Shown here: in pieces, positions 1-64,000 of the stretch
Position numbering within the stretch: the stretch's first letter is position 1
Layout of the letters: the number at the start of each line of letters is the position of its first letter
Assembly (NCBI RefSeq): GCF_004331485.1
Contig: NZ_SJKD01000007.1
Location: forward strand, 124,001 to 188,000
From: Kribbella capetownensis
GTDB lineage: Bacteria; Actinomycetota; Actinomycetes; Propionibacteriales; Kribbellaceae
DNA: 64,000 bases
Direction: 5' to 3'
Position numbers and translations under genes: made by a program
The notes under the pieces: generated by a model
Databases searched by the model: none
What the model was told of the DNA's origin: nothing
Seen by the model: only the letters and a program-made list of their open reading frames with translations

Positions 1-1295
1 CGGGGCTGGGCCTTGAACGGGATCGGGCTGGTGCTGCCGGCGGGGACGTCGAGCGTCCGCGTGCTCAGCACTCGTCCAGCCGCGTCCCGCAGCTCGAACT
101 TCACGCTCGCGGGCTTACCCGGCGCCGTCACCTGCAGCACAGCGGGCTGCCGGTGCGACGGCAGCACCAGGTACGCCGGTCCGGTCAGCGGCTCGGCCGA
201 TCCGAGGGAAGCGAAGTCACTCCCACTCGAGTCCACCATCCGCATCGCGGCAGTCACCGGCTCGTCCGACGCCAGCGTGACAGCGCTTGCGTCACCGTGC
301 AGCACGGGGTCGAGCTTGATCGTCTTCACTGCGCCGGCCGGGACCTGCACCGTCTCCAGTCCGGCCGGTTTGAACGGACCGTTCGGCCCGTTCACGGTCA
401 GGCCGACTGTCGCCTGCAGGTCGGTCGGGTTCGCGATCGACAGGATCCGCAGTCCGGCGCCGGGTGCGGCAGCCGGGACATACACCTTCGTCGCCGGCGC
501 GGCCGACGGACTCAGCCAGTCCACACCGCCTGGCTCGCCGTTCGATTTGGTTGCGTTGCTCCGCAGCGCGGGCGCCACCCGGCCGCCGGTCGACTGGACG
601 TGCAGCGCGACGTCCTTCGCGCCCGGTGCGATCTGCCGCAGGTACAGCGGGATCGTCCCGCGCGCCGGCACGACCAGACCGCGGGCGTTCGGCAGGTCCA
701 GCTGGCCGTTGCTCGAGTAGACGGTGACGTTGACCTCGGCGTTGATGCTGTCCAGGTTCGTCAGCACTAGCGCGTCGCGCCGGTCCGTGCTCGCACCGGC
801 GAACCAGAAGTCCGAGCCGGGCACCTGACACGGCGCACTCGCCATGCCCAGGTTCACACCCTCGGCGGAGACCGTCGTACTGGTGCCGACTGTGCCCGCG
901 GCGAGCGGACCGGTGCCCTGGATCGACAACTCGGCCGGTTTGGTGACCGCACCGGTCGAACCGACCTTGCCGCGGACCAGCACCGACCCGACCGGATTCG
1001 CGGTGCTCGGCAGCGGTGTGATCTGCAGCGGCACCTCCTTGCCGGCCGCGACAGGCGTGCCCTCCGGAAGGGTCGGCGACACCGCGCTCACGATGCTGGA
1101 CGTCTTGCCGCCGGGGGCCAGTGCTGGGCAGGACAGCGCCGTACGGTTCACCACCGAACGCGCCGGCTCGGTCACACCCTCGGCCCGGGCCTTCGGCTCC
1201 TTCGCCTGGGTGACCAGGCCAAGGCCGCCGATGGCAGCCATCGCCAGCACACAAGCTCCGACCCGAACGCGCACGTCCGACAGCAACCGGCTCAC
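1..1295 (-). CDS. DUF5719 family exported protein (3' end outside window)
   Basis: Reading the minus strand from a GTG at 1295 gives 431 codons with no stop up to the window edge, so the C-terminus is missing. The GTG overlaps the stop of the upstream glycosyltransferase (GTGA) and has a GAGGAGGGACC ribosome site. Residues 9-29 form a signal anchor. The rest is rich in Val, Thr, Gly, Ala and Pro with no obvious catalytic motif, as expected of a beta-rich extracytoplasmic protein. DUF5719 proteins commonly follow this large glycosyltransferase in actinobacteria, and that position supports the call. Function is unknown; a role with envelope glycan is inferred from context only. Confidence 0.75.
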   Translation of the reverse strand, partial: MSRLLSDVRVRVGACVLAMAAIGGLGLVTQAKEPKARAEGVTEPARSVVNRTALSCPALAPGGKTSSIVSAVSPTLPEGTPVAAGKEVPLQITPLPSTANPVGSVLVRGKVGSTGAVTKPAELSIQGTGPLAAGTVGTSTTVSAEGVNLGMASAPCQVPGSDFWFAGASTDRRDALVLTNLDSINAEVNVTVYSSNGQLDLPNARGLVVPARGTIPLYLRQIAPGAKDVALHVQSTGGRVAPALRSNATKSNGEPGGVDWLSPSAAPATKVYVPAAAPGAGLRILSIANPTDLQATVGLTVNGPNGPFKPAGLETVQVPAGAVKTIKLDPVLHGDASAVTLASDEPVTAAMRMVDSSGSDFASLGSAEPLTGPAYLVLPSHRQPAVLQVTAPGKPASVKFELRDAAGRVLSTRTLDVPAGSTSPIPFKAQP

Positions 1296-4204
1296 CGGTC
1301 CCTCCTCGCGTGGGTGCCGTGCGGGACCGCGACAGTGCGCCGTACGGTCGGCAGGCAGAAGATCAGCGCGATGATCCAGGCGATGATGCCGAGGATCCGC
1401 CACAGCGTGTGGGTCTGGTCATGCAGCGGCGTCTCACCCTTGATCTTCGAGCGGTCCACCAGCCAGGACGCGTCGCCGTCGGCCGCACTGGCCCGGGTCA
1501 GACCGGGCAGGGAGTCCAGCGTCGACTGCAGGTTCTGATCCACCGGAGCGGGCAGGTAGACGTAGTCGATCGCCAGTCCGGCCAACTGCCGTCCCTCTTC
1601 ACCGCTACCGCCACCACCGAGCGTCGACAGTACGTCGGTGATCGGCTTGGACTGCACCGCGGTCGGCGCCGCCTCGAGCGCACCCATCCGCGGACCGCCG
1701 TCCTTCACCAGCGAGTACCGCATCGCGTTGCCGGGGTCCTTGCGCACAACGAGAATCGACGCGTTCTGCGGCGGTGCCTGCGACGACGCCAGGTACGCCG
1801 GCAGGTCCTGCGCCGGGCCACGCCACAACGGGCCATCGGCGCCACGCACCAGCCAGAACCCGGCTGTCACGATCGTCGTCACCAGCACGATCCCGAGCAC
1901 ACCTTGCACGATGATCTCGGTGGACTTGCCGACCGAGTCCCACGCCACTGCCACAGCGACGATCCAGCCCGCGGTCATCAAGAACATCAGCGGTCCACTG
2001 CCACCGCCCAGCCGGCTGGCGATCAGCGTCCCGGCCAGACCGGCCAGGGCGGCGAACCACCCGAGCAGCTCGTACCGCTGCCGCGACTCCCGCAGCAGAG
2101 CGATCAGCGCCACCAGGATCAGCGGTACGGCGAACCACCACGGTGCCGGCGCACCAACCGGCGTACCGGTCAGCAAGTGCGCCAGGCTGTCGCCCGGTCC
2201 GACGGAGGCGGTGGGTGGACCACCGGCTTCCTGGCCGAGCCGCGCCGGGTGCAGCACCAACTGGACCGTCCACGGCAACACCAGCAGCAGACCCAGTACG
2301 ACGGAGAACACGAGCTGACGACCCTGCCGACGCCAACCGAGTCGGAGCACGCCGCCGAAGACCAGAGTGATGCTGACCAGCAGACCCAGCGCCGGTGTGA
2401 ACGCGAACAGCACGGCCTGGCAGATACCGGCGAACCACGCTGCCCGCCAGGAGCCTTGGACGACCACGCGACGCCGCCGGGCGATGGTGTGGACGGCGGC
2501 ACCCAGCAGCGGCAGCACAATCGCGGCCACACACGTCCCGATCCGGCCCTGCGAGATAGCGCCGTTCGTGAACACAGCCAGCCCGTACGCCGAAGCGCCC
2601 CAAGCTCGCGCCACCCGGTCGACGACGAACGCACGCAGCAACACCCATGCGGAAAGACCGGCCAGCGGGACCGCACCGAGCAGCAGGATGTTCACCGCGC
2701 CGGTCGGACCGAACATCACGGTGGAGAAGGCCCAGAACTGCGCCAGCCAAGCAGGAGGGGTGACACCCGGTGGCGCGGCGGAGGCCGCATGCCACAGCGA
2801 GGCAAGGCTTTCGTGCGCCGGCAACAGCACGTTGGAGCGCAGTACGCCGCCACCGATCAGACTGCGAGCAGCGATGAACGCACCGAGCGCAAGGACGACC
2901 CAGGCGACCAGGAACGGCCTGCGGATCAGCTGACGGCGCCAGCGCGGCTTGTCGGCGGCCACGCGTGCGGTCGACTTCGCTCGCCGGGCAGTGGTGACGA
3001 CCTGCTCTTCCGGTTCGTCCGCCCAGGCTTCGCGGATCCGCTCGGAGATCGTGCTGGTCGTCTCCTCCAGGTTGTGCCGCAAAGCGTGCACGGACCGGGA
3101 GAACAGTCCCTTGATGTCGTCGTACGGGACGCGATCGAGGCTGCGGCGATTCTTGCGCGCCTGCGTCCAACCGCCGGCCAGCAGGGTGCCGAGCAACGCG
3201 GTCCACTCGTCGACCGCACCGGACGGCGTCTTCCCGATGACGAACCAGATCGAGCGAAGGATCGTCCCGAGCAGGAAACGCAGGATCAGCAGCGGCAGTA
3301 GCTTGCCGGGCGCGTTGGCGAGGACCGTGTAGTACGCGTGTGCACGGTCGAGTTGATACGCGTGCCGTCGGGTGCCGGCCAGCGCACGCTCGCCGGTCGC
3401 GGCGGCCTGTGCGTGGTAGATGACCGCGTCCGGTGCGACGCCGACCTGGAAGCCGGCCCGGCTGGCCCGCCAGCCGAAGTCGATGTCGTCGCGGAACATC
3501 GGCAGCCGCGGATCGAAGCCGTGCAAGGCTTCCCAGACATCGCGACGCACCAGCATGCCGGCCGAGCTGACCGCGAGCACGTTGCGCGGCTGGTCGTGCT
3601 GACCCTGGTCGAGCTCACCGGTCTCGATGCCGGTGTCGCGGCGGCCGCCGAGCGACGTGGTGACGCCGACCTCGAGCAGCTCGCGGTCGCGCGGCCAGAG
3701 CCGCAGCTTCGGGCCCCAGACACCGACGGCCGGCGTGATAGTGGCCTGGAGCAACAATTGCTCGAGCGCCTTCGGAGCCGGTGCGCAGTCGTCGTGCAAC
3801 AGCCACAGCCACTCGACCACCGGCATGTGACCGTCGTCGCCGTACGGGCCGACCGCGGATGGGATCGGTGCGAAGCCGACCGCCTCCAGGCCGCGGGCGA
3901 CCGCCACGCCGAATCCGGTGCGCGCGGACACGCTGACGACGGGCTCGGCACCGGGCATCGCGGCCAATAGTTCGGCCGTCTCGTCGGTGGAGCCGGTGTC
4001 GACCGCGATCAGCCGGTCCGGGCGCGGGTTCAGCGCCCAGAGCGCCTCGGACAACCGGGGCAGCCAAGCGGCACCCTCGTGCCCGACCACGACCGCGGTG
4101 ACGACGTGCCGGACTCGCGGCCGACCCATCGGGTCGTCGATGTGGTCGGTCGGGAAGTCGACGGAGTCGAAGAATTCCCAGCCGGCCGGAGCTTCTTGTT
4201 CCAT
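1292..4204 (-). CDS. Large membrane glycosyltransferase, family 2 fused to multi-TM region
   Basis: 970 residues. The N-terminal 30-290 is a GT-A family 2 domain: VDTGST at 68-73, the metal/nucleotide acid motif HDDC at 137-140, and a later FRDDIDFGWR acceptor-side motif. After a charged linker, about 420-780 carries many hydrophobic helices, followed by an extracytoplasmic Gly-rich stretch and a last helix near the C-terminus. It probably transfers sugar to a lipid-linked envelope glycan; donor and acceptor are unknown. The start at 4204 is the first in-frame ATG, with GAGG 12 nt upstream; an ATG at residue 26 (MGRPRV) is an alternative. It lies between whiB and the DUF5719 gene, an order conserved in actinobacteria. 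Confidence 0.85.
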   Translation of the reverse strand: MEQEAPAGWEFFDSVDFPTDHIDDPMGRPRVRHVVTAVVVGHEGAAWLPRLSEALWALNPRPDRLIAVDTGSTDETAELLAAMPGAEPVVSVSARTGFGVAVARGLEAVGFAPIPSAVGPYGDDGHMPVVEWLWLLHDDCAPAPKALEQLLLQATITPAVGVWGPKLRLWPRDRELLEVGVTTSLGGRRDTGIETGELDQGQHDQPRNVLAVSSAGMLVRRDVWEALHGFDPRLPMFRDDIDFGWRASRAGFQVGVAPDAVIYHAQAAATGERALAGTRRHAYQLDRAHAYYTVLANAPGKLLPLLILRFLLGTILRSIWFVIGKTPSGAVDEWTALLGTLLAGGWTQARKNRRSLDRVPYDDIKGLFSRSVHALRHNLEETTSTISERIREAWADEPEEQVVTTARRAKSTARVAADKPRWRRQLIRRPFLVAWVVLALGAFIAARSLIGGGVLRSNVLLPAHESLASLWHAASAAPPGVTPPAWLAQFWAFSTVMFGPTGAVNILLLGAVPLAGLSAWVLLRAFVVDRVARAWGASAYGLAVFTNGAISQGRIGTCVAAIVLPLLGAAVHTIARRRRVVVQGSWRAAWFAGICQAVLFAFTPALGLLVSITLVFGGVLRLGWRRQGRQLVFSVVLGLLLVLPWTVQLVLHPARLGQEAGGPPTASVGPGDSLAHLLTGTPVGAPAPWWFAVPLILVALIALLRESRQRYELLGWFAALAGLAGTLIASRLGGGSGPLMFLMTAGWIVAVAVAWDSVGKSTEIIVQGVLGIVLVTTIVTAGFWLVRGADGPLWRGPAQDLPAYLASSQAPPQNASILVVRKDPGNAMRYSLVKDGGPRMGALEAAPTAVQSKPITDVLSTLGGGGSGEEGRQLAGLAIDYVYLPAPVDQNLQSTLDSLPGLTRASAADGDASWLVDRSKIKGETPLHDQTHTLWRILGIIAWIIALIFCLPTVRRTVAVPHGTHARRDR

Positions 4205-4239
4205 GCGGAGCTATGACCTCGATGGTTGCGGAATGCCTT

Positions 4240-4310
4240 GGTCGTGTCTGGCGGTCCATCGCCTACTGCGCGGCACTGCTCGCGACGGCGCTGGACCACC
4301 AGACACGACC
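4240..4310 (-). other. 71-nt near-perfect hairpin between whiB and the glycosyltransferase
   Basis: Arms 4240-4258 and 4292-4310 are complementary at 18 of 19 positions (GGTCGTGTCTGG...GGTCCA with one C/A mismatch), with a further CGCC/GGCG pairing inside the loop. It sits 138 nt after the whiB stop and 36 nt before the glycosyltransferase ATG, so in minus-strand RNA it would form in the leader. No U-run follows on either side, so a simple intrinsic terminator is not well supported. Confidence 0.7.
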
Positions 4311-4447
4311 TACCACGACCGGAGTCGTAGCGAGGACTCACCATACAGCCGTCGGCCCAGCCCCCGGACAGCCGCGGGCCCCGGCGACTGTACGTCGGCG
4401 GGGCCACGCGGAAAGTCCTGATGAAGTTGTGTGCCGGGTTTCGACCG

Positions 4448-4711
4448 TCAGACGGCCTTCTTCTTCAACTTGCGGCGCTCCCGCTCCGACAGGCCGCCCC
4501 AGATCCCGAAGCGCTCGTCGTTCTGCAGTGCGTACTCGAGGCATTCGCCCCGCACGTCACAGCCGAGGCACACCTTCTTCGCCTCGCGGGTGGAACCGCC
4601 CTTCTCCGGGAAGAAAGCCTCCGGGTCGGTCTGGGCACACAGCGCCCTTTCCTGCCAGTTCGGCTCCTCCTCGATCGCCTCACCGTCGACAATCGCCATC
4701 AGCTCTGTCAC
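4448..4711 (-). CDS. whiB: WhiB-type iron-sulfur transcriptional regulator
   Basis: 87 residues from a GTG preceded by GAGGAGGTCGTACC. An upstream in-frame extension is rejected because this length and start match WhiB of Streptomyces. Four cysteines at 25, 48, 51 and 57 (C-X22-C-X2-C-X5-C) would bind the 4Fe-4S cluster, GIWGG at 69-73 is the turn contacting the primary sigma factor, and the Lys/Arg-rich tail (RRKLKKK) contacts DNA. In actinobacteria this subtype (WhiB/WhiB2) works with WhiA to control cell division and sporulation septation. It is encoded next to the F420 genes, as in Streptomyces and Mycobacterium. Confidence 0.95.
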   Translation of the reverse strand: MTELMAIVDGEAIEEEPNWQERALCAQTDPEAFFPEKGGSTREAKKVCLGCDVRGECLEYALQNDERFGIWGGLSERERRKLKKKAV

Positions 4712-4814
4712 GGTACGACCTCCTCGACCCTGTTCGTTCCCCTGTACATGTGGGTTTGCGGTCCACATGCCTGACCTCGTCCGTCCTGCGCTCTGCAACG
4801 GTCCCCGATACCGA

Positions 4815-4832
4815 GTGTCCAACGAACGACAC
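4815..4832. promoter_or_regulatory. GTGTC-N8-GACAC inverted repeat at the whiB start site
   Basis: GTGTC at 4815-4819 and GACAC at 4828-4832 form an inverted repeat just downstream of the whiB -10 box, covering the predicted start of transcription. GACAC is the reported recognition core of WhiA in Streptomyces. The match is short, so regulation by WhiA is only a suggestion. Confidence 0.35.
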
Positions 4833-4839
4833 GGTTGAA

Positions 4840-4868
4840 ATTACATTCCTGCAATCCACGAAAGTCAA
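4840..4868 (-). promoter_or_regulatory. whiB promoter
   Basis: On the minus strand TTGACT (4868-4863) is followed after exactly 17 nt by TGTAAT (4845-4840), a good match to a vegetative actinobacterial promoter. The predicted start near 4833 gives whiB a leader of about 120 nt. Confidence 0.7.
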
Positions 4869-4914
4869 GCCGTGGTCTGCTATTGGCATCATCCGCAACA
4901 CGGCTGCAAAAGAA

Positions 4915-4942
4915 CGAGAGGCCTGTCTACACAGGCCTCTCG
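4915..4942 (-). terminator. Intrinsic terminator of the Q-rich membrane protein gene
   Basis: A perfect 12-bp stem (CGAGAGGCCTGT and its complement) with a 4-nt loop is followed on the minus strand by TTCTTTTGC. It lies about 107 nt past the stop at 5050 and ahead of the whiB promoter, so it separates the two minus-strand units. Confidence 0.8.
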
Positions 4943-5049
4943 TCTTCGTGTGCTACTGCGCGAACCGGGGTGAAGAATTTTCGCCACCGGCTCGGTAAGG
5001 GCTTGCTGCCTTGTCAGCAAGGCGTTTCAGCCCCGCTGCGACCACCAGC

Positions 5050-6312
5050 TCAGGACGGCTGGGACCACCAGCCCTGCTGACCCTGGCCCTGCTGGCCCTG
5101 ATCGTCCTTGTCGGACTCGGAAACCCGCGGATCCACGCGGGTTTCGTCGGCAGCGGCCTCGGTCGCCTGCGGCTGCTCCGGCTCCGCGCTGGGCGCCGGC
5201 TCGGCGGCCGGTGCCTCTTCGGCCTGCCAGGACTGCTCACCCGGCTGCCAGGACTGCTGTGCTTCCGGCTGCGCCGGCTCGTGCTGGCTCTGCTCCTGCG
5301 GGGCCGGCCACTCCGGCTGTGCCTGCTGGCTGTACTCGTCGGCGGCCGGCTGGGCCTGCTGGCTGTAGTCCTGGCCGGACCACTGCTGCTGACCGGCGTC
5401 GGCGCCGCCCCATTGCTGCTGCTCCTGCGGCCACTGCTGACCCTGGTCCTGGCCGCCCCACTGCTGCTGGCCTTCGGAGCTCCACGCCTGGGTCGGCTCG
5501 GCACCCTGGGCCTCGGCGGCGGGCCAGGCCTGCTCGGCCGGCTGCTGGCCGGCCTGCTGCGCCTCGGCTTCGCCGGCGGACCAGTTCTGCTGCTGCTCGC
5601 CCTGGTTCCAGCTCTGCTCCTGCGGCCACTGCTGGTCGCCCTGCGCCGCCGCGTAGCCACCGACCGCACCAGCACCGGCCGCCGCGCCATAACCGCCGTA
5701 CTGGCCCTGACCCTGGGCCTGGCCCTGGTCGTAGCCGTACTGGCCCTGCTGGCCCTGCTGCTGGCCGTAGCCCGCCTGCTGACCGTACTGCGCCTGCTGC
5801 TGGCCGAACTGCTGCTGCGGGTACTGGCCACCCTGCTGCTGGGCGAACTGCCCCGGCTTCGGTGCACGCACCGGCACCGGCAGCGCCTGGAAGGTCTTCA
5901 TGACATAGAGGCCGACAGCGCCGTACAGAGCGAGGCCGGCGAGAGCGTAGACGAAGCCGACGATCTTCAGACCGGCCGTGCTGGTCTCGGCGAAGCCCGC
6001 GAAGGCCGTGATCAGGCCGATCAGCAGGGCCACACCGGTGATGACGAGCGCGACCAGGGTCACGGTCCGGGCATTCGCTGTCCGTTCACCTGCCTCGTTC
6101 ACCAGCCAGACCGCAGCGGTCAGCGCCAGCAGGAGCAGCACTGCGCCGAAGGACGGCGGGGTGAGAATGCTCTGCACTCCGCCGGCGGCCGCGGTGAATC
6201 CGGCGCCGCCGACGAACAGCCGGATCAGCGATGCCAGCACGATCAGACCGGCGAATGCGAGCAGGATGTACGCGACCGGCTCTCTGAGCTTCTTGGTTGC
6301 GTCGGTGACCAC
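5050..6312 (-). CDS. Four-helix membrane protein with long Q/Y/W-rich disordered tail
   Basis: 420 residues from a GTG at 6312 with GAGGAG five nt upstream. Four membrane helices lie at about 12-34, 53-71, 83-104 and 115-138. The remaining 270 residues are low complexity. From 156 to 220 the tail is mainly Gln, Gly and Tyr. From 229 to 363 it is Gln, Ala and Glu with regularly spaced Trp. Acidic residues dominate before a closing GWW. There is no Cys and no catalytic motif. The layout resembles mycobacterial DUF5336 proteins (Rv0954 type), but membership is not proven. Function is unknown; the tail looks like a prion-like or scaffolding segment. The gene is divergent from fbiA. Confidence 0.8.
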   Translation of the reverse strand: MVTDATKKLREPVAYILLAFAGLIVLASLIRLFVGGAGFTAAAGGVQSILTPPSFGAVLLLLALTAAVWLVNEAGERTANARTVTLVALVITGVALLIGLITAFAGFAETSTAGLKIVGFVYALAGLALYGAVGLYVMKTFQALPVPVRAPKPGQFAQQQGGQYPQQQFGQQQAQYGQQAGYGQQQGQQGQYGYDQGQAQGQGQYGGYGAAAGAGAVGGYAAAQGDQQWPQEQSWNQGEQQQNWSAGEAEAQQAGQQPAEQAWPAAEAQGAEPTQAWSSEGQQQWGGQDQGQQWPQEQQQWGGADAGQQQWSGQDYSQQAQPAADEYSQQAQPEWPAPQEQSQHEPAQPEAQQSWQPGEQSWQAEEAPAAEPAPSAEPEQPQATEAAADETRVDPRVSESDKDDQGQQGQGQQGWWSQPS

Positions 6313-6363
6313 GAGGGCTCCTCGGGAATGTTGGGGGCCGTACAACTGAGCTGTGCGGATGTT

Positions 6364-6397
6364 CGGACCCACCGCAGCATAGTCGTGCGGTGGTCCG
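6364..6397. promoter_or_regulatory. Inverted repeat in the fbiA divergent promoter region
   Basis: CGGACC(C)ACCGCA at 6364-6376 pairs with TGCGGTGGTCCG at 6386-6397 across a 9-nt loop, with a single bulged C. It lies 31 nt before the fbiA ATG, in the region shared with the divergent Q-rich membrane protein gene. It may be an operator or a leader hairpin; no protein can be assigned. Confidence 0.4.
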
Positions 6398-6427
6398 ATG
6401 CATTGACGACTCGTGCAGACTCTTCCC

Positions 6428-7405
6428 ATGCGATTGACAGTGCTGGCCGGTGGCGTCGGCGGTTCCACCTTCCTGCGCGGGCTGCTCAAGGCTCGCCCGG
6501 ATGCCGAGATCACCGTGGTGGGGAACACCGCGGACGACATCACCCTGTTCGGGCTGCGGGTCTGCCCGGACCTCGACACGGTGATGTACACCCTCGGTGG
6601 CGGCATCTCGGCCGAGCGCGGCTGGGGCCGCGAGGACGAGACCTGGGTGATCAAGGAGGAGTTGGCCGCGTACGGCGTGGAGCCGACCTGGTTCGGTCTC
6701 GGCGACCGGGACGTAGCGACCCACCTGGTCCGGACCCAGATGCTCGACGCCGGGTACGGCCTGACCGCGGTCACCGAAGCCCTATGCCAACGTTGGAAGC
6801 TGCCGGTCAGGCTGCTGCCGATGAGCGACGACCGGGTCGAGACTCACGTGGTCGTCGACGACCCGGACAACCCCGGCCGGCGCAAGGCGATCCACTTCCA
6901 GGAGTACTGGGTCCGCCACCACGCCGAGATCACCGCGCACCAGATCATCGCGGTCGGCCAGGAGAAGGCGAAGCCCGCGCCCGGTGTGCTCGAGGCCATC
7001 GCCGACTGCGACGTACTGATCGTGCCGCCGTCGAACCCGGTGGTCTCGGTCGGCACCATCCTCGGTGTCCCCGGCATCCGCGACGCGGTCCGGGAGACGT
7101 CCGCTCCGGTCATCGGCCTCTCGCCGATCATCGGGAGCGGTCCGGTCCGCGGCATGGCCGACAAGGTGCTGGCCGCCGTCGGTGTGGCCTCCACTGCCTC
7201 GGCGGTCGCGCGGTACTACGGTTCGCGCGCGTCGGGCGGCGTACTGGACGGGTGGCTGATCGACCTGTCGGACTACGCTCAGCAGGATTCGATCGCGGGA
7301 GCCGGAATTCACGTGCAGGCGGTGCCGTTGTGGATGACGGACGAGACAAAAACCGCCGCGATGGCTGACGCGGCACTGAACCTCGCGGAGGCCGTACGGC
7401 GATGA
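6428..7405 (+). CDS. fbiA: F420 biosynthesis: 2-phospholactate/PEP transferase (CofD/FbiA)
   Basis: 325 residues from ATG 6428; an earlier in-frame GTG at 6413 lacks support. The N-terminal GGVGGS (8-13) is the CofD nucleotide-binding loop, followed by the family-typical GNTADD and the VPPSNPVVS segment. The enzyme joins the activated lactyl or enolpyruvyl donor to the deazaflavin Fo, giving F420-0 or its dehydro form; mycobacterial FbiA uses the phosphoenolpyruvate-derived donor. Its stop overlaps the fbiB start (ATGA), indicating translational coupling. Confidence 0.95.
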
Positions 7406-8376
7406 GGAAGCACCTGGAAGTCTTCCCGGTGACCGGTCTGCCCGAGGTGGCGGCCGGAGACGACCTGGCGGAGCTGATCGGCCAGGGGGCGGACCTGCGC
7501 GACGGTGACGTGGTTTCCGTCACCTCCAAGATCGTCAGCAAGGCGGAGGGGCGGCTGACTCACGGCACCCGGCAGGACGCGATCGACGCCGAGCTCGTGC
7601 GAGTGGTGGCCCAGCGTGGCGAGACCCGCATCGTGCAGACCCGCCACGGCCTGGTGATGGCCGCCGCGGGCACTGACACGTCCAACACCGCGCCCGGCAC
7701 GGTCCTGCTGCTCCCGATCGACCCGGACGCGTCGGCCCGGCAGTTGCGTGAGGCCCTGAAGCAGCAGTACGACGTGAACGTCGGCATCGTCGTCACAGAC
7801 ACCCTCGGACGCCCATGGCGCAACGGCCAGACCGATCTGGCCATCGGTGCCGCCGGTGTGCGCGTGGTGGAAGATCTTCGCGGTACGACGGACAGCCACG
7901 GCAACGTGCTCGCGGTGACGGAGCCGGCCCTGGCCGACGAGATCGCCAGTGCCAGCGAGCTGGTCAAGGGCAAGGCGGACGGCGTACCGGTCGCCGTACT
8001 GCGTGGGCTGGGCGACGTCGTACTGCCCGTTGGCGAGCACGGACCGGGCGCGCGGGCGCTGGTGCGGGATGCCGCGTCGGACATGTTCAGCCTGGGGACT
8101 CGGGAAGCGGCGCGGGCCGCCGTACTGGACCGGGTTGCGCCTGCTGGGCCGCGCGAGGTGGCCCCGGCACTGTGGGACGGATTGCTGGACGAGGTCGAGG
8201 ACGTTCACCTCGAGGTGCTTGACAACGCTGTCACGGTGTTCGGCGACGAACCCGTCGCGGTCGGGGTGATCGCGGAGCGGCTCGCGGTGCTGTTGCACGC
8301 GGAGGGGTACGGCGTCTCCGTGCGGACCGGGCCGGGCAGTGAGGCGACGGTCACGTTCGGCTCACGACCGAGGTAG
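7402..8376 (+). CDS. fbiB: F420-0:L-glutamate ligase (CofE domain), short C-terminus
   Basis: 324 residues. Residues 1-245 form a CofE ligase domain: early [12 protein letters not shown], the [16 protein letters not shown] segment and the SHGNVL loop. This domain adds the gamma-linked glutamates to F420. Mycobacterial FbiB has about 450 residues because of a C-terminal nitroreductase-like FMN domain that reduces dehydro-F420-0. Here only about 80 residues follow the ligase domain, far too few for that fold. Reduction of dehydro-F420, if needed, must be done elsewhere. It overlaps fbiA by 4 nt. Confidence 0.92.
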
Positions 8377-8462
8377 TTTTCTAGGCAACCTCTCAGGGTC
8401 GCTGCGTACACTGCATCCGCACGGCGGCGCGGTGGCCGCCCCGATCCGGGAAGACCAACACT

Positions 8463-9179
8463 GTGGGTAAAGCGTCGTCGCAGAAGCAGTCGCGCCGCGA
8501 AATGATCGAGAAGATGCAGCGGGACCAGGCGCGCCAGGACAAGCGCCGGACCATGCTCATCGTGATCGTGTCGATCGCCTTCGGCCTGGCCCTCATCGCC
8601 TGGCCGGCGATCCGGCTGATCCAGGACTCCCGGACCAAGAACCAGGCCATCACCGAGTTCGGCGTGGCCGCCTCGGCCGCCTCCTGCGACGCGGTCACCA
8701 ACGACGAGGGTGGCGGCACCCAGGACCACCGCCCGGACGGCGAGAAGATCGCCTACCCGGTCTCCCCGCCGTCGTCCGGCCCGCACTACGCGGTCTGGGC
8801 GCCGTTCGGGAAGAAGTTCTACACCGTCGACGACCGTCCGCCGGTGGAGAACCTGGTGCACAACCTCGAGCACGGCTACACGCTGATGTGGTACCGCGAC
8901 ACGTTGCCGAAGGACCAGATCGACGAGATCGAGAAGATCTCCAAGGCGAAACTGCCGGACGGTTCGATGGGCAAGTTCATCGCGGCGCCGTTCAAGGAGT
9001 CCGACGGCAAGCCCTGGCCGGACGGCAAGACGGTCGCCTTCGCGCACTGGAGCGCCCCGCAGTCCGACAACAAGTCCTTCGGCCACCGCCAGTTCTGCGG
9101 CTCCGTCAGCGGCGAGTCCCTCCAGCAGTTCCTGACCAAGTACCCCGCCTCCGACGCCCAAGAGCCCAACGGCGGCTGA
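8463..9179 (+). CDS. DUF3105 family membrane-anchored protein
   Basis: 238 residues from a GTG. The N-terminus is strongly basic (1-30), residues 31-50 are a membrane helix, and the rest is outside the cell. The DUF3105 signature is clear: SGPHY around 105-109 and HNLEHGY at 133-139, with two cysteines (near 75 and in QFCGS). The conserved histidines suggest metal binding, but no reaction is established for the family. It follows fbiB by 86 nt, with a TACACT box about 55 nt before the start that could be its own promoter. Confidence 0.88.
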   Translation: MGKASSQKQSRREMIEKMQRDQARQDKRRTMLIVIVSIAFGLALIAWPAIRLIQDSRTKNQAITEFGVAASAASCDAVTNDEGGGTQDHRPDGEKIAYPVSPPSSGPHYAVWAPFGKKFYTVDDRPPVENLVHNLEHGYTLMWYRDTLPKDQIDEIEKISKAKLPDGSMGKFIAAPFKESDGKPWPDGKTVAFAHWSAPQSDNKSFGHRQFCGSVSGESLQQFLTKYPASDAQEPNGG

Positions 9180-9212
9180 CCCTTCCCGCCACCCCACACC
9201 CACACCCCCGCG

Positions 9213-9301
9213 CATTTGAGCGGATAACCCTTCAAACGCACGGTTGTACGCTCGGATATTGGGAGGACAACCGGCAACGCGAGGGGTTATCCCCTCAAAT
9301 G
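9213..9301. repeat. 89-nt palindromic element, copy A
   Basis: Two 35-nt arms (9213-9247, 9267-9301) flank a 19-nt loop. Positions 1-21 pair as CATTTGAG-C-GGATAACCCTTC with one C/C mismatch and one U/G pair. Positions 22-28 form a symmetric internal loop, and 29-35 (CGGTTGT) pair perfectly. The loop contains GATA. It begins 34 nt after the DUF3105 stop, between convergent genes. A homologous element of identical geometry lies at 30392-30480. Confidence 0.85.
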
Positions 9302-9306
9302 TGCTT

Positions 9307-9338
9307 CCGCCGCCGAAGGACACCACCTTCGGCGGCGG
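9307..9338 (+). terminator. Strong intrinsic terminator hairpin
   Basis: CCGCCGCCGAAGG and its exact complement form a 13-bp stem around a 6-nt loop, followed on the plus strand by CTGTTCTTT. It lies directly after palindromic copy A and would end transcription of the fbiA-fbiB-DUF3105 unit. Confidence 0.75.
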
Positions 9339-9425
9339 CTGTTCTTTGGGCCGGCTCTCCGGCGATGTGAGCGAGTGCCGGAGGCGCTGGGTGGGAAGGT
9401 GTGCAGGTGGACAGGAGGTGTCCGG

Positions 9426-9515
9426 TTGGCCGACGTGCGCGTGAGCCTGAAGCGCCTGCGCGTACGGCGTATCGCCGGCGCACTACCTGTCGACCTGCAC
9501 ATCAACGACTGCTGA
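9426..9515 (+). CDS. Possible 29-residue peptide ending in Cys
   Basis: A TTG start follows AGGAGG by 7 nt, and the short frame is Arg-rich (VRVSLKRLRVRRIAGALP) then ends VDLHINDC. GGACA-GGAGG-TGTCC places the ribosome site in the loop of a 5-bp hairpin. Codons have GC-rich third positions like real genes. It lies alone in the 532-nt stretch 9180-9711. The Arg-rich N-terminus with a terminal Cys recalls actinobacterial cysteine-related leader peptides, but the resemblance is weak and no cysteine gene follows. It may be spurious. Confidence 0.35.
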   Translation: MADVRVSLKRLRVRRIAGALPVDLHINDC

Positions 9516-9630
9516 GCGACGGGGATCCCGTGGCGCCCGGTCGGCCTGCTTGCCTTCGTGGGGGATGACAAGGTTCTGCTGCCGAGAACAGGTCCTGGAC
9601 TGTGCACGGCCACCGCAGGCTGTTCACGGC

Positions 9631-9668
9631 GGGCGGGGCGAAGGCGGGCGGGGCGAAGGCGGGCGGGG
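9631..9668. repeat. Short tandem repeat, 15-bp unit
   Basis: GGGCGGGGCGAAGGC occurs twice in perfect tandem (9631-9645, 9646-9660), with a third partial unit from 9661. The array is near the 3' end of the mannose-1-phosphate guanylyltransferase gene. Apart from the hairpins, the possible peptide and this array, 9180-9711 shows nothing recognisable. Confidence 0.8.
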
Positions 9669-9711
9669 AACAGCAGCTGGCGGAGGCAGTGGTCGGCGGG
9701 GGCTGTGCGGA

Positions 9712-10809
9712 CTACAGGTATTTGTCGGCGTGGTCGGATTGGACTTGGGCTACCAGGTCTTTGACTCGTTCGCCGTCGGCCAGCGGGCAGACCATCGTGA
9801 CGTCTTGCGTGTGGACGATGATGTGGGCGCGGAGGCCTACCGCGGCGATCAGGTGGTCGGGGTCGTCGGTGACGATGATGTTGTCGTGTGAGTCGAGCAG
9901 GCAGCTGAGGGTGGTGCCGTCCGTACGGTTGCCGCAGGCATCGGCGTCGTACGTGCCGGCCAGGGCGGCCCAGGAGCCGACGTCGAGCCAGTGCACCGGC
10001 ATCGGTACGACGACCACGTCGGCGTCGACCTTGCCCTGCGAGGCCGGCTCCATCACCGCGTAGTCGACGCTGATCTTGCGCAGGTTCGGGTAGATCCCGG
10101 CCAGCGTCTCCTCCCGCTCCGGGGTGTCCCAGACCGACGCGACCTGACGCAGGTTCGTCGCGGACTCGGGCAGCAGTGCGTCGAAAACGCTGAGCACCGT
10201 CTCGGCCCGCCAGACGAACATCCCGGAGTTCCACCAGAACCGCCCGGTGGCCAGGTACTCCTCCGCGGTCGCCCGGTCCGGCTTCTCCCGGAACCGTTCG
10301 ACGACGTACGCCTTGGTGCCGTCGATCGGCGTACCCCGCTCGATGTAACCGAGGCCGGTGTGCGGATGCGTCGGCTCGATCCCGAACGTGACCAGCGACC
10401 GCGGCCGCTGCTCGACCACCTCGAAGCCGCTCACGATCGCGGCGCGGAACTCGTCCTCCGGGCTGATCAGGTGATCGGATCCGACGAAGGCCACCACGGC
10501 ATCGGGATCGTTGCGGGCCACCACCGCGGAGGCGAGTGCGACCGCGTTCGCGGTGTCGCGGCGGGCCGGCTCACCGATGATGTTGTGCTCACCCAGCTCC
10601 GGCAACTCCTTGCGGACCACATCGCCGTACGCCCCGACCGTGCACACGTAGATGTGCTCGGGCTCGACCAGCCCACGCAGCCGGTTGTACGCCACCCGCA
10701 GCAAGGACTCCCCGGCCGCCAACGGCAGCACCTGCTTCGGCCTGTCGTCCCTCGTCATCGGCCACAGCCGCGTCCCCGCGCCGCCGGCCAGGATCACCAC
10801 GTTTCGCAT
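9712..10809 (-). CDS. manC: Mannose-1-phosphate guanylyltransferase
   Basis: 365 residues. The nucleotidyltransferase signature GGAGTRLWPMTRDDRPKQ lies at 9-26; FVGSDH and the FWNSGMFVWR segment are typical of GDP-mannose pyrophosphorylases. It makes GDP-mannose from GTP and mannose-1-phosphate for mannosylated lipids and envelope glycans. There is no fused phosphomannose isomerase domain. It starts 9 nt after the NAD kinase stop, so the two are probably cotranscribed. Its presence near whiB and fbiA/B matches actinobacterial gene order. Confidence 0.93.
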   Translation of the reverse strand: MRNVVILAGGAGTRLWPMTRDDRPKQVLPLAAGESLLRVAYNRLRGLVEPEHIYVCTVGAYGDVVRKELPELGEHNIIGEPARRDTANAVALASAVVARNDPDAVVAFVGSDHLISPEDEFRAAIVSGFEVVEQRPRSLVTFGIEPTHPHTGLGYIERGTPIDGTKAYVVERFREKPDRATAEEYLATGRFWWNSGMFVWRAETVLSVFDALLPESATNLRQVASVWDTPEREETLAGIYPNLRKISVDYAVMEPASQGKVDADVVVVPMPVHWLDVGSWAALAGTYDADACGNRTDGTTLSCLLDSHDNIIVTDDPDHLIAAVGLRAHIIVHTQDVTMVCPLADGERVKDLVAQVQSDHADKYL

Positions 10810-10818
10810 TGGGAGACC

Positions 10819-11883
10819 CTACCCGGCGTCGACGGGTGGTGGCAGCCGTAGGTGCGCCAGATCCGGCGGCACCGGCGACGTCGTCCGCCAGAAGGTCTCC
10901 GATTGGCCATCGAGCGCGGTCGCGGGCGCATCGGTGAGGCGGAAGCGGTCGCGCAGCCGGCCGTAGAAGTCGGTCGGTCCCAGCCGGACCAGTCGCAGCC
11001 GTCGCGGCGAACCGTAGACGCCGATCCAGTCCCCCGGATCGAGGACACCGCGCAACTGCCCGTCGATGCTGACGGCGGCCTGCCCGGAGTGCGGCAGCAC
11101 CCGGACCGCGACCGGCTCGTCGGGTGCTGCGACAACCGTTCGATTGAACGTCATGTGGGGTGCGACCGGAGTGAACACGACCGCTTCCATGTTCGGCGAC
11201 AGGATCGGCCCACCGGCAGCGAAGCTGTACGCCGTCGACCCGGTCGGCGTCGCCACGATCACAGCATCGGCCGAGTACGACGCAAGCAGCCGGCCCGCCA
11301 GGTACACCCCCAGAGCCACCTGGTGGTCCCGCGCAAGCTTCTCCAGTACGACGTCGTTCAGCGCAGTGACGTCGAGTGCGACACCCCAACCGTCGCCCTC
11401 GGTGGATTCCGGGCGCACGGCCGGCGGTGGCAACGAGGGGCCGTGCCCGTAGCGCAGCAGCGACTCGATCCCGCTCGGAATCTCCAGCGGACGGGACGCC
11501 CGCATGGTCAGCGTCATCCGCTCCTCGATCGTCGCGCCGCCGTGGTGCACGGCCTCCAACGCGGTTTCGACGTCGCTGCAGGCCACTTCGGTCAGGAAGC
11601 CGACCTTGCCGAGGTCGACGCCGAGCACCGACGCGTTGTTCTTCGCGGCGATCCTGGCCCCGCGCAGGAATGTGCCGTCACCGCCGAGCGTGACGACCAG
11701 GTCCGGGTCCCCGGCGTGGTGCAGCTCGTCCATGCCGCCACGCCGTTCCTCATGCGATTTCCAGACGTCGATGTCGGTGCAACCGATGCCGTGCCGGTCC
11801 GCCCAGGCGCGCACCGTCGCGGCTGTCCGCACCGCCAGCGGACGCCCCTCGTGAACAACAAGTCCAAGCCGGCGCACAGGCAC
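10819..11883 (-). CDS. nadK: NAD kinase
   Basis: 354 residues from GTG 11883, with GGAGGAGG five nt upstream. GGDGT at 67-71 is the NAD kinase signature; the NDVVLEK segment and ATPTGSTAYSFAAGGPI form the substrate-binding region. It phosphorylates NAD to NADP. The protein is longer than the usual 300 residues because of an insert around 125-160 and a C-terminal extension that ends Pro-rich. A second housekeeping NAD kinase elsewhere in the genome is possible, as many actinobacteria carry two. Confidence 0.88.
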   Translation of the reverse strand: MPVRRLGLVVHEGRPLAVRTAATVRAWADRHGIGCTDIDVWKSHEERRGGMDELHHAGDPDLVVTLGGDGTFLRGARIAAKNNASVLGVDLGKVGFLTEVACSDVETALEAVHHGGATIEERMTLTMRASRPLEIPSGIESLLRYGHGPSLPPPAVRPESTEGDGWGVALDVTALNDVVLEKLARDHQVALGVYLAGRLLASYSADAVIVATPTGSTAYSFAAGGPILSPNMEAVVFTPVAPHMTFNRTVVAAPDEPVAVRVLPHSGQAAVSIDGQLRGVLDPGDWIGVYGSPRRLRLVRLGPTDFYGRLRDRFRLTDAPATALDGQSETFWRTTSPVPPDLAHLRLPPPVDAG

Positions 11884-11965
11884 GACATCCTCCTCCGGAC
11901 GGTTACTGCCTCAACGGTAGCCGCCCCGGCGCACCCGGCCCGGAACGGCGGCCTCCCGCCACCGC

Positions 11966-13051
11966 TCAGTTGCCGTCAGCAACATTTTTGCCCCTCGACT
12001 CCGCCGCGGCACTGACGATCGGGTCGGTCTCGTCGTCGAACTCCCCGATCACCTCCTCGAGCAGATCCTCCAACGCCACCACGCCGAGTGGATGCTCCGC
12101 TCCCTGTACGACGGCCAACTGGGACCGCTGATCGCGCATGACCCGGATCGCCGTGGCGACCGGGGTCTCGGCGGGCAGCCGCAGCGGCTCCGTCATCAGC
12201 TCGGACGCGTGCAGCGTCGTACCGCCGGCCGTGGTCGCGCGCGCCGCGTCGCGGACGTGGACGATGCCGCAGATCGTCGTACCCGGGCTGACGACCGCCA
12301 GGCGGGAGCGGCCCTCGCGGCGGCTGGTGAGCTCGACCTCGCGCGCCGACGCCTCGGCCGGGACGGTGACGAGCTGGGAGATCGGGGTCATCACCTGGGC
12401 AACGGTGGTGTTCTGCAGCGCGAGCATCGCGGTGAGCAGATCGTGCTCGGGATCTTCGAGAGTGCCGTGTTCGCGGGACGACTCGATCAGCAGCCGGAGT
12501 TCATCGGGGCCGTGGGCGCTGGCCAGTTCGTTCTGCGGCGTCACTCCGACCAGGCGCACACACACGTTGGCGATCCAGTTGAGCACCAGGAGGAGCGGCC
12601 GGAAGACGTACGTGAAGCCGCGGAACGGAAGCGCCAGCAGCAAAGCCGAGCGCTCCGGGTTGCTGATCGCCCAGGACTTCGGGGCCATCTCGCCAAGCAA
12701 CACGTGCAGCAAGCCGATGCCGCTGACCGCGATGATCAGCGCGATCACGTGACCGACACCTTCGGGGATGTGCATCAGCTCGAACAGCGGGTGCAGCAGA
12801 TTCGCGACCGCGGGTTCACTCAACGAGCCGAGTCCCAAGGTGCACAGCGTGATGCCGAGCTGCGCACCCGCAAGCATCAGCGACAACTCGCTCACCCCTG
12901 CGATCGCGGCCCGCGCCGAACGGCTGCCGGACGCCGCAGCCTGCTCGAGGCGATGCCGCTTCGACGCGACCAGAGCGAACTCCGCGGAGACGAAGAAGCC
13001 GTTCAGGGCCAGCAACACGGCCGAGATGAGCAGAGCGAGCGGCGTACTCAC
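11966..13051 (-). CDS. CNNM/CorC-type membrane protein (DUF21 + CBS), short
   Basis: 361 residues. Residues 1-190 form a DUF21 domain with four membrane helices, and 215-340 carries a tandem CBS pair ending in the acidic VALEDLLEEVIGEFDDE motif. No CorC_HlyC C-terminal domain is present. Relatives are Mg2+/Co2+ transporters or regulators, often annotated as hemolysin. The GTG start overlaps the stop of the longer paralogue (GTGA), so the two are translated together and may form a heteromer. Confidence 0.9.
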   Translation of the reverse strand: MSTPLALLISAVLLALNGFFVSAEFALVASKRHRLEQAAASGSRSARAAIAGVSELSLMLAGAQLGITLCTLGLGSLSEPAVANLLHPLFELMHIPEGVGHVIALIIAVSGIGLLHVLLGEMAPKSWAISNPERSALLLALPFRGFTYVFRPLLLVLNWIANVCVRLVGVTPQNELASAHGPDELRLLIESSREHGTLEDPEHDLLTAMLALQNTTVAQVMTPISQLVTVPAEASAREVELTSRREGRSRLAVVSPGTTICGIVHVRDAARATTAGGTTLHASELMTEPLRLPAETPVATAIRVMRDQRSQLAVVQGAEHPLGVVALEDLLEEVIGEFDDETDPIVSAAAESRGKNVADGN

Positions 13052-14385
13052 GGCAACCGCGCCATCACGACGAGACCAGGCACATGCCGTACGACGGTCT
13101 GGACCGACAGCCGGACGAACTCCTGCGGCACCGGCCGCCCGTCGTGGTCGAACCGCCGGCGCAGCTCCACCGCCACCTGGTCACCGATGACCGGGACCCG
13201 GCCGAGCCGCGCCATCACCAGACCGGACACAGTCTCGTAGTCGTCGTTCTCGGGAAGCGCGACGCCGGTGGCCTCTTCGACCTCGTCCAGCCGCCATCGC
13301 GCGGGCACGACCCACGAACCGTCGCCGCCCTGGACCAGTCCGGTCTCCGGCAGGTCGTCCTCGTCCCGGATCTCGCCGACCAGTTCCTCGGCGATGTCCT
13401 CCAGCGACACGATCCCGGCGAAACCGCCGTACTCGTCCACCACAATGGCCAGCTGCCGGTGCGCGGTCCGCAACCGTTCCAGTACGGCGGGCAGCGGCAG
13501 CGTGGACGGTACGACGACCGCCGGTGTCGCGAGCGAACCCGCGGTGACCCACGACCGGTCCGCCGGCTCGACCTCGACGACATCGCCGACCGCGATCACC
13601 CCGACCACCTCGTCGACCGTATCGGCGATCACCGGGAACCGGCTGTGGCCGGTCTCCTGCAGCTCGACGATCCGGGTCAGCGGGTCGTCCTGATGCACCG
13701 TGATCACATCGACCCGGGGGCGCATCGCCGCGTCGGCGGTCCGGTGGCGGAAGTCGAGGCCGCGGTCGAGCAGCCGCATGGTGTCCTGGTCCAGCAGTCC
13801 CTGCTCGTACGACTCGACGATGATCCGGTCGAGCTCCTGCGCGGTCGCACCCTGCGGCAGCTCCTCGACCGGTTCGATGCCGACCCGGCGCAGGATCCGG
13901 TTCGACGTCGCGTCGAACACATGGATGAGTGGTCCGGCGACGGTCAGGTACATCAGCGTGGACCGGGCCAGCCGCAGCGCGATCGCCTCCGATTTCGCGA
14001 TCGCCAGGTTCTTCGGCGCCAGTTCACCGAGCACCATCTGGATGATCGTTGCCACCAGCAACGCCAGGATCACCGAGATGGACAGGCTGACCGACTCCGG
14101 TACGCCGGCCGAACCGAGCACGTGCGACAGGCCTTCACCCAGGTACGGCTCGGCGAAGTACCCGGCCAGCAGCGCGGTGATGGTGATCCCGACCTGGGCG
14201 CCGGACAACACGAACGAGAGCCGGCTCGTCACCTTCAGTGCGCGTGCGGCAGCCGCGTCACCACCCTCGGCCAGCGACCGCAGCCGGCTGCGGTCCACCG
14301 CGACGTACGCGAACTCCTGCGAGACGAAGTAGCCAGTGGCAACGGTCAGCACCAGGATCAGAGCCAGGCCGGCCAGGATCAACAT
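13048..14385 (-). CDS. CNNM/CorC-type membrane protein (DUF21 + CBS + CorC_HlyC)
   Basis: 445 residues. The DUF21 domain with four helices covers 1-200, CBS domains 215-340 end with SLEDIAEELVGEIRDEDD, and the CorC_HlyC domain fills the last 85 residues. It is the full-length member of the pair and probably acts in magnesium or cobalt homeostasis. It is the first gene of the minus-strand run that continues to the shorter paralogue, NAD kinase and GDP-mannose pyrophosphorylase. Confidence 0.92.
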   Translation of the reverse strand: MLILAGLALILVLTVATGYFVSQEFAYVAVDRSRLRSLAEGGDAAAARALKVTSRLSFVLSGAQVGITITALLAGYFAEPYLGEGLSHVLGSAGVPESVSLSISVILALLVATIIQMVLGELAPKNLAIAKSEAIALRLARSTLMYLTVAGPLIHVFDATSNRILRRVGIEPVEELPQGATAQELDRIIVESYEQGLLDQDTMRLLDRGLDFRHRTADAAMRPRVDVITVHQDDPLTRIVELQETGHSRFPVIADTVDEVVGVIAVGDVVEVEPADRSWVTAGSLATPAVVVPSTLPLPAVLERLRTAHRQLAIVVDEYGGFAGIVSLEDIAEELVGEIRDEDDLPETGLVQGGDGSWVVPARWRLDEVEEATGVALPENDDYETVSGLVMARLGRVPVIGDQVAVELRRRFDHDGRPVPQEFVRLSVQTVVRHVPGLVVMARLP

Positions 14386-14448
14386 GTACAGAGGCTACGA
14401 GAACTCCGGGCCTTGGAGGAGCGCAGGGGTCGTGCAGTACGCCGCTGG

Positions 14449-15282
14449 TCACAGGGTGGACGGCTTCCAGGGCAGGACCTTGCCGTCCTGGATCAGTTCG
14501 CCGTACCAGGACGGGTCTACCTGGTCGGACAGGAGCAGGTCGACGATCGGCAGCACCGCGTCGGCCGGCGACTTGGCCTGGCTGAAGTCGTCGAACCACG
14601 GGCGCGATGCGCGGGTGTCGACGAGTCCCGGACAGACCGACGCGATCACCGTGCCGTCGGCGAGGTCCTGAGTACGACGTTCCGCGGCGACGGCCCGCAC
14701 GGCGGCGACCTGAGCGACCTTCGACGGGAAGTTGATCCACTCCGGCCAGTCCTTCGCGGCCGCCGTGCCGTCGTGGATCGCGGCGCGCCAGTCCTCGACG
14801 GCCTGCTCCACCTCGTCGAGCGTCACGCCGTCGAACCGCGGCCACAGCCGCTCGGGCAGATGATCGAGCGTCCCCAGCGAACTGGCCACCACGATCAGCC
14901 GCCCACCGGGCCGCAACACCGGCGCGAACGCCCGCAGCACGTCCTGCGCTCCGCGGTTCGCCACATCGATGAACACATCCGCCTGCTCCGCCTGCCCCCG
15001 CTCCGGCACCAACGGCCCCACCGCGTTCGACACGACGATGTCCACCCCACCCAACTCCTCGGCCAACTTCCGCACCGCCTCCCCGTCCGTCACATCCAGC
15101 ACCCGCCCCTCCACCCGGGCCACCCCGTTGATGTGAGCGACAGCGTCCCCGACCCGCTGGGGGTCACGGCCGGTGAGCAACACCAGGTCGTTGGGGTTCA
15201 TCCGGGCGGCGAGAGATTCGACGAGGGCGTAGCCGATGCCTTGGTTGGCGCCGGTGACGAGTGCGATGCGTTCGGTTGTCAT
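14449..15282 (-). CDS. Short-chain dehydrogenase/reductase lacking the catalytic Tyr
   Basis: 277 residues from ATG 15282; longer readings run into the LysR promoter. TGANQGIG (10-17) is the NAD(P)-binding loop and VASSLG carries the active-site Ser. The architecture resembles carbonyl-reductase (CBR1-like) SDRs, with the DWP-loop before the catalytic helix. The YxxxK motif reads N-F-P-S-K: Asn replaces the catalytic Tyr while Lys remains. It may be inactive, use another residue, or bind ligand only. It is divergent from a LysR gene that probably controls it. Confidence 0.85.
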   Translation of the reverse strand: MTTERIALVTGANQGIGYALVESLAARMNPNDLVLLTGRDPQRVGDAVAHINGVARVEGRVLDVTDGEAVRKLAEELGGVDIVVSNAVGPLVPERGQAEQADVFIDVANRGAQDVLRAFAPVLRPGGRLIVVASSLGTLDHLPERLWPRFDGVTLDEVEQAVEDWRAAIHDGTAAAKDWPEWINFPSKVAQVAAVRAVAAERRTQDLADGTVIASVCPGLVDTRASRPWFDDFSQAKSPADAVLPIVDLLLSDQVDPSWYGELIQDGKVLPWKPSTL

Positions 15283-15294
15283 GGAGCCAACGTA

Positions 15295-15304
15295 GGTTCG
15301 AACC
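15295..15304. promoter_or_regulatory. Palindrome in the SDR-LysR divergent region
   Basis: GGTTCGAACC is a perfect 10-nt palindrome. It falls in the spacer of a possible minus-strand promoter (TTAGCG, 18 nt, TACGTT) for the SDR gene and between the two divergent starts. It is a reasonable LysR operator candidate. Confidence 0.45.
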
Positions 15305-15352
15305 AGCCATGACGCTAACGAGACTTCGGCACAGCTAGTATGCGTAAACGTC

Positions 15353-16267
15353 ATGGATTTCTCCGACGTCTCCCTGGTCGTGCTCCGGGTGTTCCGCGAG
15401 GTTGCCGAGCGCGGCACGTTCACGTCTGCCGCGATCGCACTCGGCTACACCCAGTCGGCCGTGTCGCGACAGATCGCCTCGCTCGAACGGGCCGCCGGTG
15501 CACCTCTGCTCGAACGCCGCCGCGAGGGCGTCCGGCTGACCGCGGCCGGACAGATCGTCCTGCGCAACGCCGCCGGCGTACTCGACCAGGTCGACGCGAC
15601 CGCTCGCGAGCTCGCCGGCCTCCCGGCCGCCGGTGGGACTGTCCGGCTGGGCTGGTTCCCGAGCGCCGGCGCCGTTGTCCTGCCACAGGCAATCAGTGCG
15701 CTCCGCCGGTCCCATCCCTCGATCGCCGTCACCACCCGGGAAGGCTCGACGCCCGCGCTCGTCCGCGCGCTCCGGGCCGGGAGCATCGATCTGGCACTGA
15801 TCGCCTCAGCTCCACCCTTCCGGCCACCGGACTCGGAGTCGCCTGCCCTCGAGCTCGAGACGCTGGCCGAGCGCAGCCTGCGCCTCGCTGTCCCGGCCAG
15901 TCATCCACTGGCGGCCCAGGACACCGTGGACGTCGCCGAGCTGCGAGGTCAGCGTTGGATCGCCGCACCCGCCTCCGGCGAGGAGTTGTTGATGGGCGTG
16001 TGGCCAGGGCTGGACGAGCGACCTCAGGTCGCGCACACCGTCCGCGACTGGCTCGCCAAACTCCACCTGGTCGCGGCCGGCGCCGGACTGACCACGATCT
16101 CCGCGTCGATGGCCTCGGCTGTGCCGCCCGGTGTCCGGGTGCTCACCGTCCGGGGTGGCCCCGAGGAGTTGCGCCGTACGATCCTGGCCCGGCTCCCGGG
16201 CCGGCCGTCAGGACCCGCCGCGCTCCTCGCGGACGCCCTCCGCGCCGCGGTTCCCGCCCTCGGCTGA
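15353..16267 (+). CDS. LysR family transcriptional regulator
   Basis: 304 residues. The N-terminal winged helix-turn-helix (1-62) has the LysR pattern FREVAERGTFTSAA...GYTQSAVSRQIASLE. Residues 90-295 are a type 2 periplasmic-binding-like effector domain. A TAGTAT box lies 11 nt before the ATG. Divergent placement from the SDR gene suggests it controls that gene and itself. Its 3' end overlaps tatA by 60 nt on the opposite strand. Confidence 0.92.
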   Translation: MDFSDVSLVVLRVFREVAERGTFTSAAIALGYTQSAVSRQIASLERAAGAPLLERRREGVRLTAAGQIVLRNAAGVLDQVDATARELAGLPAAGGTVRLGWFPSAGAVVLPQAISALRRSHPSIAVTTREGSTPALVRALRAGSIDLALIASAPPFRPPDSESPALELETLAERSLRLAVPASHPLAAQDTVDVAELRGQRWIAAPASGEELLMGVWPGLDERPQVAHTVRDWLAKLHLVAAGAGLTTISASMASAVPPGVRVLTVRGGPEELRRTILARLPGRPSGPAALLADALRAAVPALG

Positions 16268-16447
16268 CGACGGCTCGACCGCCGGTTTCTCGTCGTCCTC
16301 GCCGTTCTGGACCTTCTTGAACTCGTTCATCGCGCGGGCGGCGTTCTTGGTCAGCTCGGGCAGCTTCTTCGCGCCGAACAGCAGAACCACGATGACCAGG
16401 ATGACGATCCACTCGCCGCCTTCGGGCAGCGCCAGGTATGGCACCAT
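16208..16447 (-). CDS. tatA: Twin-arginine translocase subunit TatA/TatE
   Basis: 79 residues: one membrane helix at about 13-30, the hinge FGAKKLPELTK, an amphipathic helix (NAARAMNEFKKVQ) and an acidic disordered tail. It assembles into the pore of the Tat pathway, which exports folded proteins. The gene stands alone; tatB and tatC are not in the window. The tail is antisense to the LysR C-terminus. Confidence 0.9.
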   Translation of the reverse strand: MVPYLALPEGGEWIVILVIVVLLFGAKKLPELTKNAARAMNEFKKVQNGEDDEKPAVEPSSAEGGNRGAEGVREERGGS

Positions 16448-16513
16448 GACAAGCCTTCTTTCCGGGAATCCCCCTCCACGCTACGTCGCCGCCCGAACCG
16501 TAGGGTGGGCCAT

Positions 16514-17194
16514 ATGTCACGAGTTCTGCCCGAGCTGTTCGCGGCCGCGGTACGCCGGGACGGCGGCGCCCCGTTCCTCACCTACTACGACGACTCGACC
16601 GGTGAGCGGATCGAGTTGAGTGCCGTCACCACCGCGAACTGGGTGGCCAAGACCGCCAACCTGCTCGTCGACGAGTACGACCTGGAGTCCGGCGCGACGG
16701 TTGCGATCGGCCTGCCGCCGCACTGGCTCGGCGTCGTCTGGGCGCTGTCCACCTGGTCGGTCGGTGCCTCGCTGACCACCGGCACCGGCACTCTCGCGAT
16801 CACCGGCCCGGACGTCGCGATCCGCGGCGAGCGGGAGACCATCGCGTCCGCGCTCCTGCCGCTCGGCGGAAGGTACCGCGAACCGCTGCCGGCCGGGGTC
16901 CACGACTACGGCGCCGAGGTCTACAACCACCCGGACGTGTTCGTCCCGTTCGACCCGCCGTCGCCCGCGTCCCCGGCGTACGACGAACTCACCCACGACG
17001 ACCTGATCGGTACGGCGGAGCCCGTCGCCGACCGGATCCTGGTCACCCGCGACCTGGCGTCCCGCCAAGGAGTGGGACTACTGGTCGGAGTCATCTCCGG
17101 AGGTGGTTCGATCGTCCTCTGTCGCAACCTGGACCCGGCGAAGCTGGACCGCCGAATTCAGGACGAGAAGGTGGATCGAGTGGTGGAGGACTGA
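16514..17194 (+). CDS. TIGR03089 family protein
   Basis: 226 residues from ATG 16514. TAGGGT ends 7 nt before this ATG, which fits a leaderless transcript and favours it over the GTG at 16505. The N-terminal half resembles the start of acyl-CoA synthetases (FLTYYDDSTGERIEL, ANLLVDE), but the adenylation core is absent. This matches TIGR03089, an actinobacterial family of unknown function. The next SDR gene starts on its stop codon (TGATG). Confidence 0.85.
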   Translation: MSRVLPELFAAAVRRDGGAPFLTYYDDSTGERIELSAVTTANWVAKTANLLVDEYDLESGATVAIGLPPHWLGVVWALSTWSVGASLTTGTGTLAITGPDVAIRGERETIASALLPLGGRYREPLPAGVHDYGAEVYNHPDVFVPFDPPSPASPAYDELTHDDLIGTAEPVADRILVTRDLASRQGVGLLVGVISGGGSIVLCRNLDPAKLDRRIQDEKVDRVVED

Positions 17195-17979
17195 TGCAGC
17201 GGTTCGAGGGGCGGGTTGCGCTGGTCACGGCGGGCGCGCAAGGGATCGGCGCCGCGGTGGCGCGGCGGATCGCCGACGAGGGCGGGGCCGTGGTGGTGAC
17301 CGATCTCCAGGAGGAGAAGGTCGGCCAGGTCGCGGAGGAGCTCGGCCGGCGGGCGCTGGGACTGCGGGCGGATGTGACGAGTCGCGAGGACGTGGACGCG
17401 GCGGTCGCGGCCGCTGTCGAGCGGTTCGGGCGGCTGGACGTTCTGGTGAACAACGCCGGCGGCTGCATCGTCACTTCGGTGCCGGAGGACGCGACCGCGG
17501 AGGAGTTCCACCAGCAACTCGACCTCACGCTGGTCGGCGCGTCCCGGTGTATCCAGGCGGCGCTGCCGCACCTGGTGAAGACGCGCGGCAACGTGGTGAC
17601 GATCAGCTCGGTCAACGGGCTGGCGGCGTTCGGGAACATCGAGTACGCCGCGGCCAAGGCCGGCCAGATCGCGCTGACGGTGAACTACGCGGCCAGGTAC
17701 GGCCGGATGGGCGTCCGCTTCAATGTGGTTGCCCCAGGCACCATTCGGACGCCGAACTGGGACAAGCAGCCGGACACGCTGGCAGAGTTCGCGAAGCTGT
17801 ACCCGCTCGGCCGGGTCGGCGAACCCGAGGACATCGCGGCCGCCGTCGCCTTCCTCGCCTCCGACGACGCCTCCTGGATCACCGGGCAGACACTGCCCGT
17901 GGAAGGCGGCGTACTGACCGGCCCCGGCGCCTTCGACCTCACGCCGTCAGGACGCTTCAAGAAGGAGTACCCATCGTAG
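17194..17979 (+). CDS. SDR family oxidoreductase
   Basis: 261 residues. TAGAQGIG (12-19) binds the cofactor, NNAG is intact, and SS...EYAAAK supplies the Ser-Tyr-Lys catalytic set. The Asp at the end of beta-2 (VVVTDLQ) favours NAD. The C-terminus GQTLPVEGGVL is typical of the classical family. The substrate cannot be read from sequence. It is coupled to the TIGR03089 gene by stop-start overlap and runs 23 nt into the convergent cyclase gene. Confidence 0.92.
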   Translation: MQRFEGRVALVTAGAQGIGAAVARRIADEGGAVVVTDLQEEKVGQVAEELGRRALGLRADVTSREDVDAAVAAAVERFGRLDVLVNNAGGCIVTSVPEDATAEEFHQQLDLTLVGASRCIQAALPHLVKTRGNVVTISSVNGLAAFGNIEYAAAKAGQIALTVNYAARYGRMGVRFNVVAPGTIRTPNWDKQPDTLAEFAKLYPLGRVGEPEDIAAAVAFLASDDASWITGQTLPVEGGVLTGPGAFDLTPSGRFKKEYPS

Positions 17980-20900
17980 TGAACAGCTCCTCGGCCTGCG
18001 CCAGGGCCGCCGGATCGCCGGTGGTGCGGTGCAGGCCGCGGAGCGCATGGGCCTGCTCGAGCTGGTTGCCGAAGGCACCCCAATCCGCGGCCGCGCGGGC
18101 GAATCCGTTCGCCGCGGCCGCCTGATCGCCACGCTGCTCGTCCAGCAGCGACTGCGCTGTGGTCGCCGAGTACTCGCGCATCGGCAGCAGCGGCACGAGC
18201 AGGTCTGCCAGCGCGGCACCAGCCTGGGTCTCCCCCACGGCCAGCGCTGAGCGGACCAGACTTGGGACCCGCGCGGCGAACTCATGGCTGCCGGGTAGCT
18301 CGGACAGCGAGCGCAACCGCTGAAGGATCTCGCGAACGCCGTCCCGGTCGCCCTCGCGAGCCCGAGCCGCCGCCGTCGGTGCCGCTGCGATGGTCACGAA
18401 GTCGGGCCAGCCCGCCTCGACGGCCAGCCGGTACGCATCCTCGGCATGGTCCCGGGCCGTGCCGATGCCGAGCTCGAGCTCTGCGGCCGCCAGCGCGGCG
18501 AGCACTTCGATCCGCCGCAGCATGATGAACGCCGGACCCGGATGATCGAGCTGTGCCCGGCACAACGTCGCGACCTCGGCCGGGCGGCCAGTCTCGATCA
18601 TCAACTGCAGAACGGTGCAGCTGAGCTGCTGCTCCAGCTCGAGCAACCGCCGACGAGCCGAGAACTCACGCGCTTCGGCCAGCGTCGCCAACGCGACCAC
18701 GGGCCCCTCGATCTGCCACACGACGAAGCCGTAGTTCAACCACGTCACGGCCGCGTCCCGGCCCTGCCCGAGCTCGATCAGCGCAGCCAGTGCGTCCTTG
18801 ATGTCGACCAGTCCGCCGGTGTCGCCCTCGCCGACCCGCGCCAGCCCGCGAGACTCCAGCGCCCGGTGCGGTACGGCGTACCCCTGCTCGGCGGCCATCC
18901 GCAGCGCGCGGTCGGCGGACACGATCGCCTCGGTACGGCGGCTCGCCACCAGCAGGATGCTCGCCTGGCCTGCGAGTGCACCGGCCAGATCCTCGCTCGG
19001 TCCGAGCTCCGTCAGCATCGTGACCACCCGGTCGATCGTCGCCAGGCTCTCGGCCATGCTGCTCATCGCGTACGTCGACGAGCGCAGCGTTCTCGCCAGC
19101 CCGGGGATGTCGCCGGCGGCCTCGAAACCGGTCACTGCCTCGCGATACGCGGTCCGCGCATCGTCGAGCCGCCCGGCCAGGAAGGCTGCCCAGCCCCACC
19201 GGGCCAGCACCTCGGGCCGATCCGGATCGTCCTGCGGCGTCAGGCTCAATGCGCGATCCAGCAGGGTCAGCGCCTGGCCGGCGTCGAGGTTCATCGCGAG
19301 CTCGGCGGCCTTGCATTGGTTACGACGAGCCCGTGGGGTGATCGCGGCGACCGCCTCCGTGTCGCCGGCTGCGGCAGCCAGGTCGAGGGCAGTGGTGAGG
19401 TGGTGGGCGATGAGACTCGGGGTCTCGGCTTGGCAGGCGGCACAGCGCAGGTCCAGCCAGTCGGCCGCGGCCAGGTGCCGGTCGGCCCGGATAGCCCGCG
19501 GCACCTGGCTGTAGGCCACGTCCCGGGTGAGAGCGTGCCAGAAGACGTACTCGTGCTGCCCCAGCATCGACGACCGCCGGACCGGGCGCACGAGCTCCTT
19601 GCGGACCAGCTCCTGCAGCGCCTGGACGACGTACGCCGGGTCTCGGCCGGATAGTGCGGCGACGGCCTCGGCCCAGAAGACTCGGCCGACCACGGCGGCG
19701 TCCGCGAGCAGGGCCTTGCGCTCGGGGTCGAGCGTGTCGAGGCGGGCAGCGATGATGGCCGCGATCCCAGCGGGAAGCTCACCGGACGTGGCCTGGTCGA
19801 CGCCGCAATCGGTCACGATCCGTGCGAGTTCCTCGGCGTACAAGGGGTTGCCGTCGGCCCGTCGTACCAGCCGCCCGCGCGTCTCAGTCGGGACGTCCTG
19901 GCCGGCGAACATCCGGTCCATCAGCTGTCCGGTCTCGGCTTCGCTCAACGGCGACAGTCCGATCGTGAGCGAGTTCTGCACCGCGCGGGTCCAGCGTGGG
20001 CCGCGCTCGAGCAACTCAGGGCGGGCGGTGACGACGACCAGCAGCGGGAGGTCGGTCATCCACTCGGCCAGGTGGTCGATGAAGGCGAGCAGCGCGTCGG
20101 AAGCCCAGTGCAGGTCCTCGAACACCAGCACCGCGGGCGACTGCTCGGCGAACGACTCCAGCAGTTGCCGCCAGGCCGCGAACGATTCCTCCTGCGTCCC
20201 GGCCCCTGCCGGTACGCCGGACACGGCGCCGACCAGCGGGCCGACGCGAGCCCGCAGCCAGGCGCGATCGCCGTCGTCGGGCAGGATCGCGTCCAGCTTG
20301 GCCGCGGCCTCGGCCGGACCGTCGGTGTCGAGGATCCCGGCCTGGACCTTGACGATCTCCGCGATCGGCCAGAACGGCGTCTCGCCGTACGGCACGCACC
20401 GGCCCTCGCGCCAGGTGACGAGCTCGTCGTGGCGATCCAGCCAGGCGCCGAGCTCGGCGACCAAGCGGGACTTGCCGATGCCCGGTTCGCCGAGCAGTGT
20501 GACGAACTGCGGCAGCCGCTCGGCCACCGCCTTGTCGAACGCGGTCCGCAACAAGGTCAGGTCGCGTTCGCGGCCGACCATCGGCGTACTGAGATCGCGG
20601 ATCACGTCCGCGCCGAAGCGGGCCCGCGGTGGGCCGGCCTGCCAGCGGTGGACGTCGTGGCTGATCCCCTTGGCAGCAACGGGTTCCAGCTGTTCGTAGC
20701 CGAACACCCGGTCGGTCGCCGCATGCGTGCCGGAGCCGACCACGACGGCGCCGATCGGTGCCGACGACTGCAGCCGGGCCGCCAGGTTGACCACCATGCC
20801 GGTGACGAACGGCTCGCCGAGCTCGGGGCGCGCGCTCAACTGGACCAGCGCCTCACCGGTCTCGATGCCGATCCGGACCTCCAGCGGCCCGGACGGCAGC

Positions 20901-21184
20901 GCCGCGACCGCATCGAGGATCGCGAGACCGGCCCGGACCGCCCGCTCGGCGTCGTCCTCCCGCGAGCGCGGCGCCCCGAAGACGGCCAGGATCGCGTCGC
21001 CGGCGAACTTCTCGACCGTCCCGCCGTACTGCTCGACCGTGTCTCGCAAGGTCGAGTGGTACGGCGCGAGCCAGCGGCGGACGTCCTCCGGGTCGGCGGA
21101 CTCCGACGCGGTGGTGAAGCCGACGAGGTCGCAGAACAGCACCGTGACGACCTTGCGCTCCTCGACCGGTGCGATCACGTCCAC
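17957..21184 (-). CDS. Class III nucleotidyl cyclase fused to AAA ATPase and helical repeats
   Basis: 1075 residues. Residues 10-185 form a class III cyclase domain: metal-binding D19 (FCDLVGFT) and D63, purine-binding K59, and the transition-state pair N133/R137 (NLAARL). All catalytic positions look intact, and K59 with T128 suggests ATP as substrate. GEPGIGKS (232-239) is a Walker A motif and VLVFEDLHW a Walker B; about 600 residues of TPR-like helices follow. The GTG at 21184 may be too close to its GGAGG; a GTG two codons later has better spacing. The cyclic-nucleotide-binding gene lies 40 nt upstream on the same strand. The input sensed by the repeats is unknown. Confidence 0.92.
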   Translation of the reverse strand: MDVIAPVEERKVVTVLFCDLVGFTTASESADPEDVRRWLAPYHSTLRDTVEQYGGTVEKFAGDAILAVFGAPRSREDDAERAVRAGLAILDAVAALPSGPLEVRIGIETGEALVQLSARPELGEPFVTGMVVNLAARLQSSAPIGAVVVGSGTHAATDRVFGYEQLEPVAAKGISHDVHRWQAGPPRARFGADVIRDLSTPMVGRERDLTLLRTAFDKAVAERLPQFVTLLGEPGIGKSRLVAELGAWLDRHDELVTWREGRCVPYGETPFWPIAEIVKVQAGILDTDGPAEAAAKLDAILPDDGDRAWLRARVGPLVGAVSGVPAGAGTQEESFAAWRQLLESFAEQSPAVLVFEDLHWASDALLAFIDHLAEWMTDLPLLVVVTARPELLERGPRWTRAVQNSLTIGLSPLSEAETGQLMDRMFAGQDVPTETRGRLVRRADGNPLYAEELARIVTDCGVDQATSGELPAGIAAIIAARLDTLDPERKALLADAAVVGRVFWAEAVAALSGRDPAYVVQALQELVRKELVRPVRRSSMLGQHEYVFWHALTRDVAYSQVPRAIRADRHLAAADWLDLRCAACQAETPSLIAHHLTTALDLAAAAGDTEAVAAITPRARRNQCKAAELAMNLDAGQALTLLDRALSLTPQDDPDRPEVLARWGWAAFLAGRLDDARTAYREAVTGFEAAGDIPGLARTLRSSTYAMSSMAESLATIDRVVTMLTELGPSEDLAGALAGQASILLVASRRTEAIVSADRALRMAAEQGYAVPHRALESRGLARVGEGDTGGLVDIKDALAALIELGQGRDAAVTWLNYGFVVWQIEGPVVALATLAEAREFSARRRLLELEQQLSCTVLQLMIETGRPAEVATLCRAQLDHPGPAFIMLRRIEVLAALAAAELELGIGTARDHAEDAYRLAVEAGWPDFVTIAAAPTAAARAREGDRDGVREILQRLRSLSELPGSHEFAARVPSLVRSALAVGETQAGAALADLLVPLLPMREYSATTAQSLLDEQRGDQAAAANGFARAAADWGAFGNQLEQAHALRGLHRTTGDPAALAQAEELFTTMGTPS

Positions 21185-21224
21185 GTCCTCCAGGCCCTCC
21201 CGCCGTTCGCGCGGGCCGCTTGAA

Positions 21225-21644
21225 TCAGTTCTTGGCCTCGAGCGAACGAATCCGGGCGGTCAGCGCTTTCAGCAGGGCTTGCGCGACGTGGGGGTTCTCC
21301 TTGACCACCGGGGCGAAGGCGAGCGACGACAGCGCGAACGTGGTCAGACCGTCCGGTCCGGCCACCACCGTCGCGGAGCGCGGCAGGCCGTCGACGAGGG
21401 AGATCTCGCCGAAGTAGTCGCCCGGTCCGAGCGGCGTCCTGTCGGCGCCGTTCACCGTGACCTCCGCGGATCCCTCCAGCACCACCTGCAGGCCGGCGTC
21501 GTTCGCGCCCTGGTCGACCGCGTGCTGACCGGCTGGGATCGTCAGCGTCGTACCGCGCGCGATCAGATCGGACAGCGTGTCCTGGGACAGCCCTTGGAAG
21601 AGATCGATCTTCGCCAGGAACTGCGGCAGGCTTTCGTGACTCAT
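21225..21644 (-). CDS. Stand-alone cyclic-nucleotide-binding domain protein
   Basis: 139 residues from ATG 21644 behind GGGAGGAACC. The whole protein is one cNMP-binding beta-barrel (residues 5-135). The phosphate-binding cassette reads YFGEISLVDGLPRSATV, with the ribose-binding Glu and phosphate-binding Arg intact. There is no helix-turn-helix or other output domain. It precedes the cyclase gene by 40 nt on the same strand. It may read the cyclase product and act by protein contact, perhaps on the cyclase itself. Confidence 0.9.
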   Translation of the reverse strand: MSHESLPQFLAKIDLFQGLSQDTLSDLIARGTTLTIPAGQHAVDQGANDAGLQVVLEGSAEVTVNGADRTPLGPGDYFGEISLVDGLPRSATVVAGPDGLTTFALSSLAFAPVVKENPHVAQALLKALTARIRSLEAKN

Positions 21645-21744
21645 GGTTCGGGTTCCTCCCTCGGCACCCGCGGGGCGGGTGGCACTGTGAACTGCGCCAC
21701 AGGCTACCGCCGGACAGGATCGGCGACCATGTTTTCGGTCCGGC

Positions 21745-22074
21745 TCAGAACGAGAACCAGAACGTGACCCGCAGCGGAAGTCCCGGAGCCGCCAGCCCGA
21801 ACCACGATCCCCGCGTGAGCAGACACCTCCCGCGGTGCCCACGGGCCGCCTGCAGCACCAGCGCTCCGACCACGAACACGGCCAGCACCCCGAGCAAGCT
21901 CACACCGAAGACAGTCCATCCGCCGACGACCGACCCGGCGCCCAGCGCCAGCCAGACCAGTCCTCCGATGAAGGACGCCGGACTCCACAACGCGTCCCGG
22001 GTCCGCCATGGCTGACGGACACCCCGCCCACACGAACACGCCTCGGCGGCATCGGTGGCGGGGTCTGGGGCCAT
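21745..22074 (-). CDS. Small membrane protein of unknown function
   Basis: 109 residues from ATG 22074. The N-terminal 30 residues contain two closely spaced Cys (CSC). Two membrane helices follow (about 34-52 and 55-77), then a basic segment and a hydrophobic end. Third codon positions are GC-rich, as in real genes. No family is recognised. The ribosome site is weak. It lies upstream of the cyclic-nucleotide-binding gene on the same strand, 100 nt away. Confidence 0.55.
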   Translation of the reverse strand: MAPDPATDAAEACSCGRGVRQPWRTRDALWSPASFIGGLVWLALGAGSVVGGWTVFGVSLLGVLAVFVVGALVLQAARGHRGRCLLTRGSWFGLAAPGLPLRVTFWFSF

Positions 22075-22100
22075 AAATGCAGTGTGCCGACCCGGCGGGG

Positions 22101-23057
22101 TCAGGGCTTGTTCGGCCAGGCCTCCCAGGCGGTGGCGAACATCTGGTCGACGGTGTGGGTGTTCTGCCAGCCGAGATCCCGGGTCGCCAGGTCGCCGCTG
22201 GCGACGACGCGGGAGGGGTCACCGGGCCGGCGCGGGCCTTCGGCGGGGGTGAAGTCGATACCCGTGACCCGGCGGGCGGCGTCCATGATCTCGCGCACCG
22301 AGGTGCCGGTGCCGCTGCCCAAGTTGTAGACGGGCTCTAGAGTCTTGCTCGCATCCAGCGCCCGGGCGGCGGCCACGTGAGCGCGGGCCAGGTCGGCCAC
22401 GTGCACGTAGTCCTTGACCGACGTACCGTCCGGCGTCGGGTGGTCCGTGCCGTAGATCTGCGGGATCTTCCCCTGCGACAGCAGGTCACACACGATCGGG
22501 AACAGGTTGTACGGACTCGCGTCGTACACCGCCGGGTCGCCGGATCCGACCACGTTGAAGTAGCGCAGCGACGTGTGATGCAGGTCCACCGCGCGTGCCT
22601 GGTCCCGGAGCAGCCACTCGCCGACCAGCTTCGATTCGCCGTACGGGCTCTGCGGGTCCGGCGGGGTCTGCTCGGTCACCACCTCGTCCTTCGGGGTACC
22701 GTAGACCCCGGCGCTGGACGAGAACACGATGTTGCGGATGTCCTTGTCCGCCATCGCTTCCAGCAGCGACACCATCCCGGTCACGTTCTGCGTGTAGGTG
22801 TGCAGCGGCCGGTCCACCGACACCCCGGCGTACTTGAACCCGGCCAAGTGGACGACTCCACTGACCCCCTCCAGCGCCCGGCGCACCGCCCCACCGTCGA
22901 GCAGGTTCGCCTGCACGAACGGAACGCCGTCCGGGACGAACTCCGCCTTCCCGCTGGACAGGTCGTCGATCACGACCACGTCGATCCCGTCTGCGCGGAA
23001 CGCACGCACCACATGCGCCCCGATGTACCCAGCACCACCAGTCACGAGCCACGTCAT
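22101..23057 (-). CDS. galE: UDP-glucose 4-epimerase
   Basis: 318 residues. GGAGYIG (7-13) is the NAD-binding loop. SSSAGVYG and YGESK supply the Ser and Tyr/Lys of the catalytic triad, and the C-terminal half has the UDP-sugar pocket (YNLGSGTGTSVREI). It interconverts UDP-glucose and UDP-galactose for envelope glycan. Length fits the compact bacterial GalE group. It is divergent from a nucleotidyltransferase gene. Confidence 0.92.
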   Translation of the reverse strand: MTWLVTGGAGYIGAHVVRAFRADGIDVVVIDDLSSGKAEFVPDGVPFVQANLLDGGAVRRALEGVSGVVHLAGFKYAGVSVDRPLHTYTQNVTGMVSLLEAMADKDIRNIVFSSSAGVYGTPKDEVVTEQTPPDPQSPYGESKLVGEWLLRDQARAVDLHHTSLRYFNVVGSGDPAVYDASPYNLFPIVCDLLSQGKIPQIYGTDHPTPDGTSVKDYVHVADLARAHVAAARALDASKTLEPVYNLGSGTGTSVREIMDAARRVTGIDFTPAEGPRRPGDPSRVVASGDLATRDLGWQNTHTVDQMFATAWEAWPNKP

Positions 23058-23123
23058 GTCCCTGATCCTGCCACCACGCAGCGACGCATCCCCACCGGAC
23101 GGGCCGAACCCGTACCATGAGCC

Positions 23124-23873
23124 ATGATCGGACTAGTCCTCGCCGCCGGGGCCGGTCGCCGCCTCCGGCCGCTGACGGACAAGTTGCCCAAGGCACTCGT
23201 TCCGATCGTGCCCGGCGTCACCGTGCTGGACCTGACGCTGGCCAACTACGCGGCGGTCGGCATCACCGAGATCGCGATCGTCGTCGGGTACGCCGCCGGC
23301 ACCGTCGAGGCGCGGGTGAAGGACTTCGAGACGCAGTACGGCGTCCGTCTCGAACTCGTCCACAACGACAAAGGCGAGATCTGGAACAACGCCTACTCAC
23401 TGTGGTGCGCCCGCGATCACCTGCGGTACGGCGTGCTGCTGGCCAACGGCGACACCGTCCACCCGGCCTCGGTCCAGCAGGCCCTCCTCGACGCCCGGGA
23501 AGACGACCGCCGGATCATCCTTGCCCTGGACACCGAGAAACCCTTGGCCGATGAGGAGATGAAGGTCATCTGCTCAGACGCCACCGGCGTCGAACGCATC
23601 ACCAAGCAGTTGGATCCGGCGACCGCCACCGGTGAATACATCGGCCTCACGCTGATCGAGCCCGCGGCCGCCGCAGACCTCACCAGCGCCCTCGAGCAGA
23701 CCTGGCAGCGCGATCCCCACCTCTACTACGAGGACGCGTACCAACTCCTGATCGACCAAGGGTTCCGCATCGACACGGTCTCCGTCGGGCGCACCGACTG
23801 GGTCGAGATCGACAACCACGCCGACCTCGCCCGAGCCCGTGCAATCGTCCAGCGCCGGCCGACTACCCGGTAA
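23124..23873 (+). CDS. Sugar/alcohol-phosphate nucleotidyltransferase
   Basis: 249 residues. The N-terminus LAAGAGRRLRPLTDKLPKAL is the NTP-transferase signature with the catalytic Arg and Lys; a central NGD and the closing WVEIDNHAD complete the metal site. The size and WVEID(N/T) ending resemble phosphocholine or inositol-phosphate cytidylyltransferases more than glucose-1-phosphate enzymes, but substrate is uncertain. TACCAT lies 5 nt before the ATG. Its 3' end overlaps the convergent methyltransferase by 11 nt. Confidence 0.8.
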   Translation: MIGLVLAAGAGRRLRPLTDKLPKALVPIVPGVTVLDLTLANYAAVGITEIAIVVGYAAGTVEARVKDFETQYGVRLELVHNDKGEIWNNAYSLWCARDHLRYGVLLANGDTVHPASVQQALLDAREDDRRIILALDTEKPLADEEMKVICSDATGVERITKQLDPATATGEYIGLTLIEPAAAADLTSALEQTWQRDPHLYYEDAYQLLIDQGFRIDTVSVGRTDWVEIDNHADLARARAIVQRRPTTR

Positions 23874-24486
23874 CGGTCGCCAGCCAGAAGTAGGTCAGGT
23901 CGGTCCAGGTGACGTCGGCCGGTGCCATGTCGGCCCTGAACTGCTCCGTGGTCGGGAAGTTCTTCAGTACGTCGTACGTACGCCCATCCGTCAACTGACG
24001 GGTCTGGTACGTGTCGCCGTCGGCAGTCGTCCGGCTGATCGGGTAGTTGCTGCCAGCCACATACTTGTTGTCGACCAGCACCACTCGCTCCGCGCGCTGC
24101 ACGAGCGACTGCGCGAACCGAGCCGTGTCCTGGCGCAGTACATGCGACCAGAAGAACCCGGTGAACACCACGTCGTACTCACCGGCGATCTCGTCCAGCC
24201 GGAACGCATCGGCAACCTGGAAGCTGACCTCGGAGGAGTACGACCGGGACCGTGCGATCGCGAGTGTCTCGTCGTTCAGGTCCGTCGCCACGATGGACTG
24301 CGCCGATTCGGCCAGCACCTGGGTCCAATAGCCGGTGCCGGCGGCGATCTCGAGGACTCGCTTGCCGGCGACCAGCGGCGGCAGCAGTTCCTTCAGGGTT
24401 GCCAGGTCCTGCTGCCGCTCCGGCTTGTCATAGACCGCGTCGTACTCCGCCGCGCGGTCCCGGTAGTAGTCCGCAAGTTCGCTCAT
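23863..24486 (-). CDS. Class I SAM-dependent methyltransferase
   Basis: 207 residues from ATG 24486 behind GGAGG with 8-nt spacing. Motif I is VLEIAAGTGYW, followed by the acidic ATDLND and FQVADAF segments that bind SAM. The closest general type is a small-molecule methyltransferase; no acceptor can be named. It directly follows the spermidine-synthase-like gene region on the same strand, but its own start lies upstream of that gene's stop by 60 nt, so the order of transcription is methyltransferase downstream of it. Confidence 0.85.
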   Translation of the reverse strand: MSELADYYRDRAAEYDAVYDKPERQQDLATLKELLPPLVAGKRVLEIAAGTGYWTQVLAESAQSIVATDLNDETLAIARSRSYSSEVSFQVADAFRLDEIAGEYDVVFTGFFWSHVLRQDTARFAQSLVQRAERVVLVDNKYVAGSNYPISRTTADGDTYQTRQLTDGRTYDVLKNFPTTEQFRADMAPADVTWTDLTYFWLATVTG

Positions 24487-24545
24487 CGCCTTGACCTCCG
24501 TCAGTTCGAGGAGGTCCGGACGACCCAGACATCTGAACCTAGCAG

Positions 24546-26642
24546 CTAGCTTCGCACCACCGCAGGGGTTTTCGGGCGGAGCAGGAAGGCGCCGAGGTAG
24601 AGCAGCGCGGCGATGATCAGCAGGCCGTCGAAGCCGATGATCAGCGCGGCGTACTCGAGACAGCCACCGAGCATCGCGCCCAGCAGGTTGGCACCGAACG
24701 ACGCGGTGCCGTCCGCGGTGTCGGTGAAGCGCTTGGCGAAGATCACGTTCGCGGCGAAGATCGGCAGGAACGCGATCACCACGGCGACCACAGCGCGCAA
24801 GCCCACCGGCATCGACAGCAGCCACTCGTCCGGGAACAGCCACGCCAGCAACAGCCCACCGAACAGGACGACGTACATCACCTTCACCGGTGGTGTCTTG
24901 AACCGTCTGGTGACTTCGACGGCGGCCAGTACGGCGACCAGTACGCCGGCGAACACGATCGCGTTGACCACCCACGTCGTACCGAACAGCAACGCGAAGC
25001 CCGTGATGCTCTTGGTCTCCAGCAACATGAAGCCGGCACCCAGCAGGAACAGGTCGGTGTACGGACGCATCCGCCGGTACGACGATCCGCCGCCGGCGAT
25101 CCCGACACCGATCAGACCGGCGACCAGGACCAGGCCGAGCGTGATCAGGTAGAGCGACGGGATGCGGTCGGTGAACAGGTAGAGGAACGGCCGGTTGTCG
25201 GTCGCGGGCGGCGGCGTGATCGCGCTAGGCCCGCCCCACTCACCGCTGCAGGTCTGATCGGCCTCGGTCAGCCCGACCGTCACCACCGCCTGCTGCAGGT
25301 CGTCACCGACCTTGTCCACACAGGGCTTGTGCCCGAACGCCGACTGCGCGGTAGAGGCGAGCCGGTCGATCAGCCAGGTCTCGCGGTAGTAGTTGTACAT
25401 CGCGAACGCGCCACCCGGGTTCAGGTGGTCACGCGCGGACTCGAACGCCTGCTGGGTGAACAGGTAGCTCTCCAGCCGCAGCGAACTCGCGCCGTTCACC
25501 AGCGTCAGCGAGTCCGGCAGCGCCAGCAGGATCAGGTCGTACTTCTTGTCGGTCCGGGACAGGAACGCCCGCCCGTCGTCGATGTGCGACGTCACCCGCG
25601 GGTCCTGGTACGGCCGGTCCGGGTGCAGTGCCTTGCCGAGGTCGCGGATCCGCGGGTCGATCTCGACCGCGTCCACGTGCGTCGCGCCCTTCTTCAGCGC
25701 GATCGCGACGTCCGAGCCGGACCCGGCGCCGATGATCAGCACGTTCTTCGGCGTCTTGCCGACGTTCGCCCGCTCGTACGGCAGCCCGTACTGCGGCTCC
25801 CACTGCAACCGCGCGTCGGCCGGGATCGCCTGCTGGTGCGGTACGCCGTTCACCGTGATCGTCAGCAGCGGCACGTTCTGCCAGGTGAACGCCTTCGTCT
25901 GCACCTTGTAGTACGGCGACCAACTGTTCTCCGGCCGTGTCGACTCGTGGAACAGCACCCCGACCATGACGAGCAACGGCGCGAGCACCAGCGCTCCACT
26001 CAACCCGGCCGCGACCAGACCGCGGCCGGTCGGAGCGGCGGACCGTGGCCGCGGGATCATCAGCGCGGCGAACATCACCGTGACGATCGCGCCCCACCAG
26101 ATCGGCGGTGCGCCGAGGAACGAGAGCCCGGTGAACGCCGCGATCCCGACCAGACTGCCGATCAGGTCGTAGCGGTACGCCGTCAGTCGCGGCAACTCGG
26201 CGAAGCAGCGGCCCACGAGCTCGGCCGGACCGGCGAGCACGACCGCGGCGGCGACGAAGATGATCGGCAGGATCACCCAGACCGGCGGGCCGGTGGTGTT
26301 CAGGCTGGTGAAGTAGATGACGCTGGACGACGTACCGCGGTCGACCGTGACCGGCTTCCAGGCGATCACGAGGACCAGCAGGCCGAGCATCACCGGCGAG
26401 TAGTACGGCAGCCGTTTGGCCCGGCTGGACCGCAGGATGCCGATCCCGATGCCGAGGAACGAGCCGAGCAGCACGAAGTTCGAGAAGTAGCTCAGATGCA
26501 CCACGTTCGAGCCGGTCCAGCGGATCAGCGCGAGCTCGGTGAAGAGCATCAGCGCGCTGGACGCGACCAGCCGGGTCCGGACCCCGAACGGGCTCGGCCA
26601 GTTTGTCGTACTGACGTGGTCGGTGGAGGAGTCGACTGCCAT
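24546..26642 (-). CDS. Polytopic membrane protein with spermidine-synthase-like domain
   Basis: 698 residues. Six or seven helices fill 25-235. A soluble aminopropyltransferase-like fold follows (about 245-480), with the SAM-type loop VLIIGAGSGSD, the acidic VDAVEIDPRI and HIDDGRAFL. Seven more helices lie at 490-690. In true spermidine synthases the catalytic site uses an Asp loop; here ALPDSLTLVNGASS occupies that place, so polyamine synthesis is doubtful. It may act on a membrane or exported substrate. The downstream methyltransferase may be in the same transcript. Confidence 0.85.
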   Translation of the reverse strand: MAVDSSTDHVSTTNWPSPFGVRTRLVASSALMLFTELALIRWTGSNVVHLSYFSNFVLLGSFLGIGIGILRSSRAKRLPYYSPVMLGLLVLVIAWKPVTVDRGTSSSVIYFTSLNTTGPPVWVILPIIFVAAAVVLAGPAELVGRCFAELPRLTAYRYDLIGSLVGIAAFTGLSFLGAPPIWWGAIVTVMFAALMIPRPRSAAPTGRGLVAAGLSGALVLAPLLVMVGVLFHESTRPENSWSPYYKVQTKAFTWQNVPLLTITVNGVPHQQAIPADARLQWEPQYGLPYERANVGKTPKNVLIIGAGSGSDVAIALKKGATHVDAVEIDPRIRDLGKALHPDRPYQDPRVTSHIDDGRAFLSRTDKKYDLILLALPDSLTLVNGASSLRLESYLFTQQAFESARDHLNPGGAFAMYNYYRETWLIDRLASTAQSAFGHKPCVDKVGDDLQQAVVTVGLTEADQTCSGEWGGPSAITPPPATDNRPFLYLFTDRIPSLYLITLGLVLVAGLIGVGIAGGGSSYRRMRPYTDLFLLGAGFMLLETKSITGFALLFGTTWVVNAIVFAGVLVAVLAAVEVTRRFKTPPVKVMYVVLFGGLLLAWLFPDEWLLSMPVGLRAVVAVVIAFLPIFAANVIFAKRFTDTADGTASFGANLLGAMLGGCLEYAALIIGFDGLLIIAALLYLGAFLLRPKTPAVVRS

Positions 26643-26704
26643 GCGGGGCGACGTTACCTGATCGCAAGTGGTCTACGTCACCCCGCACGCTCAGCCCGCG
26701 GCTG

Positions 26705-27568
26705 TCAGTGCCGGCGGGACGGCTTGGGGAGTTCGCAGCCGGCCTTGTTCAGGTCGATGGTGCGGCCGGCGGTCAGACAGGTGTAGAGCCACCACGTCTG
26801 CTGGCCGTACGCCGCGCCCTGGTCGACGGTGACGTTGCCGTCGGCGTCGACCTCGCACGGGTTGTTCACCGTGCACTGCTCACCGTCCTCGTTGCCGGTG
26901 TTGTTGACCCCGATCACCTCACCGGTCGTCGTGCTGACCACCGGCGATCCCGACGTACCGCCGATCGTCTCGCAGCCCGGCTGCTGGTACTTGATCGAGT
27001 TCTGCCAGGACCAGTCGCCCTCGCGCAGTTGCGGGATGGTGGCCTGCACCGAGCAGGTGTAGATGCGCTTCCAGTAGCCGGAGACAACTGCCATCCCCGC
27101 GCCGTTGGCCGGGCCCTGCTTGGCCAGCGTCAGCGGCGTGACGTTGAGCCGGCTCTGGATCGACGCGTAGGTCTCGTTCACCTCGTACACGATCATGTCG
27201 GTCTTGGTCATCGTGCCGAACAGGATCCGGCTGGCCCGGACCGTGCCGGCCCGGCTGGAGTCCGGCCGCAGCAGCGTGATCGAGCGGGTCGACGCGCGGT
27301 TCACCAGCACCTGGCCCGGGTTCAGGAACCCGCCTTCGTAGCAGTGGCCGTTGGTGAGTACGAGCGCCTTGTCGGTGCCCACCGACCTGGCGTACCGGAC
27401 GAGGGAGGCAGAACAGTTGCTGAGCGCAGCGATCCCGGTGAAGTCGGCACCAGGGGCCTGGACGGAGGCCTGCTGGGGAGCGGCCTCGAAGGCTTGGGCC
27501 GAACTGGTGCCGAGCAGTGCGATCGTGCCGGCCGCGGCGGCGGCCAGGAACGTACGGAACAGTTTCAT
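26705..27568 (-). CDS. Secreted trypsin-like serine protease
   Basis: 287 residues from ATG 27568 behind AGGAAACC. The signal peptide (1-25) ends SAQA. The S1 triad is visible: H75 (TNGHC), D124 (KTDMIVYEV) and S207 (GGTSGSPV). Seven or more Cys in the mature part suggest disulfides. It cuts proteins outside the cell; the specificity pocket cannot be judged by eye. The gene is divergent from the LytR-CpsA-Psr gene across 283 nt in which I see no clear promoter. Confidence 0.92.
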   Translation of the reverse strand: MKLFRTFLAAAAAGTIALLGTSSAQAFEAAPQQASVQAPGADFTGIAALSNCSASLVRYARSVGTDKALVLTNGHCYEGGFLNPGQVLVNRASTRSITLLRPDSSRAGTVRASRILFGTMTKTDMIVYEVNETYASIQSRLNVTPLTLAKQGPANGAGMAVVSGYWKRIYTCSVQATIPQLREGDWSWQNSIKYQQPGCETIGGTSGSPVVSTTTGEVIGVNNTGNEDGEQCTVNNPCEVDADGNVTVDQGAAYGQQTWWLYTCLTAGRTIDLNKAGCELPKPSRRH

Positions 27569-27851
27569 GGGGGGCGGTTTCCTGTCCTGTATGGATGGGT
27601 CTGGAGCTTTCGTAACCGATCCGCCCACCGACGACCATCACAACCGTGTGAAACCACGTGATCACCGGGTGTCTGCACGGGTTTTCCTGCGCTGCGTGGG
27701 GGGACTGCTACTCTTCGTCTCCGGATCCGCCTGGGCTCGAACCATCACCGCGTCCGGCACGTCGTACCCAGTGGTGGTGGGGACGACAAGGTACGGTCGA
27801 CTGGATTGCTGGCCCGCCGTGCCGCGTGAGATCAGAGAACGGAAGGACGTC

Positions 27852-29336
27852 ATGCCGCAGGAGAAACCTGACCTGCGCAGCCTCAGCGAGCCGGTGCGGT
27901 TCAAGCGGGCGCTGACGCTGGTCTTGATGACCCTGGTGCTGCCGGGGTCGGCACAGATCGTGGCAGGCAGCAAGCGGGCCGGGCGGTACGCCTGGCGGGT
28001 GGTGGCCGGGCTGATCGCGATCATCGTCTTCTTCATCCTGCTCGGGCTGATCTGGCGTTCCGGCACGATCAACCTGCTGGCCCGTCCGGGCACCCTGCGG
28101 ATCGTCCAGGTCGGGCTGATCGTGCTCGCGATCGGCTGGGCCGCACTGTTCATCGACGCCTACCGGCTCGGCCAGCCGCTCACCCTCGAGCGCAACCACC
28201 GCCTGACCACCAGCATCCTGGACGGCTTAATGGTGCTCGTGGTGGCGGGCGCGCTGATCTACGCGAGCACGATCGTCAACACCCAGCGTGATCTCGTCGC
28301 CAGCATCTTCGGCAACGGCCAGAAGTCGAAGGCCGAGCACGGCCGCTACAACGTGCTGCTGCTCGGTGGCGACTCCGGCGCGGACCGGATCGGCACCCGG
28401 CCGGACAGCATCACGCTGGCCAGCATCGACGCCGACACCGGCCGGACCGTCCTGATCGGCCTGCCGCGGAACCTGGCGAAGGTCCCGTTCCCGGCCGGTA
28501 CGGCGATGGCCAAGCAGTTCCCGGACGGCTTCCAGTGGAAGAACTGCGGCGCCGAGTGCCTGATCAACGCTGTCTACACCTACGCCTCCAACCACAAGGA
28601 CCTGTTCCCCGGCGACCCGAATCCCGGCGTGACCGCGACCCGGCAGGCGGTCCAGGCGGTCACCGGGCTGAAGGTGAACTACTTCGTGCTGATCGACCTG
28701 GCCGGGTTCCGCGACCTGCTCGACGCGGTCGGCGGCATCACCCTCGACATCGGCAAGCGGGTCCCGATCGGCGGCGGCAGTTCGCCGATCAAGGGCTACA
28801 TCGAGGCGGGCAAGGACCGGCATCTGGACGGCTACCACGCGCTCTGGTTCGCCCGGTCCCGGGCCGAGTCGTCGGACTACGAGCGGATGGCCCGGCAGAA
28901 GTGCGTGATGTCCGCGATGCTGAACCAGCTGTCCCCGCAGACGGTGCTGACCAAGTTCCAGGGCATCGCCAAGGCCAGCAAACAAGTGGTCCAGACCGAC
29001 ATTCCGGCCGGCGAACTGGGCACCTTCACCGATCTCGCGCTGGACGCGAAGAAGCTCCCGGTGTCAAGCTTCTCCGCGGTCCCGCCGCTGATCCACACCG
29101 GTGACCCGGACTTCGAGCTGATCCGGACCAAGGTCGCCGAAGCCATCGGGAAGTCGGAAGCGCTGGACAAGGCGGGCTCGGGAGGAGACGGTAAGAAGCC
29201 GAGCACTCCGAGTAGTTCCACCAGCAAGCCGACCACCGGCACGACCAAGAAGCCGAGTAAGACGAGCAGTCCGTCGAACTCACCGACCAAACCCGCCACC
29301 GGCGTCGACGACGTCGCTTCGATCTGTAAGGCCTGA
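27852..29336 (+). CDS. LytR-CpsA-Psr (LCP) family protein with four N-terminal helices
   Basis: 494 residues from ATG 27852; a much longer open frame upstream is rejected because the LCP pattern begins after this ATG. Helices lie at about 20-38, 48-68, 82-103 and 122-142, more than the single anchor usual in the family. The LCP domain (about 165-400) has LGGDSGADRIGTRPDS, the LPRN motif and the ARSRAESSDYERMARQ arginine motif. It would attach a polyprenyl-linked glycan to peptidoglycan. The C-terminus is a Ser/Thr/Pro/Lys-rich wall-spanning tail. The next glycosyltransferase starts 6 nt after its stop. Confidence 0.92.
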   Translation: MPQEKPDLRSLSEPVRFKRALTLVLMTLVLPGSAQIVAGSKRAGRYAWRVVAGLIAIIVFFILLGLIWRSGTINLLARPGTLRIVQVGLIVLAIGWAALFIDAYRLGQPLTLERNHRLTTSILDGLMVLVVAGALIYASTIVNTQRDLVASIFGNGQKSKAEHGRYNVLLLGGDSGADRIGTRPDSITLASIDADTGRTVLIGLPRNLAKVPFPAGTAMAKQFPDGFQWKNCGAECLINAVYTYASNHKDLFPGDPNPGVTATRQAVQAVTGLKVNYFVLIDLAGFRDLLDAVGGITLDIGKRVPIGGGSSPIKGYIEAGKDRHLDGYHALWFARSRAESSDYERMARQKCVMSAMLNQLSPQTVLTKFQGIAKASKQVVQTDIPAGELGTFTDLALDAKKLPVSSFSAVPPLIHTGDPDFELIRTKVAEAIGKSEALDKAGSGGDGKKPSTPSSSTSKPTTGTTKKPSKTSSPSNSPTKPATGVDDVASICKA

Positions 29337-29342
29337 CCTGAT

Positions 29343-30359
29343 ATGCCGCTGTCCCACTGGCCGCCCGTGTCCGTCGTGATGCCCGTCCTGAACGAGGAAC
29401 GTCACCTCGAAGAGGCGGTCGGCCGCGTCCTCGAGCAGGACTACCCCGGCGAGCTGGAAGTCGTGCTCGCCATCGGTCCGAGCAAGGACCGGACCCAGGA
29501 GATCGCGGACAAGCTGGCCGACCGCGACCCGCGGATCAGCATCGTGCCGAACCCGACCGGCAAGACGCCGGCCGCGCTGAACGTCGGCATCGCGAACGCG
29601 CGGCACGACATCCTGGTCCGGGTCGACGGCCACGGCGCACTCACCGACGGCTACATCACCCGCGCGGTCGAGGTCCTGGACGAGAGCGGCGCGGACAACG
29701 TCGGCGGTGTGATGGCCGCCGAGGGCCGGACGCCGACCGAGATGGCGGTCGCCTGTGCGTACCGGTCCCGGCTGGGTCTGGGCGCCTCGACGTTCCACCA
29801 GGGCGGCAAGGCCGGACCGGCTGACACCGTGTACCTGGGCGTGTTCCGGCGGGCCGCACTGGAGCGGGTCGGCGGGTTCGACGAGACCATGCACCGGGCC
29901 CAGGACTGGGAGCTGAACTACCGGATCCGCAAGACCGGCGGTCTGATCTGGTTCACCCCGGACCTGTCGGTCACCTACCGACCGCGGTCGTCGCTGTCGG
30001 CGGTGGCCAAGCAGTTCTTCCACACCGGCCAGTGGCGGCGCGAGGTGATCCGCCGGCACCCCGAGACCGCGAACAAGCGGTACCTGGCGCCCCCGATCGC
30101 GGTGATCCTGCTGGCGCTCGGCACCATTCTCGGCATCATCGGCCTGGCCACCGGCAGCAGCTGGCTCGACCTGGGTTTCCTGGCCCCGCTCGGCTACGCG
30201 ATCCTGCTGCTGGCCGGCTCAGCCGTCGAGGGCCGCTACCTGCCCTGGAAGGCCCTGCTCTGGATGCCGCTGGTCTGCGCGACCATGCACGTCTTCTGGG
30301 GCCTCGGCTTCCTAGTCGGCCTCCGCGAGCAGCCGAAGGCCGTCCAAGGCCTGTCCTAA
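29343..30359 (+). CDS. Family 2 glycosyltransferase with C-terminal membrane helices
   Basis: 338 residues. The GT-A domain covers 7-245: VVMPVLNEER (11-20), VDGH at 94-97 as the DxH-type metal motif, and QDWELNYRI as the acceptor/catalytic motif. Three helices follow (about 250-325). The layout is that of succinoglycan-type transferases that extend lipid-linked sugars. It starts 6 nt after the LCP gene, so synthesis and wall attachment of one polymer may be coupled. Palindromic element B begins 33 nt after its stop. Confidence 0.92.
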   Translation: MPLSHWPPVSVVMPVLNEERHLEEAVGRVLEQDYPGELEVVLAIGPSKDRTQEIADKLADRDPRISIVPNPTGKTPAALNVGIANARHDILVRVDGHGALTDGYITRAVEVLDESGADNVGGVMAAEGRTPTEMAVACAYRSRLGLGASTFHQGGKAGPADTVYLGVFRRAALERVGGFDETMHRAQDWELNYRIRKTGGLIWFTPDLSVTYRPRSSLSAVAKQFFHTGQWRREVIRRHPETANKRYLAPPIAVILLALGTILGIIGLATGSSWLDLGFLAPLGYAILLLAGSAVEGRYLPWKALLWMPLVCATMHVFWGLGFLVGLREQPKAVQGLS

Positions 30360-30391
30360 CCCCGGCCGGCCCCCGGCCAATCCACCGCCGG

Positions 30392-30480
30392 CATTTGGAC
30401 GGATATCCCTTCAGGTTGCGGGTTCTCATGCCTTGATACGGCCACAGAACCCGTGAGTTGAGGGGATATCCGTCCAAATG
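30392..30480. repeat. 89-nt palindromic element, copy B
   Basis: Arms 30392-30426 and 30446-30480 pair around a 19-nt loop containing GATA. The first 18 positions (CATTTGGACGGATATCCC) and the last seven (GGGTTCT) pair perfectly. Most of the middle pairs as G/U on the plus-strand RNA. Compared with copy A (9213-9301), arm lengths and loop length are identical. Where the outer and inner helices differ between copies, both arms have usually changed together. Confidence 0.85.
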
Positions 30481-30503
30481 CATCTCGAGGGGCGGCGGGG
30501 GGC

Positions 30504-30546
30504 CGCGGCGGAGGGCGGGGTGGGGGCGGCGGAGGGCGGGTGGGGG
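30504..30546 (+). repeat. G-rich direct repeat beside element B
   Basis: The unit GCGGCGGAGGGCGGG(G)TGGGGG occurs twice in tandem, ending at the 3' end of the ABC ATPase gene on the other strand. The repeated G-runs could form a quadruplex on the plus strand or in plus-strand RNA. This is a local composition feature with no proven role. Confidence 0.55.
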
Positions 30547-31314
30547 TTAGCCCCGGGCGAATTTGGTGTAGGCGGCGACGACCTCTTCGGCGGTGCCGTC
30601 GAGGCGCAGTACGCCGCCGTCCAGCCAGAGCGCGCGGTTGCAGGTGTCGAGGACGACGTCGAGGCTGTGGCTGACCAGGAACACCGTGCCGGCCTGGTCG
30701 CGCAGGTCGCGGATCTTGCGTTCGGACCGGACCCGGAACTCGGCGTCCCCGGTGGCCAGGGCCTCGTCGACGAGCAGGATGTCGTGCGTCTTCGCCGACG
30801 CGATCGCGAACTTCAGCCGGGCCGCCATCCCGGACGAGTACGTCGACATCGGCAAGTCGATGAACTCCCCGATCCCGGAGAACTCGACGATCTCGTCGTA
30901 CCGCTGCTGGATCTCGGCCGCCGACATACCCATCGCCAGGCAGCCGAGGACGACGTTCCGGTCGCCGGTCAGGTCGTTCATCATCGCCGCGTTCACGCCG
31001 AGCAGCGACGGCTGCCCGCCGGTGTAGACGACGCCGGACGCGGGCGGCAGCAGCCCGGCGATCGCCCGCAGCAGCGTCGACTTGCCGGAGCCGTTGCGGC
31101 CGATGACGCCGATCGCATCGCCCTTGTAGGCAACGAAGTTGACGTCCTTGACCGCATGCACCTCGCGGATCGTCGGCCGGTCCTGCCGCTTCAGGATCCG
31201 CCGGAACGCCGTCGCCGCCGTACCCTTGCCGCCCTGCCCGGCGATCACCTTGTAGATGATGTCGAGGTGGTCGGCGATGACGGTGGGTTCAGCCCCTGAA
31301 TCAGCCACGGCCAT
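30547..31314 (-). CDS. Polysaccharide ABC exporter, ATP-binding subunit
   Basis: 255 residues. Walker A GRNGSGKST (72-80), the signature YSSGMAARL and Walker B ILLVDEAL are intact, followed by the switch His in VSHS. The sequence type is that of TagH/RfbE/Wzt exporters of teichoic acid or O-antigen-like polymers, without a C-terminal substrate-binding domain. It overlaps the permease gene by 14 nt, and together they form the transporter. The nearby LCP and glycosyltransferase genes suggest an envelope polymer as cargo. Confidence 0.93.
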   Translation of the reverse strand: MAVADSGAEPTVIADHLDIIYKVIAGQGGKGTAATAFRRILKRQDRPTIREVHAVKDVNFVAYKGDAIGVIGRNGSGKSTLLRAIAGLLPPASGVVYTGGQPSLLGVNAAMMNDLTGDRNVVLGCLAMGMSAAEIQQRYDEIVEFSGIGEFIDLPMSTYSSGMAARLKFAIASAKTHDILLVDEALATGDAEFRVRSERKIRDLRDQAGTVFLVSHSLDVVLDTCNRALWLDGGVLRLDGTAEEVVAAYTKFARG

Positions 31315-32218
31315 AACGGTCCTCCGCGCGCCAGAAGTACACCAGACCCGCCACCAGCATCACGAACGACCAGACGATCGCGATCGTCCACGCATGCGGC
31401 AACTCGTTCGCCTCGTGCTCCGCGAGCAGCGATCGCCGGACGATGTCGATGTACGCCGAGATCGGGTTGAGCGCGAGCACCTTGATCACCCAGCTCGGCG
31501 CGTCCACCTCGGCCAGCTTGGCCGGCAGCGAGAAGAAGATCCCGGACGCGTACAGCCAGGTGCGGGTGACGAACGGCAGCAACTGACTGATGTCGGACAC
31601 GAACGTCCCGACCCGGGCGCAGACCAGGGTGATCCCGATGTTGAACATGGTCTGCAGCACCATGGCCGGAGCGACGAGCAGCCAGCGCCAGGAGATTCCG
31701 TCGGTGAAGCCGACGATGACGAACAGCAGGCACAGCGAGACCAGCATCTGGTTCAGCTCGTTCAGCACGTAGGCGAGCGGCAGGGTCGCGCGCGGGAAGT
31801 GCAGGGTGCGGATCAGCGACAGGTTCAGCGCCAGCGAGCGGGACCCTTCGGTCATGCAGCGCTGGGTGAACGTGAAGACGAAGATCCCGCTGAGCAGGAA
31901 CGCGACGTAGTTGTCGATCCCGTTCTTGGTGCCGAGCAGGACACCGAAGGCGAGGTAGTAGACCGCCGCGTTGAGCAGCGGCGTCAGTACCTGCCAGAAC
32001 GACCCGAGGCGGGCCCCGGCGTACATGGCGTAGGTGCGGGCTCGGGCGTAGCTGAGGACGAACTGGCGACGGCTCCACAACTCCCTCAGGTAGGAGTTGA
32101 GCGGCGGGCGGATCGAGCTTTTGGAGAGTCCGTAGCGTTCGGCCAGTGCCGCCGGGTCGGTCGCCCCGGTCGGCTCTGCGGCGGTCGGCATGAGCGCCAA
32201 TGTACTGCGTTGCGTCAC
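31301..32218 (-). CDS. Polysaccharide ABC exporter, permease subunit
   Basis: 305 residues from GTG 32218; an ATG nine codons later (32191) is an alternative and neither has a good ribosome site. Residues 55-300 are an ABC2-type membrane domain with six helices, including the family-typical ARTYAMYAGARLGSFWQVLTP near the first helix and GIFFSLPAKL. It pairs with the overlapping ATPase gene to export an envelope glycan. It is in a minus-strand run with gaps near 28 nt, possibly one transcript from azlC. Confidence 0.92.
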   Translation of the reverse strand: MTQRSTLALMPTAAEPTGATDPAALAERYGLSKSSIRPPLNSYLRELWSRRQFVLSYARARTYAMYAGARLGSFWQVLTPLLNAAVYYLAFGVLLGTKNGIDNYVAFLLSGIFVFTFTQRCMTEGSRSLALNLSLIRTLHFPRATLPLAYVLNELNQMLVSLCLLFVIVGFTDGISWRWLLVAPAMVLQTMFNIGITLVCARVGTFVSDISQLLPFVTRTWLYASGIFFSLPAKLAEVDAPSWVIKVLALNPISAYIDIVRRSLLAEHEANELPHAWTIAIVWSFVMLVAGLVYFWRAEDRYGRG

Positions 32219-32246
32219 TCCGCCGTGACTGCGGTCGGCTCCGGCG

Positions 32247-32948
32247 TCAGCCGATCAGCCGCCGGCGCAGGCGATCGAGATCGTCGTCGGTGAGACCACC
32301 GTGCCGCAGGTATGCCTCGGGTCCGCCATACTTTTCGTCCAGATGACGCAGGATCGCGACCATCGACTCGGCCCGCGTATCGCGGAATTCGATCAGCTCC
32401 GGATGCTGTGCGGGGTCCGGTTCGGCGGCCAGTTGCTCGGCCAGCAGGCCGGCCAGCCGCTCCTGGGTGAGGAAGTAGTCGGCGACGATCTCCTCCTCGG
32501 GTACGCCGGCGATGCTCAGGGCCAGCGCGACGACCATGCCGGTCCGGTCCTTACCGCCGTGGCAGTGCACGACGACCGCGCCGTCGGGCTCGTCCGCGAT
32601 CGCCTTCACGGCGGCCGCGAACAGCTCTGGGCGCCGATCCAGCATCCAGGTGCACGCGGCGACGATCGTCGGCTGCCCGTGATCCGGGTCGGCCGGATCC
32701 TGCAGCGACTGCGCGACCAGCAGCGGATCCCCGACGAACGGACTCGGCGCGGCCGCAGCCTCCGCCTCGCCGCGCAGGTCCAGAATCCGGCTGACGCCAG
32801 AACGTCGTACCGCCTCGACACCCTCGGCGGTCAGATAGTGCAGGCTGTCCGACCGGATCAGCACCCCTGCGCGAACCCGCGCACCATCCGCCGTCGGCAA
32901 CCCACCCACATCCCGTGCATTCCGGCACCCCGGCCACTCAAGATCCAT
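32247..32948 (-). CDS. Tyrosine/inositol-type protein phosphatase
   Basis: 233 residues from ATG 32948; a longer Pro/Thr-rich reading is rejected as antisense composition. The P-loop HCHGGKDRTG holds the nucleophile C129 and R135 (C-X5-R). CRNARDVGG and ILDLRGEAE near the start are typical of the Tyr_phosphatase_3 family (MptpB/LipA group), enzymes that act on phosphotyrosine or phosphoinositides. Physiological substrate is unknown. It sits between the ABC exporter and a Pro-rich membrane protein on the same strand. Confidence 0.9.
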   Translation of the reverse strand: MDLEWPGCRNARDVGGLPTADGARVRAGVLIRSDSLHYLTAEGVEAVRRSGVSRILDLRGEAEAAAAPSPFVGDPLLVAQSLQDPADPDHGQPTIVAACTWMLDRRPELFAAAVKAIADEPDGAVVVHCHGGKDRTGMVVALALSIAGVPEEEIVADYFLTQERLAGLLAEQLAAEPDPAQHPELIEFRDTRAESMVAILRHLDEKYGGPEAYLRHGGLTDDDLDRLRRRLIG

Positions 32949-32976
32949 ACGCCCATCCAAACAGGAACCTTGCGGG

Positions 32977-33639
32977 TCAGCGGTCTTGGGGGCGGTCCGG
33001 GTTGGGGCCGGGGTTGTACGGGGGTGGGGGTGGGAAGGTGTTGTTCTGGGGGCCGGGTGGGGGCGGGTAGTTGCCGGGGGCACCTGGTGGTTGCTGGGGT
33101 GGGTAGGTGTTCGTCGGGCGGTTGCGGCGGCGGTTGCGGACGGCGGTGATGGTGAGCAGGACGCCGCCGAGGATGAAAAAGATCAGGAAGGAGCCGATGG
33201 CACCGAAGATCGACAGCACGAACGCGACCACCGAGGACTTCGGTCCGGCGGCGTACGTCGCGCCGGTCGTGTCGTCAGTGCAGGAGATGCTGTAGTCCCC
33301 CGCCGGGACGGTGTCCACCGACCGCGCGACGACGTACCACGTCTCGTCGTTGATCGTGATCTGCTCGGAGCCGGTCGGCGCCTTCAGCGGTACGTCGCCA
33401 CCGGACGCGTTTTTCGCCTCGCAGGGAGGATTGAGCACCGGGACGGACGAGTAGATCGTCAGCCCCTCCTCCTTCAGGTGGACCACGCCGCCCTCGATCG
33501 ACTGCGGCGACTCCGGCACCGTCTGGACGATCCGCCAGATGAAGAACAAGGTCAGCAGGGCACCGATCGCGAAGCACGCGATCGCGATCCAGGTCAGCGT
33601 CTTCTTCGGCGCAGTCGGCTGCCCGGGATAAGTGCTCAT
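32977..33639 (-). CDS. Two-helix membrane protein with Pro-rich tail
   Basis: 220 residues from ATG 33639. Helix one (about 14-37) and helix two (about 138-162) bracket an extracytoplasmic domain of 100 residues with two Cys (PPCEAK and ISCTDD) that could form a disulfide. The last 50 residues are Pro, Asn, Gly and Tyr repeats. No catalytic motif is seen; similar uncharacterised proteins are common in actinobacteria. Gaps of 28-29 nt to both neighbours suggest shared transcription. Confidence 0.8.
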   Translation of the reverse strand: MSTYPGQPTAPKKTLTWIAIACFAIGALLTLFFIWRIVQTVPESPQSIEGGVVHLKEEGLTIYSSVPVLNPPCEAKNASGGDVPLKAPTGSEQITINDETWYVVARSVDTVPAGDYSISCTDDTTGATYAAGPKSSVVAFVLSIFGAIGSFLIFFILGGVLLTITAVRNRRRNRPTNTYPPQQPPGAPGNYPPPPGPQNNTFPPPPPYNPGPNPDRPQDR

Positions 33640-33668
33640 GGCAGCACCGTAGTCCTTGGAACGGTTCG

Positions 33669-33992
33669 CTACGGTACGCCGAGCAGCCTCAGACCGGCCG
33701 CGGTCGCGGCAGCCGCCACCACGACCAGCACGAACGGCGCCTTGCGCCACGCGAGCACGCCACCGACCAGTACGCCGGCCGGACGCGCGACGCCGGCCGG
33801 CCCATGGCCGTCCGTCAAGGCAGAGGTCGCAACCAAGGCGGTCAGCAGCACGATCGCCGCCGCGGCCAGGAGCTGCTGGGCCCGCTCGGGCAGCTCGAAC
33901 CGGCTGCGCATCACCGGCCCGGCGAACCGCAGCGAGAAGGTGCCCACGGCAAGGATCAGGATGCCGACCAGCACCAGCGGCGTGTTGGTCAT
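33669..33992 (-). CDS. azlD: AzlD branched-chain amino acid exporter, small subunit
   Basis: 107 residues with three or four membrane helices and the family-typical GTFSLRFAGP motif near 17-26. With AzlC it exports branched-chain amino acids or analogues. The ATG overlaps the azlC stop (ATGA), as usual for this pair. Confidence 0.88.
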   Translation of the reverse strand: MTNTPLVLVGILILAVGTFSLRFAGPVMRSRFELPERAQQLLAAAAIVLLTALVATSALTDGHGPAGVARPAGVLVGGVLAWRKAPFVLVVVAAAATAAGLRLLGVP

Positions 33993-34675
33993 CGCGACAC
34001 CTCCAGCGCAGGCTTGCCCGCGCGGTAGAAGAGCATCCCCGCCAGCGCAAGCAACACAGGCAGACCGGACGGCAGGAACGGTGTCGCGGCCAACGCGAAC
34101 ACCACCCCGATCAAGGCCGCCGTACGCGTCGCACGATCGCGCAATGCCGGCAGAACAAGGGCGAGCAGCACCGCCGGGAACGCAGCATCCAGCCCGAACA
34201 CATCGGTGTCCGTGATGACCGATCCCGCCGCACCGCCGACGACCACGCCGATGTTCCAGCACACGAAGATGCCGATGCCGCCGGCCCAGTACGCCGCCCG
34301 CCGCTGCCGCAGATCGTCCTGGCCCATGGCGAACGCGACGTTCTCGTCCGTCATCAGGTGGCTGCCGGGGAAGCGCCGCCAGCCGCTACCGATCACATCA
34401 CTGACCGCGAGGCCGAACGCGACGTGCCGGGTGTTCACCAGCAGGCCCGCGATCATCGCCGCGATCGGACTGCCGCCTGCCGCCACGATTCCGACGAACA
34501 GGAACTGCGACGCACCCGCGAAGACCACCAGCGACAGCAGCACCGGCACCCACAGCGGCAGCCCACCGCCGACGCTGATCGCGCCGTACGAGAGGCCGAC
34601 CACGCCGTCGGCCAGGCAGACCAGCCCGATGTCCCGGGCCAGCCCACGGTCGAGTGTTCGCCAGATCGAACGCAT
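33989..34675 (-). CDS. azlC: AzlC branched-chain amino acid exporter, large subunit
   Basis: 228 residues from ATG 34675; in-frame GTG 34696 and ATG 34681 are alternatives. CATAAT at 34685-34680 lies about 7 nt before the likely start of transcription, which would make the ATG at 34675 leaderless. The protein has about six helices and the AzlC pattern GLSYGAISVGGGLPLW, ASQFLF and NTRHVAFG. It pairs with the overlapping azlD. The divergent XRE-cupin gene probably controls both. Confidence 0.9.
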   Translation of the reverse strand: MRSIWRTLDRGLARDIGLVCLADGVVGLSYGAISVGGGLPLWVPVLLSLVVFAGASQFLFVGIVAAGGSPIAAMIAGLLVNTRHVAFGLAVSDVIGSGWRRFPGSHLMTDENVAFAMGQDDLRQRRAAYWAGGIGIFVCWNIGVVVGGAAGSVITDTDVFGLDAAFPAVLLALVLPALRDRATRTAALIGVVFALAATPFLPSGLPVLLALAGMLFYRAGKPALEVSR

Positions 34676-34744
34676 GAGCATTATGATGAACAACACCCCC
34701 TGCGTTCGTCAAGCCGAACAACCAGACCGATGGAGCGAACACGG

Positions 34745-35296
34745 ATGGACACCAAGGCACCGCTCGACGTGATCGCGGCCTCGCTGCGCCGGTACCGCGC
34801 CCGAGCCGGACTGTCGTTGACCGAGGTCGCCAAGCGCGCCGGGGTCGCGAAGTCCACGCTGTCCCAGCTGGAGTCGGGGTCCGGCAACCCCAGCGTGGAG
34901 ACGTTGTGGGCGCTGGCGGTCGCGTTGGACACGCCGTTCGCCACGTTGCTCGATCCGCCGCGGCCGAAGGTGCAGGTGATCCGCGCGGGCGAGGGGCCGG
35001 TCCTGTACTCCGACCAGGCCGAGTACAGCGCGACTCTGGTCGCGTCCTGCCCGCCGAACGCCCGCCGCGACATCTTCCGCATCGTCGCCTCCCCCGGCCC
35101 CGGCCGGAAGTCCGAGCCGCACATGCCCGGTGTGGTCGAGCACGTCGTCCTCAGCTCAGGCCGCGCCCTCGTCGGGCCTGCGGACGACCCGATCGAACTC
35201 ACGCCCGGCGACTACCTGGCCTATCCCGGCGATCTCCCGCACATCTTCCAGGCCCTCGAGGAGTCCACCGCAGTCCTCGTCTCCGAACATGTCTGA
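34745..35296 (+). CDS. XRE family regulator with cupin domain
   Basis: 183 residues from ATG 34745 with GGAG nine nt upstream. Residues 8-62 form an XRE helix-turn-helix (LTEVAKRAGVAKSTLSQLESG), and 95-178 a small cupin barrel with HMPGVVEHV and PGDLPHIF. Such proteins sense a small molecule and repress adjacent transporter genes; the divergent azlCD is the likely target. A TATGAT box at 34682-34687 could be its -10 element. Confidence 0.92.
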   Translation: MDTKAPLDVIAASLRRYRARAGLSLTEVAKRAGVAKSTLSQLESGSGNPSVETLWALAVALDTPFATLLDPPRPKVQVIRAGEGPVLYSDQAEYSATLVASCPPNARRDIFRIVASPGPGRKSEPHMPGVVEHVVLSSGRALVGPADDPIELTPGDYLAYPGDLPHIFQALEESTAVLVSEHV

Positions 35297-35312
35297 CACT
35301 TGCCCTGAGCAA

Positions 35313-35349
35313 CGAAACGCCCGGAACCGCAGTGGTTCCGGGCGTTTCG
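35313..35349. terminator. Bidirectional terminator between convergent genes
   Basis: CGAAACGCCCGGAACC and its exact complement make a 16-bp stem with a 5-nt loop. It lies 17 nt after the XRE-cupin stop and 15 nt after the methyltransferase stop, so it can serve both strands. The stem ends in AAA/TTT rather than a separate long U-tract. Confidence 0.8.
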
Positions 35350-35363
35350 GCGTACTGCAGGTG

Positions 35364-36194
35364 TCAGAGCTTGCGGCCGACGGCGCCGGCGATGCACTCC
35401 TCCACCTGGTTGAGCGGCTTGATCCGCGGTCCGTCCGGCCACCAGTCGTCGCACAGGACCAGGCCCGGCGGGACGAGTTCCTGGCCGGGGAACAGGTCGA
35501 GAAGTTGCTCGCGGGTGCGGAACACCCCGCTGCCCATCGGGCTGTGGACGAACCTCTCCTCCATCTTGCGCGCCACCGCGGAGTGCTCCGGCGTCTGCGG
35601 GTCGTAGAAGTGCGCGACCACCGTGTACGAGCCCGGCACGACGGCGTCGACGTACTTCTGCATGATCTGCGGGCCGTCGTCGCCGATGTAGTGGTGCAGC
35701 GTGCCGTTCTGGATCACGGCGATCGGCTTGCTGAAGTCGAGGAACTCGCGCACCTCGTCCCGGCCGAGCACCTCGTCGGGGTCGAAGATGTCGGCGCTGA
35801 CGAACAGCGTGTTCTCGTTCTCCTCCAGCAGCGCGCGGCCGTGCGCGAGCACCACCGGATCGTTGTCGATGTAGAGAACCTTCGACTCCGGCCGCAGCCG
35901 CTGCACCACCTGGTGCGTGTTCTCCGCGGTTGGCAGGCCGGAACCGCAGTCGAGGTACTGCATGATGTCGGTCTGGCCGGCCAGGAAGCGGCACGCCCGG
36001 ATCAGGAAGTTCCGGTTCGACCAGGCCAGGTCGTTGACCTGGGGCGCGACGGTGGCGACCTGCCGGAGCACCTCGCGGTCGATCTCGAAGTTGTCCTTGC
36101 CGTTCAGCGCGGCGTCGTACACCCGGGCGATGCTGGCCCTCGTGGTGTCCACCCCCACCGGAGTCGAACTGGGCGCCTTGGTGGCATCGGGCAT
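35364..36194 (-). CDS. DUF574-type SAM-dependent methyltransferase
   Basis: 276 residues. The family pattern is clear: TTRASIARVYDAALNGKDNF near the start, MQYLDCGSGLPTAENTH as the SAM loop, VLYIDNDPVV, and the central QNGTLHHYI. These actinobacterial proteins have no confirmed substrate. They are often found next to XRE/DUF5753 and DUF397 genes. Here the divergent neighbour is a DUF5753 regulator but no DUF397 gene is present. Confidence 0.92.
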   Translation of the reverse strand: MPDATKAPSSTPVGVDTTRASIARVYDAALNGKDNFEIDREVLRQVATVAPQVNDLAWSNRNFLIRACRFLAGQTDIMQYLDCGSGLPTAENTHQVVQRLRPESKVLYIDNDPVVLAHGRALLEENENTLFVSADIFDPDEVLGRDEVREFLDFSKPIAVIQNGTLHHYIGDDGPQIMQKYVDAVVPGSYTVVAHFYDPQTPEHSAVARKMEERFVHSPMGSGVFRTREQLLDLFPGQELVPPGLVLCDDWWPDGPRIKPLNQVEECIAGAVGRKL

Positions 36195-36359
36195 CGGCAG
36201 GACCTCGCAAAATGATCGGGATGTTGTAGGACGACTCTACTGACAGTAGGGGGCGGTGAACACATGGTGTAGGCGCGTCGGGGGTGCACGCGTTCACGTT
36301 CTGTTGTGAAATGATCTACTTGCTGTCTGCACCGGGTGGTTTGCTGTGGGAGGCGAGGC

Positions 36360-37235
36360 GTGACGGAACCGGGCGCGTACGGCGGTCCTACCGCCCTGCG
36401 CATCATGCTCGGCGTGCACCTGCGCCGGCTCCGCGAAGAGGCCGGGATCAGCCGGACCGACGCGGGCTGGGCGATCCGCGGCTCGGAGTCGAAGATCAGC
36501 CGGCTCGAACTCGGCCGGGTCGGCTTCAAGGTGCGCGATGTCGACGATCTGCTCACGCTCTACAAACTCGAGGACGAGGACGAACGCGATCGCCTGCTGA
36601 CGCTGGCACGGGACGCGAACAACCCTGGCTGGTGGCAACGGTACGACGACCTCACGCCGACCTGGTTCCATTCGTACCTCGGCCTCGAGATGGCGGCCGA
36701 TCTGATCCGTACGTTCGAGTTGCAGTTCGTGCCCGGCTTGCTGCAGACGCCCGACTACGCGCGCGCCGTGCTCAGCCTCGGCCGGCTGGACGAGCCACTG
36801 CAGAAGGCCGAGGAGGAGCGACTGGTCGCGCTGCGGACGACGCGCCAGCAGGTGCTCACCCGCCAGCGCCCGGCGCGGTTGTGGGCCGTCATCGACGAGT
36901 CGGTACTGCGCCGGCCGATCGGTGGCACGAAGGTGCTCAAGGAGCAACTGGAGTACTTGATCGTGGCGTCGAAGCGGCACAACGTCACACTGCAGATCAT
37001 CCCGTTCGACAAGGGCGGCTACACCGCAACCGGTGGCGCCTTCACGCTGCTCCGTTTCACCGACACGGACCTGCCGGACATCGTCTACATCGAGCATCTG
37101 ACCAGTGCGGTCTACCTCGACAAACGCGAGGAACTCGACGCGTACGTCGTCACCATGGACGCGCTGTCCATCGCGGCCGCCCAACCCCGTCACACCGAGG
37201 GCCTGATCCGCGCGGCAATCGACGAACTCTGCTAG
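36360..37235 (+). CDS. XRE regulator with DUF5753 domain
   Basis: 291 residues from GTG 36360 behind GGGAGGCGAGGC; a longer ATG reading from 36336 is less likely. An XRE helix-turn-helix spans about 10-65 (LREEAGISRTDAGWAIRGSESKISRLE). The DUF5753 domain fills 100-285, with LQFVPGLLQTPDYARAV and LQIIPFDKGG. These regulators control development and antibiotic genes in Streptomyces, usually with a DUF397 partner that is missing here. It is divergent from the DUF574 methyltransferase. Confidence 0.92.
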   Translation: MTEPGAYGGPTALRIMLGVHLRRLREEAGISRTDAGWAIRGSESKISRLELGRVGFKVRDVDDLLTLYKLEDEDERDRLLTLARDANNPGWWQRYDDLTPTWFHSYLGLEMAADLIRTFELQFVPGLLQTPDYARAVLSLGRLDEPLQKAEEERLVALRTTRQQVLTRQRPARLWAVIDESVLRRPIGGTKVLKEQLEYLIVASKRHNVTLQIIPFDKGGYTATGGAFTLLRFTDTDLPDIVYIEHLTSAVYLDKREELDAYVVTMDALSIAAAQPRHTEGLIRAAIDELC

Positions 37236-37723
37236 CCGGCCAGGGCTCGGGGTTTGGCTGTTGGGCCTGGGCGGAGGGCTACTTCGCGCGGCGTGGGTTC
37301 GTGGCCGGCTTCGCAGCGCAGGACGACCGTGACGTGGGCGTCGCAGTCGCCGCGGTGGCGCGACTCGATCGGCGGGCCGCCGTCCAGCGGCAGGTGCTGA
37401 TCGCCCCACTGGATCATCGCGACCAGCACGGGGTACAGGTCCAGGCCCGCCTGGGTGAGGCGGTACTCGTAGCGTTCCCGCTGACCGGGCAGACGGTAGG
37501 GATGCCGGCGGATCAGCCCGCGCTCGATCAGCGCCGCGAGCCGATCGGTCAGGACCTGCCGGGGTACGCCGGCCCGGGTGCGGATGTCCTCGAAGCGGCG
37601 TACGCCGACGAAGAGTTCGCGCAGCACGTGGAAGGTCCATTTGTCGCCCAGGATCTCCATCGTCCGGGAGATCGTGCAGTTCTCGGTCGACCAGCGCATC
37701 GCCTCGGGCACCTGCTCGTTCAT
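37232..37723 (-). CDS. HxlR family transcriptional regulator
   Basis: 163 residues. The winged helix (12-105) has the HxlR pattern CTISRTMEILGDKWTFHVLRELF and ends YRLTQAGLDLYPVL. TATCCT lies 9 nt before the ATG with TTGGCT 18 nt further upstream, so the mRNA may be nearly leaderless. Two Cys in the C-terminal part (GDCDAH, LRCEAGH) could be redox-sensitive. It overlaps the DUF5753 gene by 4 nt at the 3' end and is divergent from a GNAT gene. Confidence 0.9.
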   Translation of the reverse strand: MNEQVPEAMRWSTENCTISRTMEILGDKWTFHVLRELFVGVRRFEDIRTRAGVPRQVLTDRLAALIERGLIRRHPYRLPGQRERYEYRLTQAGLDLYPVLVAMIQWGDQHLPLDGGPPIESRHRGDCDAHVTVVLRCEAGHEPTPREVALRPGPTAKPRALAG

Positions 37724-37794
37724 GAGATCCAGGATAAGTCCGCTTGACAGACTCAGCCAACCCGGGCAACCCTGAATCCGTGAACCAGACTCAG

Positions 37795-38379
37795 ATGGGT
37801 ACGCCGCTCATCCGCCGCGCCGGAGAACCCGACGCGGACGAGCTGGCGCGAATGCTGACCGGGCTGACCGACCTCAGCCTCTACTTCCGGTTCCAGACCG
37901 CGATCGGCCGGCCACCCCGGCCCGCGCTCCTGCTCCGGCTGCTGTGTCCCACCGGCGCGTCCTGGGTGTCGACCCGGGGCGACACGATCGTCGGCCACTC
38001 GATGTGGGCGTGGGCTCACGGCTACGACGCGACGGCTGAACTCGCGGTGATCATCAGCGAGGACGAACAGGGCCGCGGGCTCGGCGTCCGGATGCTGGCG
38101 ACGGCCGCGGCCGGAGCGATCGCGGCCGGTGCCACCCGGTTCCTGTTCGTGGTCAGCCCGGCCAACGACCGGAGCCTCCGGATGATCCGCCGCCGGCGGC
38201 CGGAGGCAACGGTCGAACGCGACGGCACGTTGCTGAACTTCGTCGTCCCGGCCCGCCTAACGGACCAGCCGGAAGAAAGCACGGATGTCGTCGACGAGCA
38301 GGTCCGGCGCCTCCAGTGCGGCGAAGTGCCCACCGCGGTCGAACTCCGACCAATGGACGATGCGGTGCCGGCGGTCTAG
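37795..38379 (+). CDS. GNAT family N-acetyltransferase
   Basis: 194 residues from ATG 37795; GTG 37780 and TTG 37744 are in frame. The acetyl-CoA motif reads EDEQGRGLGVRML, with the preceding beta-strand AELAVIIS. The N-terminal TGLTDLSLYFRFQ pattern occurs in GNATs fused to or related to acyl-CoA-synthetase regulators. Substrate is unknown. The last 41 residues are antisense to the epoxide hydrolase and may not be conserved. Confidence 0.8.
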   Translation: MGTPLIRRAGEPDADELARMLTGLTDLSLYFRFQTAIGRPPRPALLLRLLCPTGASWVSTRGDTIVGHSMWAWAHGYDATAELAVIISEDEQGRGLGVRMLATAAAGAIAAGATRFLFVVSPANDRSLRMIRRRRPEATVERDGTLLNFVVPARLTDQPEESTDVVDEQVRRLQCGEVPTAVELRPMDDAVPAV

Positions 38380-39387
38380 CACTCGCCGGATCGCCGGATC
38401 GGTCGGGAACACGGCGACACCGGTCGGCACTCCGGACGGTTCGAGTACTTCGTCGGCCGCGACCCGATTCTCGAAGTACAGGTTGGCCGATGAGGCACTG
38501 GTGTTGGTGAACCAGTAGATCGATGCGTCCGTCAACAAATGGTCGAGGTCGACCGCGTCCTCGGGCAGCGCACGGGCCGGATCCGTCCATTCCCAGAACT
38601 TCTCCAGGATCCACGCCAGTTGCCCGACCGGCGAGTCGCTCAACCCGAAGGACACCGTCTGCGGTCGCGTGCCCTGCAGCTCGGCGTATCCGGTCCCGAC
38701 TTCCCGCAGACGTTCGGCCGCCGCGAGCCGTTCCCGCTCGACGTCGGTCAGGTGCTCGGCGTCACCCGGCACGAGCGGCGGAAACGCCAGGCCGCCGTTG
38801 ATGTGTACGCCGACAACGTGGGACGGATCGACGTACCCGAGCAGTGGGGACACGACCGATCCCGTGTCGCCGCCCTGGGCGCCGTACCGCTGGTAGCCCA
38901 ACTCCTGCATCAAGACCGCCCACGCCTGCGCGATCCGGCGATGGTTCCAGCCGGGGCTCTCGAGCGGGACCGAGAAGCCGTGTCCCGGCACGGAGGGTGC
39001 CACCACGTGGAAGGCGTCGCGCGGATCCCCGCCATACGACGCGGGGTCGGTGAGCGGGCCGAGAAGCGGCAGGAACTCCGCGACCGACCCCGGCCAGCCG
39101 TGCGTGAGGATCAACGGCAACGCGTCCGCCTCCGGCGACCGAGCATGCAGGAAGTGAATCGTCTGCTCGTCGATCCGCGTCGTGTACTGCGGATACGCGT
39201 TGAGCCGCGCTTCCCACGCCCGCCAGTCGTACGCCTGCCATCGCGCCACGATCCCCTGCAGATATTCGAGCGGTACGCCGCGATGCCACCCGCTACCCGG
39301 CAGTTGTCGCGGCCACCGGATCCGCCGCAAGCGCGCGGCGAGATCCTCCAGGGCGGCGTCCGGAACGTCGATCCTGAAATCGATCAC
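38257..39387 (-). CDS. Epoxide hydrolase (alpha/beta-hydrolase)
   Basis: 376 residues. The N-terminal EHN domain (1-105) is the microsomal-type extension (WPRQLPGSGWHRGVPLEYLQ). HGWPGS forms the oxyanion site, GAQGGDTGS holds the nucleophilic Asp, and DRGGHFAALEAPD the catalytic His. It opens epoxides to diols. It begins 3 nt after the VOC gene and is the last gene of the P450 operon, so it may hydrolyse an epoxide made by the P450. Confidence 0.93.
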   Translation of the reverse strand: MIDFRIDVPDAALEDLAARLRRIRWPRQLPGSGWHRGVPLEYLQGIVARWQAYDWRAWEARLNAYPQYTTRIDEQTIHFLHARSPEADALPLILTHGWPGSVAEFLPLLGPLTDPASYGGDPRDAFHVVAPSVPGHGFSVPLESPGWNHRRIAQAWAVLMQELGYQRYGAQGGDTGSVVSPLLGYVDPSHVVGVHINGGLAFPPLVPGDAEHLTDVERERLAAAERLREVGTGYAELQGTRPQTVSFGLSDSPVGQLAWILEKFWEWTDPARALPEDAVDLDHLLTDASIYWFTNTSASSANLYFENRVAADEVLEPSGVPTGVAVFPTDPAIRRVLDRRHRIVHWSEFDRGGHFAALEAPDLLVDDIRAFFRLVR

Positions 39388-39390
39388 GAC

Positions 39391-39747
39391 TCAGAGGTCG
39401 TGCGCGCGCTCATGCAACGGCTCGTACAGCCCGAGCTCGCTTCCACCGGGCAATCGGATCGACGTCAGCACGCCCCACGGCTGCCGCTCCGGCTGCTTGA
39501 CGAACTCCACCCCGCTCGCTGTCAGCTCGGCGATCGTCGCGTCGAGGTCGTCGCACATCAGGAACAGCTCGTGCGAGTCCACCTCGGCCGGATGCACCGC
39601 CACCTCGGCGGGCGGCAACTTGAAGATCAGCCACCCGCGTCCGGCATCCACATGCGGATACCGGAGCACGTCCCGGAAGAAGTCCCGATCGGCCTCAGCG
39701 TCGCGGCTGTAGATGATCACATGCGCACCGTTGATCATCTTCCGCAC
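39391..39747 (-). CDS. VOC (glyoxalase/bleomycin-resistance) family protein
   Basis: 118 residues from GTG 39747, or 115 from ATG 39738. Two beta-alpha-beta-beta-beta units are visible, with His9 in NGAHVIIYSRD, LFLMCDDLDA and the closing SELGLYEP that supplies the metal-ligand Glu. Members are lyases, dioxygenases or binding proteins. It is 3 nt before the epoxide hydrolase and 40 nt after the ferredoxin gene, which suggests a place in the same pathway. Confidence 0.85.
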   Translation of the reverse strand: MRKMINGAHVIIYSRDAEADRDFFRDVLRYPHVDAGRGWLIFKLPPAEVAVHPAEVDSHELFLMCDDLDATIAELTASGVEFVKQPERQPWGVLTSIRLPGGSELGLYEPLHERAHDL

Positions 39748-39786
39748 TCTAGTCGGCCCGCGCGGTGTGCGCGCGGGCCGACCGGT

Positions 39787-39981
39787 TCAGTCCTCGACGA
39801 GGATCGCGAGCGCCGGGCAGACCGCCGCGGCCTGGTGGACGTCGGCGGCAAGGTCCTCGGGCGGGGTGTCGGTGAGCAGGACGACGATGCCGTCCTCGTC
39901 GCGCTGGTCGAAGACGTCGGCGGCGGCCGTGACGCACTGGCCGGAGGCGACGCACCTGTCCTGGTCGACGATGATCTTCAT
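39787..39981 (-). CDS. 3Fe-4S ferredoxin for the P450
   Basis: 64 residues. Cysteines at 10, 16 and 55 (C-X5-C ... CP) bind a 3Fe-4S cluster; Ser13 takes the place of the fourth Cys of 4Fe-4S proteins. This is the short ferredoxin type that passes electrons to actinobacterial P450s. It follows the P450 stop by 30 nt. Confidence 0.95.
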   Translation of the reverse strand: MKIIVDQDRCVASGQCVTAAADVFDQRDEDGIVVLLTDTPPEDLAADVHQAAAVCPALAILVED

Positions 39982-40011
39982 GACGATGGCCTCGATTTCT
40001 TCGAGTAGGGG

Positions 40012-41220
40012 CTACCAGGTGACAGGCAGCGAGTGGACGCCGTACACGGCTCCCTCGTGCTTGAACGGGATCTCGTCCAGCTCGGCCGCCCGCCGCAGAG
40101 TGGGGATGCGGCGGTAGAGGGTGCTGTAGACGACCTGCAGCTCCATCCGCGCGAGTGGTTGCCCAAGGCACTGATGTACGCCGAAGCCGAAGGCCACGTG
40201 CCGCCGCGCATCGCGCTGCAGGTCGAGCACGTCCGGATCCGGGAACACCTCCGGGTCGCGGTTGCCGATGTCGTTCGGGAAGATCACGCCGTCACCGGCC
40301 TTCAGCACCTGCCCGTCGAGCTCGATGTCCTCGAGCACCGCCCGCCGGCGGCCGTTGTGGGTGATGTTCAGGTACCGCAGCAACTCCTCGACCGCGCCCG
40401 CGACCAGCTTCGGGTCGTCGGTCTCCCGCAGTACGGCGAGCTGCTCGGGGTGCTCCAGCAACGCGAGGGTGCCGAGGGCAATCATATTCGCGGTGGTCTC
40501 GTGGCCGGCGAGCAACAGCAGTACGCCGATGCCGGCCGCGTCCTGGCGGGTCAGCTCACCGGTCTTGATCCGCTCGGTCAGCCCGGACAGCAGGTCGTCA
40601 CCGGGGTTGTCCAGCTTCTCCCCGACCAGATTGTCCAGGTAGGCGGCCAGGTTCCCGTGGGCCGTCGCGCGTTGTTCCTGCGTGGCAGTCATCTTGATCA
40701 GTTGCTTGCTGTTCTGCTGGAAGAAGTCGTGGTCGGCGTACGGGACACCGAGCAGCTGGCAGATCACCAGCGACGGCACCGGCAGCGCGAACGCCTCCAT
40801 CAGGTCGACCGGCTTCGGCCCGGCCAGCAGGTCGTCGATCAGGCCGTCCACGATCTTCTGTACGCCGGGGCGCATCGCCTCGACCCGCTTGATCATGAAC
40901 GGCGCGGTCACCATCCGGCGCAGCCTCGCGTGTTCAGGATCGTCCATCAGGATGAACCCGATCCCGACCCCGCCGTCGGACTTCGGCGGCGTACCGGTCG
41001 GGCTCGGGTACCCGGACGTGGTGACGTCCGCGCTGAGCCGCGGATCCGCGAGCAGCTTGCGCTGCTCGGCGTACCGGGTGACCAGCCAGGCGGGTCTGCC
41101 GAAGATCTGGACCTCGACCAGCGGCGCCTCGTCCTGCAGCTCGCGCAACTTCGGCGGCGGGTCGAACGGACATCCGCTCGCCCTCGCCATCGGGTACGCC
41201 GGAGCTTCGTGGATCGTCAT
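40012..41220 (-). CDS. Cytochrome P450
   Basis: 402 residues from ATG 41220, whose first bases overlap the reductase stop (ATGA). The I-helix oxygen motif AGHETT is at 238-243, the ExxR pair at E279/R282, and the heme-ligand Cys at 351 in FGFGVHQCLGQPLAR. The protein is soluble and of standard bacterial length. Clustered reductase and ferredoxin genes make a complete class I electron chain. An epoxide hydrolase downstream hints at epoxidation of an alkene or arene. Substrate is unknown. Confidence 0.96.
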   Translation of the reverse strand: MTIHEAPAYPMARASGCPFDPPPKLRELQDEAPLVEVQIFGRPAWLVTRYAEQRKLLADPRLSADVTTSGYPSPTGTPPKSDGGVGIGFILMDDPEHARLRRMVTAPFMIKRVEAMRPGVQKIVDGLIDDLLAGPKPVDLMEAFALPVPSLVICQLLGVPYADHDFFQQNSKQLIKMTATQEQRATAHGNLAAYLDNLVGEKLDNPGDDLLSGLTERIKTGELTRQDAAGIGVLLLLAGHETTANMIALGTLALLEHPEQLAVLRETDDPKLVAGAVEELLRYLNITHNGRRRAVLEDIELDGQVLKAGDGVIFPNDIGNRDPEVFPDPDVLDLQRDARRHVAFGFGVHQCLGQPLARMELQVVYSTLYRRIPTLRRAAELDEIPFKHEGAVYGVHSLPVTW

Positions 41221-42419
41221 CGGAATCCTTCCCCAGAGAGGTTCTCGATCGGGTCGCCAGACGCGGCCCACGCCCGCACCAAGTGCTCCCGGTGCAGGCG
41301 GGTCTGTTTGGGCATGTTGCAGCCGAGGACGGCGACCACCTCGCCCGAGCGGCGGTAGTGGACGACGAATCGGCGGTTCTCGAGGTGGCCTTCAGCAACT
41401 GCCACCTCGGCGGCGGCCGAGGGCAGGCCGTAGGCCTGGATCTTGGTGGCGAACTGGTCGGTCCAGAAGTACGGCACCGGCGTGTACGACTGCGCCTCGC
41501 CGACGATGTTGGCCGCGACGCACGCGGCTTGCTCGGTCGCGTTGGTCCGATTCTCCAAGCGGAGCAGGGAATCCAGGCCGGCGTGATGCCACCGAGCCAC
41601 GTCGCCGGCGGCATAGATCCCGTCCGCCGCCCGGCACCGGGAGTCACACACCAATCCGTTGTCGAGCTCGAGCCCGCTACCCGCCAGCCACTCCGTGGCC
41701 GGAGCCGCGCCCAGCGCCACCACAACCAGATCGGCCGGCACCACCTCACCGTCTTCCAGCCGTACGCCGCTCACCAGACCATCGACCGCAGTCATCCCGG
41801 TCACCGCCGTACCGAGCCTCAGTTCCACGCCCTCCGCCGCGTGCAGCTCAGCCAGCAGCCCGGCCACCATCGGACCGAACTGACTCTCCAACGGCGCCGA
41901 CTGCGGTCCGGCCATCGTCACGCTCAACCCCAGCATGCGCGTGGTGGCGGCGATCTCCGCCCCGAGTACGCCGTCGCCTACGACGACCACCCGCGAAGCC
42001 TCGACCAGGCCCTTCCGCAACGCGGTGGCGTCGTCCACGGTCCGCAGTACGTGAACTCCTCTGAGCTCACCCAGCCCCGGCAGCACCCGCGCCCGCAGTC
42101 CGGTCGCAACCACGATCGCGTCCGCCCGCAGTTCCCTGCCTGCCGCGGTGTGGACGGTACGACGTTCGACGTCGAGAGCAACTGCGGAGTCGCCGAGCAC
42201 GAACTCGGCGTCCAGGGCCGACAACATCGTGTCCGGCCGGAGCCTCGTCCGGCCGAAGTCCCAGACGCCGGCCAGGAACTGTTTGGACAGCGGCGGCCGG
42301 TCGTACGGAAGATGCGGCTCGGCGTCGAGCACCGTGATCGTGTCCCGGTATCCCTTGCGGCGAAGGGCTTCCACGGTGGACAGCCCGGCCGCCGAGGCAC
42401 CGATGACGAGTGCTGTCAC
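41217..42419 (-). CDS. FAD-dependent ferredoxin reductase
   Basis: 400 residues from GTG 42419. The first FAD loop is VIGASAAGLS, the NAD loop is VVVGDGVLGAEIAA, and DGIYAAGDVARW closes the flavin site. The PYDRPPLSKQFL segment is typical of reductases serving P450 or Rieske systems. It takes electrons from NAD(P)H to the 3Fe-4S ferredoxin. Its start overlaps the TetR stop and its stop overlaps the P450 start. Confidence 0.95.
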   Translation of the reverse strand: MTALVIGASAAGLSTVEALRRKGYRDTITVLDAEPHLPYDRPPLSKQFLAGVWDFGRTRLRPDTMLSALDAEFVLGDSAVALDVERRTVHTAAGRELRADAIVVATGLRARVLPGLGELRGVHVLRTVDDATALRKGLVEASRVVVVGDGVLGAEIAATTRMLGLSVTMAGPQSAPLESQFGPMVAGLLAELHAAEGVELRLGTAVTGMTAVDGLVSGVRLEDGEVVPADLVVVALGAAPATEWLAGSGLELDNGLVCDSRCRAADGIYAAGDVARWHHAGLDSLLRLENRTNATEQAACVAANIVGEAQSYTPVPYFWTDQFATKIQAYGLPSAAAEVAVAEGHLENRRFVVHYRRSGEVVAVLGCNMPKQTRLHREHLVRAWAASGDPIENLSGEGFR

Positions 42420-43063
42420 CGAGTCACCGGTGCGGTCCAGAGACCGACCAGGCCGTCGATCAGACCGGTCGCCATGTCGTGCCAGGTGGCTCGCGCGGTC
42501 GGCGTACCCTCCGCTACCGCACGCTCGTACTCAGCACACATCTGCACGATCACGCTGCGGGCCATGTCGCCGCGCTCCAACCGGACCTCGAGCGGCAGAT
42601 CCGCCAGGCACTCACTGAGACCGTCGAGGATCTTGCGCATCATCGGCGACGTCAGCGATTCCTCGATCACCACCTCGCGCAAGGACGGGTCGTTCATCAA
42701 CTGCGCGTTGAACCGGGCCAGCCAGCTCGGCACGCCGAGGCTGCCCATATGGTCGGTGGCCGGCCGGACCAGGCAGACGATCCAGTCCCGCACGTCCGTG
42801 CTGCCCTCGGCCGCGGCGACCAGTTCCTTGCGCCGCTCCTCGATCTGCTCGGAGTGCTTGCGCGCGATCGCCCGGACCAGGTCGGTCTTGGTCCCGAAGT
42901 GGTAGCCGACCGCGGTGTTGTTGCCCTGCCCGGCAGCCTCGCTGATCTGGCGGTTGGACACCTCGTGCACGCCGCGCTCGGCGAACATCCGCTCCGCGGT
43001 CGCCAGGATCAGCTCCCGGGTCGCGTTCACCCGCTGGGTCCGGACCGTCTTCGCCATCATCAT
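42416..43063 (-). CDS. TetR family regulator of the P450 operon
   Basis: 215 residues if the first of three consecutive ATG codons (43063) is used; GTG 43069 and ATG 43057 are equally possible. The helix-turn-helix (about 12-60) reads ILATAERMFAERGVHEVSNRQISEAAG...VGYHFGTK. The rest is an all-helical ligand domain. It is the first gene of the operon and is divergent from an MFS exporter. The palindrome at 43176-43197 between them is the likely operator for both units. Confidence 0.92.
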   Translation of the reverse strand: MMMAKTVRTQRVNATRELILATAERMFAERGVHEVSNRQISEAAGQGNNTAVGYHFGTKTDLVRAIARKHSEQIEERRKELVAAAEGSTDVRDWIVCLVRPATDHMGSLGVPSWLARFNAQLMNDPSLREVVIEESLTSPMMRKILDGLSECLADLPLEVRLERGDMARSVIVQMCAEYERAVAEGTPTARATWHDMATGLIDGLVGLWTAPVTR

Positions 43064-43175
43064 CGCCACATCATCGCCACACCACCGGCACACCCGGCCG
43101 CCCACTGGAGTCACTCCACGTCACCGACCATCACCTCCGCGTCGACTTCTCCTCCAGCTTGCCTCGCCGCCTTGT

Positions 43176-43197
43176 TTAAGTCAACTGCCTGACTTAA
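43176..43197. promoter_or_regulatory. TetR-type operator between TetR and MFS genes
   Basis: TTAAGTCA (43176-43183) and TGACTTAA (43190-43197) are exact reverse complements separated by 6 nt. The region is AT-rich against a GC-rich background and lies in the 184-nt divergent intergenic region. A second short dyad, TGGTTGCGCAAACCA, lies at 43202-43216. Confidence 0.75.
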
Positions 43198-43247
43198 CGT
43201 ATGGTTGCGCAAACCAACTATCTTTCCCGTCCCCTTCGGAGGCGTTG

Positions 43248-44681
43248 ATGTCCGCTGTTCCCACCGAGGTCGATCCCGCCCCGGCGCCGGTTCGCACCGG
43301 TGCCGTCGTACCGGTGCTCGCCTCGGCCGGCATCACGGTCGCGCTGATGCAGACACTCGTGATCCCGCTGGTCCCGGAGTTGCCACGGCTGCTGCACGCC
43401 TCGGCCGCCGGTACGGCGTGGGCGATCACCGCCACCCTGCTCGCGGCCGCCGTGGCCACGCCGATCATGGGCCGGCTCGGCGACATGTACGGCAAGCGCC
43501 GGATGCTGCTGATCAGCGTCGCGATGCTGGTCAGCGGCTCCGTCGTCGCCGCGCTGAGCAGTTCGCTCACGCCGATGATCGTCGGCCGGGCGATGCAGGG
43601 CCTGGCGTCCGGCGTCATCCCGCTCGGCATCAGCATCATGCGCGACGAACTCCCCCGCGAGAAGCTCGGTACGGCGACCGCCCAGATGAGCGCGTCCCTC
43701 GGCGTCGGCGGCGCCCTCGGTCTGCCTGCGGCCGCACTGCTCGCCGAGAACACCAACTGGCACAACCTGTTCTGGGTGTCGGCCGCTCTCGGACTCATCG
43801 TCTTCGGGCTGGTCCTACGGTTCGTGCCGGAGTCGTCCGTGCGATCCGGCGGACGGTTCGACGTACCCGGTGGGGTCGGCCTGTCGGCCGGGCTGATCTC
43901 GTTGCTGCTGGCAATCTCTCAGGGCGCCGGCTGGGGCTGGACCAGCGCGCGGACGCTCGGCCTGTTCGCGTTCGCCATCGTCGTACTGCTGGTGTGGGGC
44001 TGGTGGGAACGCCGTACGACCGAGCCGCTGGTCGACCTGCGGACCACGGCCCGGCCGCAGGTGCTGCTGACCAACCTCGCGTCGATGGTCTTCGGGTTCG
44101 CGATGTTCGCGATGTCGCTGGTCCTGCCGCAGCTGTTGCAGATGCCCAAGGCCACTGGTTTCGGGCTGGGGCAGTCGATGCTCGCGTCCGGCCTGGTGAT
44201 GGGCCCGTCCGGCCTGGTCATGCTGCTGACCGCCCCGCTGTCGGCCCGGATCTCGAACACACGCGGGCCGAAGGTCACCCTCATGCTCGGCGCCGTCGTC
44301 GTCGCGGCCGGCTACGGCTTCGGCAGCGTGCTGATGGGTTCGGTGTGGGAACTCGTCCTGGTGTCGCTGCTGATCGGCGCGGGCATCGGCCTCGCGTACG
44401 GCGCGATGCCCGCGCTGATCATGGCCGCCGTACCGGTGTCGGAGACGGCGGCCGCGAACAGCTTCAACACGCTGATGCGTTCGATCGGTACGTCGGTGTC
44501 CAGCGCGGTCGCGGGCGTGATCCTGGCCCAGCTCACCATCACCCTCGGCGGCTACACGCTGCCGTCCCAGACCGGCTTCCGCGTGGTCCTGATCATCGGC
44601 GCCGGTGCGGCCCTGTCAGCCCTCGCCATCGCCTCGTTCATCCCGGCCCGCGGTGTCAGCGGATCGCTTCGAGGAAGGTGA
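43248..44681 (+). CDS. MFS drug/metabolite exporter
   Basis: 477 residues from ATG 43248 behind CGGAGGCG; the open frame extends far upstream but those codons cross the operator. Hydrophobic helices run throughout. GRLGDMYGKRRM between helices 2 and 3 is the MFS signature, and the GVIPLGISIMRDELPREK region fits proton-coupled multidrug exporters. It probably exports the substrate or product of the divergent P450 operon. Its last 26 nt overlap the dienelactone-hydrolase-like gene. Confidence 0.92.
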   Translation: MSAVPTEVDPAPAPVRTGAVVPVLASAGITVALMQTLVIPLVPELPRLLHASAAGTAWAITATLLAAAVATPIMGRLGDMYGKRRMLLISVAMLVSGSVVAALSSSLTPMIVGRAMQGLASGVIPLGISIMRDELPREKLGTATAQMSASLGVGGALGLPAAALLAENTNWHNLFWVSAALGLIVFGLVLRFVPESSVRSGGRFDVPGGVGLSAGLISLLLAISQGAGWGWTSARTLGLFAFAIVVLLVWGWWERRTTEPLVDLRTTARPQVLLTNLASMVFGFAMFAMSLVLPQLLQMPKATGFGLGQSMLASGLVMGPSGLVMLLTAPLSARISNTRGPKVTLMLGAVVVAAGYGFGSVLMGSVWELVLVSLLIGAGIGLAYGAMPALIMAAVPVSETAAANSFNTLMRSIGTSVSSAVAGVILAQLTITLGGYTLPSQTGFRVVLIIGAGAALSALAIASFIPARGVSGSLRGR

Positions 44682-45234
44682 GCACCCGGCTCGTCATCAG
44701 CTTCGCCGCGGCTTCGTCGTACCCCGGCAGCGAGGAGTCCGCGAACAGGTGCACCTTGCCGGGGTAGAGGAAGAGCTCCGCCTGATCGGTGGCGGCGACC
44801 AGGGCGCGGGCAGCGTCCAGGTCGCCGCCCTCCTCGCTGAAGAACGGGTCCTCGTCCATCCCGTGGATCTGGACCGGAACACCGTCCGGCCAGGTCCCGA
44901 ACTCGGACACCGGCACGCAGGCGTCGAAGAAGAGCGCGCCCTTCGCACCCGGACGCGTCTGCGCCAACTGCTGCGCCGCCATCACCCCGAGCGAGAAGCC
45001 CGCGTAGACGAGGCCTTCGCCGAGCCCCTGGGCGGCCTGCACCCCGCGCTCGTTGACCACGCCGAAGCCGGTCTCGCGGGCATAACCCATGCCCTCGTCC
45101 AGCGTCGCGTACGTCCGCCCCTCGTACATGTCGGGCAGGTGGACGGTGTGACCCGCCTGCCGTAGCTCGTCGGCGAAGGCCTTCACCCCGTCGGTGAGTC
45201 CCTGCGCGTGGTGGTACAGCACGACCTCGGCCAT
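44656..45234 (-). CDS. Dienelactone hydrolase family protein
   Basis: 192 residues from ATG 45234 with GGAG six nt upstream. It has a small alpha/beta-hydrolase fold: YAGFSLGVMAA holds the nucleophile, Ser in place of the Cys of classical dienelactone hydrolases, and GKVHLFAD the catalytic His. The HGMDEDPFF region supplies the acid. The true substrate is unknown. It is divergent from an ArsR gene across 58 nt that include the AT-rich palindrome GATATATC (45254-45261), a possible operator. Confidence 0.85.
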   Translation of the reverse strand: MAEVVLYHHAQGLTDGVKAFADELRQAGHTVHLPDMYEGRTYATLDEGMGYARETGFGVVNERGVQAAQGLGEGLVYAGFSLGVMAAQQLAQTRPGAKGALFFDACVPVSEFGTWPDGVPVQIHGMDEDPFFSEEGGDLDAARALVAATDQAELFLYPGKVHLFADSSLPGYDEAAAKLMTSRVLTFLEAIR

Positions 45235-45292
45235 GATCCGCTCCAATGATCCAGATATATCGAACAATCCGTGATGCTAGTCTAATCCGATC

Positions 45293-45871
45293 ATGTCGAT
45301 CAACAGCCCGGTCCCGGATTACGAGCTCGAGGACACGATCGAGCTGACCACTGCCGAGCAGGTCCGGGCGATCAGCGACCCGCTGCGGACGACGATCCTC
45401 GGCCTGTTGCACGAGCGCGCCGCGACCGTGACCGAGCTGGCCACCGCGGTCAAACGCCCGAAGAGCACCGTGGCCCATCACGTGAAGGTGCTCGCGGACG
45501 CCGGGATCCTGAAGGTCGTCCGGACCCGGCGGGTCCGGGCCATCGAGGAGCGGTTCTACGGCCGGGCCGCGCGGATGTTCTACGTCGGCCTCGGCCGGCG
45601 GATGGACGGGGTCGAGTTGCCGCCGGACTTCAACGACTTCGAGGTCGCCGCCGAGGAGTCCAGAACGGCGTACGACGCGGGTCAGTTGCGGTCGTTCATC
45701 CGCCATGCCCGGATCCCGGAGGAGCGCGCGGCGGAGTTCTGGCGTGGGGTCGACCGGCTGATTCACAGCTTCGACAAACTGCCGCGCTCCGGCGACACCA
45801 CCTATGGCTTCACCGTCGGCCTCTACCCCATCATCGATTACCCGACCCTCCCCCCACCGCCCGAGGACTGA
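45293..45871 (+). CDS. ArsR-type winged-helix regulator
   Basis: 192 residues. The helix-turn-helix (about 20-90) reads QVRAISDPLRTTILGLLHERAATVTELATAVKR... with a beta-wing. No metal-binding Cys are present, so this is not a metal sensor. A TAGTCT box lies 9 nt before the ATG. The lipoprotein gene starts 1 nt after its stop, and a dienelactone-hydrolase-like gene is divergent; both are candidate targets. Confidence 0.9.
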   Translation: MSINSPVPDYELEDTIELTTAEQVRAISDPLRTTILGLLHERAATVTELATAVKRPKSTVAHHVKVLADAGILKVVRTRRVRAIEERFYGRAARMFYVGLGRRMDGVELPPDFNDFEVAAEESRTAYDAGQLRSFIRHARIPEERAAEFWRGVDRLIHSFDKLPRSGDTTYGFTVGLYPIIDYPTLPPPPED

Positions 45872-45872
45872 C

Positions 45873-47126
45873 ATGCTCCGCCGCGTGATGCTCCTGGCCA
45901 CAGCCGCCTGCCTGCTGACCAGTGGGTGTACGTCGGGAACGACCGACCACGCGACGATCCAGGTCGACCACGCGACCGCGTTGGCGGATCAGCCTGTCCA
46001 TCTGACGATCAGCGGACTTTCGCCGCACGCCAGCGTGCAGGTCGGTGCGCAGGCTCCCGCTCGCGACGGCAAGACCTGGCGAGCCGAGGCGACGTTCACG
46101 GCCGACGACCACGGTTCGATCGATCTCGACCGGGCCGCCCCGACGGCCGGCAGCTATCAGGGCGTCGACGGGATGGGACTGTTCTGGTCGATGAACCCAC
46201 CCGACGGCAATCCGGACGCCCAGGCCTACACCCCGCCGGCCGAGGACGGCCACCCGGTCGAGCACGTGGAGATCCGAGTCCTCCAGAAGGGCAAGACTCG
46301 TGCGAGCGCCCAGCTGACCAGGCAGTGGCTGGCCGCCGGTGTCACGACCAGGACCCTCACCCTGGCGGCCGACAAGGTGAGCGGGGTGTACGTCGCTCCA
46401 CCACCCGATGCCTCCAAGCATCCCGCCGTCCTCGTGTTCGGTGGGTCCGAAGGCGGGCTGGGCGTCCAGTCCGTCGCGGCCCTGTTGGCCTCGCATGGGT
46501 ATCCCACCCTCGCGATCGCGTACTTCCATGCACCGGGGTTGCCGCAGGACCTTCACGACATCCCGCTGGAGTACTTCGCGACCGCTGCCCGCTGGCTGGC
46601 CCGACAGCCCCGAGTGGACCCAGCACACCTGATCGCACTGAGCGCGTCCCGTGGCACCGAGGCGGCACTGTTGCTGAGCGAGCACTTCCCCGGCCTGGTG
46701 CACGGCGCAGTCCTCTATGCACCGACCGACGTGGTGGTCGGATCGTTCCCTGAGAGAGGCGGCGCAGCGTGGACCCTGGGTGGCAAAGAACTGCAGCGCG
46801 ACGCCCGGATTCCGGTCGACCATGTCAGCGGCCCGGTGCTCGCGATCGCCGGCGCGGACGACCAGCTCTGGCCGTCGATGACGGCGGCGCCACGGATCGC
46901 GCAGGAGCTCGATGACGCCCACAACCGCTTCCCGCATCGCGCGTTGATCTACCCGCAGGCCGGTCACGGTGTCAGCGGAGCGCCGTACCTGCCGATAGGG
47001 ACGAAAGAGGTGCATCCGGTGACGCGCACACTCATCTCGCTGGGCGGCACTCGCGTGGGCAACGAGGCCGCGCTCCGGAAAGGGTGGACCGCGGTCCTCG
47101 CCCTGCTCGAGTCACTGACACCATGA
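45873..47126 (+). CDS. Lipoprotein with acyl-CoA thioesterase/BAAT-like fold
   Basis: 417 residues from ATG 45873, one nt after the ArsR stop. The signal peptide ends in the lipobox LTSGC with Cys19, so the protein is exported and lipid-anchored. An N-terminal beta-domain (about 30-140) is followed by an alpha/beta-hydrolase: GGSEGGLG, the nucleophile region LSASRGTEAALL, GADDQLWPS and AGHGVSG. This is the BAAT/acyl-CoA thioesterase layout, normally intracellular. An extracellular thioester or amide substrate must be assumed. It overlaps the AraC gene by 15 nt. Confidence 0.87.
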   Translation: MLRRVMLLATAACLLTSGCTSGTTDHATIQVDHATALADQPVHLTISGLSPHASVQVGAQAPARDGKTWRAEATFTADDHGSIDLDRAAPTAGSYQGVDGMGLFWSMNPPDGNPDAQAYTPPAEDGHPVEHVEIRVLQKGKTRASAQLTRQWLAAGVTTRTLTLAADKVSGVYVAPPPDASKHPAVLVFGGSEGGLGVQSVAALLASHGYPTLAIAYFHAPGLPQDLHDIPLEYFATAARWLARQPRVDPAHLIALSASRGTEAALLLSEHFPGLVHGAVLYAPTDVVVGSFPERGGAAWTLGGKELQRDARIPVDHVSGPVLAIAGADDQLWPSMTAAPRIAQELDDAHNRFPHRALIYPQAGHGVSGAPYLPIGTKEVHPVTRTLISLGGTRVGNEAALRKGWTAVLALLESLTP

Positions 47127-47948
47127 GGCCCGGTACGCCGTGGGGGTGGTGCCGGTGTGGTGGCGGAAGACCCGGGCGAAGTGCTGGCTGGAGCTGAAGC
47201 CGAGGGTGAGGGCCAGCGCGGTGATGGTCAGGTCGCTGGATTCGAGGAGTTGCCGGGCGCGGTCGATGCGGCGTTCGTTGAGGTAGCGGTGCGGCGGCTG
47301 GCCGAGGTGGTCGGCGAACAGTTCGGCCAGGTACGACGGCGCGAGGCCGACCCGGTCAGCGAGTCGGCGGAGCGTCCAGTGTTCGTGGAACTCCTGCTCC
47401 AGCAGGCGTTTCACGGTCCGCACCGCCGGGTGCATCGCCAGTTGTGGTGCGGCGGTCGGCGCCATCGCCCGCGCGACCGACAGCACCAGGTGGTCGACCG
47501 CCAGCGCCAGCCCGGTGTCGTTGTACTCGTAGCGGGTGGTGAGTTCGCGGACGAGTTGCGCGAAGGCGTGCGCGACCTCTCCTGCCTCACGATGCGCGAC
47601 GGCTGCGGGCCATTCCAGGGTCAGCGCGGGCTGGCGTCGTACGACGGGATCGAGGTCGATGGCAGCGAAATAGAAGTGGTGATTACCCGAACGACCAGCC
47701 AGGTGATGCACGAGACCCGGAGGTACGGCGAACAGGTGGCCGGGCTGGAGGAGGTAGCTCTGGTCACCCGCCACCCAGCGCGTCACGCCGTGCAACTGCA
47801 GGTAGATCTCCCACACCGGATGCTGATGCGGCTCGATCAGGAACTGCTCCGGGACCCACTGCTCACCGGCGTGCACGAGACCGCTGACAGGATCGTGTAC
47901 GTCGGCGTGGAAGCCCGCGCGCAGCCCGTGAGGCTGGGTCAGAGACAC
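47112..47948 (-). CDS. AraC family regulator with cupin sensor domain
   Basis: 278 residues from a GTG. Residues 10-150 are an AraC-type cupin with EPHQHPVWEIYLQ. Residues 175-275 hold two helix-turn-helix units (WTLRRLADRVGLAPSYLAELF and the closing GFSSSQHFARVFRHHTGTTP). The divergent phytanoyl-CoA dioxygenase-like gene, 70 nt away, is the likely target. Confidence 0.92.
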   Translation of the reverse strand: MSLTQPHGLRAGFHADVHDPVSGLVHAGEQWVPEQFLIEPHQHPVWEIYLQLHGVTRWVAGDQSYLLQPGHLFAVPPGLVHHLAGRSGNHHFYFAAIDLDPVVRRQPALTLEWPAAVAHREAGEVAHAFAQLVRELTTRYEYNDTGLALAVDHLVLSVARAMAPTAAPQLAMHPAVRTVKRLLEQEFHEHWTLRRLADRVGLAPSYLAELFADHLGQPPHRYLNERRIDRARQLLESSDLTITALALTLGFSSSQHFARVFRHHTGTTPTAYRASWCQ

Positions 47949-48018
47949 CTGAAGATTGTGTCCAGTTGCCTGAACAACGGCAACGCGGCGAACAGCCCCG
48001 ATTTCCTACGGTTCCGGC

Positions 48019-48828
48019 ATGACAGAACTTCCCGGGCCTGACGACCTCGCCTTCTACCGTGAGCACGGCTACTGGATCTCGCCGGTGATCGTGCCGCCCG
48101 ACGTACTCGATGCGGCCGAGCGCGGCATGGAGCGCTTCTACGCCGGCGACCACGACCACATCCTCCCCGACCTGCCGGCGACGCGTGGCTGGCAGCCGTC
48201 GGACGGCGACGTACTGCGGAAGAACGACTACTCCTCACTCCGCGTCGACGAACTCGCGGCGCTGGTCCGGCACCCGGCGATCGGTGCGACGGCCGCCGCG
48301 CTGTCCGGTGCGGACGGGATCCGGCTGTGGCACGACCAACTGCTCAGGAAGCCGGTGGGCGGCTCGGCTCGAGTCGGGTGGCACACAGACCGGCAGTACT
48401 GGCAGTCATGTACGTCGGACGACATGCTCACCGCGTGGGTCGGGTTCCACGACGTCGACGAGGTCAACGGAGGGGTGTCATTCCTGCCTGGCAGTCACCG
48501 CTGGGACATCACCGGCCTCGACTTCTTCTCTCAGGACGCCGATGCCCTTGAGGCCTCGATCGTCGCGCAGGGCTTTGACCTGACTCCCGTCGTACCCCGG
48601 ATGCGCCGCGGCCAGGTCAGCTTCCACCACTGCCGCACGGTCCACGGCAGTTCCGCCAACCGCGGTACGTCGCCCCGCCGCTCGCTGGCCATCCACCTCC
48701 AACCCACCACCAACCGCTGGCGCCCCGGCGCAAGCCACCCGAACGACACCCTGGTCCCCAACAACCCCACCCCCGACTACACCGACCCCACAATCCAGCC
48801 GTTGCTCTGGCCAACCGATCAGCGATAG
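48019..48828 (+). CDS. Phytanoyl-CoA dioxygenase (PhyH) family oxygenase
   Basis: 269 residues. The Fe(II)/2-oxoglutarate site is visible: WHTDRQYW provides His and Asp, VHGSSANRG the distal His, and RRSLAIHL the Arg that holds 2-oxoglutarate. FLPGSHRW is a family motif. Members hydroxylate small molecules or lipids; the substrate is not evident. It is controlled, by position, by the divergent AraC gene. Confidence 0.92.
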   Translation: MTELPGPDDLAFYREHGYWISPVIVPPDVLDAAERGMERFYAGDHDHILPDLPATRGWQPSDGDVLRKNDYSSLRVDELAALVRHPAIGATAAALSGADGIRLWHDQLLRKPVGGSARVGWHTDRQYWQSCTSDDMLTAWVGFHDVDEVNGGVSFLPGSHRWDITGLDFFSQDADALEASIVAQGFDLTPVVPRMRRGQVSFHHCRTVHGSSANRGTSPRRSLAIHLQPTTNRWRPGASHPNDTLVPNNPTPDYTDPTIQPLLWPTDQR

Positions 48829-48850
48829 CCCCCAACGGCGGACCGGAGTT

Positions 48851-49165
48851 GTGCTGACCACGTCTGCGGACTTCGACGCGGAGGCGATCCGCACACTGTG
48901 GGCGTCGTCGGTGGCCGGCCGGACCACCGCGGCCGACGAGGTGGCGCTGCGGCAGCTCCTGTGGCGGGTCGTCTTCGACGACCACCTCCAGGAGCTCGGC
49001 CAGTACGTGACGCGACCGCCCGCCGCGCCGCGGGCTCCGGCTCCCGTTCGCAAGCCGGTCCGGCGCACGCTGCGGGCTAGGGTCAAGCAGCGTGTACGGC
49101 GCAATGCCGCCGTACGGCGTCTGGCCCGGTCACGCGCGTGGCGGACGATGAAGAATCGTGAGTGA
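48851..49165 (+). CDS. Small basic protein of unknown function
   Basis: 104 residues from a GTG. An acidic N-terminal half (FDAEAIRTLWASS...) is followed by a Pro/Ala linker and a strongly basic C-terminus rich in Arg. Codon third positions are GC-rich, as in real genes. No family is recognised; the basic end could bind nucleic acid. It ends 76 nt before the ECF sigma gene. Confidence 0.55.
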   Translation: MLTTSADFDAEAIRTLWASSVAGRTTAADEVALRQLLWRVVFDDHLQELGQYVTRPPAAPRAPAPVRKPVRRTLRARVKQRVRRNAAVRRLARSRAWRTMKNRE

Positions 49166-49241
49166 GTTGTGTGACACCCCCAACGCCCGGCGGCCGCTAT
49201 TCGTCTGGGCAGGTGACAGGACCGCGGGGAGGAAGGTGCCG

Positions 49242-49739
49242 ATGGCCGACTGGGAACGCGTCTTCAGGGAACTGGTGGCGGTGCGAGGCGCATCACTACG
49301 CGCTTACGCGTACCTGCTGACGGGAGAGTCCGCCGCGGCGGCCGACCTCGTGCAGGACGCACTGCTGCGGGTCTTCAGCCGGCTGCGGGTCAGCGGTGAC
49401 GTCGAGCAACTGGAGGGGTACGTGCGGCGCGCGATGCTCAACCAGTACGTCGACGGCCGCCGGCGCGCACGGCTGTGGCGGGCCAATCGACACCTGCTGG
49501 TGGACCCGGTCGAGCACCACGACGACGATCAGGCCGTCGCCGACGAAGTCCGCCAGGCGCTCGCCACTCTGTCCCCCAAGCAGCGCGCCTGTGTGGTGCT
49601 GCGGTACTACGAGGACCTGACCGTCCTCGAGATCGCGGACCAGCTCGACTGCGCCGAGGGCACGGTGAAGCGCCATCTCGCCGACGCCCGGGCCAAACTC
49701 GCCACCCAGCTCGCCGTACCCGAGGAGACGACGCGATGA
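49242..49739 (+). CDS. ECF sigma factor (SigE-like family)
   Basis: 165 residues from ATG 49242 behind AGGAAGG; a longer GTG reading from 49158 overlaps the preceding gene and is less likely. Region 2 (about 5-75) contains LVQDALLRVFSRL and region 4 (105-155) has LSPKQRACVVLRYYEDLTVLEIAD...AEGTVKRHLADARAKL. It belongs to the group called SigE family in actinobacteria. Its stop overlaps the next gene, which is probably its membrane regulator. Confidence 0.93.
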   Translation: MADWERVFRELVAVRGASLRAYAYLLTGESAAAADLVQDALLRVFSRLRVSGDVEQLEGYVRRAMLNQYVDGRRRARLWRANRHLLVDPVEHHDDDQAVADEVRQALATLSPKQRACVVLRYYEDLTVLEIADQLDCAEGTVKRHLADARAKLATQLAVPEETTR

Positions 49740-50398
49740 CCTCCGACGACCTGCGACACCTCTTCAAGACCGTGGCCGCCGAGGGCAGCGACAAGGTCCG
49801 GCTCGACGAGCACCGCCTGCTCCCCCGGATCCGTCAGCGGCGCCGCCGGCGGATGGCCGTCACCGGCCTGAGCGGCCTGGTCAGTGCCGCGGTGATCGCC
49901 GTGGGCGCGTACGCCGTACTGCCCGGTGGAAGCGGCCAGGCCCCGGTGGCCGGCTCGCCCTCGCCCTCGCCCTTGCCGACGAAGCCGACGGCAGCGGTGG
50001 GCGACGGACCCAAGTGCGGCGGGAAGATCGACGCGAGCTTCCCACTCGGCCGCAGCTCGGGGCGCGAAGGTCTGGTACTGCCGGACCAGACCATCCCGAA
50101 GTCCGCGGACGGCTGGGGCGGAGAACTGCGGCTCGAGGTCGGGGACCCGCGGCAGGTCGACCGGATCGACGCGTGGATCGGCGCGAAGTCGACGTTCGTC
50201 GTGACCCGGAACCACGTGGTGATCGGCGACGCGACCGTCACCGTCGAGAAGCCGGTGACGTCGCAAGCCCTGACGGCGTCCATCAGCCTTCGCCACTGCG
50301 GAGCGACTGTTCCCGCCGCCGGGCGCGTCGACCTGTACGGACAGCTGTTCCCGGGTCAGCATCCGATCACCTTCCTGTCCCTGCAGCTGTCCGATTGA
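49736..50398 (+). CDS. Membrane protein coupled to the ECF sigma factor
   Basis: 220 residues, starting on the sigma factor stop (ATGA). The N-terminal 38 residues are cytoplasmic and basic, one helix spans about 41-62, and a Pro/Ser linker leads to a beta-rich outer domain with two Cys. No zinc anti-sigma HxxxCxxC motif is seen. The position suggests an anti-sigma role of a divergent type, but the sequence alone does not show it. Confidence 0.75.
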   Translation: MTSDDLRHLFKTVAAEGSDKVRLDEHRLLPRIRQRRRRRMAVTGLSGLVSAAVIAVGAYAVLPGGSGQAPVAGSPSPSPLPTKPTAAVGDGPKCGGKIDASFPLGRSSGREGLVLPDQTIPKSADGWGGELRLEVGDPRQVDRIDAWIGAKSTFVVTRNHVVIGDATVTVEKPVTSQALTASISLRHCGATVPAAGRVDLYGQLFPGQHPITFLSLQLSD

Positions 50399-50400
50399 GA

Positions 50401-50418
50401 AACGGACCATGGTCCGTT
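50401..50418. promoter_or_regulatory. Perfect 18-nt palindrome before the PPOX-type gene
   Basis: AACGGACCATGGTCCGTT reads the same on both strands. It starts 2 nt after the stop of the sigma-linked gene and ends 11 nt before the PPOX-type ATG. Palindromes of this form are typical TetR-family operators; no TetR gene is adjacent. Confidence 0.65.
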
Positions 50419-50429
50419 AGATTCGGGAC

Positions 50430-50909
50430 ATGGAACTGCAGGCGGGACTCGAGGTGGTCAAAGAGCTCGGTGGTCAGGATTACTGGCTGGCTGTGCTTGT
50501 CGTTCGTGGGCGGTCCGGGGAGCCGGCTGTTTCGGTGGTGAATGCCGGCGTACTGCCGCATCCGCTCACCGGGGAGCCGGTCGTCGCCCTCGTCGCGCGG
50601 GGCCGGACGGCCAAACTCACCTATCTGCGCCGGGATCCGAACGCGACGCTCGTGTTCCGGGCGGGCTGGCGGTGGATCGCCGTCAGCGGGCCGGTCGAGC
50701 TCGCCGGGCCCGATGACGCGCTGCCAGGTCTCGACGCGGAGCAGTTGCGGGTGCTGTTGCGCGACGTCTACCACGCGGCGGGTGGCCAGCATCCGGATCT
50801 CGACGAGTACGACCGCGAGATGGTCGCGGACCGGCGTACGGCGGTCCTGCTCAAGCCTGAGCGGTTCACCAACAACCCATCTGGTGCCGACCACGTGGAG
50901 GACGAATGA
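50430..50909 (+). CDS. PPOX-class (pyridoxamine oxidase-like) protein, possibly F420- or FMN-dependent
   Basis: 159 residues forming a split beta-barrel: VSVVNAGVLPHPLTGEPVVALVARG, KLTYLRRDPNATLVFRAG and WIAVSGPVEL match the TIGR03618/PPOX pattern. In actinobacteria this group includes F420-binding reductases, and F420 genes are in this window. The cofactor cannot be fixed by eye. Its stop overlaps the DsbA-like gene start. Confidence 0.85.
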   Translation: MELQAGLEVVKELGGQDYWLAVLVVRGRSGEPAVSVVNAGVLPHPLTGEPVVALVARGRTAKLTYLRRDPNATLVFRAGWRWIAVSGPVELAGPDDALPGLDAEQLRVLLRDVYHAAGGQHPDLDEYDREMVADRRTAVLLKPERFTNNPSGADHVEDE

Positions 50910-51589
50910 TCGCGCCGGGGACAATCCAGGTCTGGTCGGATTTGCTGTGTCCGTTCGCGTTTGTAGCCGTTCATCGGCTCCGGGCGGCGCGGGAGCGGCT
51001 CGGTCTCGACGACCAGGTGCACATCGATCACCACACGTTCGCGCTCGAGTTGTTCAACGGACCGCACTCGAGGCCAGGCACCGACAGCGAGGCCGTCGGG
51101 CTCGGGCAGGTGGCGCCGGAGCTCGGGTTCCGGCTGTGGACGCAGCCTGAATGGACGTATCCGTCGACCGTGATGCTCGCGGCCGAGGCTGTGCACGCGG
51201 CGAAGGAGCAGGGTCTGCGCGAGTCGGAGGATCTCGACTACGCCTTGCGCTGCGCCTTCTGGCAGGAGTCGCTGTCGATCGGGCACCGCCAGGTGATCCT
51301 CGACGTCGCCAAGGGGGCCGGCTCGGTCGACGTGACCGCACTCGCCGAGGCCCTCGACGACGGTCGCGCCCGAGCCACCGTCATGGCCGACCACGCCGTC
51401 GCCATCACCGACGCCATCCAAGGCAGCCCTCACCTGTTCCTCCCCGACGGCACCAACATCCACAACCCCGGCATCACCGTCCACTGGGAGGGCCCGTACG
51501 CCTCCGGCTACCCCATCGCCCACAACACGGACCTCACGTGGCCCGACCAACTCCTCACCCAGGCCGTCGCCGCGTCTCGGGGTGAGTGA
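50906..51589 (+). CDS. DsbA/FrnE-like thioredoxin-fold protein with one active-site Cys
   Basis: 227 residues. The fold matches the FrnE group, with a helical insert between the thioredoxin strands. Classical members carry CPWC near the N-terminus; here the site reads DLLCPFAF, so the resolving Cys is lost. No signal peptide is present, so it is cytoplasmic. It may be a glutathione-transferase-like or isomerase member. It is cotranscribed with the PPOX-type gene, and its 3' end overlaps the LysR gene by 35 nt. Confidence 0.85.
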   Translation: MIAPGTIQVWSDLLCPFAFVAVHRLRAARERLGLDDQVHIDHHTFALELFNGPHSRPGTDSEAVGLGQVAPELGFRLWTQPEWTYPSTVMLAAEAVHAAKEQGLRESEDLDYALRCAFWQESLSIGHRQVILDVAKGAGSVDVTALAEALDDGRARATVMADHAVAITDAIQGSPHLFLPDGTNIHNPGITVHWEGPYASGYPIAHNTDLTWPDQLLTQAVAASRGE

Positions 51590-52451
51590 CGTACTCGCGG
51601 AAGCGGCCGGCGGCTGGGGATGCGGCGGGGCCGGTGGGGAGGACCAGGTCTACTCGGCGGACGAGGTCCGGGCCGGCTAGCGGGACCAGGCGTACGGCAG
51701 AGGTGTCGAGGGCCAGCCCTTCGGGGATGAGGGCGATGCCGACGCCGGCCGAGACGAGGTCGAGGAGCATGGTCCACTCGTTCACCTCGCACACGACGTC
51801 CCGCTCGACGCCTGCCTCCTCGAAGGCGGCGTTGAGCACCTGACGGATCGCCCACTCGGGAGGCGTTTCGACGAAGCGCTCCGTGGCGAGATCGGTGAGC
51901 TTGACGGCGTCGGTTGAGCTGAGCAAATGAGTCGGCGTACAGGCGAGCACCAGCGGCTCGGCAACGAGCGGAACGACCTCGAGACCGGGGACCCGGTCCG
52001 ACACCAGTGACACCAGCGCACAGTCAAGGTGGCCGTCGGCAACCATCTCCACCATCGCCAGCGCGGAAAGCTGCTGCACGCGGATCCGCACCGCCGGGTG
52101 ATCGACGGCGAACGCGGCCAGCCAGGACGAGACCGGCAGCGTGTGCCCGGCAGTCTGCAGGGCGCCGATCCGCAATTCGCCGGCCAGCACGCCCTGCGTG
52201 TCCTGCACCGCTTGCCGCGCGTTGACCGCCGCCTCCAACGCCAGCCGCGCCGCCGGCAGCATCGCGAGTCCCTCGGCCGTCAGCCGGACCGGACGAGTGC
52301 CGCGCACGAAGAGCGGCGCACCGACTTCCTTCTCCAGCGCCCGGATCGACGTCGACAGACCGGACTGCACGATGTGCTCACGCTCCGCAGCCCGGGTGAA
52401 ACTCCGCTCCTCCGCGAGCGCGACGAAGTGCCGCAGATGCCGAAACTCCAT
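51555..52451 (-). CDS. LysR family transcriptional regulator
   Basis: 298 residues. The helix-turn-helix is standard (FVALAEERSFTRAAEREHIVQSGLSTSIRALEKEVG), with the effector domain from about 90. Its ATG lies inside the 5' end of the truncated MFS gene on the other strand, so no intergenic promoter region is left. A GGAG seven nt before the ATG is within MFS coding sequence. Expression may be altered or lost. Confidence 0.9.
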   Translation of the reverse strand: MEFRHLRHFVALAEERSFTRAAEREHIVQSGLSTSIRALEKEVGAPLFVRGTRPVRLTAEGLAMLPAARLALEAAVNARQAVQDTQGVLAGELRIGALQTAGHTLPVSSWLAAFAVDHPAVRIRVQQLSALAMVEMVADGHLDCALVSLVSDRVPGLEVVPLVAEPLVLACTPTHLLSSTDAVKLTDLATERFVETPPEWAIRQVLNAAFEEAGVERDVVCEVNEWTMLLDLVSAGVGIALIPEGLALDTSAVRLVPLAGPDLVRRVDLVLPTGPAASPAAGRFREYVTHPETRRRPG

Positions 52452-53147
52452 CCTCCGACTCCGCTGCGGACGTCGTACACGGTCTTCGGCGCATTGATGA
52501 TCGTGCTGCTCCTGCTGGTCCTGTCGACGCCGGAGACGGTGGACATCGAGGCCCGAGGCAACGATCGGCCGGCCCGGTTCGCGCTGCGTCCCGGCGCGGG
52601 TGCGGCCTTCGGATCCGCTGCTGCCGTGGGGTTCTTCGCCTTCGCGGTGATGGGGTTGTTCTCGTCACTCGGCGCGATCATCGTCCGCGGTCAGCTCGGC
52701 ATCACGTCGTACTTCGTCGCGGGGCTGGCTCCGTTCACGGCCTTCGCGGCCTCGGCCCTTGCGCAACTCGCCCTGCTCCGCGCGAGTCAGGCCGTCGCGC
52801 TCGTGACTGGCACCATCACTTTCCCGATCGGGCTCGCCCTCACCGCGGTCTCGCTCTACCACCCGATGCTCTGGCTGGCGCTCGTCGCGGCGGCCTTGAG
52901 CGGTGGCGGCGCCGGCCTGCTCTTCAAGAGCGCGGTCGCCGAAACCGTCGGTGCGGCCGCCCCGGCGTCACGCGCCGGCGTACTGGCGACGTTCTTCGTC
53001 ATCGCCTACCTCGGCATGGGCCTCCCGTCGATCGCGTTCAGCATCGTGATCCGCCACGTCGCCCTGCAGCCCGCGATGATCGGCTTCGCCGCCGTCCTGT
53101 CCCTCGGGGCGATCGCCGCCGTCGTCACCGCACGCCGGCACAAGTGA
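52437..53147 (+). pseudogene. MFS transporter lacking its N-terminal half
   Basis: The open frame from ATG 52437 encodes 236 residues that correspond to the end of helix 6 and the C-terminal half of an MFS exporter (LRTSYTVFGALMIV, PETVDIEARGNDRPARF, then six helices). The first half is replaced by the start of a LysR gene on the opposite strand. The junction lies near 52450. A six-helix half is unlikely to transport; I read it as a deletion remnant. Confidence 0.75.
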
Positions 53148-53151
53148 TCGC

Positions 53152-53182
53152 TTGACCTGGACCGCACTCCAGATCGGATGAT
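53152..53182 (+). promoter_or_regulatory. MerR-type promoter and operator
   Basis: TTGACC (53152-53157) and GATGAT (53177-53182) are 19 nt apart, the over-long spacing typical of MerR-controlled promoters. The dyad CTGGA-N6-TCCAG (53157-53172) lies in the spacer. The predicted start of transcription falls at the ATG 53190. Confidence 0.65.
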
Positions 53183-53189
53183 GGACCGC

Positions 53190-53582
53190 ATGACGTCATA
53201 CGCACCGGCCGAGGCGTCCGAGCGCACCGGCCTCAGCCTGGACACCTTGCGCTACTACGAACGCCTCGGCCTCTTCGGCCCGGTACGGCGTACGACCGGG
53301 GGCAAGCGGATCTACAGCGACCACGACGTGGCCTGGCTGCGGCTGCTGATCTGCCTGCGCCAGGCCGGCCTGGGGATCACCGACCTGCAGCGGTTCATGG
53401 GCAGCCTGCGGAACCGCACAAACGGCAACGCGGGCGTGGTCGAGCTGCTCGAGAGTCACCGCGACCGGCTGCGCGAGGAGATCGCGAAGATGAACGTCGC
53501 GCTAGGTGTACTGGACGACAAGCTCGACTACTACCGTACGGCGGACGCTCGTGAAGCCACCGCGTCCGCTCAGAGGAAGTAG
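53190..53582 (+). CDS. MerR family regulator
   Basis: 130 residues from ATG 53190; ATGs at 53178 and 53181 overlap the -10 box, so a leaderless start at 53190 is preferred. The winged helix reads [32 protein letters not shown], followed by a long dimerisation helix with no Cys. It resembles regulators of aldo/keto reductases. The convergent neighbour is such a reductase, overlapping by 13 nt. Confidence 0.92.
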
Positions 53583-54541
53583 GGGTAGGGCAGCTCCGGC
53601 CGGCTGGCGGTGTCCAGCCGCTCCAGCTGTTCCGGCGTCAGCGACCATCCGACCGCGCCGAGGAGATCGTCGAGGTACTTCGGCAGCCGCGGACCGATGA
53701 TGGGCGCGGTGACGCCGGGTTGCTGCAGCAGCCAGCGGACAGCCACCTGCGGCATCGTCCGTCCGGCGTCCTTCGCGACGGCTTCCAGCTCGTCGATCAC
53801 ACCCCAGGTGTGGTCGTTGGCGTACCGCTCCCAGGCATGCGTTCCAGGCCCCGCGGCCTTGCTGCCCGGGGGCGGCGCCGTCATGCCACGCCGGAAGGCG
53901 CCCGACAACCAGCCGGAACGCAGCGGGGACCAGGTGATCACACCGAGGCCCTCGTTCCGGCAGACCGGAAGCAGTTCCCACTCAGGACTCCGGTCGAGCA
54001 GGGTGTAGAGCGGCTGCAGACTGGCGAAGGACTCCCAGCCGTTCTGCCGGCAGAGCTCGATCGCCTTCTGCAGATGCCAGGCGTGGAAGTTGCTGGCGCC
54101 GAGGTAGCGGACCTTGCCGGATTTCACCAGAGTGTCGAGGGTCGACAGCGTCTCGGTGAGCGGCGTGCTGTCGTCCCATCGATGCAGCTGGTAGAGATCG
54201 ATGTAGTCCGTCCCGAGACGGCGCAGGCTCGCGTCGACGGCATCGAGGATGTGCTTGCGGGACAGGCCGCGGTCGTTCGGCTGGGAGCCCATCGGGCCCC
54301 AGACCTTCGTCGCGATGACGAGGTCCTCCCGCCGCTGTGTCTTCAGCCAGCCGCCGAGCACTTCCTCCGACCGCCCGGCGCCGTACACATCGGCGGTGTC
54401 GATGAACGTTCCACCGGCGTCCGTGAACTTGTTCAGGACCTCCGCGCTGTCCTGCTCGTCCGTCTGGCCGCCGAACATCATCGCGCCGAGACACAGTTCA
54501 CTGACCTTCAGCCCGGTTGCTCCGAGGTTTCTGTAATCCAT
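53570..54541 (-). CDS. Aldo/keto reductase
   Basis: 323 residues, TIM barrel. The catalytic set is visible: Asp and Tyr in [13 protein letters not shown], Lys in IATKVWG, and His in LYQLHRWD. The NADP loop is near the C-terminus ([19 protein letters not shown]). Substrate specificity is not evident. The MerR gene runs into it from the other strand and may control it. Confidence 0.93.
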
Positions 54542-54590
54542 GTCCCGACGCTAAGACCTGGAGTGCACACCAGCTCAAGTCCTTTTCTCC

Positions 54591-54920
54591 TCACATCGCT
54601 GGTGCCTGGCGGCGCCGGTACAGCCACATCCCGCCGAACGCGAGGCCGGCACCGGCGAGTGCGGAAGCGCCTGCTTGCACTGCCTCGGCGCCGCTGTCGT
54701 CCGACAGACTTGCAGCGGGCTGTGACGGCACGACAGGTGCCACCTCGGGGGCCGCACCGCACCTGGGGTGCGGCGGGTAGTAGCAGTCCGAAGTCGTTGT
54801 GGGTCCGGAGCCTGACCCCGGTTGCGGGTCTCGCACCAGTGCCGACACCTCGGTCGCGGTGAATGCCCCAGCGCCCACGGCGAGTGCGGATGCTGCGATG
54901 GCTGAGTACATGCGGTTCAT
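54591..54920 (-). CDS. Small exported protein with C-terminal anchor
   Basis: 109 residues from ATG 54920 behind GGGGAGATGTC. A signal-like helix spans 5-22, a Pro/Ser/Thr linker contains two Cys (SDCYYPPHPRCG), and a hydrophobic helix near 85-100 is followed by YRRRQ. The ending looks like a sortase-type tail but no LPXTG is present. Function is unknown. Confidence 0.7.
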   Translation of the reverse strand: MNRMYSAIAASALAVGAGAFTATEVSALVRDPQPGSGSGPTTTSDCYYPPHPRCGAAPEVAPVVPSQPAASLSDDSGAEAVQAGASALAGAGLAFGGMWLYRRRQAPAM

Positions 54921-55001
54921 GACATCTCCCCTGAAGACCGGCGGCCGGCTGGCCGCTCACTTCCACAGTCGTCGCGCGGGCGGGCCGCCACATCGACATC
55001 G

Positions 55002-55035
55002 CCCCCTCAGATCACCGGCTCAACCCCCTCAGATC
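55002..55035. repeat. Direct repeat CCCCCTCAGATC, 22 nt apart
   Basis: Two identical 12-nt copies (55002-55013, 55024-55035) are spaced by two helical turns in the divergent region between the small exported protein and the peptidoglycan-binding protein. A second pair, GATCGGCCGG, lies at 55055 and 55067. They may be tandem regulator sites. Confidence 0.5.
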
Positions 55036-55163
55036 CACCGATCGGGGGACGGCGGATCGGCCGGGTGATCGGCCGGTTGGTGGATCGTGGTGGCGGCCGG
55101 ACGGGCGCACTGTTGCTTCATCGGGACGGATCAGCCGGACCAACAGCAGAAAGAAGAACCGAA

Positions 55164-55622
55164 ATGCCCAGCACGACCGCAGCCGGCAGGCCGAAGGCCT
55201 GGATCATCGCTACCGTCGCCGCCAGCTGCCTCGCGGTGGCGGGTATCGCCACCGCCGCCGTCATCGGCTTCCAGGGCCCCGCGCAGGCAAGCGCCGCGAC
55301 CCCGCCGGCCGGCTCCAGCTCGTCCGGCCAGTACCAGCCGGGCGCCGGCGACCACGGCCTGACGCCGGCGAACACCCCGAAGACCCCGACGACTCCGGTT
55401 GTGGTCCCGTCGGCTGCCGTGAAGTCACTGCAGCAGCAGCTCGCGCAGCTCAATTACTACGACGGGCCGATCACGGGGGTTGAGAACGCGAACACCGTGC
55501 ACGCCATCCAGTACCTGCAGCGCGACGCGCACCTGTCCCAGACCGGCCAGCTGAACAGCGCGACCCGGGCCGCGCTGAACTCGATGCTGGTCCACGGCAA
55601 CAACCAGATGGCCGGCAACTGA
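55164..55622 (+). CDS. Exported peptidoglycan-binding domain protein
   Basis: 152 residues from ATG 55164. A signal anchor lies at about 12-36, a Ser/Pro/Thr linker at 40-82, and residues 85-148 form a PG_binding_1 domain (LQQQLAQLNYYDGPITGVENANTVHAIQYLQ). No hydrolase domain is attached, so it probably only binds cell wall. A strong terminator follows. Confidence 0.87.
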   Translation: MPSTTAAGRPKAWIIATVAASCLAVAGIATAAVIGFQGPAQASAATPPAGSSSSGQYQPGAGDHGLTPANTPKTPTTPVVVPSAAVKSLQQQLAQLNYYDGPITGVENANTVHAIQYLQRDAHLSQTGQLNSATRAALNSMLVHGNNQMAGN

Positions 55623-55629
55623 CCACACC

Positions 55630-55670
55630 CAAAGACTTGCGGCCCGCACCAGGCGGGCCGCAAGTCTTTG
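55630..55670 (+). terminator. Intrinsic terminator of the peptidoglycan-binding gene
   Basis: An 18-bp perfect stem beginning CAAAGACTTGCGGCCCGC with a 5-nt loop ends in GTCTTTG. It starts 8 nt after the stop codon. Confidence 0.85.
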
Positions 55671-55703
55671 CATCTGAAGAACTTCAACGCATTCAGATTC
55701 TGA

Positions 55704-55769
55704 GTGCCGTTCCAGCGCACCGAGGATGGCTTCGAGCTCACGTTCGGCACCAACCATCTCGGACCCGTC
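55704..55769 (+). pseudogene. Relic of a short-chain dehydrogenase
   Basis: Twenty-two codons read VPFQRTEDGFELTFGTNHLG followed by Pro-Val, matching the centre of retinol-dehydrogenase-like SDRs, where FGTNHLGHF follows the helix-4 region. A TGA lies immediately upstream in frame, and downstream the sequence no longer matches. No other part of such a gene is seen nearby. It is a short leftover of a deleted gene. Confidence 0.6.
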
Positions 55770-55824
55770 CACAGAAGGCGACGTAGGATCCAGCCGGTTG
55801 GCAGCAGTGAACCGAGGAGAGCCC

Positions 55825-56238
55825 ATGACCGATCGACCGAGCACCGACGAGGACCGCAGTACGTCGTCCTTACCTGTGCCGGTGATCGACGCAGTGGCCT
55901 TCGACGCATCGGACCCGGACGCACTCAGCCGCTTCTGGCAGTCGCTCCTCGGCGGCGAACTGCGCCCGGCCGAGGACGGCGTCATCGAGCTGCACGGCGC
56001 CGCCGTCCGCCTCGACTTCGTCCAGGTCCCGGAGGCCAAGCAGGCGAAGAACCGCCAGCACCTGGACCTCTACGTCCCACCCGCCACCCGCAACCAGTCC
56101 ATCGAGCACGCCGTGGCACTGGGCGCCTCCCGAGCCGACGACATCTACGACGGCGGCCTCTGGCAATGCCTACGAGACCCCGAAGGCAACGAATTCTGCC
56201 TCGTCTGGGGCGCAGGAACCCCCTCGACCAGCGACTAG
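55825..56238 (+). CDS. VOC family protein
   Basis: 137 residues from ATG 55825 behind GAGGAGAGCCC. It has the short VOC pattern of actinobacterial glyoxalase-like proteins: VIDAVAFDASDPDALSRFW, QHLDLYV and RDPEGNEFCLVW. The Glu in NEFCLVW and His in QHLDL are candidate metal ligands. Substrate is unknown. Its stop shares a CTAG with the stop of the convergent AfsR-like gene. Confidence 0.87.
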   Translation: MTDRPSTDEDRSTSSLPVPVIDAVAFDASDPDALSRFWQSLLGGELRPAEDGVIELHGAAVRLDFVQVPEAKQAKNRQHLDLYVPPATRNQSIEHAVALGASRADDIYDGGLWQCLRDPEGNEFCLVWGAGTPSTSD

Positions 56239-57980
56239 AGGTCCTCGGCGGCGTAGCTGCGGAGTAGGGCGTGCATTTCGAAGTGGTTGGAGCCGTGGCT
56301 GATGAGGAGGTGTTCGTCGACGAGTCGGCGGAGGCTGCGGGCCGCGTCGGGCTCGTCGGTTCCCGCAAGTGCGGCGGCGGTGCGGACGCTGATGTCTGAT
56401 CCGGTGTGTTGACCGAGCATCCGGAACAGTTGAGCGGTGTCGCTGTCGAGCGCGTGGTAGGACCAGGAGAAGACCGCTCGAAGGCTGGTAGTGGGGTCAT
56501 CCGGTGAGTCGAACGCGTCGAGTCGGGGTCGACTGGCAGTGAGCTGGTCGATCAGGTCGCCGGTCGTCGCCCACGGCTGCCTTGCCAGCTGCTCACCTGC
56601 GATCGCGAGCGCCAACGGCAGGTGCCCACACAGCCGTGCGAGCTCAGCCAGGTCAGCTGCGCGCCGATGGTGCGGCGTCTCGCCGAGAGAGGCGGTCAGT
56701 ACGTCGACCGCCTCCTTCGACGGCATCATGCCCAGCTCGATGGTTCGGTGACAGCCAAGGCGATTCAGGTCACGGAGGCGGTTGCGGCTGGTGATCAGGA
56801 CCGGTGCGCGGACGCCGGCAAGCCCCGGGAGCAACGGACGAATCTGGTCGACGTCGCGGACGTTGTCCAGGACCACCAGGGTGCGTTTTCCGGACAGGCG
56901 GCCGTGCAGTGCGCGGGTGCGCGCCGTACCCGAACGGGGGATCTGGTCCGCGGTAAAGCCAAGGCTGTGCAGAAGTGCGTCCAGTGCCGCCATCGGCTCG
57001 AGGGGATCGGTCCTGCTGAAACCGCGGAGGTCCAGAAACAGCTGGCCGTCACTGAACTCATGACGGGCCCGATGTGCCCATCGCAGGGCCGTGGCCGTCT
57101 TGCCCACGCCAGCGCCGCCGACGATCGTTGCGCACACGACCTGACCGGCTGGCAGCAGTTCGTCGAGGGTGGCAAGCTCGGCACTGCGGCCGACGAACCT
57201 GCGAACGGTCTGCGGAAGCTGCTGGGGCACGAACTGCGGAGGATGGCGCTCAGCGTCGGCCTGCAGCAGGCCGCTGTAGATCCCTTGCAGCTCCGGTCCC
57301 GGCTCGATTCCGAGCTCAGTCGCCAGCAGACCTCGAACGTCGGCATAGGCGGACAACGCCTCCGTCGGCCGTCCGGCGGAGATGAGTGCCTTGAGCAACT
57401 GTCCCCAGCCGGCTTCGTGCAGCGGGTGTCTGCCGGTGAGAACACGAAGTTCTGCGATCGACTCGGCTTGGCGACCGGCCGCCAGGTCCAGCTCGATGCG
57501 ACGGCCGATCGCGGCCAGATACCGCTCGGTCAGGCGCGGGGCCACCTGATCGAGAAGCCAACCGCACTCAACGCCCTCGAAGGGATCACCCCGCCACAAA
57601 TCCAGTGCCGCCGCCAGCAGGTCCCGCTCCACCATCGGATCGTCCGCTCGAGCCGCTTCCGAGAGCAGGCTGTCGAAGTGGGCGATGTCGAGGTCTTCGA
57701 CGTCGCAGCGCAGCCGGTACCCGCCTGGACCACTCTCGATGGCATCGAACGCGAGATCCTGCCGAAGCCGCACGACCAGGGTCTGAACCTTCTTCCGGGT
57801 GCCCGCTGGTGGCAGGTCCGGCCAGATCCGCCCGCCGAGTGTCTCCGCCAGCAGCGGCGCAGGTGCCGCCACGGCCAGGAGAGCGAGCAGGACTCGCCGA
57901 CGGCCGCCGACGACCGCGATCGGCCGGCGACCGATCCGGACCTCCATCGGGCCCAGTAACCGAACACTCACCTCGTGCAC
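56235..57980 (-). CDS. AfsR/SARP-type regulator lacking C-terminal repeats
   Basis: 581 residues from GTG 57980 with GGAG 11 nt upstream; a longer reading to 58067 has no such support. Residues 4-95 are an OmpR-type winged helix, 100-245 a BTAD helical domain, and 270-560 an NB-ARC-like ATPase (GGAGVGKT, TLVVLDNVRD). It stops at MHALLRSYAAEDL, where full-length AfsR proteins continue into TPR repeats. It is divergent from a 919-residue paralogue that has them. It probably activates secondary metabolism or stress genes; loss of the repeats may change its control. Confidence 0.88.
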   Translation of the reverse strand: MHEVSVRLLGPMEVRIGRRPIAVVGGRRRVLLALLAVAAPAPLLAETLGGRIWPDLPPAGTRKKVQTLVVRLRQDLAFDAIESGPGGYRLRCDVEDLDIAHFDSLLSEAARADDPMVERDLLAAALDLWRGDPFEGVECGWLLDQVAPRLTERYLAAIGRRIELDLAAGRQAESIAELRVLTGRHPLHEAGWGQLLKALISAGRPTEALSAYADVRGLLATELGIEPGPELQGIYSGLLQADAERHPPQFVPQQLPQTVRRFVGRSAELATLDELLPAGQVVCATIVGGAGVGKTATALRWAHRARHEFSDGQLFLDLRGFSRTDPLEPMAALDALLHSLGFTADQIPRSGTARTRALHGRLSGKRTLVVLDNVRDVDQIRPLLPGLAGVRAPVLITSRNRLRDLNRLGCHRTIELGMMPSKEAVDVLTASLGETPHHRRAADLAELARLCGHLPLALAIAGEQLARQPWATTGDLIDQLTASRPRLDAFDSPDDPTTSLRAVFSWSYHALDSDTAQLFRMLGQHTGSDISVRTAAALAGTDEPDAARSLRRLVDEHLLISHGSNHFEMHALLRSYAAEDL

Positions 57981-58145
57981 GTTCAGGAACACTCCACGCC
58001 GATCGGCCGCCGACGGCTTGTCCACCTGCGGCACAGCATTGGCCATCCAAGCGCGCAACGCCTGCAATTCGCTGTCACATCTCGCCTGCCGCTGGAACCG
58101 CCCGGTCCTATGCTCAAGCTAAAGTCCGGCAACCGGAAGGGCGAC

Positions 58146-60905
58146 GTGACGACTCTGGAGATCCGTGTCCTCGGCCCGTTCGAAGTTCTGAAAGACGGCC
58201 GGACGATCACACTGCCCCAAGGCCGGCTGCGCGCCATCGTCGCCACCTTGGCAGATGCGGCGGGCGAGGTCGTCTCGGTCGACACGCTGGCCACTGCGGT
58301 CTGGGGCGCAAGGCCACCCCTCGATGTCCGGGCGAGCTTGCAGACCTACATCGCCAGGCTGCGTCGGACGCTGGGACATCACCTCATCGTGACTGCGCCC
58401 CGTGGCTATCGACTGTGCGTTGAGCCGGACCAAGTCGACGCCTGGCTCTTCCTCCGGCTGTTGTCGGACCCCCCGCCCGCGCCGGAGACCGTGAAGACGC
58501 TCGACGACGCGTTGGCGCTCTGGCGAGGCACCCCCTTCACGGGCGTCGACTCACCCTGGCTCACGGAGACCCGGGCACCGCGTCTCACCGAGTGCTACCT
58601 GGGTGCCGTGGCAACGCGCGCTGATCTCAAGCTGGCCGCAGGTACGTCGTCAGACGTCGTGGCCGACCTGCGCGCGGTGACCCAGCAGTTCCCTCTGCAC
58701 GAGCCGCTCTGGGCCCGACTGATCGCCGCTCTGCAGTCAACCGGTCAGACTGCGGCCGCCATCGCCTGCTACGAGGAGGTTCACGAGCGGATCGCGGCTG
58801 AGCTCGGCGTCGATCCGGGAACTGCGCTCCAGCAGGCGCGGGTGGGTTTGTCTGCTGACGGGACGACGGCTTCACGGATCCGACTGACCCGTGACACCGC
58901 GGACTTCGTCGGCAGGACTGAGGTGCTGGCAGCACTCGACGGACTGCTCCCTCAGGGAGCCGACGAGTCTCCAGTCGTCGTCCTTGACGGTGCACCAGGT
59001 GTCGGAAAGACGACCACCGCGATCCACTGGGCGCACAGCGTGGCCGAGCGGTTTCCAGATGGTCAGTTCTTCGTGGACCTTCGCGCCACCGGGCCCGGAC
59101 CCGAACTCGAGCCGAGTACCGCCCTCGAGATGCTGCTGCGGGAGCTGGGCGTCGCACCGATGAACATCCCCGATGACGTGGATGCCCGCAGTGCCCTGTT
59201 GCGATCCTCGCTGGCCGACCGCCGCGTCCTTCTCCTGCTCGACAACGTTCGCAGCGCGGATCAGGTTCGTCCGTTGCTGCCGGGATCCGCGAGCATGGTC
59301 GTGGTCACCAGTCGCAACCAACTGCGCGGACTGGTCGCCAGAGACGGCGCGGATCGCCTTGGGCTGGAGGAGTTCAGCGCCGATGAGTCGATCACGTACC
59401 TCACTACGGCGTCGAAGCTGAGCCGGTCGCGATGGAACCTGCGGATGCTGTCCGACCTGGCCGACCTGTGCGGGCGACTCCCCCTTGCCTTGGCTGTCGC
59501 TGCCGAGCAACTGCAGCAGCGCATGGGCTACTGCGATCGCCGCCTGGTGGCGCAGCTCAGAGCGGCATCGCGTCGCATCGACGTACTGAGCAGCACCGGC
59601 GACGGCGGTCTCGACCGCGGCGTGCGTGCGGTGTTCCGCCGCTCGCTGGACTCACTCACACCGGAGCAGGCCAAGGCATTCGCGGTACTCGGTCTCCATC
59701 CAGGGCCTGATTTCAGCGTGGACTGTGCGGCGGCCATCGTCGGATCGACGGCCGGCCAGGTTCTGCCCGTCCTCGATCGACTAGTGGAGATTCACCTACT
59801 GGAACAGCGGCAGCCGCGACGGTACCAACTCCACGACCTGCTGCGCTTGTATGCGCACGAGCTCTCGGGCGAGGACCAGCCAGGTAGCGATGCTGCGCTG
59901 CATCGGTTGTTCGCCTGGTATGTCCACAGCGCCGCCAAGGCCCGGATGGTGATGGGCCAATGCACCCCGCTCGGAACGCTCGACGAACTGCCCGCGACAG
60001 TGATTCCCCGGGAGTTCGCGGACATCGAGGACGCACTCGCCTGGTTCGATGTCGAGCGGACCGCGTTGCTGGGCGCCGTCGAGGTGGCCACTGTTTCGGG
60101 GTACGACCCGTCCGTGTGGCAACTGGCTGACCAGCTGTCGAACTACCTCGCAGTACGAGCTGCCCACGACGATCTGACCCGAGTGCAACAGGTTGCGCTC
60201 CAGGCCGCACAGCGCCGCCGCGACATCGCCGCACAGGCCGTGGCGTGCAATGAACTCGGGTTGGCTTACAGCCTTGCCGACAAGCACGAGCGGGCTCGCG
60301 GCTACTTCAGGCAGGCCGCGCGCCTGTTCAGTTCGCTCGGCAACGACATCGGTCACGCGCGAGCGCTCGGCAGGCTTGGCGCCGCATTGCGCCGGTCGGG
60401 GCACATCGATCGGGCCATCGCCGTACAGCAATCCGCCGTCGAGATCTGCGACCGGGCCGGCGACACCGACGAATTGGTGCTCGCCCTCAACGAGCTGGCG
60501 CTCAGCTACCTGGCGGTGGACGATTTCGACCAGGCCGCGGTGGCTTGTCAGCAGGCCTTGAGCGCGCCGGAGACGAGTAACACACCTCATCTCCGGCCGT
60601 ACGTCACGGACACGCTCGCCCAGGCGCTCACCGGCCTCGGGGAGATCGACGCTGCATTGCGTTGCTACCGACGTGCGATCGTGCAGGCCCGGGCGCAACG
60701 GGACAAGTGGTGTGAAACCGCGATCCTCAACAACCTCGGCCGGGCGCTGCGAACGGCCGGCCGAGGCGATGAGGCTCGAGCACACTGGCAGGAGGCACTC
60801 GAGAACATCGACACGATGGATCTCGTGCGTTCGAGAGAGGTCAGCCGTGAGGACCTGTTGACACAAATCCGGAGCCTCGGTGAACCACAGGCTGTGTCGA
60901 CGTGA
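58146..60905 (+). CDS. AfsR/SARP-type regulator with NB-ARC and TPR domains
   Basis: 919 residues from GTG 58146 behind GGAAGG with 5-nt spacing; ATG 58110 is an alternative, but TATGCT there looks like a -10 box. The order is winged helix (about 3-90), BTAD (95-240), NB-ARC ATPase (GAPGVGKTTTA, LLLLDNVRS) to about 560, and TPR repeats from about 680 (ACNELGLAYSLADKHERARGYF and several more). It is a paralogue of the divergent truncated regulator. The last 65 nt overlap the peptidase gene. Confidence 0.92.
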   Translation: MTTLEIRVLGPFEVLKDGRTITLPQGRLRAIVATLADAAGEVVSVDTLATAVWGARPPLDVRASLQTYIARLRRTLGHHLIVTAPRGYRLCVEPDQVDAWLFLRLLSDPPPAPETVKTLDDALALWRGTPFTGVDSPWLTETRAPRLTECYLGAVATRADLKLAAGTSSDVVADLRAVTQQFPLHEPLWARLIAALQSTGQTAAAIACYEEVHERIAAELGVDPGTALQQARVGLSADGTTASRIRLTRDTADFVGRTEVLAALDGLLPQGADESPVVVLDGAPGVGKTTTAIHWAHSVAERFPDGQFFVDLRATGPGPELEPSTALEMLLRELGVAPMNIPDDVDARSALLRSSLADRRVLLLLDNVRSADQVRPLLPGSASMVVVTSRNQLRGLVARDGADRLGLEEFSADESITYLTTASKLSRSRWNLRMLSDLADLCGRLPLALAVAAEQLQQRMGYCDRRLVAQLRAASRRIDVLSSTGDGGLDRGVRAVFRRSLDSLTPEQAKAFAVLGLHPGPDFSVDCAAAIVGSTAGQVLPVLDRLVEIHLLEQRQPRRYQLHDLLRLYAHELSGEDQPGSDAALHRLFAWYVHSAAKARMVMGQCTPLGTLDELPATVIPREFADIEDALAWFDVERTALLGAVEVATVSGYDPSVWQLADQLSNYLAVRAAHDDLTRVQQVALQAAQRRRDIAAQAVACNELGLAYSLADKHERARGYFRQAARLFSSLGNDIGHARALGRLGAALRRSGHIDRAIAVQQSAVEICDRAGDTDELVLALNELALSYLAVDDFDQAAVACQQALSAPETSNTPHLRPYVTDTLAQALTGLGEIDAALRCYRRAIVQARAQRDKWCETAILNNLGRALRTAGRGDEARAHWQEALENIDTMDLVRSREVSREDLLTQIRSLGEPQAVST

Positions 60906-62427
60906 CCGACGTCCGCGCGACCGCGGCGCCAGGGACGGGTTGTGGCAGGGGTGCACACGTCGTGTCTGCGCCACCGCCGGGCTTGCGCCGCGGCAGCGTG
61001 CCGTCCGTGAGATAGGCGGCCACCTGGTCGTCGAGGCAGGCGTTGCCGGACAGCGAACTGGCGTGGGAGGTGCCACCCGGCAGCGCGATCAGACTTGAGT
61101 GCGGGTACCTCCGACGTACCTCGAGGCTGCCTTCGAAGGGAGTCGGTGCATCGAGGGTCTGATCGATGAGCAGGACGCTGTCCACCTGGCTGCCGTCGAT
61201 CTCGAGTGGCTTGTGCGCAGGGGCCGGCCAGAACAGGCACGGCGCGTTGTACCAGGCGTTCGCCCAGGTCTCGTACGGCGCCTTGGCGAAGGTCCTCCAG
61301 TTGTCGCGCTCCCAGGTCGACCACTTCTGCGGCCACTGCACGTCGGTGCACTGTACGGCGCTGTACACGGCGTAGAAGTTGTCGTTGCCGAGGCCGCCCG
61401 CACTCAGGTAGTGGTCGACCAGGTTCGACACGTCGCCGGCGTGCACATAGCGAGCGAACGTGTCACCCAGATCGGTCCAGGTCGACTGGAAGTACCCGGC
61501 GAGGAGGAAGATGTCGACCCACTCGTCGCCGCCGATCTTGCCGTCGGCCGGGTGGAACGTCAGCTTGGCCTCGGTCTCGTAGAACAGCCGCTCGACCGCC
61601 TTCTGCGTGCTGCCGAGGTGATACACGCTGTCGTACGTCGCCAGCCAGCCGAACCAGATCTTGATGTTCCGGTCGAAAGCCACGTCCTGGTTCAGGTTGG
61701 CCTGGTAGAAGACGTTGCGCGGGTCGACGTTGCTGTCGAGCACCATTCGCCGTACCCGCGCCGGGAACAGCGTGCTGTAGACCTGACCGAGGTAGGTGCC
61801 GTACGAGAAGCCGTAGTAGTTGATCCGATCCACGCCGAGGGCTGTCCGGATGCTGTCGATGTCCCTGGCGCTGTCGATCGTGGTCAGGTGCGACAGGATG
61901 GGACCGTTCGCCTTGCAGGCCTCCGCGTAGCCCTTCGCCCGGCCGAGCCAGGTCTGTACCGTGGACTTCAGCACCGGCAGATAGGTCGGCCGGTTGAAGC
62001 CGAAGTAGTTCGGGTCGCACGACAGCGCTGGTTGCGACGAGCCGACGCCCCGCGGATCGAACCCGATCCAGTCGTAGTAGCCGCCCGCTCCGTTCGGCAC
62101 CGCTTGTCCCAGGGTGGACAAGGCCAGCCCGGATCCTCCCGGCCCGCCCGGGTTGACCAGCATGACGCCCTGGGCCTGTGCGTCCGGAACAGTGTGCTTG
62201 ATCCGGGACACGGCGATCTTGATCTTCGCGCCGCCCGGTTTCGCGTAGTCGAGCGGCACGGGCACCAGAGCGCACTCGGCTCCGGTGTCTCGCAGTCCCG
62301 GGTTGTCGCAGGTCGTCCAGTCGATCGACGCCGCGGCTACGGCCGGCGGTGCCGTGGCAACCGGTGTGAGTCCTGCGGCGACAACCACCCCGGTCGCGAG
62401 CAGGCCCAACGCCCTCAGTCTTCTCAT
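60841..62427 (-). CDS. Secreted alpha/beta-hydrolase, tripeptidyl aminopeptidase type
   Basis: 528 residues. The signal peptide (1-32) ends AVAAA. The SlpD/TAP pattern is clear: NPGGPGGSG oxyanion segment, GFDPRGVGSS, the nucleophile Ser in YYGFSYGTYLG, Asp in LLIDQTLDAPTP and His in GGTSHAS. Such Streptomyces enzymes remove N-terminal tripeptides outside the cell. The C-terminal 40 residues are antisense to the AfsR-like gene. Confidence 0.92.
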   Translation of the reverse strand: MRRLRALGLLATGVVVAAGLTPVATAPPAVAAASIDWTTCDNPGLRDTGAECALVPVPLDYAKPGGAKIKIAVSRIKHTVPDAQAQGVMLVNPGGPGGSGLALSTLGQAVPNGAGGYYDWIGFDPRGVGSSQPALSCDPNYFGFNRPTYLPVLKSTVQTWLGRAKGYAEACKANGPILSHLTTIDSARDIDSIRTALGVDRINYYGFSYGTYLGQVYSTLFPARVRRMVLDSNVDPRNVFYQANLNQDVAFDRNIKIWFGWLATYDSVYHLGSTQKAVERLFYETEAKLTFHPADGKIGGDEWVDIFLLAGYFQSTWTDLGDTFARYVHAGDVSNLVDHYLSAGGLGNDNFYAVYSAVQCTDVQWPQKWSTWERDNWRTFAKAPYETWANAWYNAPCLFWPAPAHKPLEIDGSQVDSVLLIDQTLDAPTPFEGSLEVRRRYPHSSLIALPGGTSHASSLSGNACLDDQVAAYLTDGTLPRRKPGGGADTTCAPLPQPVPGAAVARTSVTSTQPVVHRGSGFVSTGPHG

Positions 62428-62584
62428 CGAGACCCCTCCAGTCCCTTCGCCGGCGGGCAGGAACGCCCGCCGCGCTTGCGTGGACCCGGCCGGCGTGACC
62501 GTTGGCTCACGACTCTGCAGTGACTATGGCAAGGGACCGTCTTCAAAACGCTGTCGGACGACCGCCGCGGCCGACGACCCGGCC

Positions 62585-63541
62585 TCAGGCGCGGGAGATG
62601 AGCAGCCAGGCGAGGTAGGCGACGTACGCGGCGACGAAGATGCCGCCCTCGGTTCGGGTGATGCGGCGGCCTGAGACGAGCACCGGTACGCAGGCGACCG
62701 CGGCGCCGACCATCAGCAGGAGATCGCTCTGCAGCACCTCGTCGGGCACCTCGACGACGCCGGGGGCCGCGAGGATGGTGACCCCGAGAATGATCGCGAT
62801 GTTGTAGACGCTCGATCCGAGGAGGTTGCCCAGGGCAATGTCACGGTTCCCCCGGATCGTCGAGACGATCGTGGTCACCAGCTCGGGAGCCGACGTACCG
62901 ATCGCGATGATCGTCAGTCCGATCACGGCATCGCTGACTCCGAACGCCTGCGCGGCGTCGACCGCACCGTCCACCAGCAGCGTCGCGCCGATCACGATGA
63001 CCGCGATTCCCACCACCAGGCTCACCACAGCCACCCAGGGACGTGTCCTCGTCCCACCAGTATCGGCCTGGTACTCCGCCTGGACGGACGAGGACTCCTG
63101 GCGACTCGTGCGCAGAACCCCCACGGTGTAGCCGATCCCGAGCAGCAACAGCACGACACCATCCAGTGTGCCGAGGGTGCCGTCGAGCGCCACGACCAGC
63201 AGCACCACCGACACCGCGGCCATGCACGGAAGGTCGAACCGCACCGTCCGCGTGTCGAGCACGATGGGTGCGATCAGGGCACTCAGGCCGAGGATCAGCA
63301 GCAGGTTGACCAGGTTCGTGCCCACGATGTTGCCGGCCGCCAGACCGGCGCTGCCCTGCCGCGCGGCGTCGATGCCGATCGCCAACTCCGGCATGCTGGT
63401 GCCGAGCGACACCACCGTCACCCCGACGACGATCGGCGCGATCCCGAACCGCAGCGCCAGCCCGGTCCCGCCTCGAACCAGCAGCTCGGCGCCCCCCAAC
63501 AGGCCGACGAGACCGCCGACGATCAGCAAGGCGCTCGACAC
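62585..63541 (-). CDS. CaCA-type calcium/sodium antiporter (YrbG-like)
   Basis: 318 residues with ten or eleven helices in two inverted halves. The two alpha-repeats are GVTVVSLGTSMPELAIG and GLTIIAIGTSAPELVTT, each followed by GN(I/L)(V/L)G(T/S). The GTSxPE acid residues bind the cation. The central loop is charged (RQESSSVQAEYQAD). It exchanges Ca2+ for Na+ or H+. Confidence 0.95.
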   Translation of the reverse strand: MSSALLIVGGLVGLLGGAELLVRGGTGLALRFGIAPIVVGVTVVSLGTSMPELAIGIDAARQGSAGLAAGNIVGTNLVNLLLILGLSALIAPIVLDTRTVRFDLPCMAAVSVVLLVVALDGTLGTLDGVVLLLLGIGYTVGVLRTSRQESSSVQAEYQADTGGTRTRPWVAVVSLVVGIAVIVIGATLLVDGAVDAAQAFGVSDAVIGLTIIAIGTSAPELVTTIVSTIRGNRDIALGNLLGSSVYNIAIILGVTILAAPGVVEVPDEVLQSDLLLMVGAAVACVPVLVSGRRITRTEGGIFVAAYVAYLAWLLISRA

Positions 63542-63604
63542 CGCCCCACCGTCTCACGCCCCCACCACCCGGCCAACCATTGCCGCTGCGTGATTGTCGA
63601 GGGG

Positions 63605-63697
63605 TCAGCCGAGGCCCTTCAAAAGCTGGCGGGCCATGACGATGCGCTGGACCTGGTTGGTGCCTTCGTAGATCTGGGTGATCTTGGCGTCGCTTGC
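63605..63697 (-). pseudogene. C-terminal fragment of acyl-CoA dehydrogenase
   Basis: The last 30 codons read SDAKITQIYEGTNQVQRIVM then ARQLLKGLG and a stop, the signature end of acyl-CoA dehydrogenases, including the IYEGTNQ flavin-contact motif. Upstream of 63697 on the minus strand the frame continues into sequence unrelated to the family, so about 350 residues are missing. It is a remnant created by deletion or insertion. Confidence 0.85.
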
Positions 63698-64000
63698 CGG
63701 CCAGATCGGCGCTCTCCGCCGATCTGCTCCCTGACCTGCACTTTCATGCTCATCGGCTGTCATCGCTGATCGAGGTTTGCCAGCGTCCGACGGAGCAGCG
63801 ACGGAGCAGGCCAAACACTCAATGAGGCGAGTCTTCGACCCCGAACAGGTCGCCGGCCACGGACAAGCTCTTGTTGGTGAAACCTGCTGATTGTCTCGTC
63901 GGCGAGAGCCGGTGAGCGAGGCCCCCACAGCCCACGATTCAACCCATCCCTTGGAAGCACGGCGATGTCGATCTGGGGGAACGATTCAAGCGTTGGCGGC
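63698..64000. other. Unassigned sequence next to the dehydrogenase remnant
   Basis: These 303 nt carry no gene I can recognise and are less GC-rich than the rest. CAGATCGGC (63702-63710) and GCCGATCTG (63718-63726) form a 9-bp inverted repeat directly at the remnant junction. GACGGAGCAGC is repeated at 63788-63806. It may be a degraded mobile element or the edge of a larger rearrangement. Confidence 0.5.

Follow-up and report, generated by a model that had tools for sequence, protein, structure and literature searches.

The CYP105A1 (P450-SU1) system of Streptomyces griseolus carries out herbicide-inducible oxidation of xenobiotics, and a gene for a small ferredoxin adjoins its P450 gene. Among epoxide hydrolases, the solved structures 5f4z and 4i19 are presumably from enediyne producers; a search of open-licence papers returned no literature on enediyne epoxide hydrolases. 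For GfsF, the homolog table of one study gives the PDB entry 5y1i (PMC8256718), and passages of another describe C8/9 epoxidation followed by C10 hydroxylation in FD-891 biosynthesis, with residue T300 required for the hydroxylation (PMC9113108). Here, we compare a locus of Kribbella capetownensis with these systems, using as the window the whole 64,000-nucleotide stretch of DNA that was analysed. The features of the locus, in window coordinates, are as follows.

38257-39387, minus strand: microsomal-type epoxide hydrolase (EH), probably in an adjoining unit outside the cassette (PF06441, 126 bits)
39391-39738, minus strand: VOC-family protein, probably in the same adjoining unit outside the cassette (PF00903, 32 bits)
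39746-39751, minus strand: TAGAGT, a -10-like element of the leaderless type 7 nt before the VOC ATG (conserved as TANNNT)
39752-39782, minus strand: 13-bp perfect GC hairpin in the Fd-VOC gap, a possible terminator without a U-tract (z -2.94)
39787-39981, minus strand: single-cluster ferredoxin (Fd; PF13459/PF13370)
40012-41220, minus strand: cytochrome P450 (P450a), CYP105-like (PF00067, 104 bits)
41217-42419, minus strand: NAD(P)H ferredoxin reductase (FdR) of the putidaredoxin/biphenyl-dioxygenase reductase type (PF07992, 180 bits; PF14759, 46 bits)
42416-43063, minus strand: TetR-family regulator (PF00440, 36 bits)
43071-43124, minus strand: in-frame remnant of a second P450 (P450b), 18 codons including the stop, reading VTWSDSSGRPGVPVVWR and then the stop
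43176-43197, no strand: perfect palindrome TTAAGTCA-N6-TGACTTAA in the TetR-MFS gap, the putative TetR operator
43248-44681, plus strand: MFS exporter, DHA2/EmrB-like, divergent from TetR (PF07690, 147 bits; TIGR00711 below cut-off)

A preliminary description of this DNA listed six minus-strand genes, for TetR, FdR, P450a, Fd, the VOC protein and EH, with 4-nt overlaps joining the first three and a divergent MFS gene. The ORF list, the sequence and Pfam bear out this layout: all six genes have the named domains, the overlaps are GTGA (TetR/FdR, 42416-42419) and ATGA (FdR/P450a, 41217-41220), and the MFS gene is in place. The intergenic gaps are 30 nt (P450a-Fd), 39 nt (Fd-VOC; 48 nt to the ATG at 39738) and 3 nt (VOC-EH); the VOC ORF was listed from a GTG at 39747 (39391-39747), and the conserved ATG at 39738 is the likelier start. 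Fd has three cysteines in a C-x5-C...CP pattern of the [3Fe-4S] type (by eye), and the PDB entries nearest to FdR are 3fg2 and 1d7y; with FdR and ferredoxin genes beside it, P450a has the makeup of a three-component bacterial P450 system. P450a contains the motifs AGHETT, ExxR and FGxGxHxCxG (by eye), is 47% identical to CYP105A1 and scores 394 bits against CYP105Q4. CYP families are named by about 40% identity or more to named members, and P450a fits the CYP105 family by identity and motifs. As in the P450-SU1 system, a small ferredoxin gene lies beside the P450 gene; unlike that system, the window adds a TetR regulator, a reductase of its own and an MFS gene in divergent orientation, and many relatives add a second P450.

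The P450 was searched in 38 Kribbella genomes, including that of the window, and matched at 1e-60 in 37; fifteen genomes besides the window contain a full-length copy with 76-89% identity, and one (G015) contains a C-terminal part with 97%. We took 25 P450 stretches and 20 EH stretches and mapped the window proteins on all 45; genes of the relatives were called by a simple script plus tblastn, and the identities and absences given here are contingent on these calls. In 15 loci (the window, L032-L034 and L036-L046), MFS and a TetR-FdR-P450-ferredoxin row are arranged divergently. Kribbella relatives have often lost the cassette at this site: four loci (L048, L057, L058 and L064) have eroded cassettes there, and in L048, the closest relative, the 2.6 kb between window positions 40825 and 43454 are missing, so that TetR and FdR are gone and both P450 and MFS lack their starts. 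For the comparison across genera, 80 named P450 loci were kept from a larger collection, comprising 5 from Kribbella and 75 others, 7 of which have a flank under 9 kb. The 75 non-Kribbella loci contain ferredoxin in 64 cases, TetR in 44, FdR in 41, MFS in 21 and P450b in 19, and the divergent position of MFS is kept in all 21. The cassette is thus variable in content across genera, with MFS and FdR nearby in only 21 and 41 of these loci, respectively.

TetR has the sequence hallmarks of a local repressor, i.e., a helix-turn-helix domain and a palindrome in the intergenic region that it shares with MFS. This palindrome lies upstream of the unit and is single in its own genome, with no second site at up to three mismatches. 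Because the operator consensus was refined on the very loci counted, the following counts are descriptive and provide no independent test: the operator is kept in the window and in all 14 further Kribbella loci that share its MFS-cassette arrangement, as well as in L064, L035, L047 and L049; it is present within 5.5 kb in 42 of the 75 non-Kribbella P450 loci, with 21/21 of those with MFS and 19/19 of those with P450b; and at two mismatches it is found in 46 of the 80 named loci compared with 0/80 shuffled with base composition kept. The original palindrome, taken from the window alone, is matched with at most 2 mismatches in 16 positions in all 21 non-Kribbella MFS intergenic regions. Among the 75 non-Kribbella loci, 35 have both TetR and the operator, 9 only TetR, 7 only the operator and 24 neither (Fisher p 1e-6, ignoring kinship between loci). 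Mapped on the P450 tree, operator presence changes 11 times compared with a shuffled mean of 33.7 (0/500 shuffles as low), and operator-bearing rows cluster. Running counter to the cassette reading, the operator is absent from 9 of the 44 non-Kribbella loci with TetR, and no TetR gene is close by in 7 of the 42 with the operator. The cassette genes and the common operator nevertheless occur jointly in other genera, in an order that varies, and the self-contained electron chain that the preliminary description recognized, together with its regulator and exporter, is thereby found well beyond the window. From comparative sequence, we conclude that the TetR-FdR-P450-Fd row and MFS constitute one predicted self-regulated unit around the operator in many actinobacteria. 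A limited search of open-licence papers turned up nothing clearly relevant on such a TetR/FdR/P450/MFS cassette or its operator, and no paper on a Kribbella P450 with an epoxide hydrolase.

The unit once extended further. P450b precedes tetR in nine of the 15 Kribbella cassette loci (L034, L037, L039-L042 and L044-L046) and is missing in six. The remnant in the window retains the start and the end of P450b, with a Shine-Dalgarno sequence, GGAGG, at 43134-43138; aligned to P450b 3' ends, it scores 39, which none of 300 shuffles reached (maximum 28). These observations indicate that a second P450 gene once stood at this site in the window and was later deleted in frame. Elsewhere, L032, L033 and L036 have differing in-frame remnants (the L033 map shows 24 terminal codons), L038 has an out-of-frame remnant, and in L043 the P450b start continues in frame into tetR (by eye); the end-alignments in L043 and L064 were not above shuffles. 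The differing remnants suggest that P450b was lost probably more than once. For the intact P450b of L034, the best PDB entry is 4xe3 (302 bits), which we take to be OleP, and a mycinamicin IV hydroxylase/epoxidase entry also scores high.

The preliminary description went further and placed all six minus-strand genes in a single operon, in which an epoxide formed by the P450 from an alkene or arene would pass to the hydrolase for opening to a diol. The genes are indeed tightly packed on one strand, and GfsF, the nearest solved P450, is itself an epoxidase/hydroxylase according to the passages cited above. EH also keeps its EHN domain (PF06441) and, by eye and alignment, HGWP, the nucleophile Asp in GGDxG and the His in RGGHFAALE, as expected for a microsomal-type epoxide hydrolase, and it has close PDB relatives, of which 5f4z (422 bits) and 4i19 (400 bits) are the closest. 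In contrast to these two, the window EH has no PKS-like neighbour among the window genes tested and is genus-wide, with a match at 1e-100 in 38/38 Kribbella genomes. The six-gene order, which was to be sought elsewhere, does recur in L043; however, it is unbroken in only two of the 15 Kribbella cassette loci (the window and L043), and an opposite-strand NmrA-like gene (by eye) intervenes between Fd and VOC in six more (L032-L034 and L036-L038; partial in L032). The other loci differ again: L039 has the NmrA-like gene and EH without VOC; L040 and L046 have EH without VOC, with one stop in the EH of the L046 genome; L041 has an EH fragment and L044 has VOC without EH; and L042 and L045, which weigh neither way on linkage, lack both at the cassette, with EH near contig ends in the same genomes (L070 and L068, respectively). 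Conversely, EH is present at the same site without any cassette gene in five genomes, with VOC in L059, L060 and L063 and without it in L061 and L062. Nine non-syntenic Kribbella EH loci gave no clear partner gene for EH. Outside Kribbella, EH lies within 10 kb of the P450 in 2/75 loci (L082 at 53% and L095 at 43%) and adjoins the cassette in 0/75.

A conserved block, e.g., CTACAGTGCTGTAG, lies directly upstream of the VOC start. It contains TANNNT at a spacing of exactly 7 nt from the start codon in all 14 Kribbella loci with VOC, regardless of the upstream gene, and in four of eight VOC-less EH loci examined by eye (L057, L061, L062 and L064); the background at the same spacing is 12/675 called genes. 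In leaderless transcripts, the -10 element is usually located 7 nt before the start codon. No -35 element was identified upstream of VOC, and in a scan for consensus promoters and terminators nothing clearly exceeded shuffles, the Fd-VOC hairpin being missed by the terminator scan. Among the loci listed for the VOC upstream region, this hairpin is shared only with L048; L043 lacks it, and its unbroken six-gene order without the hairpin counts against the cassette reading. Taken together, VOC-EH is probably a small unit of its own with its own, leaderless promoter, and because it lies on the same strand only 39-48 nt behind the ferredoxin gene, read-through from the cassette is possible in the window. 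A separate hydrolase promoter was one of two findings that the preliminary description had named as refuting its reading, and comparative sequence points to one. VOC and EH are, by these comparisons, separable from the cassette, and because EH looks like an independent neighbour in gene content, the six-gene operon that oxidizes and then opens an epoxide is probably not real. The reading of one six-gene operon whose P450 forms an epoxide for EH to open is, in our estimation, quite unlikely to be correct, and the alkene- or arene-to-diol pathway, though chemically possible, finds little genomic support.

What, then, does the P450 do? The nearest solved structure to P450a is 5y1i (485 bits, 57% identity over 402 positions). 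Because GfsF is nearest, a large polyketide-like substrate is plausible and epoxidation by P450a is possible; however, relatedness at this level is insufficient to fix the substrate. GfsF works in a macrolide antibiotic pathway, as cited passages of PMC9113108 have it, whereas P450a is part of a stand-alone cassette, and on the P450 tree P450a lies among operator-bearing relatives and GfsF, with weakly supported placement, outside them. By analogy with GfsF and FD-891, the P450 might finish a natural product of the host that MFS then exports. The 57% identity is in line with this idea, and so is the best NCBIfam model, pentalenolactone synthase, at 265 bits far under its cut-off of 700; yet a KS-type PKS motif, the only cluster type looked for, occurs in only 2 of the 80 loci and is missing from 78, relatives have often lost the cassette from its site, and Pfam recognized no biosynthetic core enzyme among ten further window neighbours (AzlC, several HTH regulators, a methyltransferase, an acyl-CoA thioester hydrolase/BAAT and PhyH among them; one without a match). 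We consider such tailoring unlikely. Related P450 and reductase types are also known from catabolism, and the cassette could begin the breakdown of a carbon source such as a terpene or plant compound. However, MFS is of the efflux type (EmrB/DHA2-like) and no known uptake carrier, and among the neighbourhood clusters, few of which are annotated, we recognized no further conserved family (at least 5 loci) that would suggest ring cleavage or CoA chemistry. A catabolic role therefore appears highly improbable.

Rather, the combination of a local repressor, an efflux-type MFS and a P450 supplied with redox partners, in a setting mostly free of PKS neighbours, fits inducible detoxification; the cassette likely serves to oxidize and export a toxic small molecule, under induction through TetR. 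We put the probability at roughly 0.6 that 39787-43063 together with the MFS gene is a substrate-inducible oxidation-and-export cassette and that VOC-EH is a separate unit. According to this model, TetR bound to the palindrome at 43176-43197 would keep both divergent transcripts off until it is released by a small molecule, which may be a toxin or a signal and may be foreign or of the host's own making. Electrons would then pass from NAD(P)H via FdR and the small ferredoxin to the P450, which would hydroxylate or epoxidize the molecule, and MFS would expel the molecule or its product. In the ancestral unit, a second P450 gene would have stood in front of tetR; its in-frame deletion would have left a ribosome site and a start codon, and translational coupling to these two probably now drives tetR. 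Downstream, VOC-EH would be transcribed separately from its own, probably leaderless promoter, possibly with some read-through.

More tentatively, we speculate that the cassette represents an undescribed, actinobacteria-wide system of inducible chemical defence, in which one TetR and one conserved operator class control an exporter as well as one or two P450s of the macrolide type with their redox partners, and which may protect soil actinobacteria by oxidizing and expelling the polyketide-like antibiotics of their neighbours. The locus also cautions that function read from a single tight run of genes may mislead, as comparison takes EH out of the pathway. If the cassette reading is true, a short operator would mark a P450 family with its own redox partners across many genera, and the substrates of these P450s could be found by screening for TetR ligands.

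In two other Kribbella genomes (loci L047 and L055), the cassette P450 gene, P450a, is present as a tandem pair with a ferredoxin gene adjoining. In L048, the locus of the closest relative, 2.6 kb is absent near position 8769 compared with the window (40825 and 43454); this gap removes TetR, the ferredoxin reductase, and the starts of the P450 and MFS genes, and its junction has ~9 bp common to both sides. Outside Kribbella, 13 loci (L088 and L091 among them) have a conserved gene of ~240 aa that lies ~1 kb upstream of P450a and, judged by eye from its sequence, looks like an OmpR-type response regulator.

Two of the compared loci carry a second copy of the operator, the palindrome that we take to be the TetR site, at −9747 (L101) and −1072 (L149) relative to the P450; the copy in L101 is ~2 kb away from a separate TetR gene. 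The epoxide hydrolase gene of the neighboring unit (38257-39387) and a GNAT-family gene (37780-38379) are convergent, with the 3′ end of the former inside an overlap of 123 bp. Based on mapping of the window proteins onto the relatives' loci, a comparable overlap is present in many of them.

P450b, the second P450 gene before tetR in relatives, was probably deleted repeatedly, i.e., in the window (remnant at 43071-43124) and in the Kribbella loci L032, L033, L036, L038, and L043. Its ribosome site and start were kept after deletion, mostly in frame as far as tetR, and in L043 the P450b start continues in frame into tetR. This retention, seen in small numbers, may reflect selection for translational coupling.
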